Below, piece by piece: positions 1 through 64,000 of a stretch of 64,000 nt of DNA. How positions within the stretch are numbered: position 1 is the stretch's first letter; the number at the start of each line of letters is the position of its first letter. The stretch covers positions 1 through 64,000 of the forward strand of contig BOKP01000003.1 of assembly GCA_016861045.1 (NCBI GenBank). Reading direction: 5' to 3'. The DNA is from Actinomycetes bacterium. GTDB lineage: Bacteria; Actinomycetota; Thermoleophilia; Solirubrobacterales; 70-9. The notes under the pieces were generated by a model, which saw nothing but the letters and a program-made list of their open reading frames with translations, did not search any database and was not told the origin of the DNA. Both the position numbers and the translations under genes were made by a program.

Positions 1-48
1 GCGGAGCTTGCGGATGATCTGCTCGGGGCTGTGGCGTCGTGCGCGCAC
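1..48 (-). CDS. IS3-family transposase OrfA, N-terminal fragment running off the window
   Basis: Sixteen codons from a GTG start encode MRARRHSPEQIIRKLR. The HSPEQIIRKLR stretch is characteristic of the N-terminus of IS3-family OrfA, the helix-turn-helix half of the transposase that binds the element ends and is joined to the DDE half (OrfB) by programmed frameshifting. An AAGGAG ribosome binding site lies about 8 bases upstream of the GTG, supporting the start. The rest of the gene lies left of the window. Confidence 0.75.
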   Translation of the reverse strand, partial: MRARRHSPEQIIRKLR

Positions 49-122
49 CTTGCTTCTCCTTCCTGCCCATCTTCACGGGCGGGAGAAGCTCTCACAAGGG
101 GCGGACGTGATTCAGGGGGTCA
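1..122 (-). mobile_element. End of an IS3-family insertion sequence, cut by the window edge
   Basis: Read on the minus strand, the likely terminus begins with TGACCCCCTGAATCACGTCC at 122 and a transposase reading frame opens 74 bases further in. IS3-family elements commonly end in TGA followed by a C-rich inverted repeat, which fits. Only this end is visible, so the second inverted repeat and the target-site duplication cannot be checked. The boundary at 122 also coincides with the point where the neighbouring excisionase-like frame begins abruptly. Confidence 0.7.
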
Positions 123-338
123 TGCCAGCTCGGCGGCGGCAGCCGGCCGCGCTTGCGCTTCGACCCCGCGGTGGTAGCCGAGCGCTTGGAGGCGACCCAG
201 TCGGCGTCGCAGCCGGGCGCGCCGCGTCGGACCCCGCAGAAGGGAAGGCAGCGCTCCGGTCGGGCGGTAAGGCGCTCCGTTCCGGGTGCCGGGGCCAATG
301 GACGCGCGCGCCCGTCAAACTCAAAACGAGCGAGTTGA
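123..338 (+). pseudogene. 3' remnant of an excisionase-like HTH gene interrupted by the IS element
   Basis: The frame is open from the IS boundary to a TGA at 336-338. It begins with LGGGSRPRLRFDPAVVAERL (from residue 3 of the fragment), which resembles the C-terminal wing of MerR/excisionase-type helix-turn-helix proteins that accompany actinobacterial integrases. The N-terminal half of the expected HTH is absent, so it was probably separated by the IS insertion. Its 3' end precedes the integrase start by 16 bases, the usual xis-int arrangement. The family call rests on a short stretch of sequence and is moderate. Confidence 0.55.
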
Positions 339-354
339 GAGGCTGGGTCGGCGG

Positions 355-1587
355 ATGTCGAGAAAGCCCACCGGACAGATCATCGAGCCACGGGGCAAGC
401 AGCGCAGCTGGGCGCTGCGCTTCTCGGCCTACGGGAAGCGCCAGTTCCTGACGCTCGGTACACCCGAGGAAGGATGGACGCGGAAGCGGGCTGAGAAGGA
501 GCTGGGCCACGTCCTCGCCGACGTCGAGCGGGGCACCTGGAAGCCGCCGCAGCGGAGGGCGCCGGCGCCCTCAGGGCTCGAGTCGCTCGATGAGTTCGCC
601 GCAGACTGGCTCGCCGGGAGGCGCTACGAGCTGCGGCCGCGCACCGTGGATGACTACGAATGGGCGCTCGACTACCACCTGCTGCCGTTCTTCGGTGAGC
701 TGACGTTGGACGAGATCACCGTGATCGAGGTCGACCGCTACAAAGCCAGGAAGCTGCGGGAGGGTCGGCTCGGAGGCGCGCAGATCAACAAGACGCTGAA
801 GCTGCTCGCGCAGATTCTCGATGTGGCGATCGAGTACGAGCTGATCGAGCGGGCCAATCCCGCGCGCGGGCGCAGAAGGCGGGTCAAGGTCGAGAAGCCC
901 CAGCGGACTTGGGTCGAGCCTGAGCAGCTGATGGCTCTGATCGAGGCGTCCGATACCTATCTGCGTCCGGTGGTCGCGACGCTTGCCGGCGCGGGTCTGC
1001 GCATCGGTGAGGCGCTCGCCCTGGATTGGAAGGACGTGAACCTGGCCGTGGGAACGCTCCGCGTGGGACACGCCAAGACCGAGGCGGGGACGTATCGAGA
1101 GGTCGACCTTCCCGGGGGACTGATCGAGGCGCTGAGCGAGTGGAAGGCCTATCGGAGCCGCAGCGGCGCCAAGGACCCGGTGCTCGTGACGCGCCGGGGT
1201 CGGCGCCAGACGGTCACGAATGTGGACCACCGACTCAAGACGGCGATTCGCCGAGCCAACGAGCGTCTGGAGAAGGACGACATCGAGCCGATCAGCCTGC
1301 GCGTGAGCCCGCACTCGCTGCGGCGGACCTACGCGAGCCTGCGCGCGGCGCTCGGGGACGACCCCGTCTACATCGCCTCGCAGCTCGGCCACGAGGATCC
1401 GGCGTTCACGTTCCGTGTGTACCAACGCGCCGCGAAGCGCCGGCAGCGCCTGTCCGACGCGTACCGTCAAGCCTTCGATCGGGCCCTTGATTGGGCAGTA
1501 ATTGGCAGAATCGACGACTCGGGCGCGCCAGACGACGCTTCGGGTGACAGGAAGGAGCGTCAAGAAACCCCTCGTTTGCAGGGATAA
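355..1587 (+). CDS. Tyrosine recombinase (phage/ICE-type integrase)
   Basis: A 410-residue site-specific recombinase that would join element and chromosome at the adjacent tRNA. It has an N-terminal arm-binding region (about 1-75), a SAM-like core-binding domain (about 77-170) and a C-terminal catalytic domain (about 185-370). The catalytic set is complete: Arg216 in GLRIGEAL, Lys241, His320 and Arg323 in HSLRR, His346 in LGHED and nucleophile Tyr356. The start at 355 (MSRKPTG) was preferred because the domain begins there; in-frame ATGs at 286 and 298 would add 23 or 19 residues and overlap the xis remnant. The gene ends 10 bases before tRNA-Met. The enzyme looks functional even though its presumed excisionase is broken. 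Confidence 0.93.
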   Translation: MSRKPTGQIIEPRGKQRSWALRFSAYGKRQFLTLGTPEEGWTRKRAEKELGHVLADVERGTWKPPQRRAPAPSGLESLDEFAADWLAGRRYELRPRTVDDYEWALDYHLLPFFGELTLDEITVIEVDRYKARKLREGRLGGAQINKTLKLLAQILDVAIEYELIERANPARGRRRRVKVEKPQRTWVEPEQLMALIEASDTYLRPVVATLAGAGLRIGEALALDWKDVNLAVGTLRVGHAKTEAGTYREVDLPGGLIEALSEWKAYRSRSGAKDPVLVTRRGRRQTVTNVDHRLKTAIRRANERLEKDDIEPISLRVSPHSLRRTYASLRAALGDDPVYIASQLGHEDPAFTFRVYQRAAKRRQRLSDAYRQAFDRALDWAVIGRIDDSGAPDDASGDRKERQETPRLQG

Positions 1588-1597
1588 CGCAAACTCC

Positions 1598-1671
1598 GGG
1601 CCGGTAGCTCAGTTGGTCAGAGCAGCGGACTCATAATCCGTTGGACGGAGGTTCGAATCCTCCCCGGCCCA
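1598..1671 (+). tRNA. tRNA-Met (anticodon CAT)
   Basis: A complete cloverleaf of 74 nt: acceptor GGGCCGG with CCGGCCC and discriminator A, a D arm with AGTTGGTCAG, an anticodon stem GCGGA/TCCGT enclosing loop CTCATAA, and a T arm GGAGG-TTCGAAT-CCTCC. No CCA is encoded. The anticodon CAT fits elongator Met or, if the wobble C is lysidinylated, Ile2; sequence alone does not settle this. It is unlikely to be the initiator because it has a perfect first acceptor pair. Its 3' half is the integration site. Confidence 0.95.
1632..1671 (+). repeat. att core copy 1 (3' half of tRNA-Met)
   Basis: These 40 bases, from the anticodon to the discriminator base, recur at 3485-3524 with two A-to-G differences. 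Duplication of a tRNA 3' end next to a tyrosine integrase is the standard footprint of site-specific integration. This copy keeps the tRNA functional. Confidence 0.85.
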
Positions 1672-1847
1672 TCGCCCAAGCCCAGCAGCCGAGCCAAACT
1701 CGGCCTCTGTGCCGCCGGCCGATGGCAGGTGACAGCTGCTCGAGTGTGGGATGGTCTATCCGTAAGGAGGGAGAGCGTCAGCCGAGTGGGGGATGCCTAC
1801 CGCCGGACGCTCGGTGGCGCCCCTGGGGTCCACGCACGTCAGCATAA

Positions 1848-1864
1848 GTCAAGCTATACTTGAC
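1848..1864 (+). promoter_or_regulatory. abiE promoter with overlapping inverted-repeat operator
   Basis: A perfect inverted repeat GTCAAG-CTATA-CTTGAC contains a near-consensus -10 box TATACT (1855-1860). The -10 ends 6 bases before the abiEi ATG at 1867, so transcription should start at or beside the ATG and give a leaderless mRNA. AbiEi antitoxins are known to repress their own promoter by binding inverted repeats, so this is the likely AbiEi operator. No clear -35 is seen. Confidence 0.75.
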
Positions 1865-1866
1865 CT

Positions 1867-2466
1867 ATGCATGACGATCCATCACCCGACGTGCGTGGCC
1901 TGGAAGCTGTCGCCTACGACCAGGACGGCTACTTCACGGCCGCCGACGCACGTGAGCGCGGCGTCAGTCGTCAGCTCCTCGACCACCACGTGCGGCAGGG
2001 TCGCTTCGAGCGTATTCGGCGCGGGCTCTTCCGCGTGCGGGGCTTCCCGACTACCGAGCACGCCGAGATGCGTGAGAAGTGGATGGCGGTCGGCGCCGAC
2101 AAGGCGGTCCTCTGTGACGTGAGCGCCCTGGCCCTCCTCGACCTCAGCGACAACATCCCCGATGAGGTCCACCTGCTCGTGCCACGCCGACACAGGGGTC
2201 TTCGCCGACCTCCCAGCACAGTCATCCACACACGGCCTGATGACGAGGATGTAGCGACGGTCTGGCGAGACGGGCTGCCGCTGACCGCTGCTGCGCGAAC
2301 GCTCGTCGATGTGGTCGACTCGCTGCAACCGGAGCAGGCAGACATGGCGGTCAGGCAGGCGCTCAAGCGCGGTCTTCTCACCGAGCGACAGCTTCGCGAC
2401 GAGGCCGGTCGGCGCGGCAAGGCGGCGCCGATTGAGGCGATCCTCGAAGGTGGGGCGGCACAGTGA
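1867..2466 (+). CDS. abiEi: AbiEi-type antitoxin / autorepressor
   Basis: A 199-residue protein with an N-terminal winged helix (about 12-58, GYFTAADARERGV then a basic wing RRGLFRVRG) and a C-terminal alpha/beta region, the layout of AbiEi_4-type antitoxins. In type IV AbiE systems AbiEi neutralises the AbiEii nucleotidyltransferase without stably binding it and represses the operon. The toxin gene overlaps its stop codon (GTGA), which fits strict co-expression. The ATG at 1867 sits 2 bases after the operator repeat and 6 after the -10 box. The family call is firm; neutralisation here is inferred. Confidence 0.88.
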   Translation: MHDDPSPDVRGLEAVAYDQDGYFTAADARERGVSRQLLDHHVRQGRFERIRRGLFRVRGFPTTEHAEMREKWMAVGADKAVLCDVSALALLDLSDNIPDEVHLLVPRRHRGLRRPPSTVIHTRPDDEDVATVWRDGLPLTAAARTLVDVVDSLQPEQADMAVRQALKRGLLTERQLRDEAGRRGKAAPIEAILEGGAAQ

Positions 2467-3362
2467 GGTACGCGACGGCGGCCGCATTCCGCCAGGCCCT
2501 TCATCAGCGGCTGAAGAACGAGGCGGAGGGCAGGGGACTTTCGCTCGTCCGTCTGCGGAAGCGGGCCGCCTTCGAGCTATTCCTTCGCCGCCTCGTGCAA
2601 GTCGCGCCAGGCCGCTGGGTCCTCAAGGGTGCGCTCGCTCTCGACCTGCGTCTGGATGCGGGCGGGCGGTTCACGAGGGACATCGACCTCGGGCGCGACG
2701 ACGACGAGCAGGCGGCGATCGAGGACATCACGGCCGCCGAGCAGCTTCAGCTCGACGACTTCTTCACGTTCTCGGCGCGGAGGGATTCCGAGTTCGCCGA
2801 CACCGACGAGTTCTCAGCTGTCCGCTTTCACATCACGGCCCAACTCGCCGGTCGGACCTTCGATCAGTTCGTGCTCGACGTCGGCTTCACCGATGCGATC
2901 GCGTGGACGCCGGACACGATCGAGACGTCCGGGCTGCTCACGTTCGCGGGGATCGAGCCGATCGAGGTTCCCGCGGTGCCGATCCTGGTGCACCTCGCGG
3001 AGAAGGTCCACGCGTACACCCGCGTGTACGGCGAGGACGAGCGCCGCTGCACGAGGCCTAAGGATCTGGTTGACATCCTCCTGATCGCTGCCGCCGGGCC
3101 GGTCGACGCCGGCGGGTTCCGGGATGCGCTCGATCGCACCTTCACGGGCCGTGGCCGCCAGGAGCTGCCCGCGGAGCTGCCCGCGGAGCTGCCGCCGCCA
3201 CCGGAGAGCTGGGCGGACAAGTACGGGGATCTAGCCAGGGAGGTGGCGGTAGAGCCGGACCTCGGTCGTGCCTTCGAGCTGGCGGTGGGCTTCGTCGACC
3301 CGGTACTGGCGGGGGGCAATGCCGGTGGGCGCTGGGATCCGCCCTCCTGGGAGTGGCGCTGA
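2463..3362 (+). CDS. abiEii: AbiEii/MenT-type nucleotidyltransferase toxin
   Basis: A 299-residue member of the AbiEii/AbiGii nucleotidyltransferase toxins. The signature blocks are present: KGALALDLR (about 55-63), the metal-binding TRDIDL (71-76), then AEKVHAYTR and KDLVDIL. Characterised relatives (mycobacterial MenT toxins) add nucleotides to tRNA acceptor ends and so block translation. The GTG start at 2463 overlaps the antitoxin stop. An ELPAELPAELPP stretch comes from a 12-bp tandem repeat at 3162-3194, a possible site of length variation. The pair lies between the two tRNA-derived att copies and is probably cargo of an integrated element. Confidence 0.9.
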   Translation: MRYATAAAFRQALHQRLKNEAEGRGLSLVRLRKRAAFELFLRRLVQVAPGRWVLKGALALDLRLDAGGRFTRDIDLGRDDDEQAAIEDITAAEQLQLDDFFTFSARRDSEFADTDEFSAVRFHITAQLAGRTFDQFVLDVGFTDAIAWTPDTIETSGLLTFAGIEPIEVPAVPILVHLAEKVHAYTRVYGEDERRCTRPKDLVDILLIAAAGPVDAGGFRDALDRTFTGRGRQELPAELPAELPPPPESWADKYGDLAREVAVEPDLGRAFELAVGFVDPVLAGGNAGGRWDPPSWEWR

Positions 3363-3667
3363 GCGGGACGCCGAAACAGTACCCCAACCGTATCCCGAAA
3401 CCAGCAATTCCCGGGCGATCTCAGCGAACCCCCACACCGCTTGAACAAGCGGAGCTGACCCAGGTCCAACGGACTTCGGAACCCCATGATCCGTTGGACG
3501 GAGGTTCGAGTCCTCCCCGGCCCACTGGAAACCTCCCTGGACAAGGCGCGGCGGGCAGGCGAATGGAAGGTCGCGCGGCTCTGGTCGATCACGGATTCCG
3601 GGGAGCCGGGTCGTGCACAGAGCGGGGCCGGGGGTCGGTGCTAGCGAAGGGTGCCAGAGCCCGTCGC
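3363..3667. other. Right end of the accessory module: palindromes, att copy, no gene
   Basis: No credible gene. A perfect palindrome CCGCTTG-AA-CAAGCGG lies at 3437-3452. GTCCAACGG at 3464-3472 is the inverse of CCGTTGGAC at 3491-3499 inside the att copy, making a 9-bp inverted repeat that could be a pair of integrase core sites. Beyond 3524 the sequence shows nothing recognisable up to the end of the convergent hydrolase gene. Confidence 0.6.
3485..3524 (+). repeat. att core copy 2 (partial tRNA-Met duplicate)
   Basis: Matches tRNA-Met bases 1632-1671 at 38 of 40 positions and lacks the tRNA 5' half, so it cannot be a tRNA gene. It bounds a segment of about 1.85 kb holding only the abiE pair. 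The integrase lies on the other side of the tRNA, so either the element carries a complete tRNA at its attachment site or two elements sit in tandem. Confidence 0.85.
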
Positions 3668-4360
3668 TCAGGCGGCGAGCAGCAGGTCGGCCAGCGCCCG
3701 GGGGTGGGAGAGCATCGAGGAGTGGCCCGCGCCCTGGATCACGGCTGAGGCGATGCCGAGCCGCTCGGGCACGGCGCGTTCCGCCCACGTCGGCGAGACC
3801 AGGCGATCATCGTCGCCGCGGATGTCGGTGATCGGCGCATCCGGCCAGTGCGCGAGGGGGCTCGCCTCCGTGTACATGGTCGACGACTGGGGGCGGAGGT
3901 GAGAGAACGCCCAGTCGACGTCCTCGGCGCTGCACCCCGAGTACATCGTCCGGCCGCAGAGATCGCGGTCGAACCAGCGGCGGTTGCCGTTCTCGTCCTG
4001 CTCGACGCCGGCCTGGTACTCGTGCTCGAGGATGCCCTCCGCCTCGTCCTGCTCGGTGAACGGCCGCCCGGGAAGAGGCAGCAGGGCGGAGACGAGCACG
4101 AGCCGGCGCACCTCGCGCGCTGCAGCCACCAGCGGCGCCGTCAGCCCACCGGCGGAGTGGCCGACGACGATGAGATCGTCCTCGGCGTCCCCGATCGCGT
4201 CGAGCACGATGTCGCGGTAGCCCAGACAGCCGAGCGACGTGCTCTCGCAGGGCAGGTCCACGGCGACCACCCGGTGCCCGGCTCCCGTCAACAGCGGCGC
4301 GACCCGCGCCCAGCACCATGCCCCGTGCCACGCGCCGGGAACGAGGGCGTACGTTGCCAC
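3668..4360 (-). CDS. Alpha/beta hydrolase, small cytoplasmic esterase type
   Basis: A 230-residue single-domain alpha/beta hydrolase, close in layout to the salicylate-esterase/hydroxynitrile-lyase-like group (start ALVPGAWHGAWCW). The nucleophile is Ser69 in GHSAGG, the acid probably Asp183/184 in RGDDDRLV and the base His213 in GAGHSSMLSHP. There is no signal peptide. The GTG start at 4360 follows a TAGGGT -10 box by 6 bases, so the transcript is probably leaderless. The substrate is unknown. It is divergent from the lipoprotein gene to its right. Confidence 0.85.
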   Translation of the reverse strand: MATYALVPGAWHGAWCWARVAPLLTGAGHRVVAVDLPCESTSLGCLGYRDIVLDAIGDAEDDLIVVGHSAGGLTAPLVAAAREVRRLVLVSALLPLPGRPFTEQDEAEGILEHEYQAGVEQDENGNRRWFDRDLCGRTMYSGCSAEDVDWAFSHLRPQSSTMYTEASPLAHWPDAPITDIRGDDDRLVSPTWAERAVPERLGIASAVIQGAGHSSMLSHPRALADLLLAA

Positions 4361-4366
4361 GTCCAG

Positions 4367-4372
4367 ACCCTA
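4367..4372 (-). promoter_or_regulatory. -10 box TAGGGT of the hydrolase gene
   Basis: The hexamer ends 6 bases before the GTG start, the spacing expected for a leaderless transcript. No convincing -35. Confidence 0.5.
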
Positions 4373-4503
4373 TCTCGGCGTGAGGGGACGAGAGGTGCCG
4401 GAGCCGCGGCTGCCGCGTCGAACCGAGCGCGCGATCGACCACCGAGCGGCGGGGGGCGGCCGCGGGCCGGCGGGGCACCGGCCCGGCCGGCGCCGGGCGG
4501 GGC

Positions 4504-4509
4504 TAACCT
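4504..4509 (+). promoter_or_regulatory. -10 box TAACCT of the VCBS lipoprotein gene
   Basis: The hexamer ends 7 bases before the ATG at 4517; no ribosome binding site fits in between, so a leaderless mRNA is likely. Confidence 0.5.
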
Positions 4510-4516
4510 GCCGCCG

Positions 4517-6328
4517 ATGCGCAGGGGGCTCACAGCGATCGCGGGCCTGATCGCCGTCGCGGCGCTGTGCTCCGGCTGCGCGTTCGACGGGTGGCGGCCG
4601 CTCGGCCCGGCGGGGCGGGCGGAGATCCCCTCGGCGCGGCTGTACGACCTCGGCGTCGCCGACTTCGACGAGGACGGCCGCCTCGACCTCTTCACCGTCA
4701 ACCACAAGTTCCCCGGGGCCTGGCTGCGGAACGAGGGCGGCGGCCGCTTCGCCGACGCGACCGACGCGATCGGGGTCAGCCCCGACCCGCAGTTTCCCGG
4801 CCTCGACCGGCTGCGGGCGCCGAAGCTGGACGAGCCCGGCGCCTACGTCTACCTGACCGACTCCGAGGAGGGCGAGCCCGGGCTCCTCCACATCCGCGCC
4901 GTTGGGGTCGGGGCGGCGGGAAAGGTCGGGTTCCTCTCGACGAGCCTTCGCGTCGTGCGCGCCCGCCGCGCGCGGACCCGCCTCGGCATCAACGAGCAGT
5001 CGGTCCGGGTGGTCAGGTTCCGGGCGCGCCCGGGGGCCGCGATCGTGCTCGATCCCTCGAGCGTGGCCGACGCCCCGATGGCCGCCTTCTTCACCGCGCC
5101 ATCCGATCCCGGCCTGATCCGGGTCGGGACCGACGCGATCAGCCCCGGGGGGCTCGACTTCCGGCTGACCCTCCGCGACCGCCACGCGATCGCATTCGCG
5201 AACCTCGTCGGCGACGACGGCCTGGACGCGTTCATCGCGAGCGGCGGGCTCGGAGGCGGCATCGCCAAGCCGGCGTTCCGGGGCCGGATCCGCGACGAGC
5301 TCCTGGTCGGCACGGGCGACGGCTTCAGCGAGCTCTCCGACGGCGCCGGCCTCGGGAAGGGGATCTGCAGGGGACGTGGGGCGGAGGCGGTGGACTTCGA
5401 CGGCGACGGGCTGCTCGACCTCTTCGAGGCCTGCGAGGGGGAGCCGCCGATGCTCCACCGTCAGGTCGAGCCCGGCCGGTTCGACGCCGTCCCGGCGCCG
5501 GCGGCCGTCGGGACGGCCGAGCGCTGGGTCCAGCTCGACGGGGGGCGACCTTCGCTGCTCGTCGCCGGCTCCGGCGCCCTCGCCGCCTGGCGCTGGGCCG
5601 GCGGCGGCTTCTCGCGTACGCAGTCGCTGCCGCTCGCGACTGCGGGGCCGGTCGCTCAGCTCGCCCTCGGCGACCCCGACGGCGACCGCGATCTCGACGT
5701 CCTCGCCGTCGCGATCGGCGGCAACACGATGCTGCGAAACGAGGGCGGGCGGCTGCGCCCGGCGCCGCCGGGCTGGGCCGGGGCGCCGGCGGCGAGCGCG
5801 GCGGCGAGCTTCGTCGATTACGACAACGACGGCCTGGTCGACCTCCACGCCGTCCCCCAGGGGCTGATCCGAAACGACGGCGCCGGCCGGCACCACCGGA
5901 CCGGGCTGCTGAGGACCCCGCCGGCGGGGGCGGCGATCGACGGGTGGGCCGATTTCGACGGGGACGGGCTGCGCGACCCCGTGATCGCGACCGGAAGGGG
6001 AGAGTTCGCGCGGCGGATGCGGGTCCGTCGCGCCCGCAACACCGCCCCCCTTCACGGCCACTGGCTCGAGATCGACCTGGCCGGCGCGCCCGGCAACCGG
6101 CAGGCGATCGGCGCCCGGGCGGAGGTCCGCGCCGGGCAACTGCGGCAGGCTCAGTGGGTCGGCCAGAACGACGACGCCCCTCACTCGCAGGGCCACTACC
6201 GGCTCTACTTCGGGCTCGGGCCGCACGAGGCCGTCGACGCCGTGACGGTGCGCTGGCCCGACGGCTCGCGGACCGAGCTCGGGCCGCGGCCGGCCGACCA
6301 GCTCGTGCGGATCGAGCAGGGGGGATGA
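4517..6328 (+). CDS. Exported lipoprotein with FG-GAP/VCBS repeats and an ASPIC/UnbV domain
   Basis: A 603-residue protein. Residues 1-22 form a lipoprotein signal with lipobox LCSGC, so it should be lipid-anchored outside the membrane. Repeated DFDxDGxxDL blocks (DFDEDGRLDL, DFDGDGLLDL, DPDGDRDLDV, DYDNDGLVDL, DFDGDGLRDP) are calcium-binding FG-GAP/VCBS blades of a beta-propeller. The C-terminus (about 510-603, IGARAEV, GPHEAVDAVTVRWPDG) is an ASPIC/UnbV domain, which typically follows such propellers. Ligand and process are unknown; adhesion or polysaccharide contact is the usual guess. The frame stays open far upstream, but the lipobox and the TAACCT box fix the start. Confidence 0.88.
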   Translation: MRRGLTAIAGLIAVAALCSGCAFDGWRPLGPAGRAEIPSARLYDLGVADFDEDGRLDLFTVNHKFPGAWLRNEGGGRFADATDAIGVSPDPQFPGLDRLRAPKLDEPGAYVYLTDSEEGEPGLLHIRAVGVGAAGKVGFLSTSLRVVRARRARTRLGINEQSVRVVRFRARPGAAIVLDPSSVADAPMAAFFTAPSDPGLIRVGTDAISPGGLDFRLTLRDRHAIAFANLVGDDGLDAFIASGGLGGGIAKPAFRGRIRDELLVGTGDGFSELSDGAGLGKGICRGRGAEAVDFDGDGLLDLFEACEGEPPMLHRQVEPGRFDAVPAPAAVGTAERWVQLDGGRPSLLVAGSGALAAWRWAGGGFSRTQSLPLATAGPVAQLALGDPDGDRDLDVLAVAIGGNTMLRNEGGRLRPAPPGWAGAPAASAAASFVDYDNDGLVDLHAVPQGLIRNDGAGRHHRTGLLRTPPAGAAIDGWADFDGDGLRDPVIATGRGEFARRMRVRRARNTAPLHGHWLEIDLAGAPGNRQAIGARAEVRAGQLRQAQWVGQNDDAPHSQGHYRLYFGLGPHEAVDAVTVRWPDGSRTELGPRPADQLVRIEQGG

Positions 6329-6349
6329 CCCCGGGGCGCGGGAAGCGCG

Positions 6350-6355
6350 TAGGGT
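6350..6355 (+). promoter_or_regulatory. -10 box TAGGGT of the universal stress protein gene
   Basis: Ends 10 bases before the ATG at 6366; this implies no leader or a very short one. Confidence 0.4.
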
Positions 6356-6365
6356 TCGGCCCACG

Positions 6366-6824
6366 ATGACGGAGGCAAGCGCGGGGCCGATCCTGATCGC
6401 CTACGACGGATCCGATTGCGCGCGGGAGGCGATCGCCGAGGCGGGGCGCCAGCTCCGCGACGACCGCCCGGCGATCGTATTGACGATCTGGGAGCCGCTC
6501 GACGCGGTCCCGTTCTGGGGCGTGCCGCTCGCCGCCGTCTCCTCCGACCTGACCGACGAGGTGACGGCTCGCGCCCGGGCGGTGGCCGACGAGGGGGTGG
6601 CCCTGGCGAGCGCCGCCGGCTTTGAGGCGAGCGCCGAGGTCGAGCTCGGCGCCCCGGTCTGGAAGCGGATCGTCGACCTCGCCGAGCAGCGTGGCGCATC
6701 GATCGTCGTGCTCGGATCGCACGGCCGAAGCAGCGTCGGCTACGCGGTCCTCGGCAGCGTCGCGACCGCCGTCGCCCATCACGCCAAGACGCCGGTGATG
6801 ATCACCCGCGGGCGGGCGCGTTGA
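6366..6824 (+). CDS. Universal stress protein (UspA family)
   Basis: A single Usp domain of 152 residues. It starts with the typical first strand (ILIAYDGSDCAREAI) and ends with the ATP-binding glycine/serine loop GSHGRSSVGYAVLGSVATAV, i.e. G-2X-G-9X-G(S/T), so it is probably of the ATP-binding type. Members of this family dimerise and help cells through starvation or oxidative stress; the specific role here is unknown. It lies 37 bases after the lipoprotein gene but has its own -10 box. Confidence 0.93.
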   Translation: MTEASAGPILIAYDGSDCAREAIAEAGRQLRDDRPAIVLTIWEPLDAVPFWGVPLAAVSSDLTDEVTARARAVADEGVALASAAGFEASAEVELGAPVWKRIVDLAEQRGASIVVLGSHGRSSVGYAVLGSVATAVAHHAKTPVMITRGRAR

Positions 6825-6938
6825 GCGACCCCGACGGCGGCGGGCGGAGGCCCGTGCCGGGCGCGGCGAACGGGGGCGATCCGGGTCTCCGTAAGTGTTG
6901 CGGAGCGTCCTCGGGCGGCAGGTACTGAGGATCGTTCG

Positions 6939-8315
6939 ATGGCGCGGCGGGACGATGCTGCGGTGGGAGCCGAGCCCTTCCAGGTCGCCGTCGCGGGCGG
7001 AGGAGTCGCCGCGATGGAGGCCGTCCTGGCGCTGCGCGAGCACCCGGAGCCGCCGCGACCGCTGGCGATCACCATGTTCGCCCCCGATCGCGAGTTCCGC
7101 CTCCAGGCTCTCTCGGTCGCCGAGCCGTTCGGCGGCGACGCCCAGACGGTCGACCTCGGTGGCTTCTGCGCCGAGCACGGGGTCGAGTACCGCGAGGACT
7201 CGGTGGCCGAGGTCTGGGGCGGGCCGCAGCGGGTGCTGACCGCCCGCGGCGACGAGGTCTTCTACGACGCGCTGCTCCTGGCGACCGGCGCCCGCCGGCA
7301 CTCGGTCCTGCCGGGCTCGCACGCGTTCCGGGGGGGCGGGGACGTCGGCTGGTTCGGAACCCTGCTCGAGCGTCTCGAGCGCGGCGCGATCGCCGACGTC
7401 GCCTTCGCGGTGCCGCGGCAGGTGAAGTGGACGCTGCCGATCTTCGAGCTGGCGATGCTGACCGCGACCTGGCTCCGCGACCGCGACCGCGAGGGCTTCA
7501 ACCTCAGCGTCGTCACTCACGAGCGGGAGCCGCTCGAGGTTCTCGGGCCGAGGGTCAGCGAGCAGGTCGCGGAACTGCTCGGAGATCGAGGCGTCGACAT
7601 CGTCGCCGCGACCGGCGTCGTCCGCTTCGATCGAGGGCGGCTCGTCTGCGAGGGCGGGCACGACTTCCGCTTCGACGAGGTCGTGGCCCTGCCCGGCCTC
7701 GATGTCCCCGAGATCCCGGGCGTGCCACAGGGCCGCAACGGCTTCATCGGCTGCGATGCGGAGATGCGGGTCGACGGCCTCGATCGCGTCTGGGCGGCGG
7801 GCGATTCGACCTGGTTTCCGGTCAAGCAGGGAGGGCTCGCCGCCCAACAGGCCGAGATCGCGGCGGCCGGGATCCTCCGGGCCGCCGGCTCCGGGGTCGA
7901 GGTGCCGCCGTTTCGGCCGGTCGTCCGCGGCGCCCTGATCACGGGCGGGCGGCCGCGGTTCATGCGGGTCCCGCTCGGCGGGGACGCCGGCGTTGCCCTG
8001 ACCAGCAGCCCGCTGTGGTGGCCGCCGGTCAAGGTCGCCGGGCCGCGGCTCGGCCCCTACCTTGCTCAGCGTTGGGCGATCGACGAGGAGGAGGATCCCG
8101 GCCTCGGGCGCACCGAGGATCTCGAGCCCGCACGGGACGAGCGCGAGCACGAGGCGGCGCTGCGGCTCTCGCTCGACTTCGCCGAGATCGACGCCCGCGA
8201 GGGCGACTACGAGGAGGCGTTGCGCTGGCTCGGCGTCGCCGAGCGGCTCAACGTGACGCTCCCGGCCGAGTACGTCGAGCGGCGCGAGGAGTGGCGCGCC
8301 GCCGCGACCGCCTGA
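6939..8315 (+). CDS. FAD-dependent pyridine nucleotide-disulfide-type oxidoreductase
   Basis: A 458-residue flavoprotein with an N-terminal dinucleotide fold (VAVAGGGVAAMEAV, about 16-29), LLATGAR in the middle and a second FAD motif VWAAGDSTWFPVKQGGLAAQQAEIAA. The architecture resembles type II NADH dehydrogenases and sulfide:quinone reductases. I do not see the catalytic cysteine pair of sulfide:quinone reductase, so the substrate is open. The last 60 residues are Glu-rich and helical, possibly for membrane or partner contact. Other family members: ferredoxin reductase, FCSD-like flavoprotein. Confidence 0.8.
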   Translation: MARRDDAAVGAEPFQVAVAGGGVAAMEAVLALREHPEPPRPLAITMFAPDREFRLQALSVAEPFGGDAQTVDLGGFCAEHGVEYREDSVAEVWGGPQRVLTARGDEVFYDALLLATGARRHSVLPGSHAFRGGGDVGWFGTLLERLERGAIADVAFAVPRQVKWTLPIFELAMLTATWLRDRDREGFNLSVVTHEREPLEVLGPRVSEQVAELLGDRGVDIVAATGVVRFDRGRLVCEGGHDFRFDEVVALPGLDVPEIPGVPQGRNGFIGCDAEMRVDGLDRVWAAGDSTWFPVKQGGLAAQQAEIAAAGILRAAGSGVEVPPFRPVVRGALITGGRPRFMRVPLGGDAGVALTSSPLWWPPVKVAGPRLGPYLAQRWAIDEEEDPGLGRTEDLEPARDEREHEAALRLSLDFAEIDAREGDYEEALRWLGVAERLNVTLPAEYVERREEWRAAATA

Positions 8316-8330
8316 GCGGCCGGGCGCCGC

Positions 8331-8522
8331 TCAGGCGCGCGTGAGCTTCCAGCCCAGGGGCGATTTCTTGACGCGACCGAGCTCGAGGAGCTCGTCGAGT
8401 CCCTGCTCCGCATCGGTCCGCTCGATCCCCTCGTTCTGGGCGATCAGCGCGGGCGTGTTCAGCGCCGGCTTCGTCTCGAGGCTGTCGAGGACGAGCCGCG
8501 CGTTGTCGCTCAATTCGGTCAT
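8331..8522 (-). CDS. 63-residue winged-helix-like protein
   Basis: A small conserved-looking protein: DNARLVLDSLETKPAL, then IAQNEGIERTDAEQGLDELLELGRVKK and a final basic GWKLTRA. The helix-helix-helix-wing pattern and the RVKKSPLGWKL end resemble minimal winged helices that bind DNA or act as regulators. It is short and was placed by this pattern plus an ATG at 8522. Its 3' end faces the flavoprotein gene with only 15 bases between. It could be a small transcription factor; no target is apparent. Confidence 0.6.
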   Translation of the reverse strand: MTELSDNARLVLDSLETKPALNTPALIAQNEGIERTDAEQGLDELLELGRVKKSPLGWKLTRA

Positions 8523-8615
8523 CGCGACCCGGCAGCCTGCCAGATCGACGCCTTCGATGCCGGCGCGACCGCGGTTCGGGCGCAACCATCGGGACGCGAC
8601 CGGGTTGAGGGCTGC

Positions 8616-9818
8616 ATGAGCGCGCTTCGGGTCGGATCGCTGGCCGCGGCGACGGTCGCCGCCCTCGCGGCCCTCGCGCCCGGCGCCGCTCCCGCCGGCG
8701 CGGCGATGGCGACGCAGGGAATCGACTACGACCTCGACGGCTCGCCGCAGCCGACGCCGCCGCGGCTCAACAGGCTCGACATCTACCGGCCCGACGGCGC
8801 GGCCGCGGGCGACGGGCGGCCGGTGGTCGTGTACGTGCATGGCGGCGGCTGGCGCCGGGGCGACAAGGGCCTCGGGATCGCCGACAAGGTCTCCCTGTTC
8901 ACCGGCGCCGGCTACGTGTTCGCGAGCGTCAACTACCGGCTCTCGCCCGACCCCCCCGATCCCTCCTATCCGCCCGGTCGAATCCGCTTCCCGGACCAGC
9001 CCGATGACGTCGGCGAGGCGATCGGCTGGATCGACCGCAACGTCTCCGCCTACGGCGGCGATCCCGACCGGATGATCCTGATCGGCCACTCGGCCGGCGC
9101 CCAGCTCGTCGCCCTCGTCTCGACCGATCCCCGCTATGCAGGGCGTTGGGGCGTCGATCCCCGGCAACTCGTCGGGACCGTCCCGCTCGACGGGGTCTAC
9201 GACATCACGAGCCAGGCGGGCGGGCCGCGGCGGGCTCTCTTCTACAACGCGTTCGCGACGCCGGCGGAGAACGCCGTCGACGACGCCTGGGCGTTGGCCT
9301 CGCCGGTTCGCTTCGCGGGCCCTGACGACCCGGAGATGCTGGTCGTCACCCAGGACGACCTGCCTTCGCGGATCGCAGGGAGCGCCGCGCTCGCCACGGC
9401 CCTGGGACCCGGCCGCGGCGCCGTGCTGACCGTCCCCTACGACCACGGCGAGATCAACGCGGCCGTCGGCGGCGCCGACGATCCGGCCGGCGAGACGGCG
9501 GCGATCATGAGCTTCATCGACGGGGCCCTGCGCGCGGCGCGGCCGCCGCGGGTGAGGATGACCGCGCATCCGGCGAGGCTGGTGAAGCTCCGCCGGCACG
9601 GGCGCCGCGCCCGTGTCAGCTTCCGCTTCCGGGCCAAGGGCGTGGCGAAGGGGTTCGAGTGCCGGCTCGACGGAGGGAAGTACCGGCGGTGCTCCTCGCC
9701 GCGCTCCTACGCGGTGCTCCGGGGCCGGCACGGGTTCCGCGTGCGCGCGATCGGCAGCGACGGCGACCGCGGCGAGGCGACGAGGTTCGAGTTCCGGGTC
9801 GTCGCGCCCCGCCGCTGA
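8616..9818 (+). CDS. Secreted carboxylesterase of the HSL/BD-FAE type with a C-terminal beta domain
   Basis: A 400-residue protein. An Ala-rich signal peptide (about 1-30, ending APAGAAMA) directs export. The alpha/beta-hydrolase core (about 50-300) has the oxyanion motif VHGGGW and nucleophile Ser in GHSAGA, with Asp and His later (YDHGEIN near 275). This is the hormone-sensitive-lipase-like/feruloyl esterase layout. After about residue 310 a domain of roughly 90 residues (FECRLDGGKYRRC, GRHGFRVRAIG) looks like an Ig-like beta-sandwich of a kind often attached to secreted actinobacterial enzymes. Ester substrate unknown. Confidence 0.85.
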   Translation: MSALRVGSLAAATVAALAALAPGAAPAGAAMATQGIDYDLDGSPQPTPPRLNRLDIYRPDGAAAGDGRPVVVYVHGGGWRRGDKGLGIADKVSLFTGAGYVFASVNYRLSPDPPDPSYPPGRIRFPDQPDDVGEAIGWIDRNVSAYGGDPDRMILIGHSAGAQLVALVSTDPRYAGRWGVDPRQLVGTVPLDGVYDITSQAGGPRRALFYNAFATPAENAVDDAWALASPVRFAGPDDPEMLVVTQDDLPSRIAGSAALATALGPGRGAVLTVPYDHGEINAAVGGADDPAGETAAIMSFIDGALRAARPPRVRMTAHPARLVKLRRHGRRARVSFRFRAKGVAKGFECRLDGGKYRRCSSPRSYAVLRGRHGFRVRAIGSDGDRGEATRFEFRVVAPRR

Positions 9819-9927
9819 GCGGACGCCGCGCCCGGCAGCGCGCCCGGCAGCGCCGGCCCGGGGTCGGACGGCCTCCGGGCGGTCGGCGGGAGCTACAGTT
9901 GCCGGACCGCCGCCGGCGAGGAGGAAG

Positions 9928-11319
9928 ATGGGATACGGACTCGGATTCGAGACCCTGGAGAGGGAGACGCGGATCGAGGCGCTGCCCGTCGAGGGCGAGA
10001 TCCCCGGCTGGCTCGGCGGATCGCTGCTGCGCACCGGCCCGGCCCGCTTCGAGGTCGGCGCGCGCGAGCTGAGCCACTGGTTCGACGGGCTCGCGATGCT
10101 GCACCGCTTCGGGTTCGCGGGGGGCGCCGTCTCCTACGCGAACCGCTACCTCGAGAGCAGGGCCTACCGGGCCGTCGAGGAGACGGGCGCGATCGGCTAC
10201 TCGGAGTTCGCGACCGATCCCTGCCGCTCGCTGTTCAGGCGGGCGATGTCGCTGTTCCAGCCGGCGCTCTCGGACAACTGCAACGTCAACCTCGTCCGGC
10301 TCGGCGAGCGGTTCGTGGCGATGACCGAGACGCCGCTTCCGGTCGAGTTCGATCCCGCGACCCTGGCCGCCGCCGGCGTCGGCTGGAAGGTTCCGGGCCA
10401 GCTCACGACCGCGCACCCGCACCTCGATCGCGGCGGCGGGATGCTCAACTACGCGGCCAGGCTCGGGCCCCGCAGCAGCTACCGCTTCTTCCGGCTCGCC
10501 GGCGCGCCCGGCGCGACGCCCGAGATCGTCGCGTCGCTTCCGACCCGCCGGCCCGCCTACATGCACTCGTTCGGGCTCACGGAGCGCTGGCTCGTCCTCG
10601 CCGAGTTCCCGTTCGTCGTCAACCCGGCGGCGCTGGCGCTCTCGGGGCGCCCCTATATCGAGAACTACCGCTGGCGCCCGGAGCTCGGCACCCGCTTCAC
10701 GCTCCTCGACCGGAGCGGGGGAGAGGCGCTCGGCCCGTTCACCGCCGACCCCTGCTTCGGCTTCCACCACGTCAACGCCTTCGAGGACGCCCACGGCGAC
10801 GTCGTCGCCGACGTCTGCGCCTTCGACGACGCCGGGATCGTCAAGTGCCTGTACCTGGACGTGCTGCGGGCGGGTCGCGCGATCCCGGCGCCGGAGCTGA
10901 CCCGGTTCACGATCTCGCCCGCGACCGGAGCCGTCGCCCGCGAGCGCCTCGTCGACGAGCCGGTCGAGCTGCCGCGGATCGACTACGGCCGCTGCAACGG
11001 GCGCCCCTACCGCTACGCCTGGGGAGCCGGCACGGACGGCTCAGGGTTCTTCGACCGGATCGTCCGCGCCGACCTTCGCGAGCGTACGACCGTGACTTGG
11101 AGCGAGACCGGCTGCTGGCCGGGCGAGCCGGTGTTCGTCGCCCGCCCGGACGCCGGCGACGAGGGCGACGGGGTGCTGCTGTCGGTCGTCCTCGACGGCG
11201 CGGCCGGATCGAGCTTCCTGCTCGTCCTCGACGCGGCGACGCTGGCCGAGGTCGGTCGCGCGATCGTGCCCCACCACGTCCCGTTCGGGTTCCACGGCCA
11301 GTACGCGGCCGCCGCCTGA
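9928..11319 (+). CDS. Carotenoid cleavage oxygenase (RPE65/CCD family)
   Basis: A 463-residue non-haem iron(II) enzyme that would cleave a double bond of a carotenoid or apocarotenoid with O2. The four iron-ligand histidines are visible in family context: TAHPHLD (163/165), YMHSFGLTE (213), FGFHHVNAFE (280/281) and GFHGQYA (456). The N-terminal GWLGGSLLRTGPARFE is also family-typical. The start at 9928 is preceded by GAGGAGGAAG, a strong ribosome binding site, and TACAGT about 29 bases upstream may be the -10. No carotenoid synthesis genes occur in the window, so the substrate is open. Confidence 0.92.
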   Translation: MGYGLGFETLERETRIEALPVEGEIPGWLGGSLLRTGPARFEVGARELSHWFDGLAMLHRFGFAGGAVSYANRYLESRAYRAVEETGAIGYSEFATDPCRSLFRRAMSLFQPALSDNCNVNLVRLGERFVAMTETPLPVEFDPATLAAAGVGWKVPGQLTTAHPHLDRGGGMLNYAARLGPRSSYRFFRLAGAPGATPEIVASLPTRRPAYMHSFGLTERWLVLAEFPFVVNPAALALSGRPYIENYRWRPELGTRFTLLDRSGGEALGPFTADPCFGFHHVNAFEDAHGDVVADVCAFDDAGIVKCLYLDVLRAGRAIPAPELTRFTISPATGAVARERLVDEPVELPRIDYGRCNGRPYRYAWGAGTDGSGFFDRIVRADLRERTTVTWSETGCWPGEPVFVARPDAGDEGDGVLLSVVLDGAAGSSFLLVLDAATLAEVGRAIVPHHVPFGFHGQYAAAA

Positions 11320-11327
11320 CTCCGCGC

Positions 11328-12563
11328 TCAGGAGCGGCCGGGCGGCTCCGCGCCCGCCCCCGGCGACGGGAACTCGCGCATCACCTGCCGCCGCAGGGCG
11401 ACGACGCCGACGATCACGAAGATCGCGATCAGCAGGATGCCGAGCGGCTCGCGCAGTCCCGGCGTCGGGCCCCACCAGACGAGGATCAGGAGCACCAGCG
11501 CCGTGCCCGCCGCGGCCCACATCGGATCCCGGAGGGCCGGGGCGATGTGCTCACGGATCCAGGTCGCCCAGCGGGTCCCGCCGGCGAGCAGCGCCGCGAC
11601 GAGCGCGACGAGCCCGTAGGCCACCGTCGACTGGCCCATGGTCTGCAACAGCTCTGTGCTGATGTCCCAGGCGGCGGTCGCGGCCGGCTTGACCGAGTCG
11701 GAGGCGACCAGCGAGTCGACCACGGTGGTCCCGAGCAGGCTGCGGGCGGTCAGCACGCCGAGCCCGACGACGATCAGCGAGAGGCCGACCGACGTCAGCG
11801 TCCGCAGACGCATCCCGCGGGCGATCGAGATCGCGACGGCGTAGAGCGCGAACGTGAGCAGGAGGAGCACGACGGCGCCCTTCTCGATCAGACTGCTGAC
11901 GTCGCGCAGGGTCGAGATCTCGTCGGGGGCGATCACCTCGAGCCCGGCCTGCGCGTTGCCGGCCTCGACCGAGGCCTGCAGCGCCTCGCCGGAGCCGAGG
12001 CCCTGCCCGGGCAGCTCGATGCCGAGCTTCTCGGTCACGGCGGCCCGGATCGTCGTCAGGTCGAGGTTGACCGACTCGGTCTTCTCCTTCGCCTCGCCGA
12101 GGACGCCGGTGGCGATCGGCTCGTCGTTGGCGATCGCGATGAACGCCTCGCTCGCCTTCCTGTTCGCCTCCTCCCAGAGGTTCTGGACGAACGAGGTCTG
12201 GAGGATCTCGTTCACCGCCTTGTTGAAGAGCTGGCTGAGACCGGCCGAGGCGGGGCCGGCGAGCGGCTCAGCCTTCGGCGGCAGCACCTTCGCGACCTCC
12301 TCCCGGACCCGGCCGGAGGCGAAGATCTCGGCGGTCAGGAAGTTGGCGAGCTCGGAGCGGATCGTCTCGTCGGCGAGCAGGGCGCTGCTCGTCTCGACCC
12401 ACTGGTCGGTGTCGTAGAGCTGGCGCTTGACCCAGGTCGATAGCAGGGCGAGGGCGCCGGTCAGCGTGGCGATCACGACGAGGACGACCGCGATCCGATG
12501 CCGCGTCCGCACGCTCATCCCCGGAGAGGCGCCGCCGCCGTCCGCGCTCGCGTCGCTCGCCAT
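11328..12563 (-). CDS. Integral membrane protein with a large extracytoplasmic domain
   Basis: A 411-residue protein. Membrane segments are predicted by eye at about 23-43, 229-247, 258-276, 314-329, 348-364 and 374-392. Residues 45-225 form a soluble helical region (YDTDQWVETSSALLAD, then many amphipathic helices) that should face outside. This fits an uncharacterised actinobacterial membrane protein family; I cannot name a function. An alternative start at MSVRTRHR (residue 16) would put the basic residues directly before the first membrane helix. It is transcribed toward the carotenoid oxygenase gene. Confidence 0.75.
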   Translation of the reverse strand: MASDASADGGGASPGMSVRTRHRIAVVLVVIATLTGALALLSTWVKRQLYDTDQWVETSSALLADETIRSELANFLTAEIFASGRVREEVAKVLPPKAEPLAGPASAGLSQLFNKAVNEILQTSFVQNLWEEANRKASEAFIAIANDEPIATGVLGEAKEKTESVNLDLTTIRAAVTEKLGIELPGQGLGSGEALQASVEAGNAQAGLEVIAPDEISTLRDVSSLIEKGAVVLLLLTFALYAVAISIARGMRLRTLTSVGLSLIVVGLGVLTARSLLGTTVVDSLVASDSVKPAATAAWDISTELLQTMGQSTVAYGLVALVAALLAGGTRWATWIREHIAPALRDPMWAAAGTALVLLILVWWGPTPGLREPLGILLIAIFVIVGVVALRRQVMREFPSPGAGAEPPGRS

Positions 12564-12622
12564 CTCGCGATTATTGCGTCCGGCGTCGCCGTCCGCGTCA
12601 TCCGATCGGGATGATGTCGCGG

Positions 12623-13969
12623 TCAGGCGCGAGCCCCCGCCCGCTCTTCGAACACCGCCTGGATCTCCTCCAGCCGCTTGCCCTTCGTCTCCGGGACGAG
12701 GCGGAGGCAGAAGAGGAACGTGAGCACGCAGATCGCGGCGTAGAAGAAGAAGGCGCCGCTGCGGCCGAGGGCGTCGATCAGGAGCAGGAACGTGAGCGAG
12801 ACGAGGAAGTTGAAGAACCAGTTCGCCATCGTCCCGACCGCGGCCGCCTTGCTGCGGACCGGCAGCGGGTAGATCTCGGAGTTGAGCAGCCAGAAGATCG
12901 GGCCGAGGCTGACCGCGAAGGCGCCGACGTAGAGCATCAGGCTGCCGATCGCGACGAGCGACCCGGCCCCGCCGCCGGCGCCGAGGATGAAGACGAGGGC
13001 GAGCAGGCTGAGCGCGATCGCCATCAACGCGCTGCCCCAGAGCAGCAGCGGGCGGCGTCCGGCGCGGTCGAGGAGGCGGATCGCGACCACGGTCATGCCG
13101 ACGTTGACGACGCCGACCGCGACCGATGCGAGGATCGCCGCCGAGGAGGAGTCGATGCCCGTGTAGCCGACGATCGTCGGCGCGAAGTAGATGACGGTGT
13201 TGATCCCCGAGACCTGCTGGAGGATCGCGAGCCCGACGCCGACGACCAGCGCCGCCCTGACGGCCCCGGCCAGCAGGTCGCGCCAGCCGCCGGGCTCCTC
13301 GACGATGCTGTCGGAGATCTCGTCGAGCTCGGCGTCGATCAGCTCCGGGTCGTCCTCGCGGATTCGCGCCAGCACCGCCTTCGCCTCGTAGCCGCGGCCG
13401 GCCATCACCAGCCAGCGCGGGCTTTGCGGCATCCGCAGCATGCCGATCAGCAGGAAGACCGCGGGCAGCGCGCCGAGGCCGAGCATCCAGCGCCAGTCCC
13501 CGCTCGGCTCGAAGGCGAGCCCGACGCCGTAGGCGACGACGATCCCGACCGTCACCGAGAGCTGGAAGAACGTGACCAGGCGACCGCGGACGGCCGGCGG
13601 CGAGACCTCGGATATGTAGACCGGCGCGGTGGCGGAGGCGAGGCCGATCGCGATGCCGACGACGACGCGCGAGACGACCAGGACCGCCTCCGAATCGGCG
13701 GCGGCGCTGCCGAGCGCGCCGACGATGAAGACGACGGCCGATCCGATGATCAGGAGGCGGCGGCCGTAGCGGTCGGAGAGGCGGCCGGCGCCCGCGGCTC
13801 CGGCCACCGCCCCGATCGGCACCGCGGCGACGACGAGGCCGGAGCCGAAGCTGCTGAGACCGAAGTCGGGCTCGATGAACAGCAGGGCGCTGGCGATGAC
13901 CCCGGTGTCGTAGCCGAACAGGAGGCCGCCGAGCCCGGCGATCGCGGCGGTCAGGATGACGTTGCGCAT
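12623..13969 (-). CDS. Sugar porter family MFS transporter
   Basis: A 448-residue, 12-helix major facilitator. Sugar-porter signatures are intact: GYDTGVIASALLF in helix 1, GRLSDRYGRR between helices 2 and 3, the PVYISEVSPPAVRGRL stretch, QQVSGINTVIYF in helix 7, DRAGRRPLL, and PETKGKRLEEI at the end. The relatives are XylE/AraE/GlcP-like proton symporters for monosaccharides or inositol. The start at 13969 (MRNVILTA) is supported by the helix-1 position. No catabolic genes lie beside it to reveal the sugar. Confidence 0.93.
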   Translation of the reverse strand: MRNVILTAAIAGLGGLLFGYDTGVIASALLFIEPDFGLSSFGSGLVVAAVPIGAVAGAAGAGRLSDRYGRRLLIIGSAVVFIVGALGSAAADSEAVLVVSRVVVGIAIGLASATAPVYISEVSPPAVRGRLVTFFQLSVTVGIVVAYGVGLAFEPSGDWRWMLGLGALPAVFLLIGMLRMPQSPRWLVMAGRGYEAKAVLARIREDDPELIDAELDEISDSIVEEPGGWRDLLAGAVRAALVVGVGLAILQQVSGINTVIYFAPTIVGYTGIDSSSAAILASVAVGVVNVGMTVVAIRLLDRAGRRPLLLWGSALMAIALSLLALVFILGAGGGAGSLVAIGSLMLYVGAFAVSLGPIFWLLNSEIYPLPVRSKAAAVGTMANWFFNFLVSLTFLLLIDALGRSGAFFFYAAICVLTFLFCLRLVPETKGKRLEEIQAVFEERAGARA

Positions 13970-14070
13970 GGCATGGCCCCGGGCCCGCCCGCGCTCTTCC
14001 GTGCTCCTCCCGGCGCTCACCGGGCGGATCGTATTTCCGCCCCCGGTCGGACCGCCCGCGGGCAGTCCGC

Positions 14071-15927
14071 TCAGCTCGCGGCGAGGACCTCCTCGGCGGC
14101 GGCCTCGGCCGCGTCGAGCTGCTCGGCCACGAGGTCGAGCCCGCGGTCCCAGAAGCCGGGATCGGCGAGGTCGACACCGACGATCGCGGCCAGCTCCTCG
14201 GGTGGGCGGGAGCCGCCGCTCGCGAGCATCTCGAGGTAGGACGGCACCAGGTCCTCGCCGCGGTCGAGGTAGAGGCGGTAGACCGAGAGCGCCAGCAGCT
14301 GCCCGTAGGCGTAGGCGTAGACGTAGCCGGGCGTGCTGATGAAGTGGGGGACGTAGGACCACCACGACCGGTACCCGTCGGTGATCTCGACGGCGTCGCC
14401 GAGGAGCTCCGCCTGCGTATCGGCCCAGATCGCGCCGAGGCGGCCGACCGAGAGCTCTCCGTCCTCGCGACGGGCGGCGTGGACCCGATCCTCGAACTGG
14501 TTCATCGCGATCTGGCGGAACACGGTCGCGATCTGCCCCTCGATCGACTCGGCCAGGAGGTTGAGCCGCGAGCGCGCGTCGCCGGCCTCGTCGAGCAGCC
14601 GTCCGAGGACGAGCTCCTCGGCGAACACCGACGCGGTCTCGGCGACGGTGAGCGGCGTGCTCTGGTGGAAGACGCCCTGCTCGGCGGCGAGGTACTGGTG
14701 GATCCCGTGGCCGAGCTCGTGGGCGAGGGTCGTGACGTCACGGCGGCGATCGGTCCAGTTGAGGAGCACGTAGGGGTGGACCGAAGGGACGGTGGAGGAG
14801 CTGAACGCGCCGCCGCGCTTGAACGGCCGCGGCGGGACGTCGATCCACCGCTCGTCCATGAACCGGCCGGCGATCTCGCTCATCCGCGGCGAGACCGAGT
14901 CGAACGTCTCGAGCACGATCTCCCGCCCGTGCTCCCAGCCGACCTCCTCCTCGTCGGCGCCGACCGCCGCCATCCGATCGTAGTCGGCGAGCCGGTCGAG
15001 GCCCAGCAGCCGAGCCTTGGTCCGGTACCAGCGGCGGGCGAGCTCGTTGCGGTCGCGAACCGCGGCGATCAGCGCCTCGACCGACTCGTCGGAGGCCTCG
15101 TTGGCGAGGTTGCGGGTCGCCAGCCAGTGCGAGTAGGAGCGGATGCGGTCCATCGTCGCCTTGTCCTGAAGCAGCGTGTTGAAGACGTAGGCGCGGGTCC
15201 GCAGGCCGGGCTCGAGCGCTGCCGTGACCGCCGCGGCGACGTCGCGGCGCCGGTCGCGGTCGGGGTCGAAGAGGCCCGAGAGGGCGACGTCGAGCGACAC
15301 CGGCTCCTCGGCGTCGGGGATCTCGACCTCGATCGCCGAGGTGAGCTCGTCGAAGAGGCGGCTCCAGGCGCTGTGGCCGGTCACCGAGAGCTCGGTCACG
15401 AGGCGCTCCTCCGGCGCCGTCAGCAGGTGCGGGCGGTAGCGGCGCTCCATTCGCAGGTGGTGGCGGCAGAAATCGAGGTCGTCGGCTGCGAGCAGCTCCT
15501 CGGCCCGCTCGTCGTCGATCGCGACCCACTCGAGGTCGAAGAACACCAGCCGCGTCTCGATCCTCGTCGCCCGCTCGGACGCGCGCTGCAGGAGCGCCCC
15601 GATCGCCGGATCTCCGGTGTCGGCGGCGAAGCTGAGGTGCGCGTAGTTGAGGGCGCGACCGGCGAGCTCGGTGATCTGCGCCAGCCGTCGCATCGCCGCG
15701 ACCAGCCCGGGCCCGTCGAGGTCGCCGACGCGGCCCTCGAGGTCGGCCGCGAAGCTCTCGGCGGCGGCCTCGGCCCCGTCGAGCAGCGCCGCCACCGCTT
15801 CCTCGCCGCCCGCGGCCTCGACCTCGAGGCCGGCCGCCTCGAGGTCGATCAGATCGCTGAGATCCCAGGCCAACCCGGCGCCGAGCTCGCTCACGGCGTC
15901 ATCGTAGTCCTCGCCCACCACGCCCAT
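14071..15927 (-). CDS. pepF: Oligoendopeptidase F (M3 metallopeptidase)
   Basis: A 618-residue cytoplasmic zinc peptidase that cleaves short peptides. The zinc motif HELGHGIH is present, with the downstream glutamate ligand in VAETASVFAEE. The N-terminal helical part (WDLSDLIDL..., about 25-200) matches the PepF/oligoendopeptidase F group, and the length is typical (about 600). The start at 15927 (MGVVGEDYDD) follows a TAGCTT -10 box by 7 bases, suggesting a leaderless transcript. It is divergent from the rpiR-type regulator. Confidence 0.93.
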   Translation of the reverse strand: MGVVGEDYDDAVSELGAGLAWDLSDLIDLEAAGLEVEAAGGEEAVAALLDGAEAAAESFAADLEGRVGDLDGPGLVAAMRRLAQITELAGRALNYAHLSFAADTGDPAIGALLQRASERATRIETRLVFFDLEWVAIDDERAEELLAADDLDFCRHHLRMERRYRPHLLTAPEERLVTELSVTGHSAWSRLFDELTSAIEVEIPDAEEPVSLDVALSGLFDPDRDRRRDVAAAVTAALEPGLRTRAYVFNTLLQDKATMDRIRSYSHWLATRNLANEASDESVEALIAAVRDRNELARRWYRTKARLLGLDRLADYDRMAAVGADEEEVGWEHGREIVLETFDSVSPRMSEIAGRFMDERWIDVPPRPFKRGGAFSSSTVPSVHPYVLLNWTDRRRDVTTLAHELGHGIHQYLAAEQGVFHQSTPLTVAETASVFAEELVLGRLLDEAGDARSRLNLLAESIEGQIATVFRQIAMNQFEDRVHAARREDGELSVGRLGAIWADTQAELLGDAVEITDGYRSWWSYVPHFISTPGYVYAYAYGQLLALSVYRLYLDRGEDLVPSYLEMLASGGSRPPEELAAIVGVDLADPGFWDRGLDLVAEQLDAAEAAAEEVLAAS

Positions 15928-15934
15928 CGCGGGC

Positions 15935-15940
15935 AAGCTA
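15935..15940 (-). promoter_or_regulatory. -10 box TAGCTT of pepF
   Basis: Minus-strand hexamer ending 7 bases before the pepF ATG. Confidence 0.5.
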
Positions 15941-16051
15941 ACACGCGCTCGCCCGCGACGAGTCCGGAATCGGCGTTCCAGCCCCGGCCTCCACGCCGGG
16001 CCGCCGGCGGCGGAAGGGAAACGACGGGGTGGGGCGAATCTGGGGTCACCC

Positions 16052-16957
16052 ATGAGCAAGACCGCGACCAAGTCCAAGGCCCGCCGCAGCGGCTCCGGCG
16101 CTTCGCGCTCGACCGGAGCCACGAACGGAAAGACCCTCTCGAGCTACATCACCGAGCGCTTCGACGACTTCTCGCGCTCGCAGAAGGACGTCGCCCGCTA
16201 CATCGTCGACCACCTCGAGGAGGCGGCCTTCCAGACGGCCGAGGAGCTCGCCCGGCGCGCCGACACCTCCTCGTCGACCGTCGTCCGCTTCTCGCAGGCG
16301 CTCGGCTTCGACGGTTACCCAGAGCTCCAGCAGGCGGCGATCGAGGAGTACCGGGCCAACGTCGCCGCCGGCGCCGCCGGCGCCGGCGGCAAGGGCGGCG
16401 CCCTGTTCGACTTCGACCACACGGAGTTCGAGGCGTCGCTCGCGGCCGACCACGCCAACATCGAGAGCACGGCCCGCGGCCTCGCCCGCGAGGCGGTCGA
16501 CGATTGCGTGCGCGAGCTCGCGACCGCGCACCGGGTCGTGATCGTCGCGATGGACCAGATGGCCTTCTTCGCCTCCTACCTGCGTCACATGCTGGCGCTG
16601 CTCGACATCCGCGCCGAGACGGTCACCCAACCGCGCCAGGAATCGATCACCCGGCTCGGCAACGTCGACGACGACACGCTCGTCGTCGCCTTCTCCGCCG
16701 GACGCGCCCATCCGCTCGTGATCAGGGCGATGAAGCTCGCGCGCCACCGCGGCGCCCGGACGATGGCGATCAGCGACGCGACCCTCTCCGACGTCGGCGA
16801 GCACGCCGAGCACACGCTCTACTGGTCTTCCGACTCGCCCTCCTACACGCGGTCGACGACCGCGCTGCTCGCCCTCGTCGAGGCTCTCGCCTACGGCGTC
16901 TACTCGCGCGACAAGACCGCGTTCAAGGACCGGATCCGGGCCTTCAAGCTGAAGTAG
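16052..16957 (+). CDS. MurR/RpiR family transcriptional regulator
   Basis: A 301-residue protein with an N-terminal HTH_6 domain (about 28-105, EELARRADTSSSTVVRFSQALGFDGYPELQ) and a C-terminal SIS phosphosugar-binding domain (about 145-275, with VVAFSAGRAHPLVIRAMKLARHRGARTMAISD). Such regulators sense sugar phosphates. A basic/Ser-rich leader of about 25 residues precedes the HTH. No sugar operon is adjacent, so the regulon is unknown. The downstream pdxST operon has its own promoter. Confidence 0.92.
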   Translation: MSKTATKSKARRSGSGASRSTGATNGKTLSSYITERFDDFSRSQKDVARYIVDHLEEAAFQTAEELARRADTSSSTVVRFSQALGFDGYPELQQAAIEEYRANVAAGAAGAGGKGGALFDFDHTEFEASLAADHANIESTARGLAREAVDDCVRELATAHRVVIVAMDQMAFFASYLRHMLALLDIRAETVTQPRQESITRLGNVDDDTLVVAFSAGRAHPLVIRAMKLARHRGARTMAISDATLSDVGEHAEHTLYWSSDSPSYTRSTTALLALVEALAYGVYSRDKTAFKDRIRAFKLK

Positions 16958-16964
16958 TCGGCTG

Positions 16965-17110
16965 CTGCGCCGGGCTCGCGCCCGGCCTCGCAGCGGGCAG
17001 CATGCCCGCTGCGCTCGCTTGCAGCGAGCAGACGCTCGCGGCTTTTCCGCTCGCTCACGGCTCCCGCCCTGAGCGCTGCTCGCTGCACGCTGCTCGCTCG
17101 CCCGTGAGCG
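16965..17110. repeat. Interspersed GC-rich repeat, copy A
   Basis: An intergenic block made of repeated GCAGCGGGCAGC, CGCTCGCTTGCAGCG and GCTGCTCGCT words in both orientations, able to form many hairpins. Related blocks lie at 20880-20975, 40325-40400 and 62498-62590. None overlaps a recognisable gene. Confidence 0.6.
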
Positions 17111-17124
17111 CCGCGGCCGCCCAC

Positions 17125-17130
17125 TAAACT
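17125..17130 (+). promoter_or_regulatory. -10 box TAAACT of pdxST
   Basis: Ends 9 bases before the pdxS ATG; very short or absent leader. Confidence 0.5.
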
Positions 17131-17139
17131 CCCGCTCCG

Positions 17140-18027
17140 ATGCCCGAGCGCGCCACGTTCCGACTGAAGACCGGCCTCGCCGAGATGCTCAAGGGTGGCG
17201 TGATCATGGACGTCACCGACGCCGAGCAGGCCCGCGTCGCCGAGGCGGCCGGCGCCTGCGCGGTGATGGCGCTGGAGCGGGTCCCGGCCGACATCCGCCG
17301 CGACGGCGGCGTCGCCCGGATGTCGAATCCGCGGATGATCGAGGAGATCAAGGCCGCAGTGACGATCCCGGTGATGGCCAAGGCGCGGATCGGCCACTTC
17401 GCCGAGGCGCAGGTGCTCGAGGCGCTCGAGGTCGACTACATCGACGAGTCCGAGGTCCTGACCCCGGCCGACGAGGCCCATCACATCGACAAGCTCGCCT
17501 TCGAGGTGCCGTTCGTCTGCGGCGCGACCAACCTCGGCGAGGCGCTGCGGCGGATCGGCGAGGGTGCGGCGATGATCCGCTCCAAGGGCGAGGCCGGAAC
17601 CGGCAACATCGTCGAGGCCGTCCGCCACCTGCGCGACATCACCGGCGCGATCCGGCGCCTGCACTCGCTCGACGAGGCCGAGCTCGCGGCGGAGGCGAAG
17701 GAGCTGCGGGCGCCGCTCGACGTCGTCCGCGTGGTCGCCGAGCGCGGCTGGCTGCCGGTGCCGCTGTTCTGCGCCGGCGGCATCGCGACGCCGGCGGACG
17801 CGTCGCTGACGATGCAGCTCGGCGCCGAGGGGAACTTCGTCGGCTCCGGCATCTTCAAGTCGGCCGAGCCGGAGCGGACCGCGAAGGCGATCGTCGAGGC
17901 GACCACCCACTTCAGGGACGCCCACCGGGTGCTCGCGGCGTCCTCCGACCTCGGCGATCCGATGCGCGGCGACGACATCGCCGAGCTCGCCGCCGACGGC
18001 GAGTTGCTCCAGCAGCGCGGCTGGTAG
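17140..18027 (+). CDS. pdxS: Pyridoxal 5'-phosphate synthase, PdxS subunit
   Basis: The 295-residue lyase/synthase subunit that builds PLP from ribose 5-phosphate, glyceraldehyde 3-phosphate and ammonia delivered by PdxT. It is a TIM barrel; the Schiff-base lysine is Lys81 in MAKARIGH, the second lysine lies in [10 protein letters not shown], and the phosphate loop FVGSGIF is near the C-terminus. Length and order match the family (about 290). The stop overlaps the pdxT GTG by one base, so the subunits are made together. Confidence 0.98.
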
Positions 18028-18641
18028 TGCCCGCCGCGCCCGTCGAGCGCCTCCGCGTCGGAGTCCTGGCGAGCCAGGGCGACTTCGCCGCCCACCTCGA
18101 CCTCCTCGCCGGGCTCGGCGCCGAGGCCGTCGCCGCGCGGGTCCCGGCCGAGCTCGCGGGGCTCGACGCACTCGTCATCCCGGGCGGCGAGAGCACGACG
18201 ATCTCGAAGGCGATCGAGCGTGACGGGCTCGAGGAGCCGATCCGGGCCCACTTCGACGCCGGCCGGCCGATCCTCGGGACCTGCGCGGGGATGATCGTCT
18301 GCGATCGCGACCATCTCGGCCTGGTCGACGCGGTCGCCCGGCGCAACGCCTTCGGCCGCCAGCTGCAGAGCTTCGAGGCCGACCTCGAGCTCGAGCCGGA
18401 GGCGGGGATCGGCCCCGACCCGATCCGTGCCGCGTTCATCCGGGCGCCCTGGATCGAGGAACACGGCGGGGCGGTCGAGGTGCTGGCCCGCTGGGAGGGA
18501 CGCCCGGTCGCGATCCGCCAGGGGAACGTCCTCCTCTGCTCGTTCCACCCGGAGATCGCCGGCGAGCAGCGGCTGCACGCCCTGCTGATGGCGATGGCGA
18601 CGGCGGCGCGGCGGCGCGGCGCGGAGGCCGTGAGCGGGTGA
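18027..18641 (+). CDS. pdxT: Pyridoxal 5'-phosphate synthase glutaminase, PdxT subunit
   Basis: A 204-residue class I glutaminase that releases ammonia from glutamine for PdxS. The motifs are VLASQGDF at the start, PGGEST (52-57), nucleophile Cys86 in GTCAGM and the His/Glu pair in FHPEIAG. GTG start overlapping the pdxS stop. The stop overlaps the following aminopeptidase start (GTGA), so all three genes form one transcript. Confidence 0.97.
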   Translation: MPAAPVERLRVGVLASQGDFAAHLDLLAGLGAEAVAARVPAELAGLDALVIPGGESTTISKAIERDGLEEPIRAHFDAGRPILGTCAGMIVCDRDHLGLVDAVARRNAFGRQLQSFEADLELEPEAGIGPDPIRAAFIRAPWIEEHGGAVEVLARWEGRPVAIRQGNVLLCSFHPEIAGEQRLHALLMAMATAARRRGAEAVSG

Positions 18642-19741
18642 GCGATCCGAGGATCGAGGGCCTGGCCCGCGTGCTCGTCGGCTACTCGCTCGAGCTCGAG
18701 GAGGGGCAGAGCCTCTTCATCTCGAGCGGCACCGCTGCCGAGCCGCTGGTCCAGGCGCTGTACGAGCGGGCGCTCCGGGTCGGAGCCAACCCGATCCTCG
18801 ACCTCGCGCTCGAGGGAACCCAGGCGGCGTTCTACGAGCTCGCCGCCGACGCCCAGATCGACTGGATCGCACCGACCCAGCGCTGGGCCTTCGAGGAGGC
18901 CGACGCGCGGATCCGGATCCTCTCCGACGCCAACCTGCGCGAGCTCTCGAACGTCCCGCCGGAGAAGCAGACGCGGCGCCAGCGGGCGGTGCATCCGCTG
19001 AGGGAGCGAATGATGGCGCGGAGCGCCGCCGGCGAGCTGCGCTGGAACGTCACCCTCTACCCGACGAACGCCTACGCGTCAGAGGCGGGAATGAGCCTGC
19101 GCGAGTACGAGGACTTCTACTACCGGGCCTGCCTCTGCGACCAGCCCGACCCGGTCGCCGCCTGGAAGCGGGCCGCCGCCGAGACCCATCGCCTCGTCGA
19201 TTGGATCGAGGGACGCGAGGAGGTGCGGATAGCCGGCCCGGGAACGGACCTGGTCCTGAGCGTCGCCGGCCGCAGGTTCGTCGCCGCCGACGGCAAGTAC
19301 AACATGCCCGACGGCGAGCTCTTCACCGGCCCGGTCGAGGACTCGGCCGAGGGTGAGATCACGTTCCACCTGCCCGCCACCTACGCCGGCCGCGAGGTCT
19401 CCGGCGTCCGCTTCCGCTTCGCGGGCGGCAAGGTCGTGGACGCGAGCGCCGATCGCGGCGAGGACTTCCTGATCGAGATGCTCGACACCGACGAGGGCGC
19501 CCGCCGGCTCGGCGAGCTCGGCATCGGCACCAACTTCGGGATCGTCGCCGGCACCGGCGAGATCCTCCTCGACGAGAAGATCGGCGGCACCGTCCACCTC
19601 GCCGTCGGCGAGAGCTACCCCGAGACCGGCGGCACCAACAGCTCCGCGATCCACTGGGACATGATCTGCGACCTCCGCGCGGGCGGCAGCATCACCGTCG
19701 ACGGCGAGCCGCTGCAGAAGGACGGGAAGTTCGTCGTCTGA
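18638..19741 (+). CDS. M29-family aminopeptidase (AmpS/AmpT type)
   Basis: A 367-residue cobalt/zinc aminopeptidase. Family landmarks are the LARVLVGYSLELEEGQ start, ADGKYNMPDGELFTGPVEDS, GTNFGI and SSAIHWDMICDL, which supply the two-metal ligands (Glu, Glu, His, Tyr, His, Asp). Length fits the family (about 370-410). The GTG start overlaps the pdxT stop by 4 bases. Coupling of an aminopeptidase to PLP synthesis has no obvious metabolic reason. Confidence 0.93.
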   Translation: MSDPRIEGLARVLVGYSLELEEGQSLFISSGTAAEPLVQALYERALRVGANPILDLALEGTQAAFYELAADAQIDWIAPTQRWAFEEADARIRILSDANLRELSNVPPEKQTRRQRAVHPLRERMMARSAAGELRWNVTLYPTNAYASEAGMSLREYEDFYYRACLCDQPDPVAAWKRAAAETHRLVDWIEGREEVRIAGPGTDLVLSVAGRRFVAADGKYNMPDGELFTGPVEDSAEGEITFHLPATYAGREVSGVRFRFAGGKVVDASADRGEDFLIEMLDTDEGARRLGELGIGTNFGIVAGTGEILLDEKIGGTVHLAVGESYPETGGTNSSAIHWDMICDLRAGGSITVDGEPLQKDGKFVV

Positions 19742-20116
19742 CTCCGGGCGGAGCCGACCGGGCTTCGCCCCTTCACTTCCGCCGACTCCGGGCCGGCCGC
19801 GGGGAGCCTCGACCGCGAGCGGGGCTGAAACCGGCCCATCCGCCCGGTTTCGCCCCGCTCGGCCGTCATGCGGCCGGCGCGGCCGTTCGCGGTCCCGGGG
19901 TCCCGCAGCGCAACTTCCGGCCGCCGGCGATGTTTCAAGCCGCGGAACCACGAACACCTCGCATCCGTGGACGCTTGCGGGAGCTCCCGGCGAATGCATG
20001 AGGTGTCCGAGGTGACACGACGCGACCGGGCCTCCGTCCCCCCGCAGGTCCGGTCGTCGTCGTTTCGCGGCCGCGGTCCCCAGCATGGCGGATTCCACCG
20101 GCCGATGCGCCGGTTC
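19742..20116. other. Long intergenic region with two strong hairpins, no gene
   Basis: No credible reading frame. 19817-19834 pairs with 19844-19860 (17 bp with one bulged T, core GAGCGGGGC/GCCCCGCTC), probably a terminator for the pdxST operon although no T-run follows. 19954-19964 (ACACCTCGCAT) pairs with 19994-20006 and encloses a GGGAGCTCCC palindrome at 19979-19988. This second structure is unusually AT-rich at its base and could be a small RNA or an upstream element; I cannot assign it to a known RNA. Confidence 0.55.
19817..19860 (+). terminator. Candidate terminator hairpin after the pdxST-aminopeptidase operon
   Basis: A 17-bp stem with one bulge and a 9-base loop, starting 76 bases after the aminopeptidase stop. 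It lacks a U-tract, as is common in very GC-rich genomes. It could instead be a REP-like element. Confidence 0.45.
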
Positions 20117-20122
20117 TAAGAT
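20117..20122 (+). promoter_or_regulatory. -10 box TAAGAT of yebC
   Basis: Ends 6 bases before the ATG at 20129, so the mRNA is probably leaderless. Confidence 0.55.
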
Positions 20123-20128
20123 CAGGCC

Positions 20129-20878
20129 ATGTCCGGGCACTCGAAGTGGTCCTCGATCAAGCACAAGAAGGCGGCCACCGACGCCAGGCGCGGGAAGCTC
20201 TTCACGAAGCTGGCGCGGGCGATCACCGTGGCCGCGCGCGAGGGCGGGGGCGATCCGGAGGCGAACGCGACGCTCGCGACCGCGATCCAGAAGGCGCGCG
20301 ACCAGTCGATGCCGAAGGACAACATCCAGCGCGCGATCGACCGCGGCACCGGCGAGGGGTCGGATGGTGCCGCGATCGAGCGGATCCTCTACGAGGGGTA
20401 CGGCCCCGGCGGCGTCGCGATCCTCGTCGAGGCGCTGTCGGACAACCGCAACCGGACCGGAGCCGAGATCCGTCACGCCTTCGACCGCCACGGCGGCAGC
20501 CTCGGCGAGCCCAACTCGGTCGCCTGGACGTTCGAGAAGCGCGGCGCGATCCTGATCGACGGCGACCGCTACGACGAGGACGACCTGATCGTCGCGATCG
20601 ACGCCGGCGCCGAGGACGTGGCCGACGATGACGGCACGCTGCGGGTGCTGACGGCCCCGGGGGACCTCGCCGCGGTCCGGGCCGCGCTCGACGCGGCCGG
20701 CGTCGAGATCGTCTCCTCCGACATCGTCATGGATCCGAAGAGCACGGTCGCGGTCGAGGACGCCCAGGCACGGACCCTGCTCAACCTGATCGAGGCGCTC
20801 GAGGACCATGACGACGTCGATGCGGTCCACGCGAACTTCGACATGAGCGAGGCCGTGATGGAGCGGGCGCTGGCGTAG
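20129..20878 (+). CDS. yebC: YebC/PmpR-family protein (TACO1 type)
   Basis: A 249-residue protein with the invariant start MSGHSKWSSIKHKKAATDARRGKLF in family position (basic N-terminal domain 1-75), followed by two alpha/beta domains, including NRNRTGAEIRHAF and GGSLGEPNSVAWTFEKRG. These proteins act as regulators in some bacteria and help ribosomes through difficult sequences in others. Its place just upstream of ruvC is a conserved bacterial arrangement. Length is typical. Confidence 0.97.
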   Translation: MSGHSKWSSIKHKKAATDARRGKLFTKLARAITVAAREGGGDPEANATLATAIQKARDQSMPKDNIQRAIDRGTGEGSDGAAIERILYEGYGPGGVAILVEALSDNRNRTGAEIRHAFDRHGGSLGEPNSVAWTFEKRGAILIDGDRYDEDDLIVAIDAGAEDVADDDGTLRVLTAPGDLAAVRAALDAAGVEIVSSDIVMDPKSTVAVEDAQARTLLNLIEALEDHDDVDAVHANFDMSEAVMERALA

Positions 20879-20879
20879 C

Positions 20880-20975
20880 GGCGGCGGCTTGCAGCGGGCA
20901 GCCCGCTCGCTCCGCTCGCTTGCAGCGGGCAGCGGGGTCTGCGCTGCAAGCTGCTTGCTGCCCGCCGCCCGCTCG
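20880..20975. repeat. Interspersed GC-rich repeat, copy B
   Basis: Two direct copies of GCTTGCAGCGGGCAGC flank CCGCTCGCTCCGCTC, followed by the inverse GCTGCTTGCTGCCCGC; the block can fold on itself. It shares CGCTCGCTTGCAGCG with the block at 16965 and a CTGCCCGCCGCCCGCT word, inverted, with the block at 62498. Confidence 0.6.
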
Positions 20976-21010
20976 GAAGGCATCCGGCCCCGGGGCGAGA
21001 ATCACCACCC

Positions 21011-21514
21011 ATGCGGATCGTCATGGGCATCGATCCCGGCATCGCGAACACCGGATTCGGCGTCGTCCGCGTCGCCGGCACGAGGATGACCGCGATCGAC
21101 GGCGGCACCGTGGAGACCCCGGCGGCGCTCGCTCCGGAGCAGCGGCTGCGCCGGATCCACGAGGCGGTCGCCGAGCTGATCGAATGGCACGGGCCGCGAT
21201 CGCTCGCGCTCGAGAGCGTCTACTTCGGGCGCAACGTGCGCTCGGCGATCGCCGTCGGACAGGCGCGCGGCGTCTGCCTGCTCGCCGCCGCGGCGCGCGG
21301 CGTGCCCTGCTTCGACTACACCCCGCAGGCGATCAAGGTCGCCGTCTGCGGCAGCGGCGGGGCCGGCAAGGACCAGGTCAAGCACATGGTCGGCGTCCTT
21401 CTCGACCTGCCGGCGGCACCGTCGTCCGATCACGCCGCCGACGCCCTCGCCGCCGCCGTCTGCCATGCCGCCCATTCCGCCGGCGATCGGGACCGGGAGG
21501 CGGTCCCGGCGTGA
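21011..21514 (+). CDS. ruvC: Holliday junction resolvase RuvC
   Basis: A 167-residue endonuclease that nicks Holliday junctions symmetrically. The four acidic residues have their usual settings: Asp in GIDPGIANTGFGV (residue 8), Glu in LALESVYFGRN, and the closing pair in SSDHAADALAAAVCH. Start at ATG 21011 (the next ATG, MGIDPG, is possible). The TGA stop overlaps the ruvA start, so the genes are translationally coupled. Confidence 0.97.
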   Translation: MRIVMGIDPGIANTGFGVVRVAGTRMTAIDGGTVETPAALAPEQRLRRIHEAVAELIEWHGPRSLALESVYFGRNVRSAIAVGQARGVCLLAAAARGVPCFDYTPQAIKVAVCGSGGAGKDQVKHMVGVLLDLPAAPSSDHAADALAAAVCHAAHSAGDRDREAVPA

Positions 21515-22098
21515 TGATCGCCGCCGTCAGCGGTGAGGTGATCGCCCGGCGCGGCGACCACGTCGTCGTCGACGCCGCCGGCGTCGGCTACCGGCTCGCC
21601 GTCTCCGGCGAGACGCTGCGGACCGTCCCCGCCGCCGGCGAGCGGGTGTCGCTGCACGCCCACCTGATCGCCCGCGACGACTCGCTCGCCCTCTACGGCT
21701 TCGCCACCGAGGACGAGCGCGAGCTCTTCCTGGCGCTGATCTCGGTCTCCGGGGTCGGCCCGAAGGTCGCGATGGCGACGCTCTCGGGGGGCCCGCCCGG
21801 CGAGCTGCTGCGTGCGATCGCGGGCGGCGACGCGAAGCGCTTCCAGGCCGTCCCGGGGATCGGCAAGCGGACGGCGGAGCGGATCATCGTCGAGCTGCGC
21901 GAGCGGGTCGCCGGGGAGCTCGAGGAGGGCGCCGCCCCCGTGGCCGCCGAGGACGGCGCCCGGGCCGAGGCGCGCGAGGGCCTGATCGGCCTCGGCTACA
22001 CGCCGCTCGAAGCCGAGCGGCTGCTCGCCGGGGCGAGCGGCGAGACGGCCGAGGAGCTGATCGCCGCGGCCCTGCGCGGCGATCGCGCCGCCGCGTAG
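21514..22098 (+). CDS. ruvA: Holliday junction branch-migration protein RuvA
   Basis: A 194-residue protein with an N-terminal OB fold (1-62, [19 protein letters not shown]), two helix-hairpin-helix units ([13 protein letters not shown] and [16 protein letters not shown]) and a C-terminal RuvB-binding UBA-like domain (about 145-194, [16 protein letters not shown]). A GTG at 21511 directly before the ATG is an equal start candidate. It tetramerises on four-way junctions and recruits RuvB. Confidence 0.97.
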
Positions 22099-22117
22099 GC
22101 GAAGCTGTGGGCTGACG

Positions 22118-23182
22118 ATGGCGATCGAGCGAATCCCACTGAACGAGGCGGCGATCGCGGCCGACGGCGAGCCGCGGGTCGCCGACGCCCGGCGGGAGCG
22201 CGGGGAGGAGGAGCTCGACAGAAACCTGCGGCCGGGGCGGCTCGCGGAGTTCGTCAACCAGCGCCAGGTGACCGACCAGCTCGCGGTGTTCATCGAGGCC
22301 GCCCGTCGGCGCGAGGAGCCGCTCGACCACGTCCTGCTCGCCGGCCCGCCGGGGCTCGGCAAGACCTCACTCGCGCACATCATCGCGGCCGAGCTCGAGG
22401 TGCCGATGGTGCAGACGGCCGGTCCGGCGCTCGAGCGCAAGGCCGACGTCGCCAGCTTCCTGACGACGCTCGAGCCGGGGACGGTCTTCTTCATCGACGA
22501 GATCCACCGCCTCAACCGGGCGATCGAGGAGACGCTGTACCCGGCGATGGAGGACCGGCGCTTGCCGGTCGTCCTCGGGCAGGGCGCCGGCGCCCGGACC
22601 GTGACGCTCGACCTGCCCGCGTTCACGCTCGTCGGCGCGACCACCCGGGCGGGGCTGCTGACCACCCCGCTTCGCGACCGGTTCGGCGTCAGCCACCGGC
22701 TCGAGCACTACGAGCCGGGCGATCTGGCGCTGATCGTCGAGCGCTCGGCGACTATCCTCGGCGTCGAGATCGACGATGCCGGGACCGCTCAGGTCGCAAG
22801 CCGCTCGCGTGGCACCCCGCGGGTCGCCAACCGGCTCCTGAAGCGGGTCCGCGACTACGCCGAGGTCCACGGCCGGGGCGTGATCAGCGGCGACATCGCC
22901 GCCTCGGCCCTGGCCATGCTCGAGGTCGACGAGGGCGGGCTCGACCGCCACGACCGGGCGATCCTCGATGCGATCGCCGGACGCTTCTCGGGCGGTCCGG
23001 TGGGCCTGTCGACGCTCGCCGCCGCCGTCGACGAGGAGCCGGACACGATCGAGGACGTCTACGAGCCCTACCTGCTCCAGCAGGGGTTCTTGAAGCGGAC
23101 CCCGCGAGGACGCGTCGTCACCGAGCGCGGCTACGAGCACCTCGGGCTGCCGGTGCCGGAGGGGTTGCCGAGCCTGTTCTGA
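22118..23182 (+). CDS. ruvB: Holliday junction branch-migration ATPase RuvB
   Basis: A 354-residue AAA+ motor. Walker [10 protein letters not shown] is at 76-84, Walker [10 protein letters not shown] near 125, sensor 1 around [12 protein letters not shown] and the arginine finger in TPLRDRFG; the C-terminal winged helix ends [12 protein letters not shown]. An N-terminal extension of about 30 residues precedes the family start [11 protein letters not shown]. Nineteen bases separate it from ruvA. Together with RuvA it drives branch migration; with RuvC it completes the resolvasome. Confidence 0.97.
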
Positions 23183-23289
23183 GGGGCCGGAGGTTGGAGG
23201 GGTGGGGGCTGGAGCCCCAGGGCCGCGAGCGCCCGATGGGCCGTCCCCGGCCCGCCGGATCCCCGCGAGGGTCGAGCGATTCGATTCAC

Positions 23290-23295
23290 TAGCCT
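23290..23295 (+). promoter_or_regulatory. -10 box TAGCCT of the zinc-ribbon/PAS gene
   Basis: Ends 7 bases before the GTG at 23303; leaderless transcript likely. Confidence 0.5.
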
Positions 23296-23302
23296 TCCGA
23301 CC

Positions 23303-23788
23303 GTGCCCTTCTTCATCTGTCCCAACTGCGGCAACCGGGTCCAGAGCGGCGAGCGGACGGCCGGTCTGTCGGGCCGACCGAAGGGCTGTCCGAAGTGCGG
23401 CTTCGGGTTCCTGTTCGAGCTCCTCGACGACTACTACCCGGCGCCGGAGGCGGCGTTCTTCACCTGCGACTCGCAGGGCCGGGTGCTCGACGTCGGCCGT
23501 GGCGGCTTCGAGCTCACCGGGCTCACCGACGAGGACGTGATCGGGCGCCCGGTCAAGGACGTGCTGGGGCTCGAGTGGATCGATCCCGGCGCCGGCGGCG
23601 AGGAGGCCGACAGCGACGGCAACGGCGTCTCCGACCCGATCGAGACGACGCTCGAATGGGGCGTGCGGTCGCTCGGCAAGCGCGTTGCGGTCCACGCCGA
23701 GGGGGACCTGCCGGCGAAGGCGGTCGCGGACGTCTTTCCGGCCTACGACGATGACGGCGGGATGCTGCTCGTCCTCACCCCGGAGTAG
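23303..23788 (+). CDS. Zinc-ribbon plus PAS-like domain protein, function unknown
   Basis: A 161-residue protein. Residues 1-40 hold a zinc ribbon (Cys6, Cys9, Cys29, Cys32: ICPNCG and GCPKCGFGF). Residues about 48-160 look like a PAS sensor fold: TCDSQGRVLDVGRGGFELTG followed by DEDVIGRPVKDVLGLEW is the standard PAS beginning, and the C-terminus MLLVLTPE is its last strand. An acidic insert (GGEEADSDGNGVSDP) interrupts the domain. There is no output domain, so it may act by protein contact. It sits alone between ruvB and secDF with its own promoter. Confidence 0.75.
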   Translation: MPFFICPNCGNRVQSGERTAGLSGRPKGCPKCGFGFLFELLDDYYPAPEAAFFTCDSQGRVLDVGRGGFELTGLTDEDVIGRPVKDVLGLEWIDPGAGGEEADSDGNGVSDPIETTLEWGVRSLGKRVAVHAEGDLPAKAVADVFPAYDDDGGMLLVLTPE

Positions 23789-23814
23789 CGGCGGGCTTCG
23801 GCCCCGCTCCCGGG

Positions 23815-23820
23815 TACGCT
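23815..23820 (+). promoter_or_regulatory. -10 box TACGCT of secDF
   Basis: Ends 10 bases before the ATG at 23831. Confidence 0.4.
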
Positions 23821-23830
23821 GCCCCGACCG

Positions 23831-26653
23831 ATGGGCTCGCGCCGCACGAACATCACGATCGTCGTCCTGATCCTGGCCCTGCTCGCGGGGTCGATCTACG
23901 TGATCGCGACGAAGCCGACCAAGCTCGGCCTCGACCTCAGCGGTGGCACCCAGCTCATCTACGAGGGCGAGCCGAGCGCCGACAACCCGACCGTCGACAC
24001 CGAGGACATCGACCGCACGATCGAGCTCCTGCGCGACCGCGTCGACGCGCTCGGCGTCTCCGAGCCCGAGATCGCGCCGCTCGGGACGACCCAGATCCAG
24101 GTCAGCCTCCCGAACGTCCAGGACGCCGAGCGGGCGATCGAGCAGGTCGGCGACACCGCCAAGCTCTACTTCTACGACCTCGAGCCGAACGTCGTCCCGC
24201 TCGACCCCAAGGTCGAGGAGGTGACGCCGGCCAACCTCACCGCGCAGGCGACGACCGACCTCTACGACGCCGTCAAGCTCGCGTCCGAGCAGAACACGAA
24301 GTGCAACGACGTCTGCACGACGACCGGCCCCCAGCTCTACCTGTTCGAGAAGGGGAGCCGCGATTACGTGGCCGGGCCCGAGTCGAACATGCGCGACCTG
24401 CTCTCGAGCGAGGAGGCGCGCGCCGTGCCGAAGGGCCGGCGCGAGGTCCTCACGGTGCCGCAGGGGACGATCGTCGTCCAGGACCAGCAGGACGACGCGA
24501 CCGCCACGCCGCGTTACTTCGTGCTTCGCGACCGCCCGGCGCTGAGCGGCGACGACATCGAGAACCCGGAGCAGAGCTTCGACCAGAACAACCAGCCGAA
24601 CGTCACCTTCGACTTCACCGACGAGGGTCGCAGGGCGTTCTCCGAGGTCACCCAGAAGATCGCGTTCCGCGGCCAGGAGTCGCTCGGCGCGCCGTACTCG
24701 TTCGCGATCGTCCTCGACGGCGACATCGTCTCGCGGCCGGTCATCGACTACCGCGAGAACCCGAACGGGATCGACGGCCGCACCGGCGCCCAGATCTCGG
24801 GCGGGTTCACCGTCCAGCAGGCCCAGGACCTGGCGACCTTCCTGAAGATCGGAGCGCTGCCGATCAACCTCGAGCTGGTCAGCCAGAGCACCGTCACGGC
24901 CACGCTTGGCCAGCAGGCGCTCGACGACGGCCTCAAGGCGGGCCTGATCGGGCTCCTGCTCGTCTCGGTCTTCTTCCTCGCCTACTACCGCTTCCTCGGG
25001 GCGATCGCGATCCTCGGGCTCGCCGTCTACGCGGCCTTCTTCCTCGCGATGATGAAGCTGATCCCGATCACGCTGACCCTGCCCGGGATCGCCGGCCTGA
25101 TCCTGACGATCGGCGTCGCCGCCGACTCGAACGTCGTCATCTTCGAGCGGATCAAGGAGGAGGCGCGCAAGGGCCACTCGATGATCTCGTCGATCACGAC
25201 CGGCTACAAGCGCGGGATCGGGACGATCATCGACGCGAACGTGATCACCCTGTTGACCGCGTTCATCCTCTTCGGGCTCGCCACCGCGGGCGTCAAGGGC
25301 TTCGCGTTCACGCTCGGGATCGGCACGATCGTCTCGCTCCTGACCGCGGTCGTCTTCACCCGCGCCGTCCTCGGGCTGCTCGGCCGCAGCCGGATCCTGC
25401 GCTCGCCGCGATTCCTCGGCGCCGGCGAGCAGCGCGTCCGCTGGCATTTCGACTTCGCGGGCGCGAGCCGCTGGTTCTTCTCGATCTCGGGCGTGATCCT
25501 CGCCGTCGGAGCGCTCTCGTTCGCGACCAACCAGCTCAACTTCGGGATCGACTTCGAGTCGGGGACGAAGATCGAGACGGCGCTCGCGGAGCCGGCGAGC
25601 GTCGATGAGGTCCGCGGAGCGCTCGGCGCCGCCGGCGTCGCCGACGTCGAGGCCGTCAAGGTCCAGAGCGTCGACAACCCCGAGTTCGGCGCCAACGTCT
25701 TCCAGATCCAGGGCACGATCCCGCCCGATGAGGTCGGCGAGGTCCAGCGTCGGCTCGGCGACGACTTCGGCTTCGAGGGGGGCCGCGACGCCGGCTTCCA
25801 GAGCCAGTCCGTCGGCCCGACGTTCGGCGAGCAGATCGCCCGCAGCGCCGCCTATGCGATCGCCTTCTCGCTGCTGCTGATCGCAGCCTACGTCGCCTTC
25901 CGGTTCGAGCCCAAGTACGCGATCCCGGTGATGATCGCGGTGATCCACGACATCCTGATAACCGCCGGCGTCTACTCGCTGGTCGGCCGGGAGGTGACGA
26001 GCGGGACGGTCGCCGCGTTCCTGACGATCCTCGGCTACTCGCTCTACGACACGGTCATCGTCTTCGACCGGATACGCGAGAACGTGCCGCGGCTGCCGCG
26101 TGCGACCTTCTCGCAGATCGCCAACCGCTCGCTCAGCGAGGTCCTGACCCGGTCGCTGATCACCGGCCTGTCGACCGTGTTCCTGATCGGGGTGATCCTG
26201 ATATTCGGCGGCGAGACGCTGCGAGACTTCGCCTTCGCGATGATGGTCGGCGTCCTCTCCGGGACCTACTCGTCGATCTTCATCGCCTCGCCGGTGCTGA
26301 TCGCGTGGAAGGAGCGTGAGCCCGCCTACCAGGCGCGGGCCGCCCGGATCAGGGAGCAGATGGGCCGCGTCCCGTCCTTCCCCGAGGACAACGAGGTCGC
26401 CCTCGTCGGCGGCGAGCCGGCGGCGGCCGACGGCGGCGACGGCGACGGCGGACCGGCGGCGGCCGAGTCGGCCCCGATCGCTTCCGCCGCGGCCCGCGAC
26501 GGCGGCAACGGCGCCGAGCCCGCCCCGGAGCCGGAGGCGGCGGGGGCCGGCGCCGGGCAGGCCGACGAGGCCGCGACGAGCGAGCGCGAGCGGCGCCTGG
26601 CCGCCCGCCGCCGGCGGCAGGAGCGCCGGCGCAAGCACGGGAGGAATCGCTGA
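23831..26653 (+). CDS. secDF: Fused protein-export membrane protein SecDF
   Basis: A 940-residue fusion of SecD and SecF, the RND-type partners that pull exported proteins through SecYEG using the proton gradient. The SecD half has a first membrane helix at 8-26, the D1 motif LGLDLSGGTQL, a large periplasmic domain to about 365 and helices with GVAADSNVVIFERIKEE. The SecF half begins near residue 535 (WHFDFAGASRWFF) with GIDFESGTKIE and GYSLYDTVIVFDRIREN. The last 95 residues are an Ala/Asp/Glu-rich tail ending in a basic cluster. Many actinobacteria keep secD and secF separate; fusions occur in Bacillus and others. Confidence 0.95.
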   Translation: MGSRRTNITIVVLILALLAGSIYVIATKPTKLGLDLSGGTQLIYEGEPSADNPTVDTEDIDRTIELLRDRVDALGVSEPEIAPLGTTQIQVSLPNVQDAERAIEQVGDTAKLYFYDLEPNVVPLDPKVEEVTPANLTAQATTDLYDAVKLASEQNTKCNDVCTTTGPQLYLFEKGSRDYVAGPESNMRDLLSSEEARAVPKGRREVLTVPQGTIVVQDQQDDATATPRYFVLRDRPALSGDDIENPEQSFDQNNQPNVTFDFTDEGRRAFSEVTQKIAFRGQESLGAPYSFAIVLDGDIVSRPVIDYRENPNGIDGRTGAQISGGFTVQQAQDLATFLKIGALPINLELVSQSTVTATLGQQALDDGLKAGLIGLLLVSVFFLAYYRFLGAIAILGLAVYAAFFLAMMKLIPITLTLPGIAGLILTIGVAADSNVVIFERIKEEARKGHSMISSITTGYKRGIGTIIDANVITLLTAFILFGLATAGVKGFAFTLGIGTIVSLLTAVVFTRAVLGLLGRSRILRSPRFLGAGEQRVRWHFDFAGASRWFFSISGVILAVGALSFATNQLNFGIDFESGTKIETALAEPASVDEVRGALGAAGVADVEAVKVQSVDNPEFGANVFQIQGTIPPDEVGEVQRRLGDDFGFEGGRDAGFQSQSVGPTFGEQIARSAAYAIAFSLLLIAAYVAFRFEPKYAIPVMIAVIHDILITAGVYSLVGREVTSGTVAAFLTILGYSLYDTVIVFDRIRENVPRLPRATFSQIANRSLSEVLTRSLITGLSTVFLIGVILIFGGETLRDFAFAMMVGVLSGTYSSIFIASPVLIAWKEREPAYQARAARIREQMGRVPSFPEDNEVALVGGEPAAADGGDGDGGPAAAESAPIASAAARDGGNGAEPAPEPEAAGAGAGQADEAATSERERRLAARRRRQERRRKHGRNR

Positions 26654-26655
26654 CG

Positions 26656-26940
26656 ATGGCCCTGCTCGTCTGGCTCACCCTCGGCGTCGCCCTCTGGCAC
26701 TTCACGGTCTTCGTGCCCGACCGCTTCTGGGGCGGGATCATCGGCGCCTTCGTCGCCGCGATCGCCGGCGCCATCGCCAGCGGCGCCGCCTGGCAGATCG
26801 CCCAGGGCGACGGGCTCGGCGTGACCGACGTGACGACGTTCTTGGCGGCGATCCCCGGCTGTCTGGTCGCCCTCGCGATCGCATACGCGCTCGGCGCTCG
26901 GCGCATCGCCGGGCCGGCCGGCCACTACGGCGACGCCTGA
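26656..26940 (+). CDS. Small membrane protein of 94 residues, function unknown
   Basis: It starts 2 bases after the secDF stop, so it is probably co-translated. Three hydrophobic segments are visible at about 3-19, 26-48 and 60-80, with FVPDRFWGGIIGAFVAAIAGAIASGAA in the middle; Gly/Ala-rich helices of this kind pack tightly. I do not recognise the family. Its coupling to secDF suggests a membrane accessory role, but that is inference. Confidence 0.7.
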   Translation: MALLVWLTLGVALWHFTVFVPDRFWGGIIGAFVAAIAGAIASGAAWQIAQGDGLGVTDVTTFLAAIPGCLVALAIAYALGARRIAGPAGHYGDA

Positions 26941-27073
26941 GCGCCGCGACCGCGCACCGCCCTGGCCGGGTCTCCTCCCGCGGTCGGCCGGCCACCGGTC
27001 CTCGGGGCCGGCCGACCGCGGGAAGCGGCTTTCCCGGCACGGTTCCGTCCTCGGCCGTTGCAAGCCTGACGGC

Positions 27074-29638
27074 GTGAGCGCCCGCGTCCGATCGACGCCC
27101 TTCCGGGCCCGGCCCTACGACTACGAGGAGGCGCGCCGGATCGCCGACGAGCTCGACCTCGCCGACCCGGTCGCGATCACGCTCGTCCGCCGCGGCCATC
27201 GCACCGTCGAGGCCGCGCGGGAGTTCCTGGCCGCCGACGAGGAGCACGACCCCGGGCTGCTCGGCGGGGTCGGCCCGGCGCTCGAGCGGATCGAGGCGGC
27301 GCTCGACGCGGGGGAGCGGATCACCGTCCACGGCGACTACGACGTCGACGGGATCAGCTCGACCGCGATCATGGTCGCGGCCCTGCGGCGGGCCGGCGGC
27401 GACAGCGACTGGCTGATCCCCGACCGTCTCGGCGACGGCTACGGCATCGGGCCGGAGACGCTGGAGCGGCTGCGTGAGCGCGGCAGCGGCCTGCTCGTGA
27501 CCGTCGACTGCGGGATCGGCTCCGCGACCGAGATCGCCGCGATCGAGGCGGCCGGGATCCCCGTCGTCGTCACCGACCATCACGAGCCCGGCGCCGATCT
27601 GCCCGCCTGCCCGGTCGTCCACCCGCTCGTCGGGGGCTACCCCTTCGGGGGGCTCTGCGGGGCGGCCGTCGCCGCCAAGCTCGCGCAGGCGCTCGAGCGC
27701 GCGCGCGGCGGCGGGCCGGAGGCGCCGATCCCCGACCTCGACCTCGTCGCGCTGGCGACGGTCGCCGACCTCGTCCCGCTCGTCGGCGAGAACCGCAGCC
27801 TCGCCCGCCGCGGGCTCGAGGCGATCCGTCGCTCCCCGCGCCCGGGGCTCCTGGCCCTGATGGCGACCGCGCGGGTAGTGCCCGAGCGGGTCGACGAGGG
27901 CGACATCGCCTTCCGGCTCGGGCCGCGCCTGAACGCCGCCGGGCGCCTCTACCGGGCCGACGCCGGCGTCGAGCTGATGCTGACCGGCGACGACGCCCGC
28001 GCGGCCGCGGTCGCGGCCGAGCTCGACGCCGCCAATCACGAGCGTCGTGAGACCGAGCGCGCCGTCACCGCCGAGGCCGAGGCGGCGCTGCGGGGGCTGC
28101 CCGAGGCGGATCGGGCGGCGCCGGCGATCGTCGTCGCCGGCGCCGGCTGGCACCCCGGGGTCGTCGGCATCGTCGCCTCGCGGCTCACCGAGCGCCACGG
28201 GGTGCCGGCGGTCGTGCTCTCGATCGACGACGAGGGCCGTGCGAAGGGCTCGGGGCGCGGCGTCGAGGGGTTCGACCTGCTCGCGGCGCTCGATGCCTGC
28301 GCCGACCACCTCGACCGCTACGGGGGGCATCGAGGGGCGGCGGGTGTCGAGCTCGGCGCGGACGCGATCGAGGGCTTCCGGACGGCGCTCATCGCCCATG
28401 CCGAGACGGTCGAGCCGGCTGGCGAGCCGCCCGAGGGCGAGCTCGTGGACGCTCACGTCGGGGCCGAGTCGCTCGGGCTCGACGTGGCCGAGCAGCTCGC
28501 CGCGCTGGCTCCGTTCGGCCGCGGCAATCCCGGCGTCAGGCTGCTCGTGCCGGGCGCCCGGGTCGGCGAGGTGCGACCGATGGGTGAGGAGGGCAGGCAC
28601 GCCCGCTTCAGCCTCAGCACCGGATCGCTCTCGGCGCGGGCCGTCGCCTTCAACGCCAACGGGATGCTCGACGCGGCCACGCGCGAGCCCCACGACCTCG
28701 CCGTCCGGCTCGAGATCAACCACTGGAACGGCGCCGTCGAGCCGCGGGCGATCCTCGCCGACGCGTTCGCGCGGGGCCCCGCCCCGGAGGCGACCGCCGC
28801 CGCCGGCCACCGGTGCGACGGCGCCGCCGCGCTCTGGTGGTCGCGGTTCGACGCGGCCCTGGCCCGCGATCCTGCGGCGGAGCCGCACGTCGGCGCCCGC
28901 GTCCGCGAGGCCGGGGAGCGGCGCCGGCCCGTCGACGGGCGGCGGGGGTCGGTGACGGCGCGGATCGCGGAGCTCCTGTCGAGCGGGGAGCGGGTGATGG
29001 TGCTCGCCGCCGACGGCGGCCGCCGCTCGGAGCTGGCGGCCCCGGGGTCGATCGCCGGAGCCGAGGCGCCCGCCTGCGCCTGCCTGCGCTGCCCGGGCGA
29101 CGAGCTGACCCGGCTCGCCGCCGGGTCCGCCTGCAACCTGCTGGTCACCGATTGGGGCTCTCTCGCCCTCGCTCCCCACGCGGCCACCGGCTTCCGGCAC
29201 CTCGTCCTCGTCGACCCACCCGGCGGCCCCGGCGTCGAGCGGATCGCGATGGCCGCCACCGGCCCCGGATTCGCCCACCGCTGCTGGGGCGCGAGCGCCG
29301 AGCTCGCCGAGCTCTGCTGGGATGCGGAATGGGATCTGCGGGGACCGATGGCCGACATCTACCGGGCGCTCGCGGCGGCCGCGCCGGTCGGGGAGGCGCT
29401 GAGGTCGGCGTTGATCGGGGGCGCCCGCTACGGCCGCACGCCCGAGGTTGCGGCGCGATCGATCCGCGTCCTCGGCGAGCTCGGCATCGTCGACGGCGAC
29501 GGCGACGGCGATGCCCGCTCGCTGCGGGTCGTATCCTCGGAGCGGACGAAGCTCGAGCTGTCGGAGGCCTATCGCGCCTACGCGGCGATCCATCAGGAGG
29601 GCCTGAGATACCTGCAGAGCCGAAGAGCGGAGCCCTGA
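27074..29638 (+). CDS. recJ: Single-stranded-DNA exonuclease RecJ with a long C-terminal extension
   Basis: An 854-residue 5'-3' single-strand exonuclease. The DHH core has HGDYDVDGIS (87-96), the DHH itself in VVVTDHHEPGA (about 170), and the DHHA1 part with ASRLTERHGVPAVVLS and GSGRGVEGFDLL, followed by an OB-like domain (GRGNPGVRLLVPGARV). The first 570 residues match a standard RecJ. About 280 further residues contain ERVMVLAADGGRRSE and CNLLVTDWGSLAL, which look like remnants of a helicase-type nucleotide-binding fold. Start is GTG 27074. rel follows 29 bases after its stop, so both may share a transcript. Confidence 0.92.
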   Translation: MSARVRSTPFRARPYDYEEARRIADELDLADPVAITLVRRGHRTVEAAREFLAADEEHDPGLLGGVGPALERIEAALDAGERITVHGDYDVDGISSTAIMVAALRRAGGDSDWLIPDRLGDGYGIGPETLERLRERGSGLLVTVDCGIGSATEIAAIEAAGIPVVVTDHHEPGADLPACPVVHPLVGGYPFGGLCGAAVAAKLAQALERARGGGPEAPIPDLDLVALATVADLVPLVGENRSLARRGLEAIRRSPRPGLLALMATARVVPERVDEGDIAFRLGPRLNAAGRLYRADAGVELMLTGDDARAAAVAAELDAANHERRETERAVTAEAEAALRGLPEADRAAPAIVVAGAGWHPGVVGIVASRLTERHGVPAVVLSIDDEGRAKGSGRGVEGFDLLAALDACADHLDRYGGHRGAAGVELGADAIEGFRTALIAHAETVEPAGEPPEGELVDAHVGAESLGLDVAEQLAALAPFGRGNPGVRLLVPGARVGEVRPMGEEGRHARFSLSTGSLSARAVAFNANGMLDAATREPHDLAVRLEINHWNGAVEPRAILADAFARGPAPEATAAAGHRCDGAAALWWSRFDAALARDPAAEPHVGARVREAGERRRPVDGRRGSVTARIAELLSSGERVMVLAADGGRRSELAAPGSIAGAEAPACACLRCPGDELTRLAAGSACNLLVTDWGSLALAPHAATGFRHLVLVDPPGGPGVERIAMAATGPGFAHRCWGASAELAELCWDAEWDLRGPMADIYRALAAAAPVGEALRSALIGGARYGRTPEVAARSIRVLGELGIVDGDGDGDARSLRVVSSERTKLELSEAYRAYAAIHQEGLRYLQSRRAEP

Positions 29639-29667
29639 GGGGCGATGGTGTCGGCGCCGGCGGCGCC

Positions 29668-31971
29668 GTGAACGGCCCTGCCGCGGACGAGCCCGAGCGG
29701 GTCCGGGTCGGGCTCGAGAACGGAGCCGCGCCGCCGGCGCCGCTCGACTCGATCACGAGCGACCTGACGGAGCGCGAGCGCGAGCTGCTCGGCGACCTGC
29801 TGGCGGTGATCGGCGAGCACGATCCGGGCAACGGCGACGCGGTCGACCAGCACGAGGTCGAGCGGGCGTTCGTCTTTGCCTGCGAGCGCCACGCCGACCA
29901 GCGGCGACGCTCCGGCGAGGAGTTCATCAGCCACCCGGTCGAGGTCGCGAAGATCTGCGCCGGCCTGCGGCTCGACACCGAGACGCTTTGCGCGGCGCTG
30001 CTGCACGACACGGTCGAGGACACGAGCGCGAGCCTGTCCGAGGTCGCCACCGGCTTCGGCGAGCAGGTCTCCCACCTCGTCGACGGGGTGACGAAGCTGA
30101 CCGGGATCACGTTCGAGAGCCGCGACGAGCGCCAGGCCGAGAACTACCGGAAGATGATGGTCGCGATGGCCGCCGACGTGCGCGTCATCCTGATCAAGCT
30201 CGCCGACCGGCTTCACAACATGCGAACGCTCGGCGCCCTGTCGAAGCAGAAGCAGCTCGCGAAGGCCCGCGAGACCCTGGAGATCTACGCGCCGCTCGCC
30301 CACCGGCTCGGGATCCACGCGATCAAGTGGGAGCTCGAGGACCTCGCCTTCCAGGTGCTGCACCCGCGCAAGTACGAGGAGATCAAGAAGCTGGTCGGCC
30401 AGCAGCGCGAGGAGCGGGCCCGCTACGTGGCCGAAGCCGGTGAGTTCCTCGGCAAGGAGCTGGCGGCGGTCGGCATCGACGCCGAGATCTCGGGCCGCGC
30501 CAAGCACTTCTACTCGATCTACACGAAGATGACGAAGAAAGGGCGCGAGTTCAACGAGATCTACGACCTGACCGCGATGCGGGTGATCGTCGACTCGGTC
30601 AAGGACTGCTACGGCGCGATCGGGGTCATCCACGCGCTCTGGAAGCCGCTGCCGGGACGCTTCAAGGACTTCATCGCGACCCCGAAGATGAACCTGTACC
30701 AGACCCTGCACACGACGGTGATCGGGCCGCAGGGTCAGCCGCTCGAGATCCAGGTGCGGACGGCGGAGATGCACGAGCTCGCCGAGTACGGCGTCGCCGC
30801 GCACGTCATCTACAAGGAGGGCGCCGGCGGCAAGGACCCCGAGCGGGACAAGATGACCTGGCTGCGGCAGCTGCTCGACGCCGAGGGCGAGGGCGACCCC
30901 GAGGAGTTCCTCGAGGCGCTCAAGGTCGACCTGTTCGAGGACGAGGTCTTCGTCTTCACGCCGAGGGGCGAGATCAAGAACCTGTCGGCGGGCTCGACCC
31001 CGCTCGACTTCGCCTACGCGGTCCACACCGACGTCGGCCACCGCTGCGTCGGCGCCAAGGTCAACGGCAAGATCGTCCCCCTGCACTACACGCTGCGCAG
31101 CGGCGACATCGTCGAGATCCTCACCGCGAAGCGCGATCGCGGGCCGTCACGGGACTGGCTCGGCCTCGTGCGCACGAGCCGCGCCCGCAACAAGATCCGC
31201 GCCTTCCTGAAGTCGGAGCGCCGCGAGGACGCCGAGAAGAAGGGCCGTGAGGAGCTCGGCACGGCCCTCCGCAAGCGCGGCCTGCCGCCGCAGAAGCTGA
31301 GCGGATCGCCGCTGCTCGTCGACGTGATCCGCGAGGTCGGATTCCGCAAGGCCGACGACTTCTACGTCGCGCTCGGCCAGGGCAAGATCAGCACCAAGAC
31401 CGTCGTCAACAAGGTCCTGCAGCGGCTCAAGCAGGGCGAGGCGGTCGCCGCCGAGGACGAGGCCAAGCATCGCGACAGCGTCCTCGAGGGCCGCGACGCC
31501 CGCGAGCGCCACCACCAGGAGGCGACCGACTACGGGATCGAGGTCGAGGGCGTCGACGACGTCATGGTCCGCCTCGCCAAGTGCTGCCGGCCGGTCCCCG
31601 GGGACGAGATCGTCGGCTACGTCTCGCTCGGCCGCGGGATCACCATCCATCGCGAGGACTGCAAGAACGTGAGCGCGCTGATGCGCTCGCCCGACCGGTT
31701 CACCCCGGTGAGCTGGGCGGGCGACAACCGCACCTCCTACCGGGTCGAGATCGCGGTCGATGCCTATGACCGGACGCGCCTGCTCGAAGACCTCTCGCGG
31801 ACCTTCTCCGAGGCAGGCGCGAACATCATCGAGGCCCGCTGCTCGACCAAGTACCCGATGGTCCAGAACCGCTTCGTCGTCGAGGTCGGCGACACCGACC
31901 AGCTGAAGACGGCGATCTCGCGCCTGCGCCAGATCGACCAGGTCTTCGACGCCTACCGGATCACGCCCTGA
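29668..31971 (+). CDS. rel: Bifunctional (p)ppGpp synthetase/hydrolase Rel
   Basis: A 767-residue long RSH enzyme that makes and degrades the stringent-response alarmone. Domains in order: HD hydrolase (SHPVEV, LLHDTVEDT, KLADRLHNMRTL), synthetase (FYSIYTKMTKKG, YDLTAMRVIVDS, GRFKDFIATPKMNLYQTLHT), TGS (VFVFTPRGEIKNLSAGSTPLDFAY), and a C-terminal zinc-finger/ACT region (CCRPVPGDEIVGYVSLGRGITIHR, then ACT to the end). The R-F-K-D motif is the RXKD type of bifunctional Rel rather than the EXDD of RelA. The GTG start at 29668 was chosen as the nearest in-frame start after recJ. Confidence 0.96.
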   Translation: MNGPAADEPERVRVGLENGAAPPAPLDSITSDLTERERELLGDLLAVIGEHDPGNGDAVDQHEVERAFVFACERHADQRRRSGEEFISHPVEVAKICAGLRLDTETLCAALLHDTVEDTSASLSEVATGFGEQVSHLVDGVTKLTGITFESRDERQAENYRKMMVAMAADVRVILIKLADRLHNMRTLGALSKQKQLAKARETLEIYAPLAHRLGIHAIKWELEDLAFQVLHPRKYEEIKKLVGQQREERARYVAEAGEFLGKELAAVGIDAEISGRAKHFYSIYTKMTKKGREFNEIYDLTAMRVIVDSVKDCYGAIGVIHALWKPLPGRFKDFIATPKMNLYQTLHTTVIGPQGQPLEIQVRTAEMHELAEYGVAAHVIYKEGAGGKDPERDKMTWLRQLLDAEGEGDPEEFLEALKVDLFEDEVFVFTPRGEIKNLSAGSTPLDFAYAVHTDVGHRCVGAKVNGKIVPLHYTLRSGDIVEILTAKRDRGPSRDWLGLVRTSRARNKIRAFLKSERREDAEKKGREELGTALRKRGLPPQKLSGSPLLVDVIREVGFRKADDFYVALGQGKISTKTVVNKVLQRLKQGEAVAAEDEAKHRDSVLEGRDARERHHQEATDYGIEVEGVDDVMVRLAKCCRPVPGDEIVGYVSLGRGITIHREDCKNVSALMRSPDRFTPVSWAGDNRTSYRVEIAVDAYDRTRLLEDLSRTFSEAGANIIEARCSTKYPMVQNRFVVEVGDTDQLKTAISRLRQIDQVFDAYRITP

Positions 31972-32335
31972 CCTGACGGGCCGGGGGGGGCGAATGCCGG
32001 CGTCATCGGCCGGCTCGCGGCCGAAGGCCGCCACGCCGACCCCTTCCTTGGCCTCGCGCCTTCCGACCTCGTCAGGGGCCGGCCTGCGAGGCCGCGGCTC
32101 ATCGTCCTCGTCGGCTCGCGGCCCGAGGCCGCGCCGACCGGCCCACGCTGGGGTGGATTGGGACGGGATCCGGGCCTCGGCCACCCCGATGGTACGTCCG
32201 GCTGGCCGACCGGCCCACGCTGGGGTGGATTGGGACGGGATCCGGGCCTCGGCCGCCCCCGCGTCCTCGGCCGGTGGGCTTGCGCATCTTCGGCCCGCTC
32301 CCCCTGTGTCCGACCCGCTCGGGCATCCGGCGGGG
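31972..32335. other. Intergenic region between convergent rel and HIT genes, made of duplicated sequence
   Basis: No credible gene. It contains an exact 50-bp direct duplication (32133-32182 and 32205-32254) and two diverged copies of a GGCTCGCGGCC-rich unit (about 32005-32042 and 32107-32140). On the minus strand the duplicated part reads PDPVPIHPSVGRSA twice, but the frame has no other coding character. Confidence 0.6.
32133..32254. repeat. Exact 50-bp direct repeat, period 72
   Basis: Bases 32133-32182 and 32205-32254 are identical over 50 positions, separated by 22 unrelated bases. Exact identity in non-coding sequence implies recent duplication or membership of a repeat family elsewhere in the genome. 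Confidence 0.9.
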
Positions 32336-32767
32336 TCACGGCGGATGCCGCTGGGTCAGCTCCGCCCGGATCGCTGCCGCAACCTTCGCCATGTGGGCCT
32401 CGTCCTCGTACGGGTTGCGGGGCCAGAAGAAGCCGCGGAGGCCGTCCTTGCGGCTGCGGGGGACGATGTGGACGTGGAGGTGGGGGACGCTCTGGGAGAC
32501 CTCGTTGTTGAGCGCGACGAAGCTGCCCTGCGACCCCATCGCGCGACGGACGGCGCCGGCGAGACGGCGGGCGTCGGCGAAGAGCGGCTCGACGAGAACG
32601 GGGGGCAGGTCCTCGATCGTGCGGTGGTGGGCGCGCGGGATCAGGAGCACGTGGCCGGGGAAGAGCGGCCGGTGGTCGAGGAAGGCGAGGGTCTCGGCGC
32701 CCTCGTGGACGACGTCGGCCTCGACCTCGCCGGCGGCGATCGCGCAGAAGGCACAGTCGGCGGCCAT
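32336..32767 (-). CDS. HIT family protein (histidine-triad nucleotide hydrolase), copy 2
   Basis: A 143-residue HIT protein. Catalytic triad motif HLHVHIV near residue 98, N-terminal CAFCAI (zinc-binding Cys pair in the Hint branch) and PGHVLLIPRAHH. Such enzymes hydrolyse AMP-lysine, AMP-NH2 or dinucleoside polyphosphates. It is last in the minus-strand run HIT-manB-diacylglycerol kinase-HIT and starts 4 bases after the kinase gene, implying coupling. Confidence 0.92.
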   Translation of the reverse strand: MAADCAFCAIAAGEVEADVVHEGAETLAFLDHRPLFPGHVLLIPRAHHRTIEDLPPVLVEPLFADARRLAGAVRRAMGSQGSFVALNNEVSQSVPHLHVHIVPRSRKDGLRGFFWPRNPYEDEAHMAKVAAAIRAELTQRHPP

Positions 32768-32771
32768 TCGC

Positions 32772-33698
32772 TCAGGAGACGAACGAGATCGCCGCCGGCT
32801 CGACCCCGAGCTCGAGCTCGCCGTGGAGGCCGATCGGGTCGCCGTCGAGCTGCACCGGGAAGCGGCGCCAGCCGCCCTCGGGGTCGCGCGAGGCAGACGC
32901 GATCCGGGCCTCGGTGAGCCCGTCGAAGACGTCGATGCTGCGATGGTCGCCGACGCTGCCGTGCCTGCCGAGGGCGCGGCGGGCGATGAACGGGACGTCG
33001 CGCTGCGCCGCCCGGTGGAGGACGGCGAGCGAGATCGTGCCGTCGTCGATCCGGACCCGCTTCGAGATCCGGACCGGCCGATCGCGGAAGTAGGTGAAGG
33101 GGTCGCTGTTCTGGGCGATCGCGGTGACCCCCTCGGCCTCGCCCTCCGGCGTCTTGACCCGCATCCGCACCGGGTCGCGCAGGTACTCGCCGTAGAAGCC
33201 CCTGACCGCCGCCCACGTGTAGTACCAGGGCCCGAGCCGCTGCTTCATCTGCGGGTGCGAATCGACCTGGCTCGCCGCGGTTGCGTCGAGCCCGGCGCCG
33301 CAGGAGAAGACGAAGCGGCGGCCGTTGGCGACGCCGAGGTCGATCGGGCGCGGGCTGAAGTCGTCGGCGCAGCCGAGCAGGTGCTCGGTGGCGTCGACGA
33401 CGTCGTTGGGGATGCCGAGCGAGCGGGCGACGACGTTCGTCGAGCCGCCGGGCAGGACCGAGACCGGGATCCCGGTGCCGGCGAGGCCGTTGACGACCTC
33501 GTTCAGGGTGCCGTCGCCGCCGAACGCGACGACGATGTCGTAGCCGCCGTCGACGGCCTCGCGGCCGATCTCGGTCGCGTGGTTCTGCGCCTCCGTCGCC
33601 ACCGCCTCGACCTCGTAGCGGCCCTGGAGCGCGTAGACGACGAGGTTCTTGAGCCGGTCGGAGACGGTCGTCGCGTAGGGGTTGACGATGATCAGCAT
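32772..33698 (-). CDS. Diacylglycerol/lipid kinase of the DagK/YegS family
   Basis: A 308-residue soluble lipid kinase. The nucleotide loop FGGDGTLNEVVNG (about 70-82), LPGGSTNVVARSLGIP and a catalytic Asp in the later RIDDGTISLAVL block are typical. The family phosphorylates diacylglycerol, sphingosine or related membrane lipids. The start at ATG 33698 (MLIIVNPYA) is the family start. It lies between a phosphomannomutase and a HIT gene, consistent with envelope lipid or glycolipid precursor metabolism. Confidence 0.9.
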   Translation of the reverse strand: MLIIVNPYATTVSDRLKNLVVYALQGRYEVEAVATEAQNHATEIGREAVDGGYDIVVAFGGDGTLNEVVNGLAGTGIPVSVLPGGSTNVVARSLGIPNDVVDATEHLLGCADDFSPRPIDLGVANGRRFVFSCGAGLDATAASQVDSHPQMKQRLGPWYYTWAAVRGFYGEYLRDPVRMRVKTPEGEAEGVTAIAQNSDPFTYFRDRPVRISKRVRIDDGTISLAVLHRAAQRDVPFIARRALGRHGSVGDHRSIDVFDGLTEARIASASRDPEGGWRRFPVQLDGDPIGLHGELELGVEPAAISFVS

Positions 33699-33748
33699 CC
33701 GCCGCTTCGTCGGCCGCCCGTCGCCCTCGGCGGGCTCGGGGACCGCGC

Positions 33749-35149
33749 TCAGGAGCGGATCGAAGCGAGCACCTCGTCCCGCTTCGCCTCCATGTCCGCC
33801 CGCGAGACGAGCGACTCGAGGTTGAGCCGCAGCAGCGGCTCGGTGTTGGACGGGCGGACGTTGAAGTGCCAATCGGGGTAATCCACCGAGACGCCGTCGA
33901 GCCAGGTGATCTCGGCGTCGGCGTGCGCGGCCGCGATCTCCTTCATCTTCGCCCCGGGGTCGGCGACCTCGGAGTTGATCTCGCCGCTGATGAAGTACTT
34001 GCCGCGCAGCGCGCCGACCAGCTCCGAGAGCCTCCGTCCCGACTTCGAGACGAGCTCGAGGACCAGCAGCGCCGGGATCGTCCCCGAGTCGGCGTCGTAG
34101 AACTGGCGGAAGTAGTAGTGCCCGGAGACCTCACCGGCGAACTCGGCGCCGAGATCCTTCATCGCCCGCTTCATGAACGCGTGCCCGACCCGGTTGACGT
34201 GCGCGCGGCCGCCGTGGGCCGCGACCGTGTCGGGCACGGCCCGGCTGGCCCGGACGTCGTAGAGGATGTCGGCCCCGGGCGCCTTCTCGAGCACGAGCTC
34301 GGCGAGCAGCGCGGTCAAGAAGTCGCCGTCGACGAACTCGCCGCGATCGTCGATGAAGAAGCAGCGGTCGGCGTCGCCGTCCCAGGCGATCCCGAGGTCG
34401 GCGCCCTCGGAGCGGACCCGCGCGATGACGAGCTCACGGTTCTCGGGCAGAAGCGGGTTCGGCTCGTGGTCGGGGAACTCGCCGTCCGGGGTCCAGTACA
34501 TGGTCACGAGCTCGATCGGGAGCCGGTCGAGCAGCGGCCCGACCATCTCGCCCGCCATCCCGTTGCCGCCGTCGGCGACGACCTTGAGCGGGCGTACCGC
34601 CGCGACGTCGATGAACGAGAGCGCGCGCTCGCGGAACTCGGGCGCGATGTCGACCTCCGCGACGGCCCCGCCGCCCGCCGGGTCGCCGAGGCCCGCGAGG
34701 ATCAGGTCGCGGATCGCGCCGATACCGGTCTCGCCGGAGAGCGCGAGCGCGCCCTCGCGGACGAGCTTGACCCCCGTATAGGCCTTCGGGTTGTGCGACG
34801 CGGTGACCATCGCGCCGCCGTCTAGCCCGCGGGCGCCGACGAGGAAGTAGAGCATCTCGGTGCCGACCATCCCCGCGTCGAGGACCTCGGCCCCCTCGGC
34901 CACCAGTCCGGCGCGGAGCCTCGCCGCCATCTCCGGGGCCTGCAGGCGCATGTCGCGCCCGACTCCGACCCGGAGCTCGCCAGGGCTCTTCCCGCGCAGG
35001 TCGGCCAGCACCCGCGCGAAGGCGCGGCCGATCAGGTAGGCGGTGTCGCCGTCCATCTCCTCGCCATGGACGCCGCGGACGTCGTAGGCCTTGAAGATCG
35101 CGGGGCGGACCGCGCCGGGACCGCCGCGTTCGGCGGCCGTCGCGCTCAA
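33749..35149 (-). CDS. manB: Phosphomannomutase/phosphoglucomutase
   Basis: A 466-residue alpha-D-phosphohexomutase that interconverts hexose 6- and 1-phosphates to supply GDP-mannose or UDP-glucose precursors. Four domains are marked by the phosphoserine loop TASHNPKAYTGVKL, the magnesium loop AWDGDADR, the sugar loop GEVSGHYYFR and the phosphate loop RPSNTEPLLRL. The start is a TTG at 35149 that overlaps the stop of the upstream HIT gene as TTGA; no other start fits before IFKAYDVRG. Confidence 0.94.
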   Translation of the reverse strand: MSATAAERGGPGAVRPAIFKAYDVRGVHGEEMDGDTAYLIGRAFARVLADLRGKSPGELRVGVGRDMRLQAPEMAARLRAGLVAEGAEVLDAGMVGTEMLYFLVGARGLDGGAMVTASHNPKAYTGVKLVREGALALSGETGIGAIRDLILAGLGDPAGGGAVAEVDIAPEFRERALSFIDVAAVRPLKVVADGGNGMAGEMVGPLLDRLPIELVTMYWTPDGEFPDHEPNPLLPENRELVIARVRSEGADLGIAWDGDADRCFFIDDRGEFVDGDFLTALLAELVLEKAPGADILYDVRASRAVPDTVAAHGGRAHVNRVGHAFMKRAMKDLGAEFAGEVSGHYYFRQFYDADSGTIPALLVLELVSKSGRRLSELVGALRGKYFISGEINSEVADPGAKMKEIAAAHADAEITWLDGVSVDYPDWHFNVRPSNTEPLLRLNLESLVSRADMEAKRDEVLASIRS

Positions 35150-35631
35150 GCGAAGCCTCCCTCGAGGGCGTCGTAGCTGTCCTCGAGCGACTGCGGCATC
35201 ACCCGCGTGTCCGCGAGAACCGGCATGTAGTTGGTGTCGCCCGCCCAGCGGGGCACGACGTGGAGGTGGATGTGCCCCTCGACCCCGGCGCCGGCGACGC
35301 GGCCCTGGTTGACGCCGACGTTGAATCCCTCCGGGCCGTAGGCCTCCTCGATCCGGCGCATCGCCCGCTGGGCGAGGCCCATCATCTCCGCGGCCGCCTC
35401 GGGGTCGAGGTCCTGGAGCCGGCCGAGGTGCTCGAAGGGCGCCACCATCAGGTGCCCGTTCGTGTACGGGTAGAGGTTGAGGATCACGTAGCAGCGGTCG
35501 CCGCGATGGACGATCAGGCTCTCGCGGTCGTCGCCGGCCGCCGGCTTCGCGCAGAACACGCACTGGTCGGACTTGTTCGCGTCGGTCACGTATCGGAGGC
35601 GCCAGGGCGCCCAGATCCTGTCGGAGGGCAT
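35146..35631 (-). CDS. HIT family protein, Ap4A-phosphorylase-like branch, copy 1
   Basis: A 161-residue HIT protein with CVFCAKP, NGHLMVAPFEH and the triad HIHLHVV. It begins MPSDRIWAPWRLRYV, typical of actinobacterial proteins of the Rv2613c type with Ap4A phosphorylase activity. It is the first gene of the minus-strand run and overlaps manB by 4 bases. A TAGGAT -10 box ends 8 bases before its ATG. Confidence 0.93.
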   Translation of the reverse strand: MPSDRIWAPWRLRYVTDANKSDQCVFCAKPAAGDDRESLIVHRGDRCYVILNLYPYTNGHLMVAPFEHLGRLQDLDPEAAAEMMGLAQRAMRRIEEAYGPEGFNVGVNQGRVAGAGVEGHIHLHVVPRWAGDTNYMPVLADTRVMPQSLEDSYDALEGGFA

Positions 35632-35639
35632 CCGCGCTG

Positions 35640-35645
35640 ATCCTA
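35640..35645 (-). promoter_or_regulatory. -10 box TAGGAT of the HIT-manB operon
   Basis: Minus-strand hexamer ending 8 bases before the HIT start; leaderless transcript likely. Confidence 0.5.
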
Positions 35646-35720
35646 TTGCGACGCCGCCCCCGATCACCGTCTCATCGCGAGCCGCGTCCCGGCCCGCCGC
35701 GGGACGGGCCCGGGGCCGGC

Positions 35721-36728
35721 TCAGAGCCAGCCGCGACGGCGGAAGTAGGTCAGCATCGCGACGAGGATCACCGCCATCGCCGCGAGCACGAGGTAGAAGT
35801 CGAACGAGTCGCCCTCGCCGGGGACGCCCACGTTCATCCCCCAGATGCTCGCGATCAGCGTCAGCGGCAGGACGATCACGCTGATCGCGGTGAGCACGCG
35901 CAGGATCTCGTTCACGCGGTGGTTGAGGACCGACTCGTTCGTGTCCTCGAGGCCCTCGATCACCTCCTTGTAGTTCTCGAGCATGTCCCAGATCCGCTCG
36001 TGGGCGTCGACGATGTCGTCGAAGTAGATCTCGATGTCGAGGTCGGGCGCGAGGAAGCGCTGCTTGTAGTTCTCGAGGTCGCGCAGCACCGGGCGCTGGG
36101 GACGGATCACCTTGCGGAAGTTGATGATCTCCTGCTTCGCCTTCGAGATGTCGCGGACGACCTCCTCGGAGCGCTCCTCGGTGAAGATGTCGTCCTCGAT
36201 CGCGTCGAGCTTGTTGCCGATCTTGCGCAGCATCGGGAAGCAGTAGTCGAAGCTGTCGTCGACGATCCGGTACAGCAGGTAGCCGGAGCCGCGCGCGAAC
36301 AGCTTGCCCCGGAAGTCCTCGTCGACGCGAACGCGCTCGAACAGGTACTCGACCGGCTGCAGCTCCTGGTTCGGGATCGTGATCACGAAGTCGGGGCCGA
36401 CGAACATGTCGAGCTCGCCGGTGTTGAGCCGCCCGACTGCCGAGTCGAACACCGGCAGGTGCAGGACGATGAACAGGTAGTCGGGGTACTCGTCGATCTT
36501 CGGCCGCTGGTTGCGCGAGGCGACATCCTCGAGGTCGAGCGCGTGGAAGTCGAAGTGCTCGAGCAGCCAGCTCCACTCGACCGCGGTCGGCCGCTCGATG
36601 TGGACCCAGCGGAGGCCGGCGCCCTCGGTGATCTCGACGTTGGGCTCAGTCGCCGTCGCGGGCGCGGTGACGACCGGCTCGGGGGCACGCACGGTGCGCC
36701 GCAGCCTCGGCTTCGGAAGGCTCGGCAT
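35721..36728 (-). CDS. corA: CorA-family Mg2+/Co2+ transporter
   Basis: A 335-residue CorA-like channel. The large cytoplasmic N-terminal domain (about 40-265) contains the long helices FRKVIRPQRPVLRDLENYKQ and ends in two membrane helices with the signature GMN (in SIWGMNVGVPGE) between them, as in pentameric CorA channels. GAGGAAA upstream of ATG 36728 is a fair ribosome binding site. Divergent from the SAM-riboswitch gene. Confidence 0.92.
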   Translation of the reverse strand: MPSLPKPRLRRTVRAPEPVVTAPATATEPNVEITEGAGLRWVHIERPTAVEWSWLLEHFDFHALDLEDVASRNQRPKIDEYPDYLFIVLHLPVFDSAVGRLNTGELDMFVGPDFVITIPNQELQPVEYLFERVRVDEDFRGKLFARGSGYLLYRIVDDSFDYCFPMLRKIGNKLDAIEDDIFTEERSEEVVRDISKAKQEIINFRKVIRPQRPVLRDLENYKQRFLAPDLDIEIYFDDIVDAHERIWDMLENYKEVIEGLEDTNESVLNHRVNEILRVLTAISVIVLPLTLIASIWGMNVGVPGEGDSFDFYLVLAAMAVILVAMLTYFRRRGWL

Positions 36729-36816
36729 CGCTTTCCTCGGTGGCGTCGCTGGCGTCCACGGGGCCAAGACTACGGGACGGGGGCGCCGATCCGGCCGCGA
36801 CGGCGGACGCGGCTGG

Positions 36817-36822
36817 TATATT
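36817..36822 (+). promoter_or_regulatory. -10 box TATATT of the riboswitch transcript
   Basis: A near-consensus -10 lying 18 bases before the riboswitch P1 helix; no clear -35. Expected start of transcription is around 36829. Confidence 0.6.
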
Positions 36823-36840
36823 GCGGGGCACATAGACCGC

Positions 36841-36954
36841 CACATCGAGAGGGGTGGAGGGAACTGGCCCGATGAAACCCCGGCAACCCCCCAAGGACGA
36901 CGTCCGACGGGGAAAGGTGCCAAGTCCAACAGGCGACCAGCCTGGGAGATGTGA
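36841..36954 (+). promoter_or_regulatory. SAM-I (S-box) riboswitch aptamer
   Basis: The conserved core of SAM-I is present in order: the GAGAGGGG and GGAGGGAACTGGCCC blocks, GATGAAACC with CCGGCAACC, AAAGGTGCCAAGTCC, and the closing GGGAGATGTG. P1 pairs CACATC (36841-36846) with GATGTG (36948-36953). SAM-I aptamers bind S-adenosylmethionine and turn off methionine-related genes. Directly downstream comes a terminator, so SAM binding should stop transcription of the threonine-synthase-like gene and its partner. Confidence 0.96.
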
Positions 36955-36970
36955 GTGGAAGTCCCACTCG

Positions 36971-37001
36971 GACCTCTGCTCACACCGGCAGAGGTCTTTT
37001 T
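36971..37001 (+). terminator. Riboswitch-controlled intrinsic terminator
   Basis: A perfect 9-bp stem GACCTCTGC/GCAGAGGTC with an 8-base loop is followed by five T. It is the only textbook intrinsic terminator seen in the window and lies between the aptamer and the gene. GTGAG of the P1 3' strand can pair with CTCAC at 36979-36983 next to the terminator stem, a candidate switching contact. A separate GAGTGG/CCACTC hairpin lies between aptamer and terminator. Confidence 0.9.
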
Positions 37002-37038
37002 CGTAGGTAGCAATCGAGATGGGACGAGGAGCGATCAG

Positions 37039-38295
37039 ATGACAGTCACGGGGCTCAGTTGCAAGGAGTGCGGGACCGAGTACCCGCTCGAGGCCCTCTA
37101 CGTGTGCGATCGCTGCTTCGGCCCGCTCGAGGTGGGATACGACCACGCCGGGATCGACGCCGGCTCGGCCCGGCGCCGGATCCAGGCCGGCAGCAGCGGC
37201 ATCTGGCGCTACGCCGACTTCCTCCCGTTCGCTTCACCGCCGACCAGCGCGATCGAGCCCGGCCTGACCCCGCTCGTTCGCGCCGACCGGCTCGCCGAGC
37301 AGCTCGGCGTCGGCGAGGTCTGGATCAAGAACGACGCCGCGAACCCGACCCACAGCTTCAAGGACCGGGTGGTCGCCGTCGCTCTCGCCAAGGCGCTCGA
37401 GCTCGGCTTCGACACGGTCGCCTGCGCATCGACCGGCAATCTCGCCAACGCGGTCGCGGCCCACGCCGCGGCGGCCGGCATCGACTCCTACGTCTTCGTG
37501 CCGGCCAACCTCGAGGAGCAGAAGCTGCTCGCCACCGGCGTCTACGGGACGACCCTGGTCGGCGTCGAGGGCAACTACGACGACGTCAACCGCCTCTGCA
37601 CCGAGCTCGCGGCGGAGCGCGGGTGGGCCTTCGTCAACGTCAACGTGCGCCCCTACTACGCGGAGGGGTCGAAGACGCTCGCCTACGAGACCGTCGAGCA
37701 GCTCGGCTGGCGGCTTCCCGACCGGGTCGTCTGCCCGATCGCGTCCGGCTCGCTGTTCACGAAGATCGGCCGCGGGTTCGAGGAGTGGCGCTCGCTCGGC
37801 CTCGTCGCCGGCGGGCTCCCCATCTTCCACGGCGCCCAGGCGGCCGGGTGCGGGCCGGTGGCGGCCGCCTTCGCCGACGGCGACGACGTCTGCCGTCCGG
37901 TGCGCCCCGACACGATCGCCAAGAGCCTCGCGATCGGCGATCCCGCCGACGGGCCCTACGCGCTCGATCTCGCCCGTACCAGCGGCGGCTCGATCGACGC
38001 CGTCAGCGACGACGAGATCAGGGCCGGGATCCGGCTGCTCGCCGAGACCACGGGGATCTTCACCGAGACCGCCGGCGGAGTCACGGCGGCGACGCTGGCC
38101 AAGCTCGCCGATCGCGGCGAGATCGGCGCCGACGACAGCGTCGTCGTCTACATCACCGGCGAGGGGCTGAAGACGCTCGACGCCGTCCGCGAGGGGTTCG
38201 CGATGCACGAGATCGAGCCGACGCTGGAGTCGTTCGCCGCGCATGTGCCCGAGCGCGGCGCCGTCGCCGCGCCGGCCTTGACCCGGATGATCTAG
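37039..38295 (+). CDS. thrC: Threonine-synthase-like PLP enzyme with N-terminal zinc ribbon
   Basis: A 418-residue fold-type II PLP enzyme. Residues 6-30 hold CKEC and CDRC pairs (Cys8, 11, 23, 26), a zinc ribbon found in one branch of threonine synthases. The PLP lysine is Lys108 in NPTHSFKDR, with ASTGNLANAVAAHA after it, as in ThrC, which turns O-phosphohomoserine into threonine. Control by a SAM riboswitch and a sulfur-carrier gene 32 bases downstream are odd for plain threonine synthesis; a sulfhydrylase role on O-phosphohomoserine is an alternative. GGACGAGGA is the ribosome binding site for ATG 37039. Confidence 0.88.
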   Translation: MTVTGLSCKECGTEYPLEALYVCDRCFGPLEVGYDHAGIDAGSARRRIQAGSSGIWRYADFLPFASPPTSAIEPGLTPLVRADRLAEQLGVGEVWIKNDAANPTHSFKDRVVAVALAKALELGFDTVACASTGNLANAVAAHAAAAGIDSYVFVPANLEEQKLLATGVYGTTLVGVEGNYDDVNRLCTELAAERGWAFVNVNVRPYYAEGSKTLAYETVEQLGWRLPDRVVCPIASGSLFTKIGRGFEEWRSLGLVAGGLPIFHGAQAAGCGPVAAAFADGDDVCRPVRPDTIAKSLAIGDPADGPYALDLARTSGGSIDAVSDDEIRAGIRLLAETTGIFTETAGGVTAATLAKLADRGEIGADDSVVVYITGEGLKTLDAVREGFAMHEIEPTLESFAAHVPERGAVAAPALTRMI

Positions 38296-38327
38296 GTTTC
38301 CGCCAGGAACCGGCGAAGCGAGCGCAG

Positions 38328-38600
38328 ATGGCAGTCAAGGTGAAGATCCCCGCCCAGCTCCGGCCCGCCACCGGCGGCGAGGGAGAGATCGAGGTCGAGG
38401 CGGAGACGGTGGGCGGCGCGCTCGATGCGGTCTTCGCCAAGCACGACGGGCTGCGCGAGCGGATCACCGAGGACGGAGACCTCCGTCGCTTCGTCAACGT
38501 CTACGTCTCCGGCGAGGACATCCGCTTCCAGGACGGCCTCGAGACCGCCGTCGAGGACGGCGCCGAGGTGACGATCCTGCCCGCGGTCGCCGGCGGCTGA
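38328..38600 (+). CDS. ThiS/MoaD-like ubiquitin-fold sulfur carrier protein
   Basis: A 90-residue beta-grasp protein (VKVKIPAQLRPATGG..., VNVYVSGEDIRFQDGLETAV, EVTILPAVAGG). It ends exactly in Gly-Gly, the tail that is adenylated and thiocarboxylated in ThiS, MoaD, CysO and HcyS. CysO of Mycobacterium delivers sulfur to O-phosphoserine on CysM; HcyS of Wolinella does so for homocysteine. Its position behind a SAM riboswitch and a ThrC-like enzyme suggests a methionine-related role. No activating E1-like enzyme or JAMM protease lies in the window. Confidence 0.9.
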   Translation: MAVKVKIPAQLRPATGGEGEIEVEAETVGGALDAVFAKHDGLRERITEDGDLRRFVNVYVSGEDIRFQDGLETAVEDGAEVTILPAVAGG

Positions 38601-38608
38601 CGCCGCCG

Positions 38609-39352
38609 GTGCCTGTGCCGGAGCGGGACGAGACCGTCGCCATCCTCTGCGGGGGCCGCGGCGCCCGCCTGCAGGAGCGGACGCACGCGATCCCGAAGGC
38701 GCTGGTCGAGATCGGCGGCCGGCCGATCCTCTGGCACGTGATCCGGATCTACGCCGCCCACGGGTTCCGCCGCTTTCTCCTGCTGACCGGCTACCGGGGC
38801 GAGATGATCGCCGGCTTCGCCGGCGCCGAGCGCTGGCCCGGGGGCGTCGCGATCGAGTGCCTGCCGACCGGGGAGGAGACCCCGACCGGCGGCCGCCTGG
38901 CGCTCGCGGCGGACCGGCTCGGGGGCGACACGTTCGCGGTCGCCTACAGCGACGGGGTCGCCGACATCGACCTCGGCGCGGCCCTCGCCCGGCATCGGGG
39001 GGGCGGCGCGGCGGCGACGATGGCCCTCGTCCGCCCGCGATCGCAGTGGGGCGTGGCGATGGTCGACGACGACGATCGCGTCCGCGGCTTCGTCGAGAAG
39101 CCCCGGATGGAGCAGTGGGTGAACGCCGGGTTCATGTTCCTCGAGCCCGCCGCCCTCGGGTACGTGGGTCGCGATTCGGTCCTCGAGCGCGAGCCGCTCG
39201 AGCGCCTCGCCGCGGCCGGGGAGCTGGGCGGCTTCCGGCACGAGGGCTTCTGGGACTGCATGGACACCTACAAGGACGCGGTGATGCTGAACGACCTCTG
39301 GCGCTCGGGGGCGGCCCCGTGGCGGATCTGGGAGACGGCCGCGGTCGGATGA
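38609..39352 (+). CDS. rfbF: Glucose-1-phosphate cytidylyltransferase-like nucleotidyltransferase
   Basis: A 247-residue sugar nucleotidyltransferase. The start ILCGGRGARLQERTHAIPKALVEIGGRPILWHVIRIYAAHG follows the RfbF layout (GGxGxRL loop and the PK and GGRPILWH motifs), with FAVAYSDGVADID as the metal Asp and WVNAGFMFLEP later. RfbF makes CDP-glucose from CTP and glucose 1-phosphate. GTG at 38609 or 38615. The stop overlaps the next gene (ATGA), an epimerase/dehydratase of the same pathway. Confidence 0.85.
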   Translation: MPVPERDETVAILCGGRGARLQERTHAIPKALVEIGGRPILWHVIRIYAAHGFRRFLLLTGYRGEMIAGFAGAERWPGGVAIECLPTGEETPTGGRLALAADRLGGDTFAVAYSDGVADIDLGAALARHRGGGAAATMALVRPRSQWGVAMVDDDDRVRGFVEKPRMEQWVNAGFMFLEPAALGYVGRDSVLEREPLERLAAAGELGGFRHEGFWDCMDTYKDAVMLNDLWRSGAAPWRIWETAAVG

Positions 39353-40320
39353 GGAAGGCGCTGGTGACCGGCGGCCGCGGGTTCGTCGGCGGCTGGCTCT
39401 GCGCGGCGCTGCTCGACCGCGGCGTCGCGGTCGTCTCGCTGGACCGGCGCGGCGCGCGCGAGCGGCCCTCGACGCTGGAGCTGCTCGGGATCGACGGCCG
39501 CATCGCCGAGGAGCACGGGTCGCTCCTCGACCGCGGCCTGCTCGACCGCGTCCTCGCCGAGCACGAGGTCGATGCGGTCTTCCACCTCGCCGCGGAGACG
39601 ATCGTGGGTACCGCGCGCCGGGATCCCGCGGGCGCGTTCGACGCGAACGTGCGCGGCACCTGGACGGTGCTCGAAGCATGCCGCCGACGCGGCCTCCAGC
39701 GCGTCGTCGTCGCCTCCTCCGACAAGGCATACGGGGCCAGCGAGCAGCTCCCCTACCGGGAGGAGGCCCCGCTGCTTCCGACCGCTCCCTACGAGGCGTC
39801 GAAGGCCGCGGCGGATCTGATCGCCCGCAGCTACTGGCCCAGCTTCGGGCTGCCGGTGGCGGTGACCCGGTTCGCCAACATCTACGGCGGCGGCGACCTC
39901 AACTTCTCCCGGCTCGTGCCCGAGGCGGCGATCGCCGCGATCGAGGGTCGGGCGCCGGTGCTGCGCTCCGACGGCTCCCCGCTCCGCGACCTGCTCCACG
40001 TCGAGGATGCGGCCGCCGCCTACCTCGCGATCGCCGATCACCTCGACCGCGACGGGGTTCGCGGCGAGGCCTTCAACGCGGGCGGCGAGCGCCCCTACGG
40101 CGTGCTCGAGATCGTCGCGACGATCGCCCGTCTCGCCGGCACCGGCGTCGAGCCCGAGATCCGCGGCGCCGGCAACCCGGCGGGTGAGATCGACCGCCAG
40201 TACGTCGACGCGTCGAAGCTTCGCGAGCGCTGCGGCTGGAAGCCCCGGGTCGGGCTCGAGGAAGGGCTGGCCAGAACGTTGGAGTGGTACCGCTCGCACC
40301 CGGGGGCAAGGCCGCGCTGA
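39349..40320 (+). CDS. rfbG: NAD-dependent sugar dehydratase/epimerase, CDP-glucose 4,6-dehydratase-like
   Basis: A 323-residue extended SDR enzyme. The Rossmann loop GGRGFVGGWL is at 7-16, catalytic SSDKAYGAS and YEASK (Tyr and Lys) follow, and FANIYGGGDLNFSRLVPE matches the sugar-binding loop of RfbG-type enzymes. The preceding RfbF-like gene makes CDP-glucose, so the product is probably CDP-4-keto-6-deoxyglucose for a cell-surface glycan. Downstream deoxysugar genes are absent. The epimerase subfamily is less certain than the fold. Confidence 0.8.
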   Translation: MRKALVTGGRGFVGGWLCAALLDRGVAVVSLDRRGARERPSTLELLGIDGRIAEEHGSLLDRGLLDRVLAEHEVDAVFHLAAETIVGTARRDPAGAFDANVRGTWTVLEACRRRGLQRVVVASSDKAYGASEQLPYREEAPLLPTAPYEASKAAADLIARSYWPSFGLPVAVTRFANIYGGGDLNFSRLVPEAAIAAIEGRAPVLRSDGSPLRDLLHVEDAAAAYLAIADHLDRDGVRGEAFNAGGERPYGVLEIVATIARLAGTGVEPEIRGAGNPAGEIDRQYVDASKLRERCGWKPRVGLEEGLARTLEWYRSHPGARPR

Positions 40321-40324
40321 GGGT

Positions 40325-40400
40325 GGAGGGGCGGCGAGCAGCCCGCTCGCTGCGCCGCCCGCTGGCGGCATTCGCCGCGAAGCCGCCCGCCGGCCCCCGG
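40325..40400. repeat. Interspersed GC-rich repeat, copy C
   Basis: GAGCAGCCCGCTCGCTGCG and inverted GCCGCCCGC/GCGGCG words between two convergent genes; shares GCAGCCCGCTCGCT with the block at 20880. It may also act as a bidirectional transcription stop. Confidence 0.45.
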
Positions 40401-40407
40401 CCACCGC

Positions 40408-41577
40408 TCAGGCCACCGCTCTGATCAGCCTCGCGTACTCCCTCGCGACCACCCGCGGGGCGAAGGCCGCGAGGGCGCCGCGGCGCAGCGCCTCGCGATC
40501 CCAGCGCCGCGAGCGAACCGACTCGATCGCGGCGGTGACGTTGTCCGGCGTCGGGTCGAAGATCGGCTCGCCGACGTCGATCCCGAGCCGGTCGCGGATC
40601 TCGACCAGGGTCGGGCCGAAGCCGGCGACGGGGGTGCCGGCGGCGAGCGCCTCGACGATCACGAGCGCGAACGCCTCGCTGCGGGAGGGAAGGCAGAGCA
40701 GCTCCGCCGAGCGCATCACGTCGATCACGGCCGTGACGTGGCGGCGGTGGCCGAGAAAGGGCGCGAACCGGACGCGGTCGGCGATCCCGAGCTCGGCGGC
40801 GAGCTTTCGCAGGTCGTCCTCGATCGGGCCGCGGCCCTGCAGCGTCAGCTCGAGGCCGGGCATCGTGGCCAGGGCCCGGAGCAGCGCCTGCGGGTTCTTG
40901 CGGTCGTTGTAGGAGCCGACGAAGGCGACGCCCGCGCGCGGTCCGGCGACGCTCAGCGCCGGATCGGCGAACGCGGGCTGGATCGGGTTGGGGATGACGA
41001 GGGCCCGCCCGGGGTAGCGCAACCCGAGCCGCTCGCGGCCGAGCTCGCGGGTGTGGCGGGAGGGGAAGACGACGGCGTCGATGCCGTCGAGCGCCGCCTG
41101 CGCCGCCTCGTGGTAGCGGCGGGAGCGCTCCTCGTCGCCCGCCTTGGCCCTGATCGCCCGCCACTCGTGGACGACGGCGATCGTCGGCATTCCGGGCGCG
41201 ACCGCCGCCTGGACGCGGACGTAGCGGGCGCCGTTGAAGGCGGCGACGTTGTTGACGAGGACGACGTCGGGGCGCTGCTCGGCGAGCAGCATCCGCGTGA
41301 ACCGGCGCGGCCGGCCGCCCCTCGGCTGCATGAAGATCGGCAGCGGGGCGAGGCGCCCGGCAATCCGCCGGTGGATCCGCTGCGGCGGCGGGATCAGCAC
41401 CCCGACCGGCTCGATCCGGTGCCGCCAGGGCCGCGTCCGCAGCTCGTCGAGCAGGGTGACGTTGAAGCGGGTCACGCCGCCGCGGAGCCTGCCGCCCCAT
41501 TCCGGCGGGACCGGCCCGACCGTGAGCAGCCGGCGCTTCAGGGCCCGTGGCGGCGCCGGCGGCCGGAGCTTGCTCAT
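40408..41577 (-). CDS. GT4-family glycosyltransferase
   Basis: A 389-residue GT-B glycosyltransferase. The N-terminal half begins RLLTVGPVPPEWGGRLRGGVTRFN (acceptor side). The C-terminal half has VAFVGSYNDRKNPQALLRAL and the donor E-X7-E motif in SRSEAFALVIVEALAAGTPVAGFG. It probably uses a nucleotide sugar to build a cell-surface glycan. It overlaps the upstream GroES-like gene by 4 bases (ATGA) and faces the CDP-glucose genes. Confidence 0.9.
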   Translation of the reverse strand: MSKLRPPAPPRALKRRLLTVGPVPPEWGGRLRGGVTRFNVTLLDELRTRPWRHRIEPVGVLIPPPQRIHRRIAGRLAPLPIFMQPRGGRPRRFTRMLLAEQRPDVVLVNNVAAFNGARYVRVQAAVAPGMPTIAVVHEWRAIRAKAGDEERSRRYHEAAQAALDGIDAVVFPSRHTRELGRERLGLRYPGRALVIPNPIQPAFADPALSVAGPRAGVAFVGSYNDRKNPQALLRALATMPGLELTLQGRGPIEDDLRKLAAELGIADRVRFAPFLGHRRHVTAVIDVMRSAELLCLPSRSEAFALVIVEALAAGTPVAGFGPTLVEIRDRLGIDVGEPIFDPTPDNVTAAIESVRSRRWDREALRRGALAAFAPRVVAREYARLIRAVA

Positions 41578-41963
41578 TCGGGGCCGGCCGGCTCGGCGGC
41601 CCGCCCGCAGACCGGGCAGGCATCGCCGCCGGGAACGCCCTTGCCCTCGCAGTAGGGGCAGACGCCGAGCTCCTCGAGCACCCCGAGGATCTCGTTGACG
41701 GTGCAGACGAGCAGCCGCTCCTCCTCGACCTCGATCCAGACGCCGGCGCTGGCCGGGAAGACGACGTGGTCGCCGGGTGCGACCGGCATCTTCACCCCCG
41801 CCTGTGCCCACCAGTCGAGGCCGGGACCGACCGCGATCACGATCCCGTGCTGGGGCGGGGGCTCGCGGGTTCCCGGCGGCACGACCAGGCCCGACCGCCG
41901 GACGCGGTCCGGCTCGAGCTCCTTGATCACTACCTGGTCGAACAGGGGGCGCAGGTTGCGCAT
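41574..41963 (-). CDS. GroES-like (Cpn10) domain protein with C-terminal zinc ribbon
   Basis: A 129-residue protein. Residues 3-98 follow GroES (LRPLFDQVVIKELEP, SGLVVPPGT, GIVIAVGPGLD, VAPGDHVVFP, EEERLLVCTVNEILGVLEE). Residues 100-125 add a zinc ribbon (Cys102, 105, 116, 119: CPYC and CPVC) absent from canonical GroES. It is not beside groEL but overlaps a glycosyltransferase gene. It could be a GroES paralogue for special substrates or a repurposed fold; the chaperone role is unproven. Confidence 0.8.
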   Translation of the reverse strand: MRNLRPLFDQVVIKELEPDRVRRSGLVVPPGTREPPPQHGIVIAVGPGLDWWAQAGVKMPVAPGDHVVFPASAGVWIEVEEERLLVCTVNEILGVLEELGVCPYCEGKGVPGGDACPVCGRAAEPAGPE

Positions 41964-42028
41964 GGGCGGAGGTTAGAACGCCGAGCCCGCTCGCAGCGGA
42001 GGCGGAACGCGACCCCGGCCGACGAGAC

Positions 42029-42056
42029 TTGATCGGTTCCAGAAAACCGGCATACT
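42029..42056 (+). promoter_or_regulatory. furA-katG promoter with FurA-type operator
   Basis: -35 TTGATC (42029-42034) and -10 CATACT (42051-42056) are 16 bases apart, and the -10 ends 8 bases before the GTG at 42065. The spacer holds TTCCAGAAAA, a sequence known from actinobacterial furA operators, flanked by CGGTT/AACCG inverted words. Mycobacterial furA mRNA is leaderless, and this site has the same geometry. Confidence 0.8.
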
Positions 42057-42064
42057 CCCGGGCG

Positions 42065-44750
<2,686 letters not shown>

Positions 44751-44769
44751 CCGGACCCTGAGAGGGCGG

Positions 44770-45213
44770 ATGCGGCGGCGCGCGTGGATCGCCGCCGGCG
44801 CGTGCGCGGTCTTCCCGCTCCTCGGCGGATGCGGGGGCGGGGAGGAGGCGGTCGGGACGGAGCCGGAAGCCGCGGGGGCGGCGACGGTCGCCGCCGCCCC
44901 CGCTCCCTCCCCGAGGCCGCTTCGGGCGCCGCCGTGCCCCGGTGCGGCCGTCAACTGCGAGCGCGCGTCGGGGCGGATCGTCTACGTCGAGCGGGTCGAT
45001 CCCGACGGGGACGGCGACGCCCACTTCGTCCTCGTCGGCGACGACGGAATCACCGCGTCAGGGATCTCGGTCATCGACGTCGAGGCCGCGCTTCGCCCCG
45101 AACCGCTGCCGCGCCCCGGCGACCTGCTCGCCGCCTCGGGTCCGGTCTACGAGGGCTCCTACGGCCAGCTGCAGATCGAGGCCGATGCCGTCCGCTTGCG
45201 ACGGATTCGCTGA
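44770..45213 (+). CDS. Lipoprotein with an OB-fold-like domain, function unknown
   Basis: A 147-residue protein. Signal peptide with lipobox LLGGC places Cys21 as the lipidated residue, followed by a Gly/Ala/Pro linker to about residue 58. Residues 60-147 (GRIVYVERVDPDGDGDAHFVLVGDDG, DVEAALRPEPLPRPGDLLAASGPVYEG) have the beta-strand rhythm of a small OB-type barrel, often seen in secreted nucleic-acid-linked proteins. I do not recognise a specific family. It begins 19 bases after katG, so co-transcription is possible. Confidence 0.65.
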   Translation: MRRRAWIAAGACAVFPLLGGCGGGEEAVGTEPEAAGAATVAAAPAPSPRPLRAPPCPGAAVNCERASGRIVYVERVDPDGDGDAHFVLVGDDGITASGISVIDVEAALRPEPLPRPGDLLAASGPVYEGSYGQLQIEADAVRLRRIR

Positions 45214-45255
45214 TCGCCGGCCGCCCCGTGGCGACCGGGCAGCCTGCGAGGCTTG

Positions 45256-45912
45256 ATGATGTTGGAGGGCGCCGCCGAAAGCCAGGAGGCCGATTCCGCG
45301 CAGCGCGAGCTCGACCGCGTCGGCGGCTTCAGCGACGGCGTCTTCGCCGTCGCGATCACCCTGCTGGTCCTCAACATCGAGGTCCCCCAGCTCGCCGGCG
45401 ACGAGCGCCTCACGACGGCTCTCGACGAGCTCGTCCCGGATGTGACCGCGTACTTCATCGCTTTCGCGGTGATCGGCCTGTTCTGGTACGGCCATCACAA
45501 GGCGTGGGCGAGGCTGCGGGCGACGTCGCCGCGGCTCGTCTGGTCGAACCTGGTGCTGCTCTCGCTGATCGCGCTGATGCCGTTCACGACCGACCTGCTG
45601 GGGAGCTATGGCGACCAGTCGGTCGCGGTCGTGCTGTTCGCCGCCAACGTCGGCCTGGCGGCGCTCGCCGACTCGCACCTCGAGAGGGTCGCCTTCACGG
45701 CGGGGCTGACGGCGCCGGCCAGCGCCGGCCAGCGCCGCGAGGTGCTCGTCACCGGCCGGCTCCGGTCACTGGTCTTCTTCGCGTCGATCCCGATCGCGCT
45801 CCTCTCGCCGACCGCGGCGCAGCTCTCCTGGCTGGTGCTCCTGCTCCTGCCCGCGGTCGGCCGCCGGATCCGTGTCGCCGCCGATCGCGGGCCCGATCGG
45901 GCTCGCTATTGA
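45256..45912 (+). CDS. TMEM175-family (DUF1211) potassium channel-like protein
   Basis: A 218-residue six-helix membrane protein. The first membrane helix carries the family motif FSDGVFAVAITLLVLNIEVP, whose conserved residues line the pore in bacterial TMEM175 channels; FWYGHHKAWARL follows in helix 3. Bacterial members conduct K+ with modest selectivity. Adjacent ATGs at 45256 and 45259 are equally possible starts; GCGAGG is 4 or 7 bases upstream. Confidence 0.88.
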   Translation: MMLEGAAESQEADSAQRELDRVGGFSDGVFAVAITLLVLNIEVPQLAGDERLTTALDELVPDVTAYFIAFAVIGLFWYGHHKAWARLRATSPRLVWSNLVLLSLIALMPFTTDLLGSYGDQSVAVVLFAANVGLAALADSHLERVAFTAGLTAPASAGQRREVLVTGRLRSLVFFASIPIALLSPTAAQLSWLVLLLLPAVGRRIRVAADRGPDRARY

Positions 45913-45994
45913 CGCAGCCTCAGTTATCCGGCTAGGATCGGCGCTTGGCCCCGATCCCGTGCTGGGGCGGGGAGGCGACCAGAGGAGAGAGCAC

Positions 45995-48631
45995 TTGCCA
46001 AGAGCCGCCGGGACCGGCCGGACCGACATCGCAGCCGTGGCCGTCGCCCTCGCCGCCGTCGCCATGATCGCCGGACCGGTCGCCGCCGCCGGTGCGGCAC
46101 GGTCCCCGCGGCCGCAGCTGGCGCTGAAGGAGCCGACCCAGGCGTCGCTGGTGGGCGGCGGCGAGGCATCCGCGACCGCCACCTACCGCGGCCGCGGCTC
46201 GAAGCGGATGACGCTGTCGCTGGCGGTGCTCCAGGGCGGCGAGAAGACGAACATCGCCGCCAACCGGAAGGCTCGCGTCCGCGGGGGGCGGAAGGCCCGC
46301 ATCACCTTCACGATCAACCGCGCCGGCGAGCCCCTGGTCCGCAGCTGCCTGGCGACGAAGGTGCGGCTGACCGGTCGCTACAGCGCGAGGGGGGAGCCCC
46401 GCAGGGTCGTCGCGACGAGAAGGATGAAGCGCGATCCGGCCCGCTGCGACGGCACCGACCCGGTCGGGGTCGAGGTCGCCACCGCCGACCGCTGCGATCC
46501 GATCGCCGCGCCCGGCGAGCAGTGCCTGTTCCCGTATCCGAACGACTTCTACACCCGCCGCGACGAGTCGGCGCCGACGGGGCTCCGCCTCGACCTGAAG
46601 CCGGCGTCGATGCCGAGCAACGCCAGTGGCGTACCGGTCGACCCGACCGAGATCAACACCAGCGACGGCTTCAGCCCCGGAGCCCCGATCGTGCTTCGCG
46701 TTCCCGGCATGGACACGCCCGCCGCGTTCGCCGCGACCGACCCGGTCGCGATCACCGACATGGACGAGTCGTACGACCCGCGGCAGCCGGTCGTCGTGAT
46801 CGACGCAGACACCGGGCAGCGGCAGCTGATCTGGACCGAGCTCGACTCGAACGCGACGAGCCCCGATCAGACCGACCTGCTGATCGATTTCGGCAGGAAC
46901 CTGGAGGACGGGCACCGCTACATCGTTGCCCTGCGGGGGATGAGGGACGCGGCCGGCGACCCGATCGAGGCGCCGGCCGGCTTCCGCCTCTACCGTGACC
47001 GGATCCCGACCGGGATCGAAGCGATCGAGCGGCGGCGTGACCACTTCGAGTCGATCTTCGACACGCTCGCGGGCGCGGGGATCCGCCGCCACGGCCTCTA
47101 CCTCGCCTGGGACTTCACGGTCGCCAGCACCGAGAACGTCACCGGCCGGATGCTCTCGATGCGCGATCAGGCCTTCGCGGACCTCGGCGACGCCGACCTC
47201 ACCGACGGCGGCGTCGACGGCGACGCGCCGCAGTTCACGATCAACCCGAACGACGGCGATCTCGGCAACACGGATCCCGGCGACGACGACCCGAACGGGG
47301 ACGGTCCGAACGGCGTCATCGACTTCCCCGACGCGACGACGCCCAACGACCGCGGCGCCGAGAACGTCCGCGAGGTCACCGGCACGGTCAGAGTCCCGTG
47401 CTACATGACCGACCCCGACGGCGGCGGGCCGGCGAAGCCGTGCGACCCCGGCGCGATCCTCAACCTCGACGGCGACGGGACGCCACGGCAGAACGGGTTC
47501 TACGACGCCCGCTTCACCTGCAACATCCCGCGCTCGGCCGTCGACGCCGGCGGCAACGTGATCGCGCCGGTGCGGACATCGATGTACGGGCACGGGCTCT
47601 TCGGCGACTACACCGAGGTCCACACCCGCGACGTGCGCACCCTCGGCTTCGACCACGGGGTGATGACCTGCGCGACCGACTGGATCGGGATGTCGGAGGA
47701 CGACGTCGGACCGGTGGCGGTCCCGGCGCTGCTCGACCTGTCGGACTTCAAGCCGCTCCCGGACCGCCTCCAGCAGGGGTTCCTCGACTTCCTCTACCTC
47801 GGCCGGGCGATGATCCACCCGGACGGGTTCGCGTCCGATCCCGCATTCCGGTTCAGCGGCACCAGCGTCATCGACACGACGAAGCCGCTCTTCTACTACG
47901 GCAACAGCCAGGGCGGGATCGCCGGCGGCGCGCTGACCGCGGTCGCCACCGACTTCCGGCGCTCGGTCCTCTACGTGCCCGGCATGAACTACTCGGTGCT
48001 GCTGACCCGGAGCATCGACTTCGAGGACTACTCGCTGGTCCTCTACCCGAGCTATCCGGTCGAATCGGAGCGGCCGCTGCTTCTGACCCTGATCCAGTCG
48101 ATGTGGGACCGCGGCGAGCCGAACGGCTACGCCAACCACATGACCGACGACCCGCTTCCCGGCACGCCGCCGCACAAGGTGCTGATCGAGATGGCCTACG
48201 GCGACCACCAGGTGGCCAACGTCCAGACCGAGGTCGAGGCGCGGACGATCGGGGCGCCGCTGCGGATGCCGGCGCTCGACGCCGACCGGCTCCAGCCGGG
48301 GTACGCGAACCCGTTCGCCGGGCTCGAGACCCTCGGCGACCTCTCGGGCCCGGCGGCGGATGGCAGCGGGTTCTTCATCTGGGACGTCGGGCCGAAGCGC
48401 CCGAACCCGGCGACGCCGGACCCCGACGACATCCTCGGCACCGACCCGCCGCCGCTCACCAACACCTCGCCCGACGACAGCTTCGGCCTCGACCCCCACG
48501 ACCGCGTGATCCGGAACACGCCGGCGATCCGCCAGCAGATCGCCGATTTCCTCGATGTCGGCGGCAGGATCACCGACCCCTGCGGCGCCAGCCCCTGCTA
48601 CGAGGCGAACTGGGACGGGACGCTCCCATAG
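45995..48631 (+). CDS. Large secreted alpha/beta-hydrolase-fold protein
   Basis: An 878-residue exported protein. The TTG start at 45995 is chosen for the GAGGAGAG ribosome binding site and the signal peptide that follows (about 1-32, ending VAAAGAAR). A beta-rich N-terminal part (35-150) precedes a hydrolase-like region with YGHGLFGDY and a serine in GNSQGG (about residue 640), Asp/His partners probably around YGDHQVAN. An Asp/Asn-Gly-rich loop (about 415-440, DGDLGNTDPGDDDPNGDG) looks calcium-binding. Substrate unknown; an extracellular esterase or peptidase is likely. It heads an operon with two sulfatases. Confidence 0.75.
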   Translation: MPRAAGTGRTDIAAVAVALAAVAMIAGPVAAAGAARSPRPQLALKEPTQASLVGGGEASATATYRGRGSKRMTLSLAVLQGGEKTNIAANRKARVRGGRKARITFTINRAGEPLVRSCLATKVRLTGRYSARGEPRRVVATRRMKRDPARCDGTDPVGVEVATADRCDPIAAPGEQCLFPYPNDFYTRRDESAPTGLRLDLKPASMPSNASGVPVDPTEINTSDGFSPGAPIVLRVPGMDTPAAFAATDPVAITDMDESYDPRQPVVVIDADTGQRQLIWTELDSNATSPDQTDLLIDFGRNLEDGHRYIVALRGMRDAAGDPIEAPAGFRLYRDRIPTGIEAIERRRDHFESIFDTLAGAGIRRHGLYLAWDFTVASTENVTGRMLSMRDQAFADLGDADLTDGGVDGDAPQFTINPNDGDLGNTDPGDDDPNGDGPNGVIDFPDATTPNDRGAENVREVTGTVRVPCYMTDPDGGGPAKPCDPGAILNLDGDGTPRQNGFYDARFTCNIPRSAVDAGGNVIAPVRTSMYGHGLFGDYTEVHTRDVRTLGFDHGVMTCATDWIGMSEDDVGPVAVPALLDLSDFKPLPDRLQQGFLDFLYLGRAMIHPDGFASDPAFRFSGTSVIDTTKPLFYYGNSQGGIAGGALTAVATDFRRSVLYVPGMNYSVLLTRSIDFEDYSLVLYPSYPVESERPLLLTLIQSMWDRGEPNGYANHMTDDPLPGTPPHKVLIEMAYGDHQVANVQTEVEARTIGAPLRMPALDADRLQPGYANPFAGLETLGDLSGPAADGSGFFIWDVGPKRPNPATPDPDDILGTDPPPLTNTSPDDSFGLDPHDRVIRNTPAIRQQIADFLDVGGRITDPCGASPCYEANWDGTLP

Positions 48632-48651
48632 CCGCCTCGAGGCCCCCGAAC

Positions 48652-50337
48652 GTGGTCCTGCTGATCACCGACCAGCAGCGGCAGGTCCGGCACTGGCCGG
48701 ACGAGCCGGGCTGGGTGGACGCGCTGATGCCGGGCTGCGCCGAGCTCGCGCGCACGGGGCTGACGTTCACGCGCGGCTTCTGCGGCTCGTCGATGTGCTC
48801 GCCGAGCCGCGCCAGCCTGTTCACGAGCCGCTACCCGGCCGAGCACGGGGTCGAGCTGACGCTGACCGCCGCCGACCTGCGGCCGGACCCGCGCCACACC
48901 CGGGCCGTGGTGGGGGAGATGCGCGAGATCCTGCGCCGCCGCGAGGCGCCGCCGCGCCGCGTGCTGACCCAGTTCGCGAAGGGAGCGCTCGGGCTCGATC
49001 GCAGCAGCGGTCACGAGGCCGAGCTGCCGGCCTCGATCCCGAACCTGCCGCGACTCCTCCGCGAGCGCGGCTACGAGGTCGCCTACAAGGGAAAGTGGCA
49101 CCTCACCCATCCGCTCGGCGGGCCGGGGTCGATGCTCGGCGGCTGGAGCGAGCGCGACGCCGCCCGGATCGAACGCGATTACGGCTTCGCCGACTGGGAG
49201 GCGCCCGATGCCGGCGAGAACGCCCGCGCCGAGAACTTCGGCGGTGGCAGCGCGGGGGAGGGAGAGGGCTGGGACGAGGTCTACACGACCCAGATCGAGC
49301 GCTGGCTCGGCCGCGAGGACCTGCCGGAGCCGTTCTGCCTGGTCGCCTCCCTCGTCAACCCCCACGACGTCCTCGGCTATCCCGCCTCCTACGCTGCCGG
49401 GGGCTACGCGGACGGGGACTTCCGCGAGCTCGGAGTGCGGCTGCCGCCGACCGTGGACGAGGTCATGGCCGGCAAGCCGGCGGTGCACTCGCTGATGCGG
49501 ATGGGGATGACCGCCTACATGGGCCCGCTCGACAGCCGCCGCCGCCGGCTCGACTACGTCAACTTCTACGCCCACCTGCACCGGCTCGTCGATGCGAAGA
49601 TCGGTCGCATCCTGACCGCGCTCGGCGATCCCGGCGACCCGGGGTCGCTGCGTTCGCGGACCATCATCGTCCGCTGCGCCGATCATGGGGAGATGGGCCT
49701 CTCCCACGGCGGCCTGCGGCAGAAGGCGTTCAACGCCTACGAGGAGACGATCAACGTCCCCCTGGTCGTCTCGAACCCGGTCCTGTTCTCGCGACCTGCC
49801 GAGACCGGGGCGCTCGCTTCGCTGGTCGACGTCCTGCCGACCGTGCTCGAGCTGTCCGGCCGTCCGGCCGGGGGCGAGCTCGGTCTCAAGGGGCGGAGCC
49901 TCGTACCGGTGCTGGCGGCTCATGCCGGGCCCGAACGGGGGCGCGTCGACCGCGCCGGCATCGACCTGCGGCCGGTGCTCGAGCACCGGCGCCCGTCGGA
50001 GAGCGTTCGCGAGTCCGTCCACTTCACCTTCGACGACCACCAGGCGGCGACCGCCCAGCGTGAGGCGCCGGGCCAGCCGAACCGGCTGAGGACGATCCGC
50101 ACCGCGCGCCACAAGTACGGCTTCTACTTCGACCCGGCGGGCAAGCGCCCGCGCGAGCACGAGATGTACGACCTCGAGCGTGATCCCGACGAGGTCCGAA
50201 ACCTGGTCGGGGTGCGGAGCGGGACGGCCATCGATCCCGCCGACGCCCCGATCCGCGACGAGCTCGTCGAGGCTCTCGGCGAGGCGATGAAGGAGGCCGG
50301 GACCGAGCCGGCCCGAGCCATGGAGGTGACCCCTTGA
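48652..50337 (+). CDS. Type I sulfatase (formylglycine, Cys type), cytoplasmic
   Basis: A 561-residue sulfatase/arylsulfatase-like enzyme. The cysteine to be converted to formylglycine lies in CSPSR (SSMCSPSRASLF), followed by KGKWHL and metal ligands including DHGEMG. The N-terminus VVLLITDQQRQ lacks any signal peptide. The only reasonable start is GTG 48652, with GAGG 9 bases upstream; a CTG at 48610 is a rarer alternative. It overlaps the next sulfatase as TTGA. No formylglycine-generating enzyme is in the window. Confidence 0.85.
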   Translation: MVLLITDQQRQVRHWPDEPGWVDALMPGCAELARTGLTFTRGFCGSSMCSPSRASLFTSRYPAEHGVELTLTAADLRPDPRHTRAVVGEMREILRRREAPPRRVLTQFAKGALGLDRSSGHEAELPASIPNLPRLLRERGYEVAYKGKWHLTHPLGGPGSMLGGWSERDAARIERDYGFADWEAPDAGENARAENFGGGSAGEGEGWDEVYTTQIERWLGREDLPEPFCLVASLVNPHDVLGYPASYAAGGYADGDFRELGVRLPPTVDEVMAGKPAVHSLMRMGMTAYMGPLDSRRRRLDYVNFYAHLHRLVDAKIGRILTALGDPGDPGSLRSRTIIVRCADHGEMGLSHGGLRQKAFNAYEETINVPLVVSNPVLFSRPAETGALASLVDVLPTVLELSGRPAGGELGLKGRSLVPVLAAHAGPERGRVDRAGIDLRPVLEHRRPSESVRESVHFTFDDHQAATAQREAPGQPNRLRTIRTARHKYGFYFDPAGKRPREHEMYDLERDPDEVRNLVGVRSGTAIDPADAPIRDELVEALGEAMKEAGTEPARAMEVTP

Positions 50338-51980
50338 GGACCGCGACACGAGATCGATGCCCGACTCCCGCCGCCCTGCTGGGCCTGGCCCTGCTGGCCC
50401 TGCTGGCCCTGCCGGCGTTCGCGGCGACCGCAAGCGCGCGCCCCGGTGGAGCCGGCAAGGGGACGCAGCCGAACATCCTCGTCGTGATGACCGACGACAT
50501 GGCGCAGACCGACCTCCAGTTCATGCCGACGGTCCGCCGCAAGCTCGCCCAGAAGGGAACGAAGTTCACGAACGCGATCGACTCGTTCCCGCTCTGCTGC
50601 CCGGCCCGGGCGACGTTCATCAGCGGCCAGTACCCCCACAACCACGGCGTGATCGGCAACTTCGCCCCCTACGGCTGGTACGGGATGAAGAGCCGCGGCA
50701 ACACGTTGCCGGCGTGGCTCGACGACGCCGGCTACCGCACGGCCGCGATCGGGAAGTGGCTGAACGGCTACGGCGCTCTCGACGCCCACGGCGAGGTGCC
50801 GAAGGGCTTCGACACCTGGCGCGGCCTGCTCGACGTCTCCGCCTACGACTACTTCAACTTCGTGATGAACAAGGACGGCAAGCTGAGGAGCTGGGGCGAC
50901 GAGGAGTTCGCCCGCAAGCTCGTCGAGTTCGCCGAGATCGAGGTCGATGACGAGCCCGACACGCTGGCGACGATCTTCGCCGAGCTCGGGCGGCTGTTCG
51001 GCCCGCCGCCGTACGACTACTGGGGCTCGGAGCGTCCGCGCGACTACTCGCCCGACGTGACCGGGAAGGTCACGACGCGGCTCGTCCGCGCCGAGCGCCA
51101 CTCGAGGAAGCCGTTCTTCATCTGGTGGTCGCCCGCCTCGCCGCACCGCGAGGATGTCTCGACGACGCTGATGGGACGCCCGGGGCCGGATCCGCGGGCG
51201 CCGTTCCGCTACCGGGACGAGAGCGAGGAGCTGACCCTCCCGCGGGGCCCGAGCTTCAACAACCAGGGAACGGGCCCGATCCCGGAGAACATGGAGGCGG
51301 CGACGCCGCTCGACCAGGCCGACATCGGCCAGCTCGAGCTCGACTACCAGGGCAGGGCGGGCTCGATGATGGCCGTCGACGACCGGGTCGCGGACATGAT
51401 CAAGACGCTGCGCGAGACCCACCAGCTCAAGAACACGGTGATCATGTTCCTCTCCGACAACGGCTGGCTCCAGGGTGAGCACCGGATCCCCGGCGACAAG
51501 TTCCTGCCCTACGACGAGTCGCTGAAGGTGCCGTTGATCATCCGTGGGCCGGGAATCCCGCGCGGGGAGAAGGTCACAGGTCAGGTCTCGAACGTCGACT
51601 TCGCGCCGACGCTGCTCGACCTCGCGGACGCGCGCGCCGGGCGAGCCGTCGACGGCCTGTCGCTCGTGCCGACGATGGACGACCCCGCGAGCGCACCGGA
51701 GCGGGCGCTCGGGATCGAGGCGCCGGCGCCGTTGTTCGCCGGCGCGATCCCGGTCAATGCCTGGGACCGGCCCTACGAGGGGGTTCGGACCGACCGCTAC
51801 ACGTTCGTCGAGTACACCGAGAGCGGCGACCGGCAGCTCTTCGACCGCGAGAGCGACCCGCACGAGCTCCACAACCTCGCCGGCGATCCCGCCTACGCCG
51901 CCGTCGAGGCGCGGCTGGCGGAGCTGACGGCCGAGCTCTCCGCCTGCGCCGGCAGGGAGTGCTCGAGGATCAAGCCGTAG
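50334..51980 (+). CDS. Type I sulfatase (formylglycine, Cys type), exported
   Basis: A 548-residue sulfatase with a signal peptide of about 35 residues (leucine-rich core, then AATASARPGG). The modification motif is CCPAR in PLCCPARATFISG, followed by AAIGKWLNGYG and the metal-binding FLSDNGWLQGEHR. The N-glycosulfatase/heparan-type layout is suggested, but the substrate cannot be named. The TTG start overlaps the previous stop, with GGAGGTGA upstream. Together with the other sulfatase it may remove sulfate from an external polymer. Confidence 0.87.
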   Translation: MRTATRDRCPTPAALLGLALLALLALPAFAATASARPGGAGKGTQPNILVVMTDDMAQTDLQFMPTVRRKLAQKGTKFTNAIDSFPLCCPARATFISGQYPHNHGVIGNFAPYGWYGMKSRGNTLPAWLDDAGYRTAAIGKWLNGYGALDAHGEVPKGFDTWRGLLDVSAYDYFNFVMNKDGKLRSWGDEEFARKLVEFAEIEVDDEPDTLATIFAELGRLFGPPPYDYWGSERPRDYSPDVTGKVTTRLVRAERHSRKPFFIWWSPASPHREDVSTTLMGRPGPDPRAPFRYRDESEELTLPRGPSFNNQGTGPIPENMEAATPLDQADIGQLELDYQGRAGSMMAVDDRVADMIKTLRETHQLKNTVIMFLSDNGWLQGEHRIPGDKFLPYDESLKVPLIIRGPGIPRGEKVTGQVSNVDFAPTLLDLADARAGRAVDGLSLVPTMDDPASAPERALGIEAPAPLFAGAIPVNAWDRPYEGVRTDRYTFVEYTESGDRQLFDRESDPHELHNLAGDPAYAAVEARLAELTAELSACAGRECSRIKP

Positions 51981-52023
51981 GCAACGGGGCCTACATGCCT
52001 CCCATCCGGTAACACCCAACCAA

Positions 52024-52064
52024 CCGAGGAGACCGGACGGGCGAAGCCCGGAGGATCTCCTCGG
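52024..52064. terminator. Large hairpin between sulfatase operon and tRNA-Arg
   Basis: CCGAGGAGA (52024-52032) pairs with TCTCCTCGG (52056-52064), with an inner GGGC-GAA-GCCC stem. Likely a bidirectional terminator for the convergent units; no U-tract. Confidence 0.5.
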
Positions 52065-52074
52065 AGGGTGCCTA

Positions 52075-52138
<64 letters not shown>

Positions 52139-52148
<10 letters not shown>

Positions 52149-52729
52149 GTGGGAGAGGCGGAGTCTAGTGCCGCGACCCGGCCCTGGTGCTCACCGTCGA
52201 CGAGCGCGATCCCGGTCACGCGCCTGCGGTCGAGGGTCTGGAAGGTCAGGTACGAGCGGCCCGGCCCCGCGACGATGAAGCCGGTCCTGTTCGCGGTCGG
52301 GAGCGCTTTCGGGTAGGCCTTGCGGACATCGGCCCGGCTGCTGCCGAGGCCGATGCGCTCCCTGGTCGCGAGCCGGAGCAGCCGGCCCCTGAAGACGTAT
52401 TCCCCGCGGTGGAGCCCCGCCCGGATCGCGATCGAGCTCACCTTGCGGCGGCGCGCGGACTCGATCGTCGCGGCACCGGCGCGCGGGTTGCGGCCCTCGT
52501 AGACGCAGGCGCGGATCCCCCTCCGCTCGCGGGCGCGACCGCAGTCCCCGGCCCGGCCCCACTCACGGTCGGCGCGCTTCAGCGACATCCCGAGCTCGAC
52601 CCCGGCGATCGAGCGGGGGACGTCGATCTCGTCGGTGTGCCTGGGCCGCGGCAGGCCCGCGTAGGCGGTCGCCGCGAGCAGCAGCGCCGACGTCGCGGCG
52701 ATCAGGGCCGTCGTGATCGGCTTCGACAT
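52139..52729 (-). CDS. Secreted protein of 196 residues, function unknown
   Basis: A signal peptide (about 1-27, ITTALIAATSALLLAATAYAG) leads into a mature domain with SIAGVELGMSLKRADREWGRAG and IGLGSSRADVRKAYPKALP, two similar G(M/S)S..AD motifs of the kind found in small secreted BLIP/SmpA-like beta-alpha domains. Start at ATG 52729; a TACCTT box ends 8 bases upstream. The TAG stop lies inside the tRNA-Arg gene, so processing of the tRNA would trim the mRNA end. Confidence 0.7.
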
Positions 52730-52737
52730 GGCGGGCA

Positions 52738-52743
52738 AAGGTA
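52738..52743 (-). promoter_or_regulatory. -10 box TACCTT of the secreted-protein gene
   Basis: Minus-strand hexamer ending 8 bases before the ATG; probably leaderless and also the promoter for tRNA-Arg. Confidence 0.45.
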
Positions 52744-52783
52744 CAGATGCGGCCGCCTGGGGGCGCGGGGTCGGCTCCGTCCA

Positions 52784-52789
52784 TACGCT
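52784..52789 (+). promoter_or_regulatory. -10 box TACGCT of the ribonuclease Z gene
   Basis: Ends 8 bases before the ATG at 52798. Confidence 0.45.
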
Positions 52790-52797
52790 TGCGGCCG

Positions 52798-53766
52798 ATG
52801 GACCTCGACGTGATCTTCCTCGGCACCGGCGGCTCGGTGCCCTCGGCCCGGCGCAACACCGCCGCGGTGCTCGCCCGCCGCGGCGGCGACCGCATCCTCT
52901 TCGACTGCGGCGAGGGGACGCAGCGGCAGATGCAGCGCTCGGTCGGACTGATCAACCTCGACGCGATCTTCATCACCCACCTGCACGCCGACCATTACCT
53001 GGGCCTGCCCGGGCTGATCAAGAGCTACGAGATGCAGGACCGCGAGGAGCGGCTCGCGATCTACGGGCCGCCGGGCCTGCGGGCGCTGTTCGCCGCGCTG
53101 GGGCGGATCGTCGGCAAGCCCCGCTACGGGCTCGACCTGGTCGAGCTCAACCGCGGCGAGTCGGTCGACTTCGGCGACTACGAGGTCGAGCCGTTCGACG
53201 TCTCCCACCGGATCGTCGCCAACGGCTACGCGCTGCGAGAGGACCCGCGGCCCGGCCGCTTCGACCCTGATGCGGCGCGGGCGCTCGGGGTCGAGCCCGG
53301 CCCGGCGTTCGGCGAGCTGCAGCACGGGCGGGCGGTGCCGGGCCGCGACGGGCCGGTCGAGCCCGGGCAGGTGATGGGAGTGGACCGGCCGGGACGGACG
53401 GTCGTGATCACCGGCGACACCGAGCCGTGCGAGGAGACGGAGCTCGCCGCCGAGGGCGCCGACCTGCTCGTCCACGACGGCAGCTTCGCCGCCGACGAGG
53501 CCGACCGGGCCGCCGAGACCGGCCACTCGACCGCGCTCGCGGCGGCGGCGCTCGCGGCAGCGGCGGACGTCGCGATGCTCGCCCTCGTCCACATCTCCTC
53601 GCGCCACTTCGTCCCCGACATCCTCGCCGAGGCCCGCTCGGCGTTCGCGGCGACGGTCGCGCCCCGCGACTTCGACCTGATCGCGATCCCGCTGCCGGAG
53701 CGGGGCGAGCCGGAGCTTGTCGCGGGAGGCGCCCGGGCCGATCCGCCGGCAGGCGCCGGCGGGTAG
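52798..53766 (+). CDS. rnz: Ribonuclease Z
   Basis: A 322-residue beta-lactamase-fold endonuclease that cuts tRNA precursors at the 3' side of the discriminator base. Zinc motif THLHADHYLGL (about 60-70), start LDVIFLGTGGSVPSARRNTAAV, later ITGDTEP and HISSRH complete the ligand set. This length fits the dimeric short form. Both tRNAs in the window lack an encoded CCA, which makes this enzyme essential to their maturation. Confidence 0.95.
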   Translation: MDLDVIFLGTGGSVPSARRNTAAVLARRGGDRILFDCGEGTQRQMQRSVGLINLDAIFITHLHADHYLGLPGLIKSYEMQDREERLAIYGPPGLRALFAALGRIVGKPRYGLDLVELNRGESVDFGDYEVEPFDVSHRIVANGYALREDPRPGRFDPDAARALGVEPGPAFGELQHGRAVPGRDGPVEPGQVMGVDRPGRTVVITGDTEPCEETELAAEGADLLVHDGSFAADEADRAAETGHSTALAAAALAAAADVAMLALVHISSRHFVPDILAEARSAFAATVAPRDFDLIAIPLPERGEPELVAGGARADPPAGAGG

Positions 53767-53851
53767 GCCGCCGGCGCCGAAGACGTCGCATCCTCCGCGG
53801 AAACGACGCCACCGCCGCGACGGGCGCCGCCGGGCCGCCCGTCGGCCCTGC

Positions 53852-53857
53852 TAAGTT
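53852..53857 (+). promoter_or_regulatory. -10 box TAAGTT of the pyr operon
   Basis: Predicts a transcript starting near 53864, giving a leader of about 50 bases that contains the PyrR loop. Confidence 0.5.
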
Positions 53858-53869
53858 CCGTCGCGACGT

Positions 53870-53900
53870 TTCCTTTAACCAGGTCCAGCGAGGCCAGGAA
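53870..53900 (+). promoter_or_regulatory. PyrR-binding RNA hairpin overlapping the pyrR ribosome binding site
   Basis: The leader has a lower stem TTCCT/AGGAA (53870-53874 with 53896-53900), an upper stem GGTC/GGCC and a loop CAGCGA. This matches the PyrR consensus loop CNGNGA. The 3' strand is part of the AGGAAGGGG ribosome binding site, so PyrR-UMP binding would block translation, the mechanism established for mycobacterial pyr genes. No terminator/antiterminator pair is present, so it is not the Bacillus attenuation type. Confidence 0.88.
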
Positions 53901-53913
53901 GGGGCGCCCGACA

Positions 53914-54525
53914 ATGGGAACGAGCGAGAGGGTCGTCCTCGACAGCGACGACCTGAGCCGGACGCTGGTGCGCATCGCGCACGAGATCATCGAGAAGAAC
54001 GCCGGATCGGCCCGCGACGACGCGGGAGAGGGGCCGGGTTCCGGGATCGCCGTGGTCGGCATCCACACCCGCGGCGCCGTGCTCGGCCGCCGCCTGCACG
54101 CTCGCCTCGAGGAGCTGGCCGGGGCGCCGGTCCCGCTCGGCGACATCGACATCTCCTTCTACCGCGACGACCTCGGCGGCCGCGAGCCCGGCGGGGTGCC
54201 GGTCGTCCACTCCTCCCACCTCGACTTCGAGCTCGAGGGACGGACGGTCGTCCTCGTCGACGACGTCCTCTTCACCGGGCGCACGGTGAGGGCCGCGATC
54301 GACGCCCTGTTCGACTACGGCCGCCCGCAGCGGGTCCAGCTCGCGGTCGTCGCCGACCGCGGCCACCGCGAGCTCCCGATCCGCCCCGACTACACCGGCA
54401 AGAACCTGCCGACGGCGCGCGACGAGCGCGTCTACGTCCGGCTCGAGGAGATCGACGGGTCCGACGAGGTCGCGATCGGCCCGGCGCCGGTCGGCGCGGC
54501 GGGCGGAGGGGAGGGGGAGCGATGA
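53914..54525 (+). CDS. pyrR: PyrR regulator / uracil phosphoribosyltransferase
   Basis: A 203-residue RNA-binding regulator of pyrimidine synthesis with some uracil phosphoribosyltransferase activity. The PRPP loop VVLVDDVLFTGRT is near residue 110; GIHTRGAVLGRRL and DISFYRDDL are also family-typical. It senses UMP and binds the hairpin in its own leader. First of the operon; its stop overlaps pyrB (ATGA). Confidence 0.96.
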   Translation: MGTSERVVLDSDDLSRTLVRIAHEIIEKNAGSARDDAGEGPGSGIAVVGIHTRGAVLGRRLHARLEELAGAPVPLGDIDISFYRDDLGGREPGGVPVVHSSHLDFELEGRTVVLVDDVLFTGRTVRAAIDALFDYGRPQRVQLAVVADRGHRELPIRPDYTGKNLPTARDERVYVRLEEIDGSDEVAIGPAPVGAAGGGEGER

Positions 54526-55487
54526 GGCACCTGCTCTCGGTCGACGACCTCGACCGCGCCGACATCGAGCGGGTCTGCGACCGCGCGCGGAGCTTCGCCG
54601 AGGTCGGCCGCCGCGACATCAAGAAGGTGCCGACGCTGCGCGGCCGCACCGTCGTCAGCCTCTTCTACGAGGCGAGCACGCGGACCGCCTCCTCGTTCGA
54701 GCTGGCGGCGAAGCGCCTCTCCGCCGACGTCGTCTCGGTCAAGTCGGCCGGCTCCTCGGTCGACAAGGGCGAGTCGCTGCGGGACACGATCGCGACCCTG
54801 TCCGCCTACGAGCCCGAGGCGATCGTGATCCGCTCGCCCGAGGCGGGCGCGGCGGCGCTCGTCGCCGGCTGGACCGAGGCCGCCGTCGTCAACGCCGGCG
54901 ACGGCAAGCACGAGCATCCGAGCCAGGCCCTGCTCGACGTCTACACGCTGATCGACCACGTCGGCCCGCTCGACGGCAAGCGGATCTGGATCGTCGGCGA
55001 CGTCGCCCACAGCCGCGTCGCCCGCTCCTGCATCCGCGCCTTCCTGACGATGGGGGCGGAGATCACCGTCGCCGGGCCGCCGACCCTGATCCCGCGCGGG
55101 ATCGAGGCGCTCGGCTGCGACGTCGCCTACGATCTCGACGGCCTCGGCGAGGCCGACGTCGTCTATGCGCTGCGGATGCAGCGGGAGCGGATGCGCCAGG
55201 CCTTCGTGCCGTCGCTGCGCGAGTACGCGGTCAACTACCAGATCGACGCCCGCCGGCTCGGGCCGCGCCAGCTCGTCATGCACCCCGGTCCCGTGAACCG
55301 CGGCGTCGAGCTCGCCGCGGACGTGATCGACGGCCCCGCCTCGCTGATCACCGCCCAGGTCGCAAGCGGCCTGCTCGTGCGGATGGCGATCCTCTACGAG
55401 ATCCTCGCCGGCGGCGAGCGTCCCCGGCCGCTGAGCACGGTCAGGCCCGAGGCGAGCGAGGACGCGCCGATCGGGGAGCCGGCTTGA
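54522..55487 (+). CDS. pyrB: Aspartate carbamoyltransferase catalytic chain
   Basis: A 321-residue trimeric enzyme joining carbamoyl phosphate and aspartate. The carbamoyl phosphate loop FYEASTRTASSFELAAKRL (about 50-68), HPSQALLDVYTL and HPGPVNRGVEL are intact. No regulatory pyrI gene is present. Overlaps pyrR and pyrC by 4 bases each. Confidence 0.97.
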   Translation: MRHLLSVDDLDRADIERVCDRARSFAEVGRRDIKKVPTLRGRTVVSLFYEASTRTASSFELAAKRLSADVVSVKSAGSSVDKGESLRDTIATLSAYEPEAIVIRSPEAGAAALVAGWTEAAVVNAGDGKHEHPSQALLDVYTLIDHVGPLDGKRIWIVGDVAHSRVARSCIRAFLTMGAEITVAGPPTLIPRGIEALGCDVAYDLDGLGEADVVYALRMQRERMRQAFVPSLREYAVNYQIDARRLGPRQLVMHPGPVNRGVELAADVIDGPASLITAQVASGLLVRMAILYEILAGGERPRPLSTVRPEASEDAPIGEPA

Positions 55488-56845
55488 GCCCGGAGGCGGG
55501 GGAGATCGGATCGCTCGACTGGCGCGGCGGCGCCGGCGAGGACCTGCTGATCCGCCGCGCCCATGCAATCGACCCGGGGACCGGAATCGACCGCGAGTGC
55601 GACCTGGTCGTCCGCGGCGGGCGGATCGCGGAGATCAGCGCCGCGGGCGACGGCGAGCTCCCCGGCGGCGGCGAGGAGATCGACGCCGCCGGCCTGCATG
55701 CGTTCCCCGCCTTCTTCGACCCCCACGTCCACCTGCGCACTCCGGGCCAGGAGTACCGCGAGGACATCGAGACCGGGACCCGCGCGGCGGCCGCCGGCGG
55801 CTACTGCGGGATCGTCGCGATGGCGAACACCGAGCCGGTCGTCGACGACCCGGCGGTCGTCACCGCGCTGCGCGAGCGCGCCGCCGCGGAGGCGGTCGTC
55901 CCGACCGGCTTCGCCGCCACCGTGACCCGCGGCATGGAGGGGCGCGAGCTGACCGAGATGGCCGCGCTGCGCGAGGCCGGCGCCGTCGCGTTCTCCGACG
56001 ACGGGCTGCCGATCGCCGACGCCGGCGTGATGCGCCGCGCCCTCCAGTACCAGCGGCTCGCCGGCGGCACGATCCTGCTCCACGAGGAGGACCCGGCGCT
56101 GAGCGGCGACGGGGTGATGGGGGAGGGGGCGGTCTCCGCCGCGCTCGGCCTCGCCGGGGTGCCGGCCGTCTCGGAGTCGACGATGATCGCCCGCGACGGC
56201 GCCCTCTGCGGCTACGAGGGCGGGCGTGCCCACGTCCAGCACCTCTCCGCCCGCGCCTCGGTCGAGGCGGTCGCCGCCGCCCGTGCGGCGGGGGCGACGC
56301 TGACCGCCGAGCTGACGCCGCACCACCTGACGCTTACCGACGAGGAGGTCCGGAGCCTCGACTCCCGCTTCAAGATGAACCCGCCGCTGCGGACCGAGGA
56401 CGACCGCCAGGCCCTGGTCGAGGCGCTGCGAAGCGGCGTCGTCGACTGCATCGGCACCGACCACGCGCCGCACGCGGCGCACGAGAAGGAGGTGCCGTTC
56501 GAGGTCGCCAACATGGGGGTGACCGGGCTGGAGACCGCGTTCGCCGCGCTCTACACCGAGCTCGTCCTTCCCGGCGTGATCGACCTCGGCCTGCTGGTCG
56601 GGCGGATGGGCGCGGGGGCGAGGCTCTTCGACCTCGATCCGTCCCGGATCGAGGTCGGCGCCGAGGCCGACATCGCCCTCGTCGACCTCGAGGCCGAGTG
56701 GGAGGCCGGGGCCGACGGCTGGGAGAGCCGCTCGTCCAACTCCTGCTTCGCCGGGCGAGTCCTGCGCGCGCGGCCGGTGATCACGATCGTCGCCGGCACC
56801 GTCGCCTACCGGCGGCGCGAGTTCACGATGAAGGTGGCCGGGTGA
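55484..56845 (+). CDS. pyrC: Dihydroorotase
   Basis: A 453-residue zinc amidohydrolase that closes carbamoyl aspartate to dihydroorotate. Metal site FFDPHVHLRTPGQEYRED, later GTDHAPH and the ANTEPVVDD motif of class I dihydroorotases. The TTG start overlaps the pyrB stop as TTGA; an N-terminal stretch of about 20 residues precedes the usual family start. The stop overlaps the isochorismatase-like gene (GTGA). Confidence 0.95.
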   Translation: MSPEAGEIGSLDWRGGAGEDLLIRRAHAIDPGTGIDRECDLVVRGGRIAEISAAGDGELPGGGEEIDAAGLHAFPAFFDPHVHLRTPGQEYREDIETGTRAAAAGGYCGIVAMANTEPVVDDPAVVTALRERAAAEAVVPTGFAATVTRGMEGRELTEMAALREAGAVAFSDDGLPIADAGVMRRALQYQRLAGGTILLHEEDPALSGDGVMGEGAVSAALGLAGVPAVSESTMIARDGALCGYEGGRAHVQHLSARASVEAVAAARAAGATLTAELTPHHLTLTDEEVRSLDSRFKMNPPLRTEDDRQALVEALRSGVVDCIGTDHAPHAAHEKEVPFEVANMGVTGLETAFAALYTELVLPGVIDLGLLVGRMGAGARLFDLDPSRIEVGAEADIALVDLEAEWEAGADGWESRSSNSCFAGRVLRARPVITIVAGTVAYRRREFTMKVAG

Positions 56846-57393
56846 GCGCGAAGCTCGATCCCGAGCGCGCGGCGCTCGTCATCGTCGACGTCCAGGAGGG
56901 CTTCCGGAAGGCGATCCCGGGGTTCGACCGGATCGCGGCGGCTACCGCCACGCTGGCGCGCGGGGCCGAGGCGATGGACCTGCCGGTCCTCGTCACCGAG
57001 CAGTACCCGAAGGGCCTCGGGCCGACCGCCCCCGAGGTGGCCGAAGCGCTCCCGGCCGGGGCCGAGCCGCTCGCCAAGACCGTGTTCTCGGCGGCCGCCG
57101 CCGACGGCTTCGACCTCGGCGGGCGCGGGCAGGCGGTCGTCTGCGGGATCGAGGCCCACGTCTGCGTCAACCAGACCGTGCTCGACCTGCTCGACCGCGG
57201 CATCGAGGTCCACGTGGTCGCCGACGCGGTCGGCTCGCGCAGCGACCCCGACCGCGAGCTCGGCCTCGCCAAGGCGGAGCGGTCCGGAGCGTGGCTGACG
57301 AGCGTCGAGATGGCGCTGTTCGAGCTCCTCGGGACCGCCGGCAGCGACCGCTTCAAGGCGGTCCAGAAGCTGGTCCTGGAGCACGCGCCATGA
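56842..57393 (+). CDS. Isochorismatase-fold cysteine hydrolase inside the pyr operon
   Basis: A 183-residue enzyme with the Asp-Lys-Cys triad of the family: Asp in LVIVDVQEGF, Lys in EPLAKTVFSA and Cys in GIEAHVCVNQTV. Relatives hydrolyse nicotinamide, ureidoacrylate, N-carbamoylsarcosine or isochorismate. It overlaps pyrC and carA by 4 bases each, so it is bound into the operon. It may act on a carbamoylated or amide by-product of pyrimidine synthesis, or be a nicotinamidase; the sequence alone does not decide. Confidence 0.85.
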   Translation: MSAKLDPERAALVIVDVQEGFRKAIPGFDRIAAATATLARGAEAMDLPVLVTEQYPKGLGPTAPEVAEALPAGAEPLAKTVFSAAAADGFDLGGRGQAVVCGIEAHVCVNQTVLDLLDRGIEVHVVADAVGSRSDPDRELGLAKAERSGAWLTSVEMALFELLGTAGSDRFKAVQKLVLEHAP

Positions 57394-58501
57394 GCGGCTA
57401 CGTCCTGCTCGAGGACGGCTCGCGGCTCGACGGCGAGCTCTGCGGGGCGAGCGGCACCGAGGCGCTCGGCGAGGTCGTCTTCAACACCGCGATGACCGGC
57501 TATCAGGAGGCGGTCACCGACCCGAGCTACGCGGGGCAGATCATCACCTTCACCTACCCGCTGATCGGCAACTACGGGGTCAGCGCGGCGGCGATGGAGT
57601 CCGACCGGGTCCACGCCCGGGCGGTGATCATGCGGGAGGCCAAGAACGGCGAGGGCTGCGCGACCGCCGAGGGCGGCTGGCTCGACTGGCTCGACGCCTG
57701 CGGCGTGCCCGCTATCTCGGGCGTCGACACGCGTGCTCTCGTCCGCCACATCCGTGAGGCCGGGGCGATGCGCGGCGGCATCTTCGCCGCCGCCACCCCC
57801 GAGCCCGAGGCTCGCGAGCGGATCGACGCCGAGCCGCAGATGGAGGGCGCCGACCTGGCGAGCACGGTGACGCCGCCGGAGCCGGTCGTCCTCGACGGCG
57901 ACGGCCCGCACGTCGTCGGCCTAGACACCGGGATCAAGCTCTCGATCGTCCGCCAGCTCCGCGAGCGCGGCTGCCGGGTGACGCTGCTGCCGTGCGGAAG
58001 CCCGCCCGGGGACGTGCTCGCCCACGACCCCGACCTGATCTTCCTCGCCAACGGCCCCGGGGATCCGGGCGCCCTCGACCGCCTCGTCGCCACGGTCCGC
58101 GAGCTGGTCGGCAAGCGCCCCCTGTTCGGGATCTGCCTCGGCCACCAGCTCCTCTGCCGGGCGGTCGGCCTCGAGACCTTCAAGCTGCCGTTCGGCCACC
58201 GCGGCTCCAACCACCCGGTCAAGGACCTCGCCACGAACCGGATCGAGATCACCTCCCAGAACCACGGCTTCGCGGTCGCCGGCCCGGCCCGCGAGATGCG
58301 GATGGAGACCGACGAGCCGATCCGCTGGGAGACCGACTTCGGCGCCGCCGAGCTCTCCCACCTCAACCTCTACGACCGCACCGTCGAGGGGCTGACCCTG
58401 CTCGACGTCCCCGGCGGCACCGTCCAGTACCACCCCGAGGCCGGCCCGGGGCCGCACGACGCCAGGTATCTCTTCGACCGGGCGCTGGAGCTCGTCGCCT
58501 G

Positions 58502-58502
<1 letters not shown>
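57390..58502 (+). CDS. carA: Carbamoyl phosphate synthase small (glutaminase) chain
   Basis: A 370-residue subunit that hydrolyses glutamine and channels ammonia to CarB. The N-terminal CarA domain has the conserved [20 protein letters not shown]; the C-terminal class I glutaminase has GICLGHQLL (Cys nucleophile), NHGFAV and [12 protein letters not shown] (His/Glu). Start ATG overlaps the isochorismatase stop; the stop overlaps carB by one base. Confidence 0.97.
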
Positions 58503-61618
<3,116 letters not shown>

Positions 61619-61622
61619 AGGC

Positions 61623-62498
61623 GTGCCCGCGGCGGCGAGCGGCGACCCCGACGGGCGCGTGCTTGCGCCGTTCGGGCGCAGAAGGGGGGAGGTGGTCGCG
61701 AACGAGCCCAGCGGGAGGTACCGGATCATCAGCGCGGTCGATGCGAGCGGGCCGATGCCGGCGGCGGGGCAGTTCTACATGCTCGCCGCCGCGGAGCGCT
61801 GGGGAGGTGACGGCGGGCGGCCGTTCCTGCCGCGGGCGTTCTCGGTCGCCGCCGCGGAGAGGTCGGACGACGGAGCCCGCCTCTCCTTCCTGCTCGAGGA
61901 CGTCGGCCCCGGCACGGGCCGGCTGGCGGAGCTCGGGGCGGGGGAGGGGCTGATGCTGACCGGCCCGCTCGGGCGCCCGTTCTCGCCGCCCCGCGACCTC
62001 AACCCGGCGGCGGCGGGCGCGATCCTGGTCGGTGGCGGCGTCGGCCTGGCGCCGCTCGCGATCTGGCGCCGGGCGCTGGCCGCGCGAGGGGTACCCGAGC
62101 GAACCCTGCTCGGCTTCCGCGATCGCGAGCACGCCGGTGGGCATGAGCTCTTCCGCTGCTCGGAGGTGAGGGTCGCGAGCGAGGACGGCCACGCCGGCCA
62201 CCGCGGCTACGTGACCGACCTGCTGGAGCGGATGCTCGGCGGCGATTCGGCCGCGACCGCCGTCGTCTACGCCTGCGGGCCGCCGGCGATGCTGGAGGCC
62301 GTGCGGCTGCTCTGCGCCGAGCTCGAGGTCGCGGCCGAGCTCGCGATGGAGGCGCCGATGGCCTGCGGCTTCGGCGCCTGCTTCGGCTGCGCGGTGCCGC
62401 TCGCTGCAGGCGGCTACATGCGGCTCTGCGTCGACGGGCCGGTCGTCAACGCGGCCGACGTGGAGACGGCGCTGGTGGCGGGGGCGGGACGCCGGTGA
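61623..62498 (+). CDS. pyrK: Dihydroorotate dehydrogenase electron-transfer subunit PyrK
   Basis: A 291-residue FAD/[2Fe-2S] protein that passes electrons from PyrD to NAD. FAD motif LPRAFSV, NAD-binding ILVGGGVGLAPLAIW, and the iron-sulfur cysteines in MACGFGACFGCAVP with a fourth in RLCVDGPV. Its presence makes the dehydrogenase class 1B, unlike the quinone-linked class 2 of mycobacteria. Starts 4 bases after carB. Confidence 0.93.
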   Translation: MPAAASGDPDGRVLAPFGRRRGEVVANEPSGRYRIISAVDASGPMPAAGQFYMLAAAERWGGDGGRPFLPRAFSVAAAERSDDGARLSFLLEDVGPGTGRLAELGAGEGLMLTGPLGRPFSPPRDLNPAAAGAILVGGGVGLAPLAIWRRALAARGVPERTLLGFRDREHAGGHELFRCSEVRVASEDGHAGHRGYVTDLLERMLGGDSAATAVVYACGPPAMLEAVRLLCAELEVAAELAMEAPMACGFGACFGCAVPLAAGGYMRLCVDGPVVNAADVETALVAGAGRR

Positions 62499-62590
62499 GC
62501 GGGCGGCGGGCAGCCTCCGACGAGATGCTGCTTGCCGCAAGCGGGCGAAGCGAGCGAGCTGCAGGCTGCGCGCTTTCGCCGGAGCGGGCG
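62498..62590. repeat. Interspersed GC-rich repeat, copy D, between pyrK and pyrD
   Basis: Contains AGCGGGCGGCGGGCAG (inverse of a word at 20880-20975) plus GCTGCTTGCCGCAAGCGGG and GCGAAGCGAGCGAGC. It interrupts an otherwise overlapping gene run, so it may weaken expression of pyrD or stabilise the upstream mRNA. Confidence 0.55.
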
Positions 62591-62592
62591 CG

Positions 62593-63492
62593 ATGAGCAC
62601 CCTCGCCGGCCCGACAACGCTCTGCGGCATCGAGCTCGCGCACCCGATCATCAACGCCTCCGGGACCTTCGACGCGATCGCCGCCCGCCGGGCGTTCGGC
62701 GACGGGGTGCTCGAGCGGTTTCCGTTCAGCGCCTACGTGTCGAAGACGATCACGCCGGAGCCGCGAGCGGGCAACCCGCCGCCGCGGCTGTGGGAGGAGG
62801 CGGCCGGGCTGGTCAACTCGATCGGGCTCCCGAACAAGGGCCTGGCGGGGTTCCTCGAGTCCGACCTGCCGGTGCTGGCGGCTCTCGGGGTGCCGCTGAT
62901 CGTATCGGTGATGGCGACCGGCGCCGAGCGCTTCGCGCCGCTCGTCGAGGAGGTTGCGGCCCGTTCCGAGGTGGCGGCGCTCGAGCTCAACGTCTCCTGC
63001 CCGAACGTCCACTCGGGCCTGATCGTCGGCGAGGAGCCGGAGGAGACCGCGGCGCTGATGCGGCGGCTGCGACCCCTGACCGCGAAGCCATTGATCGTCA
63101 AGCTGACGCCGAACGTCGCCGATCCCGCGCAGATCGCGCTCGCGGCCGAGCGCGAGGGCGCCGATGCGGTCTCGCTGATCAACACGATCAAGGCGGCTCC
63201 GATCCTCGCCGACGGATCACACTGGCTCGGCGCCGGCGCCGGCGGCCTCTCGGGACCGGCCGTGCGGACGATCGCGCTGCGGCAGGTCTCCGAGGTCGCC
63301 GCTGCGGTGCAAATCCCGGTCGTCGGCATGGGCGGAGTCGAGCGCGGCGCGGACGCAGCGGCGCTGCTCGCCGCCGGCGCCACGGTCGTCGCGGTCGGCA
63401 CCGCGTCGTTCCGCGACCCGCTCGCCGCGGCCCGGGTCCGCTCCGAGCTCGGACGGCTCGTCCCGGTCGCCGGCGGCCGCGAACAGGCGTAA
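62593..63492 (+). CDS. pyrD: Dihydroorotate dehydrogenase (NAD+), catalytic subunit
   Basis: A 299-residue FMN TIM-barrel that oxidises dihydroorotate to orotate. The class 1 catalytic cysteine is in LNVSCPNVHSG; NGLxNKG-type loop SIGLPNKGL, IVKLTPNV and GMGGVERGADAAALLAAGATVVAVGTAS (FMN phosphate site) fit class 1B. The pyrE and pyrF genes for the last two steps are not in the window. Confidence 0.96.
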   Translation: MSTLAGPTTLCGIELAHPIINASGTFDAIAARRAFGDGVLERFPFSAYVSKTITPEPRAGNPPPRLWEEAAGLVNSIGLPNKGLAGFLESDLPVLAALGVPLIVSVMATGAERFAPLVEEVAARSEVAALELNVSCPNVHSGLIVGEEPEETAALMRRLRPLTAKPLIVKLTPNVADPAQIALAAEREGADAVSLINTIKAAPILADGSHWLGAGAGGLSGPAVRTIALRQVSEVAAAVQIPVVGMGGVERGADAAALLAAGATVVAVGTASFRDPLAAARVRSELGRLVPVAGGREQA

Positions 63493-63565
63493 ATTCCGCG
63501 ATCCGGGTGCCCCTGGGCGCTGCCGCGGCATCAACCTCTACCCGAGGTACAGGTGGATTCGGGGT

Positions 63566-63580
63566 GAATCGGCCCGATTC
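63566..63580 (+). promoter_or_regulatory. Palindromic operator candidate upstream of mihF
   Basis: GAATCGG-C-CCGATTC is a perfect 7-bp inverted repeat directly before the mihF -35. GATTCGG also recurs as a direct repeat at 63556 and 63576, 20 bases (two helical turns) apart. It could bind a dimeric regulator or serve as the terminator stem of the pyr operon. Confidence 0.5.
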
Positions 63581-63583
63581 GGC

Positions 63584-63611
63584 TTGCGCGCACGCCGGAC
63601 GTGTATATGAT
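63584..63611 (+). promoter_or_regulatory. mihF promoter
   Basis: -35 TTGCGC (63584-63589) and -10 TATGAT (63606-63611) with 16-base spacing; the -10 ends 10 bases before the preferred ATG at 63622. Confidence 0.65.
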
Positions 63612-63621
63612 CGCCGCGCCG

Positions 63622-63957
63622 ATGGCCCGAGCCTCCACGACCTCGACCACAGTCCCCGCCCGCAGCCACGACCAGCGAATGAGGGCCCTCGAGGCGGCCA
63701 ACGAGATCCGGACGAGGCGGGCGCAGCTGAAGCGCGATCTCAAGGCCGGCAAGGTCAACATCGAGACGCTGCTGCTCGACCCGCCCGGCTACCTGGAGAC
63801 CGCGAAGGTCTTCGACATGATGCTGGCCGTGCCGAAGTACGGTCGCGTCAAGGTCAACCGGATTCTCAACCAATGCAGGATCTCGCCGTCGAAGACGATC
63901 GGCGGCCTGTCGGTGCGGCAGCGCGGCGAGCTCGTCGCCCAGCTCCGGCGCCGCTAG
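63622..63957 (+). CDS. mihF: Actinobacterial integration host factor (mIHF)
   Basis: A 111-residue nucleoid-associated protein of the mycobacterial IHF type, unrelated to E. coli IHF. The body RMRALEAANEIRTRRAQLKRDLKAGK is a long basic helix; the helix-two-turn-helix part runs VPKYGRVKVNRILNQCRISPSKTIGGL. It bends DNA and assists nucleoid compaction and phage integration. ATG 63622 (MARASTT) was preferred because upstream GTG and ATG codons lie in the -10 box. In mycobacteria it also follows the pyr genes and precedes gmk. Confidence 0.93.
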   Translation: MARASTTSTTVPARSHDQRMRALEAANEIRTRRAQLKRDLKAGKVNIETLLLDPPGYLETAKVFDMMLAVPKYGRVKVNRILNQCRISPSKTIGGLSVRQRGELVAQLRRR

Positions 63958-64000
63958 CCGACAAGCCCGGGGAAGCGCCGCCGCCGCATCGGTGAGAATC

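What the first reader, a model, noticed from the sequence alone, without database searches (positions are those of the whole stretch)
1598..3524. AbiE toxin-antitoxin cargo framed by tRNA-Met 3'-end duplicates, with the integrase outside
The 40-bp att copies match at 38 of 40 positions and enclose only abiEi/abiEii. In a simple integration the integrase should lie between them, but it sits 5' of the tRNA. Either the element carries a whole tRNA at attP (as described for SLP1) or two elements stand in tandem and share the middle site. The toxin family modifies tRNA ends in known cases, an interesting neighbour for a tRNA site.
Basis: partly seen in the sequence, partly recalled or inferred. Interest (0 to 1): 0.58.

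Follow-up and report, generated by a model that had tools for sequence, protein, structure and literature searches.

The report
Mirror-image islands docked on one tRNA
Two pieces of mobile DNA appear to have docked on opposite sides of one tRNA gene, one replacing its front half and one its back half, so that the working gene now seems to be built of mobile-element DNA; that explains why the integrase lies outside the toxin-antitoxin cargo.

Summary
In detail: two 40-bp tRNA-Met 3'-half copies (38/40) enclose only abiEi/abiEii, with a tyrosine integrase just 5' of the tRNA. The likely reason lies outside the window, which begins at a contig edge. A 43-bp exact copy of the tRNA's 5' half sits alone near the end of another contig (C1) of the same genome, at the ancestral left flank, followed by a GC-poor island carrying an Hma defence system. 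Synteny and an IS overlap place the C1 end next to the window start.

So the integrase belongs to a 5'-half-restoring island left of the tRNA. Its relatives in Solirubrobacterales come in two mirror classes: those pointing at a tRNA 5' end leave 5' halves at the far end; those converging on a tRNA 3' end leave 3' halves. The 5' mode arose at least twice in the tree. The AbiE interval is a separate, integrase-less, 3'-half-bounded unit; similar AbiE units recur. One relative shows the whole double arrangement on one contig, at tRNA-Gly. Both modes are known separately (5' fragments in 159 of 3,919 Islander islands); their pairing at one tRNA and the mode switching look like a new variant. Mobility is untested.

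The parts
1..127 (-). left end of an IS3-type insertion sequence (contig edge); exact reverse complement of C1:1149049-1149175
   Evidence: the only other copy in the assembly is the IS at the end of C1; its OrfB has rve/rve_3/HTH_21
286..1587 (+). tyrosine integrase of the left-hand, 5'-half-restoring island
   Evidence: PF00589 6.5e-20, PF14659 5.2e-8; groups with 5'-mode integrases, support 96/98
1583..1588 (+). -10-like GATAAC overlapping the integrase stop codon, 9 nt before the tRNA; proposed promoter element for the restored tRNA (inference)
   Evidence: read from sequence; the chromosomal 5' half on C1 has GATAAT 8 nt upstream; no expression data
1598..1671 (+). complete tRNA-Met(CAT); 5' half ascribed to the left island, 3' half to the AbiE unit
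   Evidence: ARAGORN, RF00005 78 bits
1598..1639 (+). 5'-half attachment block; identical copy alone at C1:1135409-1135450
   Evidence: 43 of 43 bases including one preceding base; 0 in 200 shuffles
1632..1671 (+). 3'-half attachment block, left copy (anticodon to the last base of the gene)
1867..2466 (+). abiEi antitoxin
   Evidence: PF13338 6.7e-10; PADLOC AbiEi 1.3e-53
2463..3362 (+). abiEii nucleotidyltransferase toxin, overlapping abiEi by 4 bp
   Evidence: PF08843 9.9e-28; PADLOC 2.5e-81; Rv1045 (6y5u) 2.1e-6
3485..3524 (+). displaced chromosomal tRNA 3' half, right end of the AbiE unit
   Evidence: GC rises to 73.7% beyond it

Best explanation
Two site-specific insertions share one tRNA-Met gene and are mirror images. 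Island A (left; at least 16.5 kb assembled: C1:1135451-1150383 plus window 1-1597) is driven by the integrase at 286-1587. It recombined in the anticodon loop and carries a copy of the tRNA 5' half, so it restored the tRNA with its own 5' half and left the chromosome's 5' half behind at C1:1135408. Unit B (1672-3484, abiEi-abiEii only) carries the 3' half, restored the tRNA's 3' half, and displaced the chromosome's 3' half to 3485-3524; it has no integrase, so it is a decayed or trans-mobilised unit (CIME-like). The working tRNA is therefore element-derived on both sides, its upstream DNA (integrase 3' end) must supply its promoter, and recombination between the two outermost halves would excise A, tRNA and B together and rebuild the original gene. 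Shown by sequence: all halves, synteny, integrase classes, recurrence. Inferred: order of events, promoter, excision, mobilisation of B.
For: Lone 5' half at C1:1135408-1135450, exact, with no tRNA there, at the ancestral left flank (same-genus G002: same flank genes, then tRNA-Met). Ancestral order [dnaG-GT-SDR-lipoprotein]-tRNA-Met-[RpiR-pdxS-pdxT] on single contigs in G008 (all), G018 and G011 (no lipoprotein hit) and G013 (RpiR only on the right), while G000 has the left part on C1 and the right part on C3. IS overlap between the C1 end and the C3 start. GC 73.7 | 66.1 ... 68.4 | 67.8 | 73.7%, with steps at the two outer halves. Integrase family: 23 of 30 loci examined have the integrase 3' end 14-188 bp from a tRNA, 7 pointing at its 5' end and 16 at its 3' end. 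Far ends: 5' halves in 4 of 6 same-strand loci, 3' halves in 5 of 6 opposite-strand loci, never the wrong half; a further 5' half in L223. L207/G059: 5' half, integrase, tRNA-Gly, AbiEii-like and Gp49/HTH genes, 3' half on one contig. AbiE units bounded by 3' halves also in G003 (Met), G023 (Met), G011 (Val).
Against: The C1-C3 junction is not assembled: IS sequence of opposite orientation at each side, unknown DNA between. No reads, no circle, no excision data. Three same-strand loci show no half (G057 with 1.3 kb of upstream DNA, G060 with 16 kb, L220 with about 10 kb) and L217 has a near-full second copy instead. The right flank next to 3524 (abhydrolase) is not conserved in relatives; only RpiR-pdxST, 12.5 kb on, is. 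Same-genus relatives do not offer a clean empty site: G002 carries an integrase remnant (read by eye) and G001 is rearranged. The stem-loop right after the 5' half in G000 is no better than shuffles (z 0.23). The gap leaves room for other elements inside 'A'.
Confidence: 0.85

Rival explanations
1. One element only: it inserted through the short core CATRATCC between the C1 5' half and 3485, destroyed the host tRNA, and carries a complete tRNA-Met as replacement (as in tRNA-dependent lysogeny).
For: The two outermost halves overlap in exactly such a short core, and a full tRNA lies inside; such phages exist (PMC10865867, abstract and passages).
Against: In G063, G009, G157 and L223 the same kind of island ends at the tRNA, with the far 5' half present and no 3' half found in the DNA held beyond the tRNA (0.4 to 10 kb), so the tRNA is a boundary, not cargo. 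AbiE units with their own two 3' halves occur elsewhere. The internal tRNA repeats both host halves at 43/43 and 38/40.
Confidence: 0.1
2. SLP1-like: the attP of one element spans a whole tRNA gene.
For: A whole tRNA sits between the integrase and the AbiE cargo.
Against: With a whole tRNA in attP both junctions should hold whole tRNAs; the left junction on C1 is only a half. SLP1 anatomy is recalled, not looked up.
Confidence: 0.03
3. Assembly or binning artefact: the C1 5' half or the C3 start does not belong where it appears.
For: Draft assembly; both contig ends are IS sequence.
Against: Flank synteny on both sides, a consistent GC step, and the full arrangement on one contig in G059.
Confidence: 0.02

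Closest known systems
tRNA-targeted genomic islands with a 5' tDNA fragment (Islander minority class)
   Same: tyrosine integrase, anticodon-centred crossover, tRNA restored, displaced 5' fragment upstream; 159 of 3,919 Islander islands have a 5' fragment (PMC4383910, passages)
   Different: here the 5' mode lies inside an integrase family that mostly uses the 3' mode, and stands back to back with a 3'-type unit at the same gene
pTN3-like archaeal integrases
   Same: attB is the 5' half of a tRNA gene and the restored tRNA is transcribed from the element side (PMC8371274, section 18)
   Different: archaeal, relationship by sequence not tested here; the review says bacterial cases are seldom met
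CIME / tandem accretion of islands
   Same: att-bounded unit without integrase next to an element with one (PMC5704250, passages)
   Different: [quoted passage not shown] here the two units flank the tRNA on opposite sides and restore opposite halves
tRNA-dependent lysogeny (Fionnbharth and others)
   Same: element DNA supplies an essential tRNA (PMC10865867, abstract and passages)
   Different: there a separate whole tRNA complements an unrestored one; here each insertion restores its half
AbiE type IV toxin-antitoxin system on mobile elements
   Same: abiEi-abiEii pair as mobile cargo; AbiE reported to help stabilise an ICE in Streptococcus suis (PMC11062541, title and start of abstract in a search listing)
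   Different: here alone in a 1.8 kb unit bounded by tRNA 3' halves

Membership tests
tRNA island with 5' tDNA fragment | complete tRNA plus a displaced 5' fragment upstream in the same orientation | tested here: met
   C1:1135408-1135450, 43/43; the two lie on different contigs, joined by synteny and IS overlap only
tRNA island with 5' tDNA fragment | integrase inside the interval | tested here: met
   window 286-1587, last gene before the tRNA
tRNA island with 5' tDNA fragment | excision as a circle | not testable with these tools
   no reads or strain
CIME (AbiE unit) | bounded by attL/attR-like repeats | tested here: met
   1632-1671 and 3485-3524, 38/40
CIME (AbiE unit) | lacks integrase and transfer genes | tested here: met
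   only AbiEi and AbiEii found
CIME (AbiE unit) | descends from an ICE/IME; mobilised in cis | not testable with these tools
   G058 has a similar AbiE unit that still holds an integrase-like gene (35%), which is suggestive only
SLP1-type element | whole tRNA in attP, so whole tRNA at both junctions | tested here: not met
   left junction is a half tRNA; definition recalled
AbiE type IV TA system | AbiEi (PF13338) and AbiEii (PF08843) in one operon | tested here: met
   ORFs overlap by 4 bp
AbiE type IV TA system | toxicity neutralised by the antitoxin | not testable with these tools
   needs expression
Hma defence system (island A cargo) | HmaA helicase, HmaB methylase, HmaC ATPase | tested here: met
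   PADLOC 6e-199, 5.5e-94 (C-terminal 677 aa scanned), 1.4e-113

The most novel reading that the evidence does not exclude
The anticodon loop makes a tRNA gene a two-sided dock. Integrases of one family can switch between restoring the 3' half and the 5' half; 5'-type and 3'-type elements then stack back to back on one essential tRNA, leaving a working gene made only of mobile halves and transcribed from the end of the integrase gene. The cell cannot lose both elements except by exact recombination, and small toxin-antitoxin units use the 3' side as a parking place.
Probability: 0.5. Interest if true: 0.65.

Novelty: new variant of a known kind. Interest (0 to 1): 0.52.

Why it matters
It explains an apparent misplacement of an integrase by a mechanism that a search for further 3'-half copies alone would miss. 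It gives a testable case of integrases switching which half of a tRNA they restore, and of an essential tRNA whose sequence and promoter may be supplied by mobile DNA. It also shows that short intervals bounded by tRNA halves and holding AbiE or other toxin-antitoxin genes recur in Solirubrobacterales.

Tried and rejected
A third 3'-half copy left of the window: the window starts at the contig edge and the C1 end holds only the 5' half. SLP1 anatomy: rejected on the half-tRNA junction. A single short-core element: kept as a rival. A terminator just after every displaced 5' half: the fold is better than shuffles in G059 and L223 (z -2.15, -2.81) but not in G000 or G024 (0.23, 0.15), so not claimed (4 of 8 junctions folded). 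An arm-site motif: eight far junctions share 8 nine-mers in three or more sequences (largest of 300 shuffles 6), chiefly TTTGGGCAG/CTGCCCAAA in 4 of 8; G000 itself has only a looser palindrome (z -2.83), so this supports the family rather than G000. Conserved right flank by the abhydrolase: not conserved; pdxS was used instead. Phage or plasmid relatives of the integrase: in the rows listed none above about 30% identity (10 of 516 phage and 8 of 119 plasmid records listed; all best places under 60%). Phylum-wide: 3 of 396 genomes at E<=1e-40, all in this order.

Full report
Observation. ARAGORN finds tRNA-Met(CAT) at 1598-1671. Its last 40 bases recur at 3485-3524 with two changes; none are expected in shuffled sequence. 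Between them lie only abiEi and abiEii, and a tyrosine integrase ends 10 bp before the tRNA (286-1587).

Where the missing end is. The window is bases 1-64000 of contig C3 of a 2.70 Mb, five-contig genome, so nothing lies to its left in that contig. A search of the genome with the region gave a 43-base exact match to the front of the tRNA at C1:1135408-1135450, 14.9 kb before the end of C1. ARAGORN finds no tRNA there: the 5' half stops in the anticodon stem and other DNA follows. The 5' half and the 3' half at 3485 overlap only in CATRATCC, the anticodon and the stem behind it.

Linking C1 and C3. In four relatives the order dgt-dnaG-GT-SDR-(lipoprotein)-tRNA-Met-...-RpiR(-pdxS-pdxT) lies on a single stretch (L089 G008, L091 G018, L094 G011, L085 G013; in L091 and L094 the lipoprotein gave no hit, and L085 shows RpiR only). 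In this genome GT, SDR, lipoprotein and carboxyltransferase are on C1 left of the 5' half, and RpiR-pdxS-pdxT on C3 right of the 3' half. Same-genus G002 has the same left flank followed by a tRNA-Met whose 5' half matches without change. C1 ends in a complete IS3-type element, and C3 starts with 127 bases that are the exact reverse complement of that IS's left end, its only other copy in the assembly; 127 bases may be a k-mer overlap (inference). GC is 73.7% left of the 5' half, 66.1% in C1 beyond it, 68.4% in 128-1597, 67.8% in the AbiE interval and 73.7% in the 10 kb right of it.

What the left island carries. C1:1135862-1144811 encodes HmaA, HmaB and HmaC (PADLOC 6e-199, 5.5e-94 for the C-terminal 677 aa, 1.4e-113), then an ORF with a weak Sir2-type match, a small ORF without match, an SMC/LmuB-like ATPase and the IS. 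It is a defence island.

Mirror classes of one integrase family. In 232 genomes of the order, 27 hold a relative at E<=1e-50 (33 rows). Of the 30 loci examined, the window among them, 23 have a tRNA 14-188 bp beyond the integrase's 3' end: 7 on the same strand (integrase points at the tRNA 5' end) and 16 on the opposite strand (integrase converges on the 3' end); six have no tRNA in the held stretch and one has a tRNA on its other side. I then looked for the displaced half at the far end of 12 of these loci. Same-strand: 5' halves in 4 of 6 (G063 Arg-TCT q1-41, G009 Arg-CCT q1-40, G157 Ala q1-43 at 95%, G059 Gly q1-39); none in G060 or in G057, where only 1.3 kb is held. Opposite strand: 3' halves in 5 of 6 (G004, G030, G157:C26, G026, G200); G015 has only a 71% match. 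No locus has the wrong half. A scan of GTDB contigs gave 38 loci, mostly Solirubrobacterales or other Actinomycetota MAGs. It added same-strand cases L223 (Gly, 5' half q1-41, 100%), L220 (Arg, no half found) and L217 (Met, a near-full second copy), and a distant one, L237 (26% identity, Leu, none found).

Tree. Among 31 integrases, six same-strand ones (Met, Arg, Arg, Cys, Gly, Gly) form a group with support 96/98; the seventh (Ala, G157) pairs with a 3'-type integrase (98/97). The labels need two changes, and starred branches force two; shuffles never do as well (0 of 500). So the mode has changed at least twice in this family. L217, L220 and L223 were too short for the tree.

The double arrangement elsewhere. 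L207 (= G059:C99) has, on one contig, the 5' half of tRNA-Gly (6055-6093), the integrase (10001-11020), the complete tRNA (11048-11121), an AbiEii-like gene (PF08843 1.4e-20), a Gp49-like/HTH pair, and the 3' half (16248-16291). No integrase was recognised in the right-hand interval, judged by ORF reading and five Pfam-scanned ORFs. G003 has a lone 5' half at the same left flank (L077) and, on the pdxS contig, three 3' halves, two of which bracket abiEi/abiEii in the opposite orientation; its complete tRNA was not found and a different integrase lies nearby.

AbiE units. AbiEii relatives at E<=1e-25 occur in 18 of 232 genomes. Of 19 distinct loci other than the window (L188 and L198 are one place), 11 have a complete tRNA or a tRNA half within about 1.5 kb, 6 of them 3' halves; no background rate was computed. 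With wider flanks, AbiE or AbiEii lies between two 3' halves or a tRNA and a 3' half in G003, G023, G011, G058 and G059 besides the window; G058 also has an integrase-like gene (35%) inside. Other short intervals between tRNA-Met and its 3' halves hold a HEPN gene (L082) and a Phd/PIN pair (L241). The window's AbiEii is nearest, among solved structures, to Rv1045 (2.1e-6); that this family acts on tRNA ends is recalled.

Mechanism. Island A entered the anticodon loop with a 5'-half attP (supported by the pattern; direction inferred). The AbiE unit uses the same crossover region with a 3'-half block; whether it moved by another integrase in trans, or is the remnant of an island that lost its integrase, is open. 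Because A replaced everything upstream of the tRNA, the promoter must now lie in A. A -10-like GATAAC overlaps the integrase stop codon, 9 nt from the tRNA, where C1 has GATAAT 8 nt from the 5' half; in G157 both copies share gcgtatattgagg. These are readings of sequence only.

Compared with what is known. Islander reports 159 of 3,919 islands with a 5' fragment and 2,083 with an anticodon-centred site. A review of archaeal recombinases describes pTN3-like integrases that use the 5' half with the tRNA transcribed from the integrase promoter, and calls this seldom met in bacteria. CIMEs and accretion are established. Williams 2002 and the tycheposon paper were not held, so a description there of mirror pairs cannot be excluded; my literature searches were made, and no title or abstract start that they listed describes one.

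Verdict. Ordinary parts in an unusual arrangement: real, explained with good support, a new variant of known kinds.

Noticed in passing
G000:C1:1135862-1144811 (L036/L037), outside the window: Hma system (HmaA, HmaB, HmaC), followed by a weak Sir2-type ORF and a LmuB/SMC-like ATPase; the likely cargo of the island whose integrase is in the window.
   Followed up: partly
L155-L158 (G063:C93:112198-127586): A 5'-mode element at tRNA-Arg(TCT) with capsid- and tape-measure-like ORFs (by eye), so the 5' mode is also used by what looks like a prophage.
   Followed up: partly
L241, L082, L080, L251: tRNA 3' halves (Met, Val), some in arrays, with 1-6 kb intervals holding toxin-antitoxin-like genes (Phd/PIN, HEPN, AbiE) and no integrase recognised by eye.
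   Followed up: partly
L092 (G002:C180) and L088 (G020:C56): Decayed integrase C-termini just upstream of an intact tRNA-Met, as if older 5'-mode islands had occupied the same site.
   Followed up: partly
L254, L255 (G053:C112, C116): Two contigs of one genome each carry tRNA-Met and tRNA-Asn in the same arrangement; a duplication or strain mixture.
   Followed up: no
window 1-127 and C1:1149049-1150383: IS3-type element, complete on C1 and cut at the window start in the opposite orientation; a pair of inverted copies may enclose the unassembled gap.
   Followed up: partly
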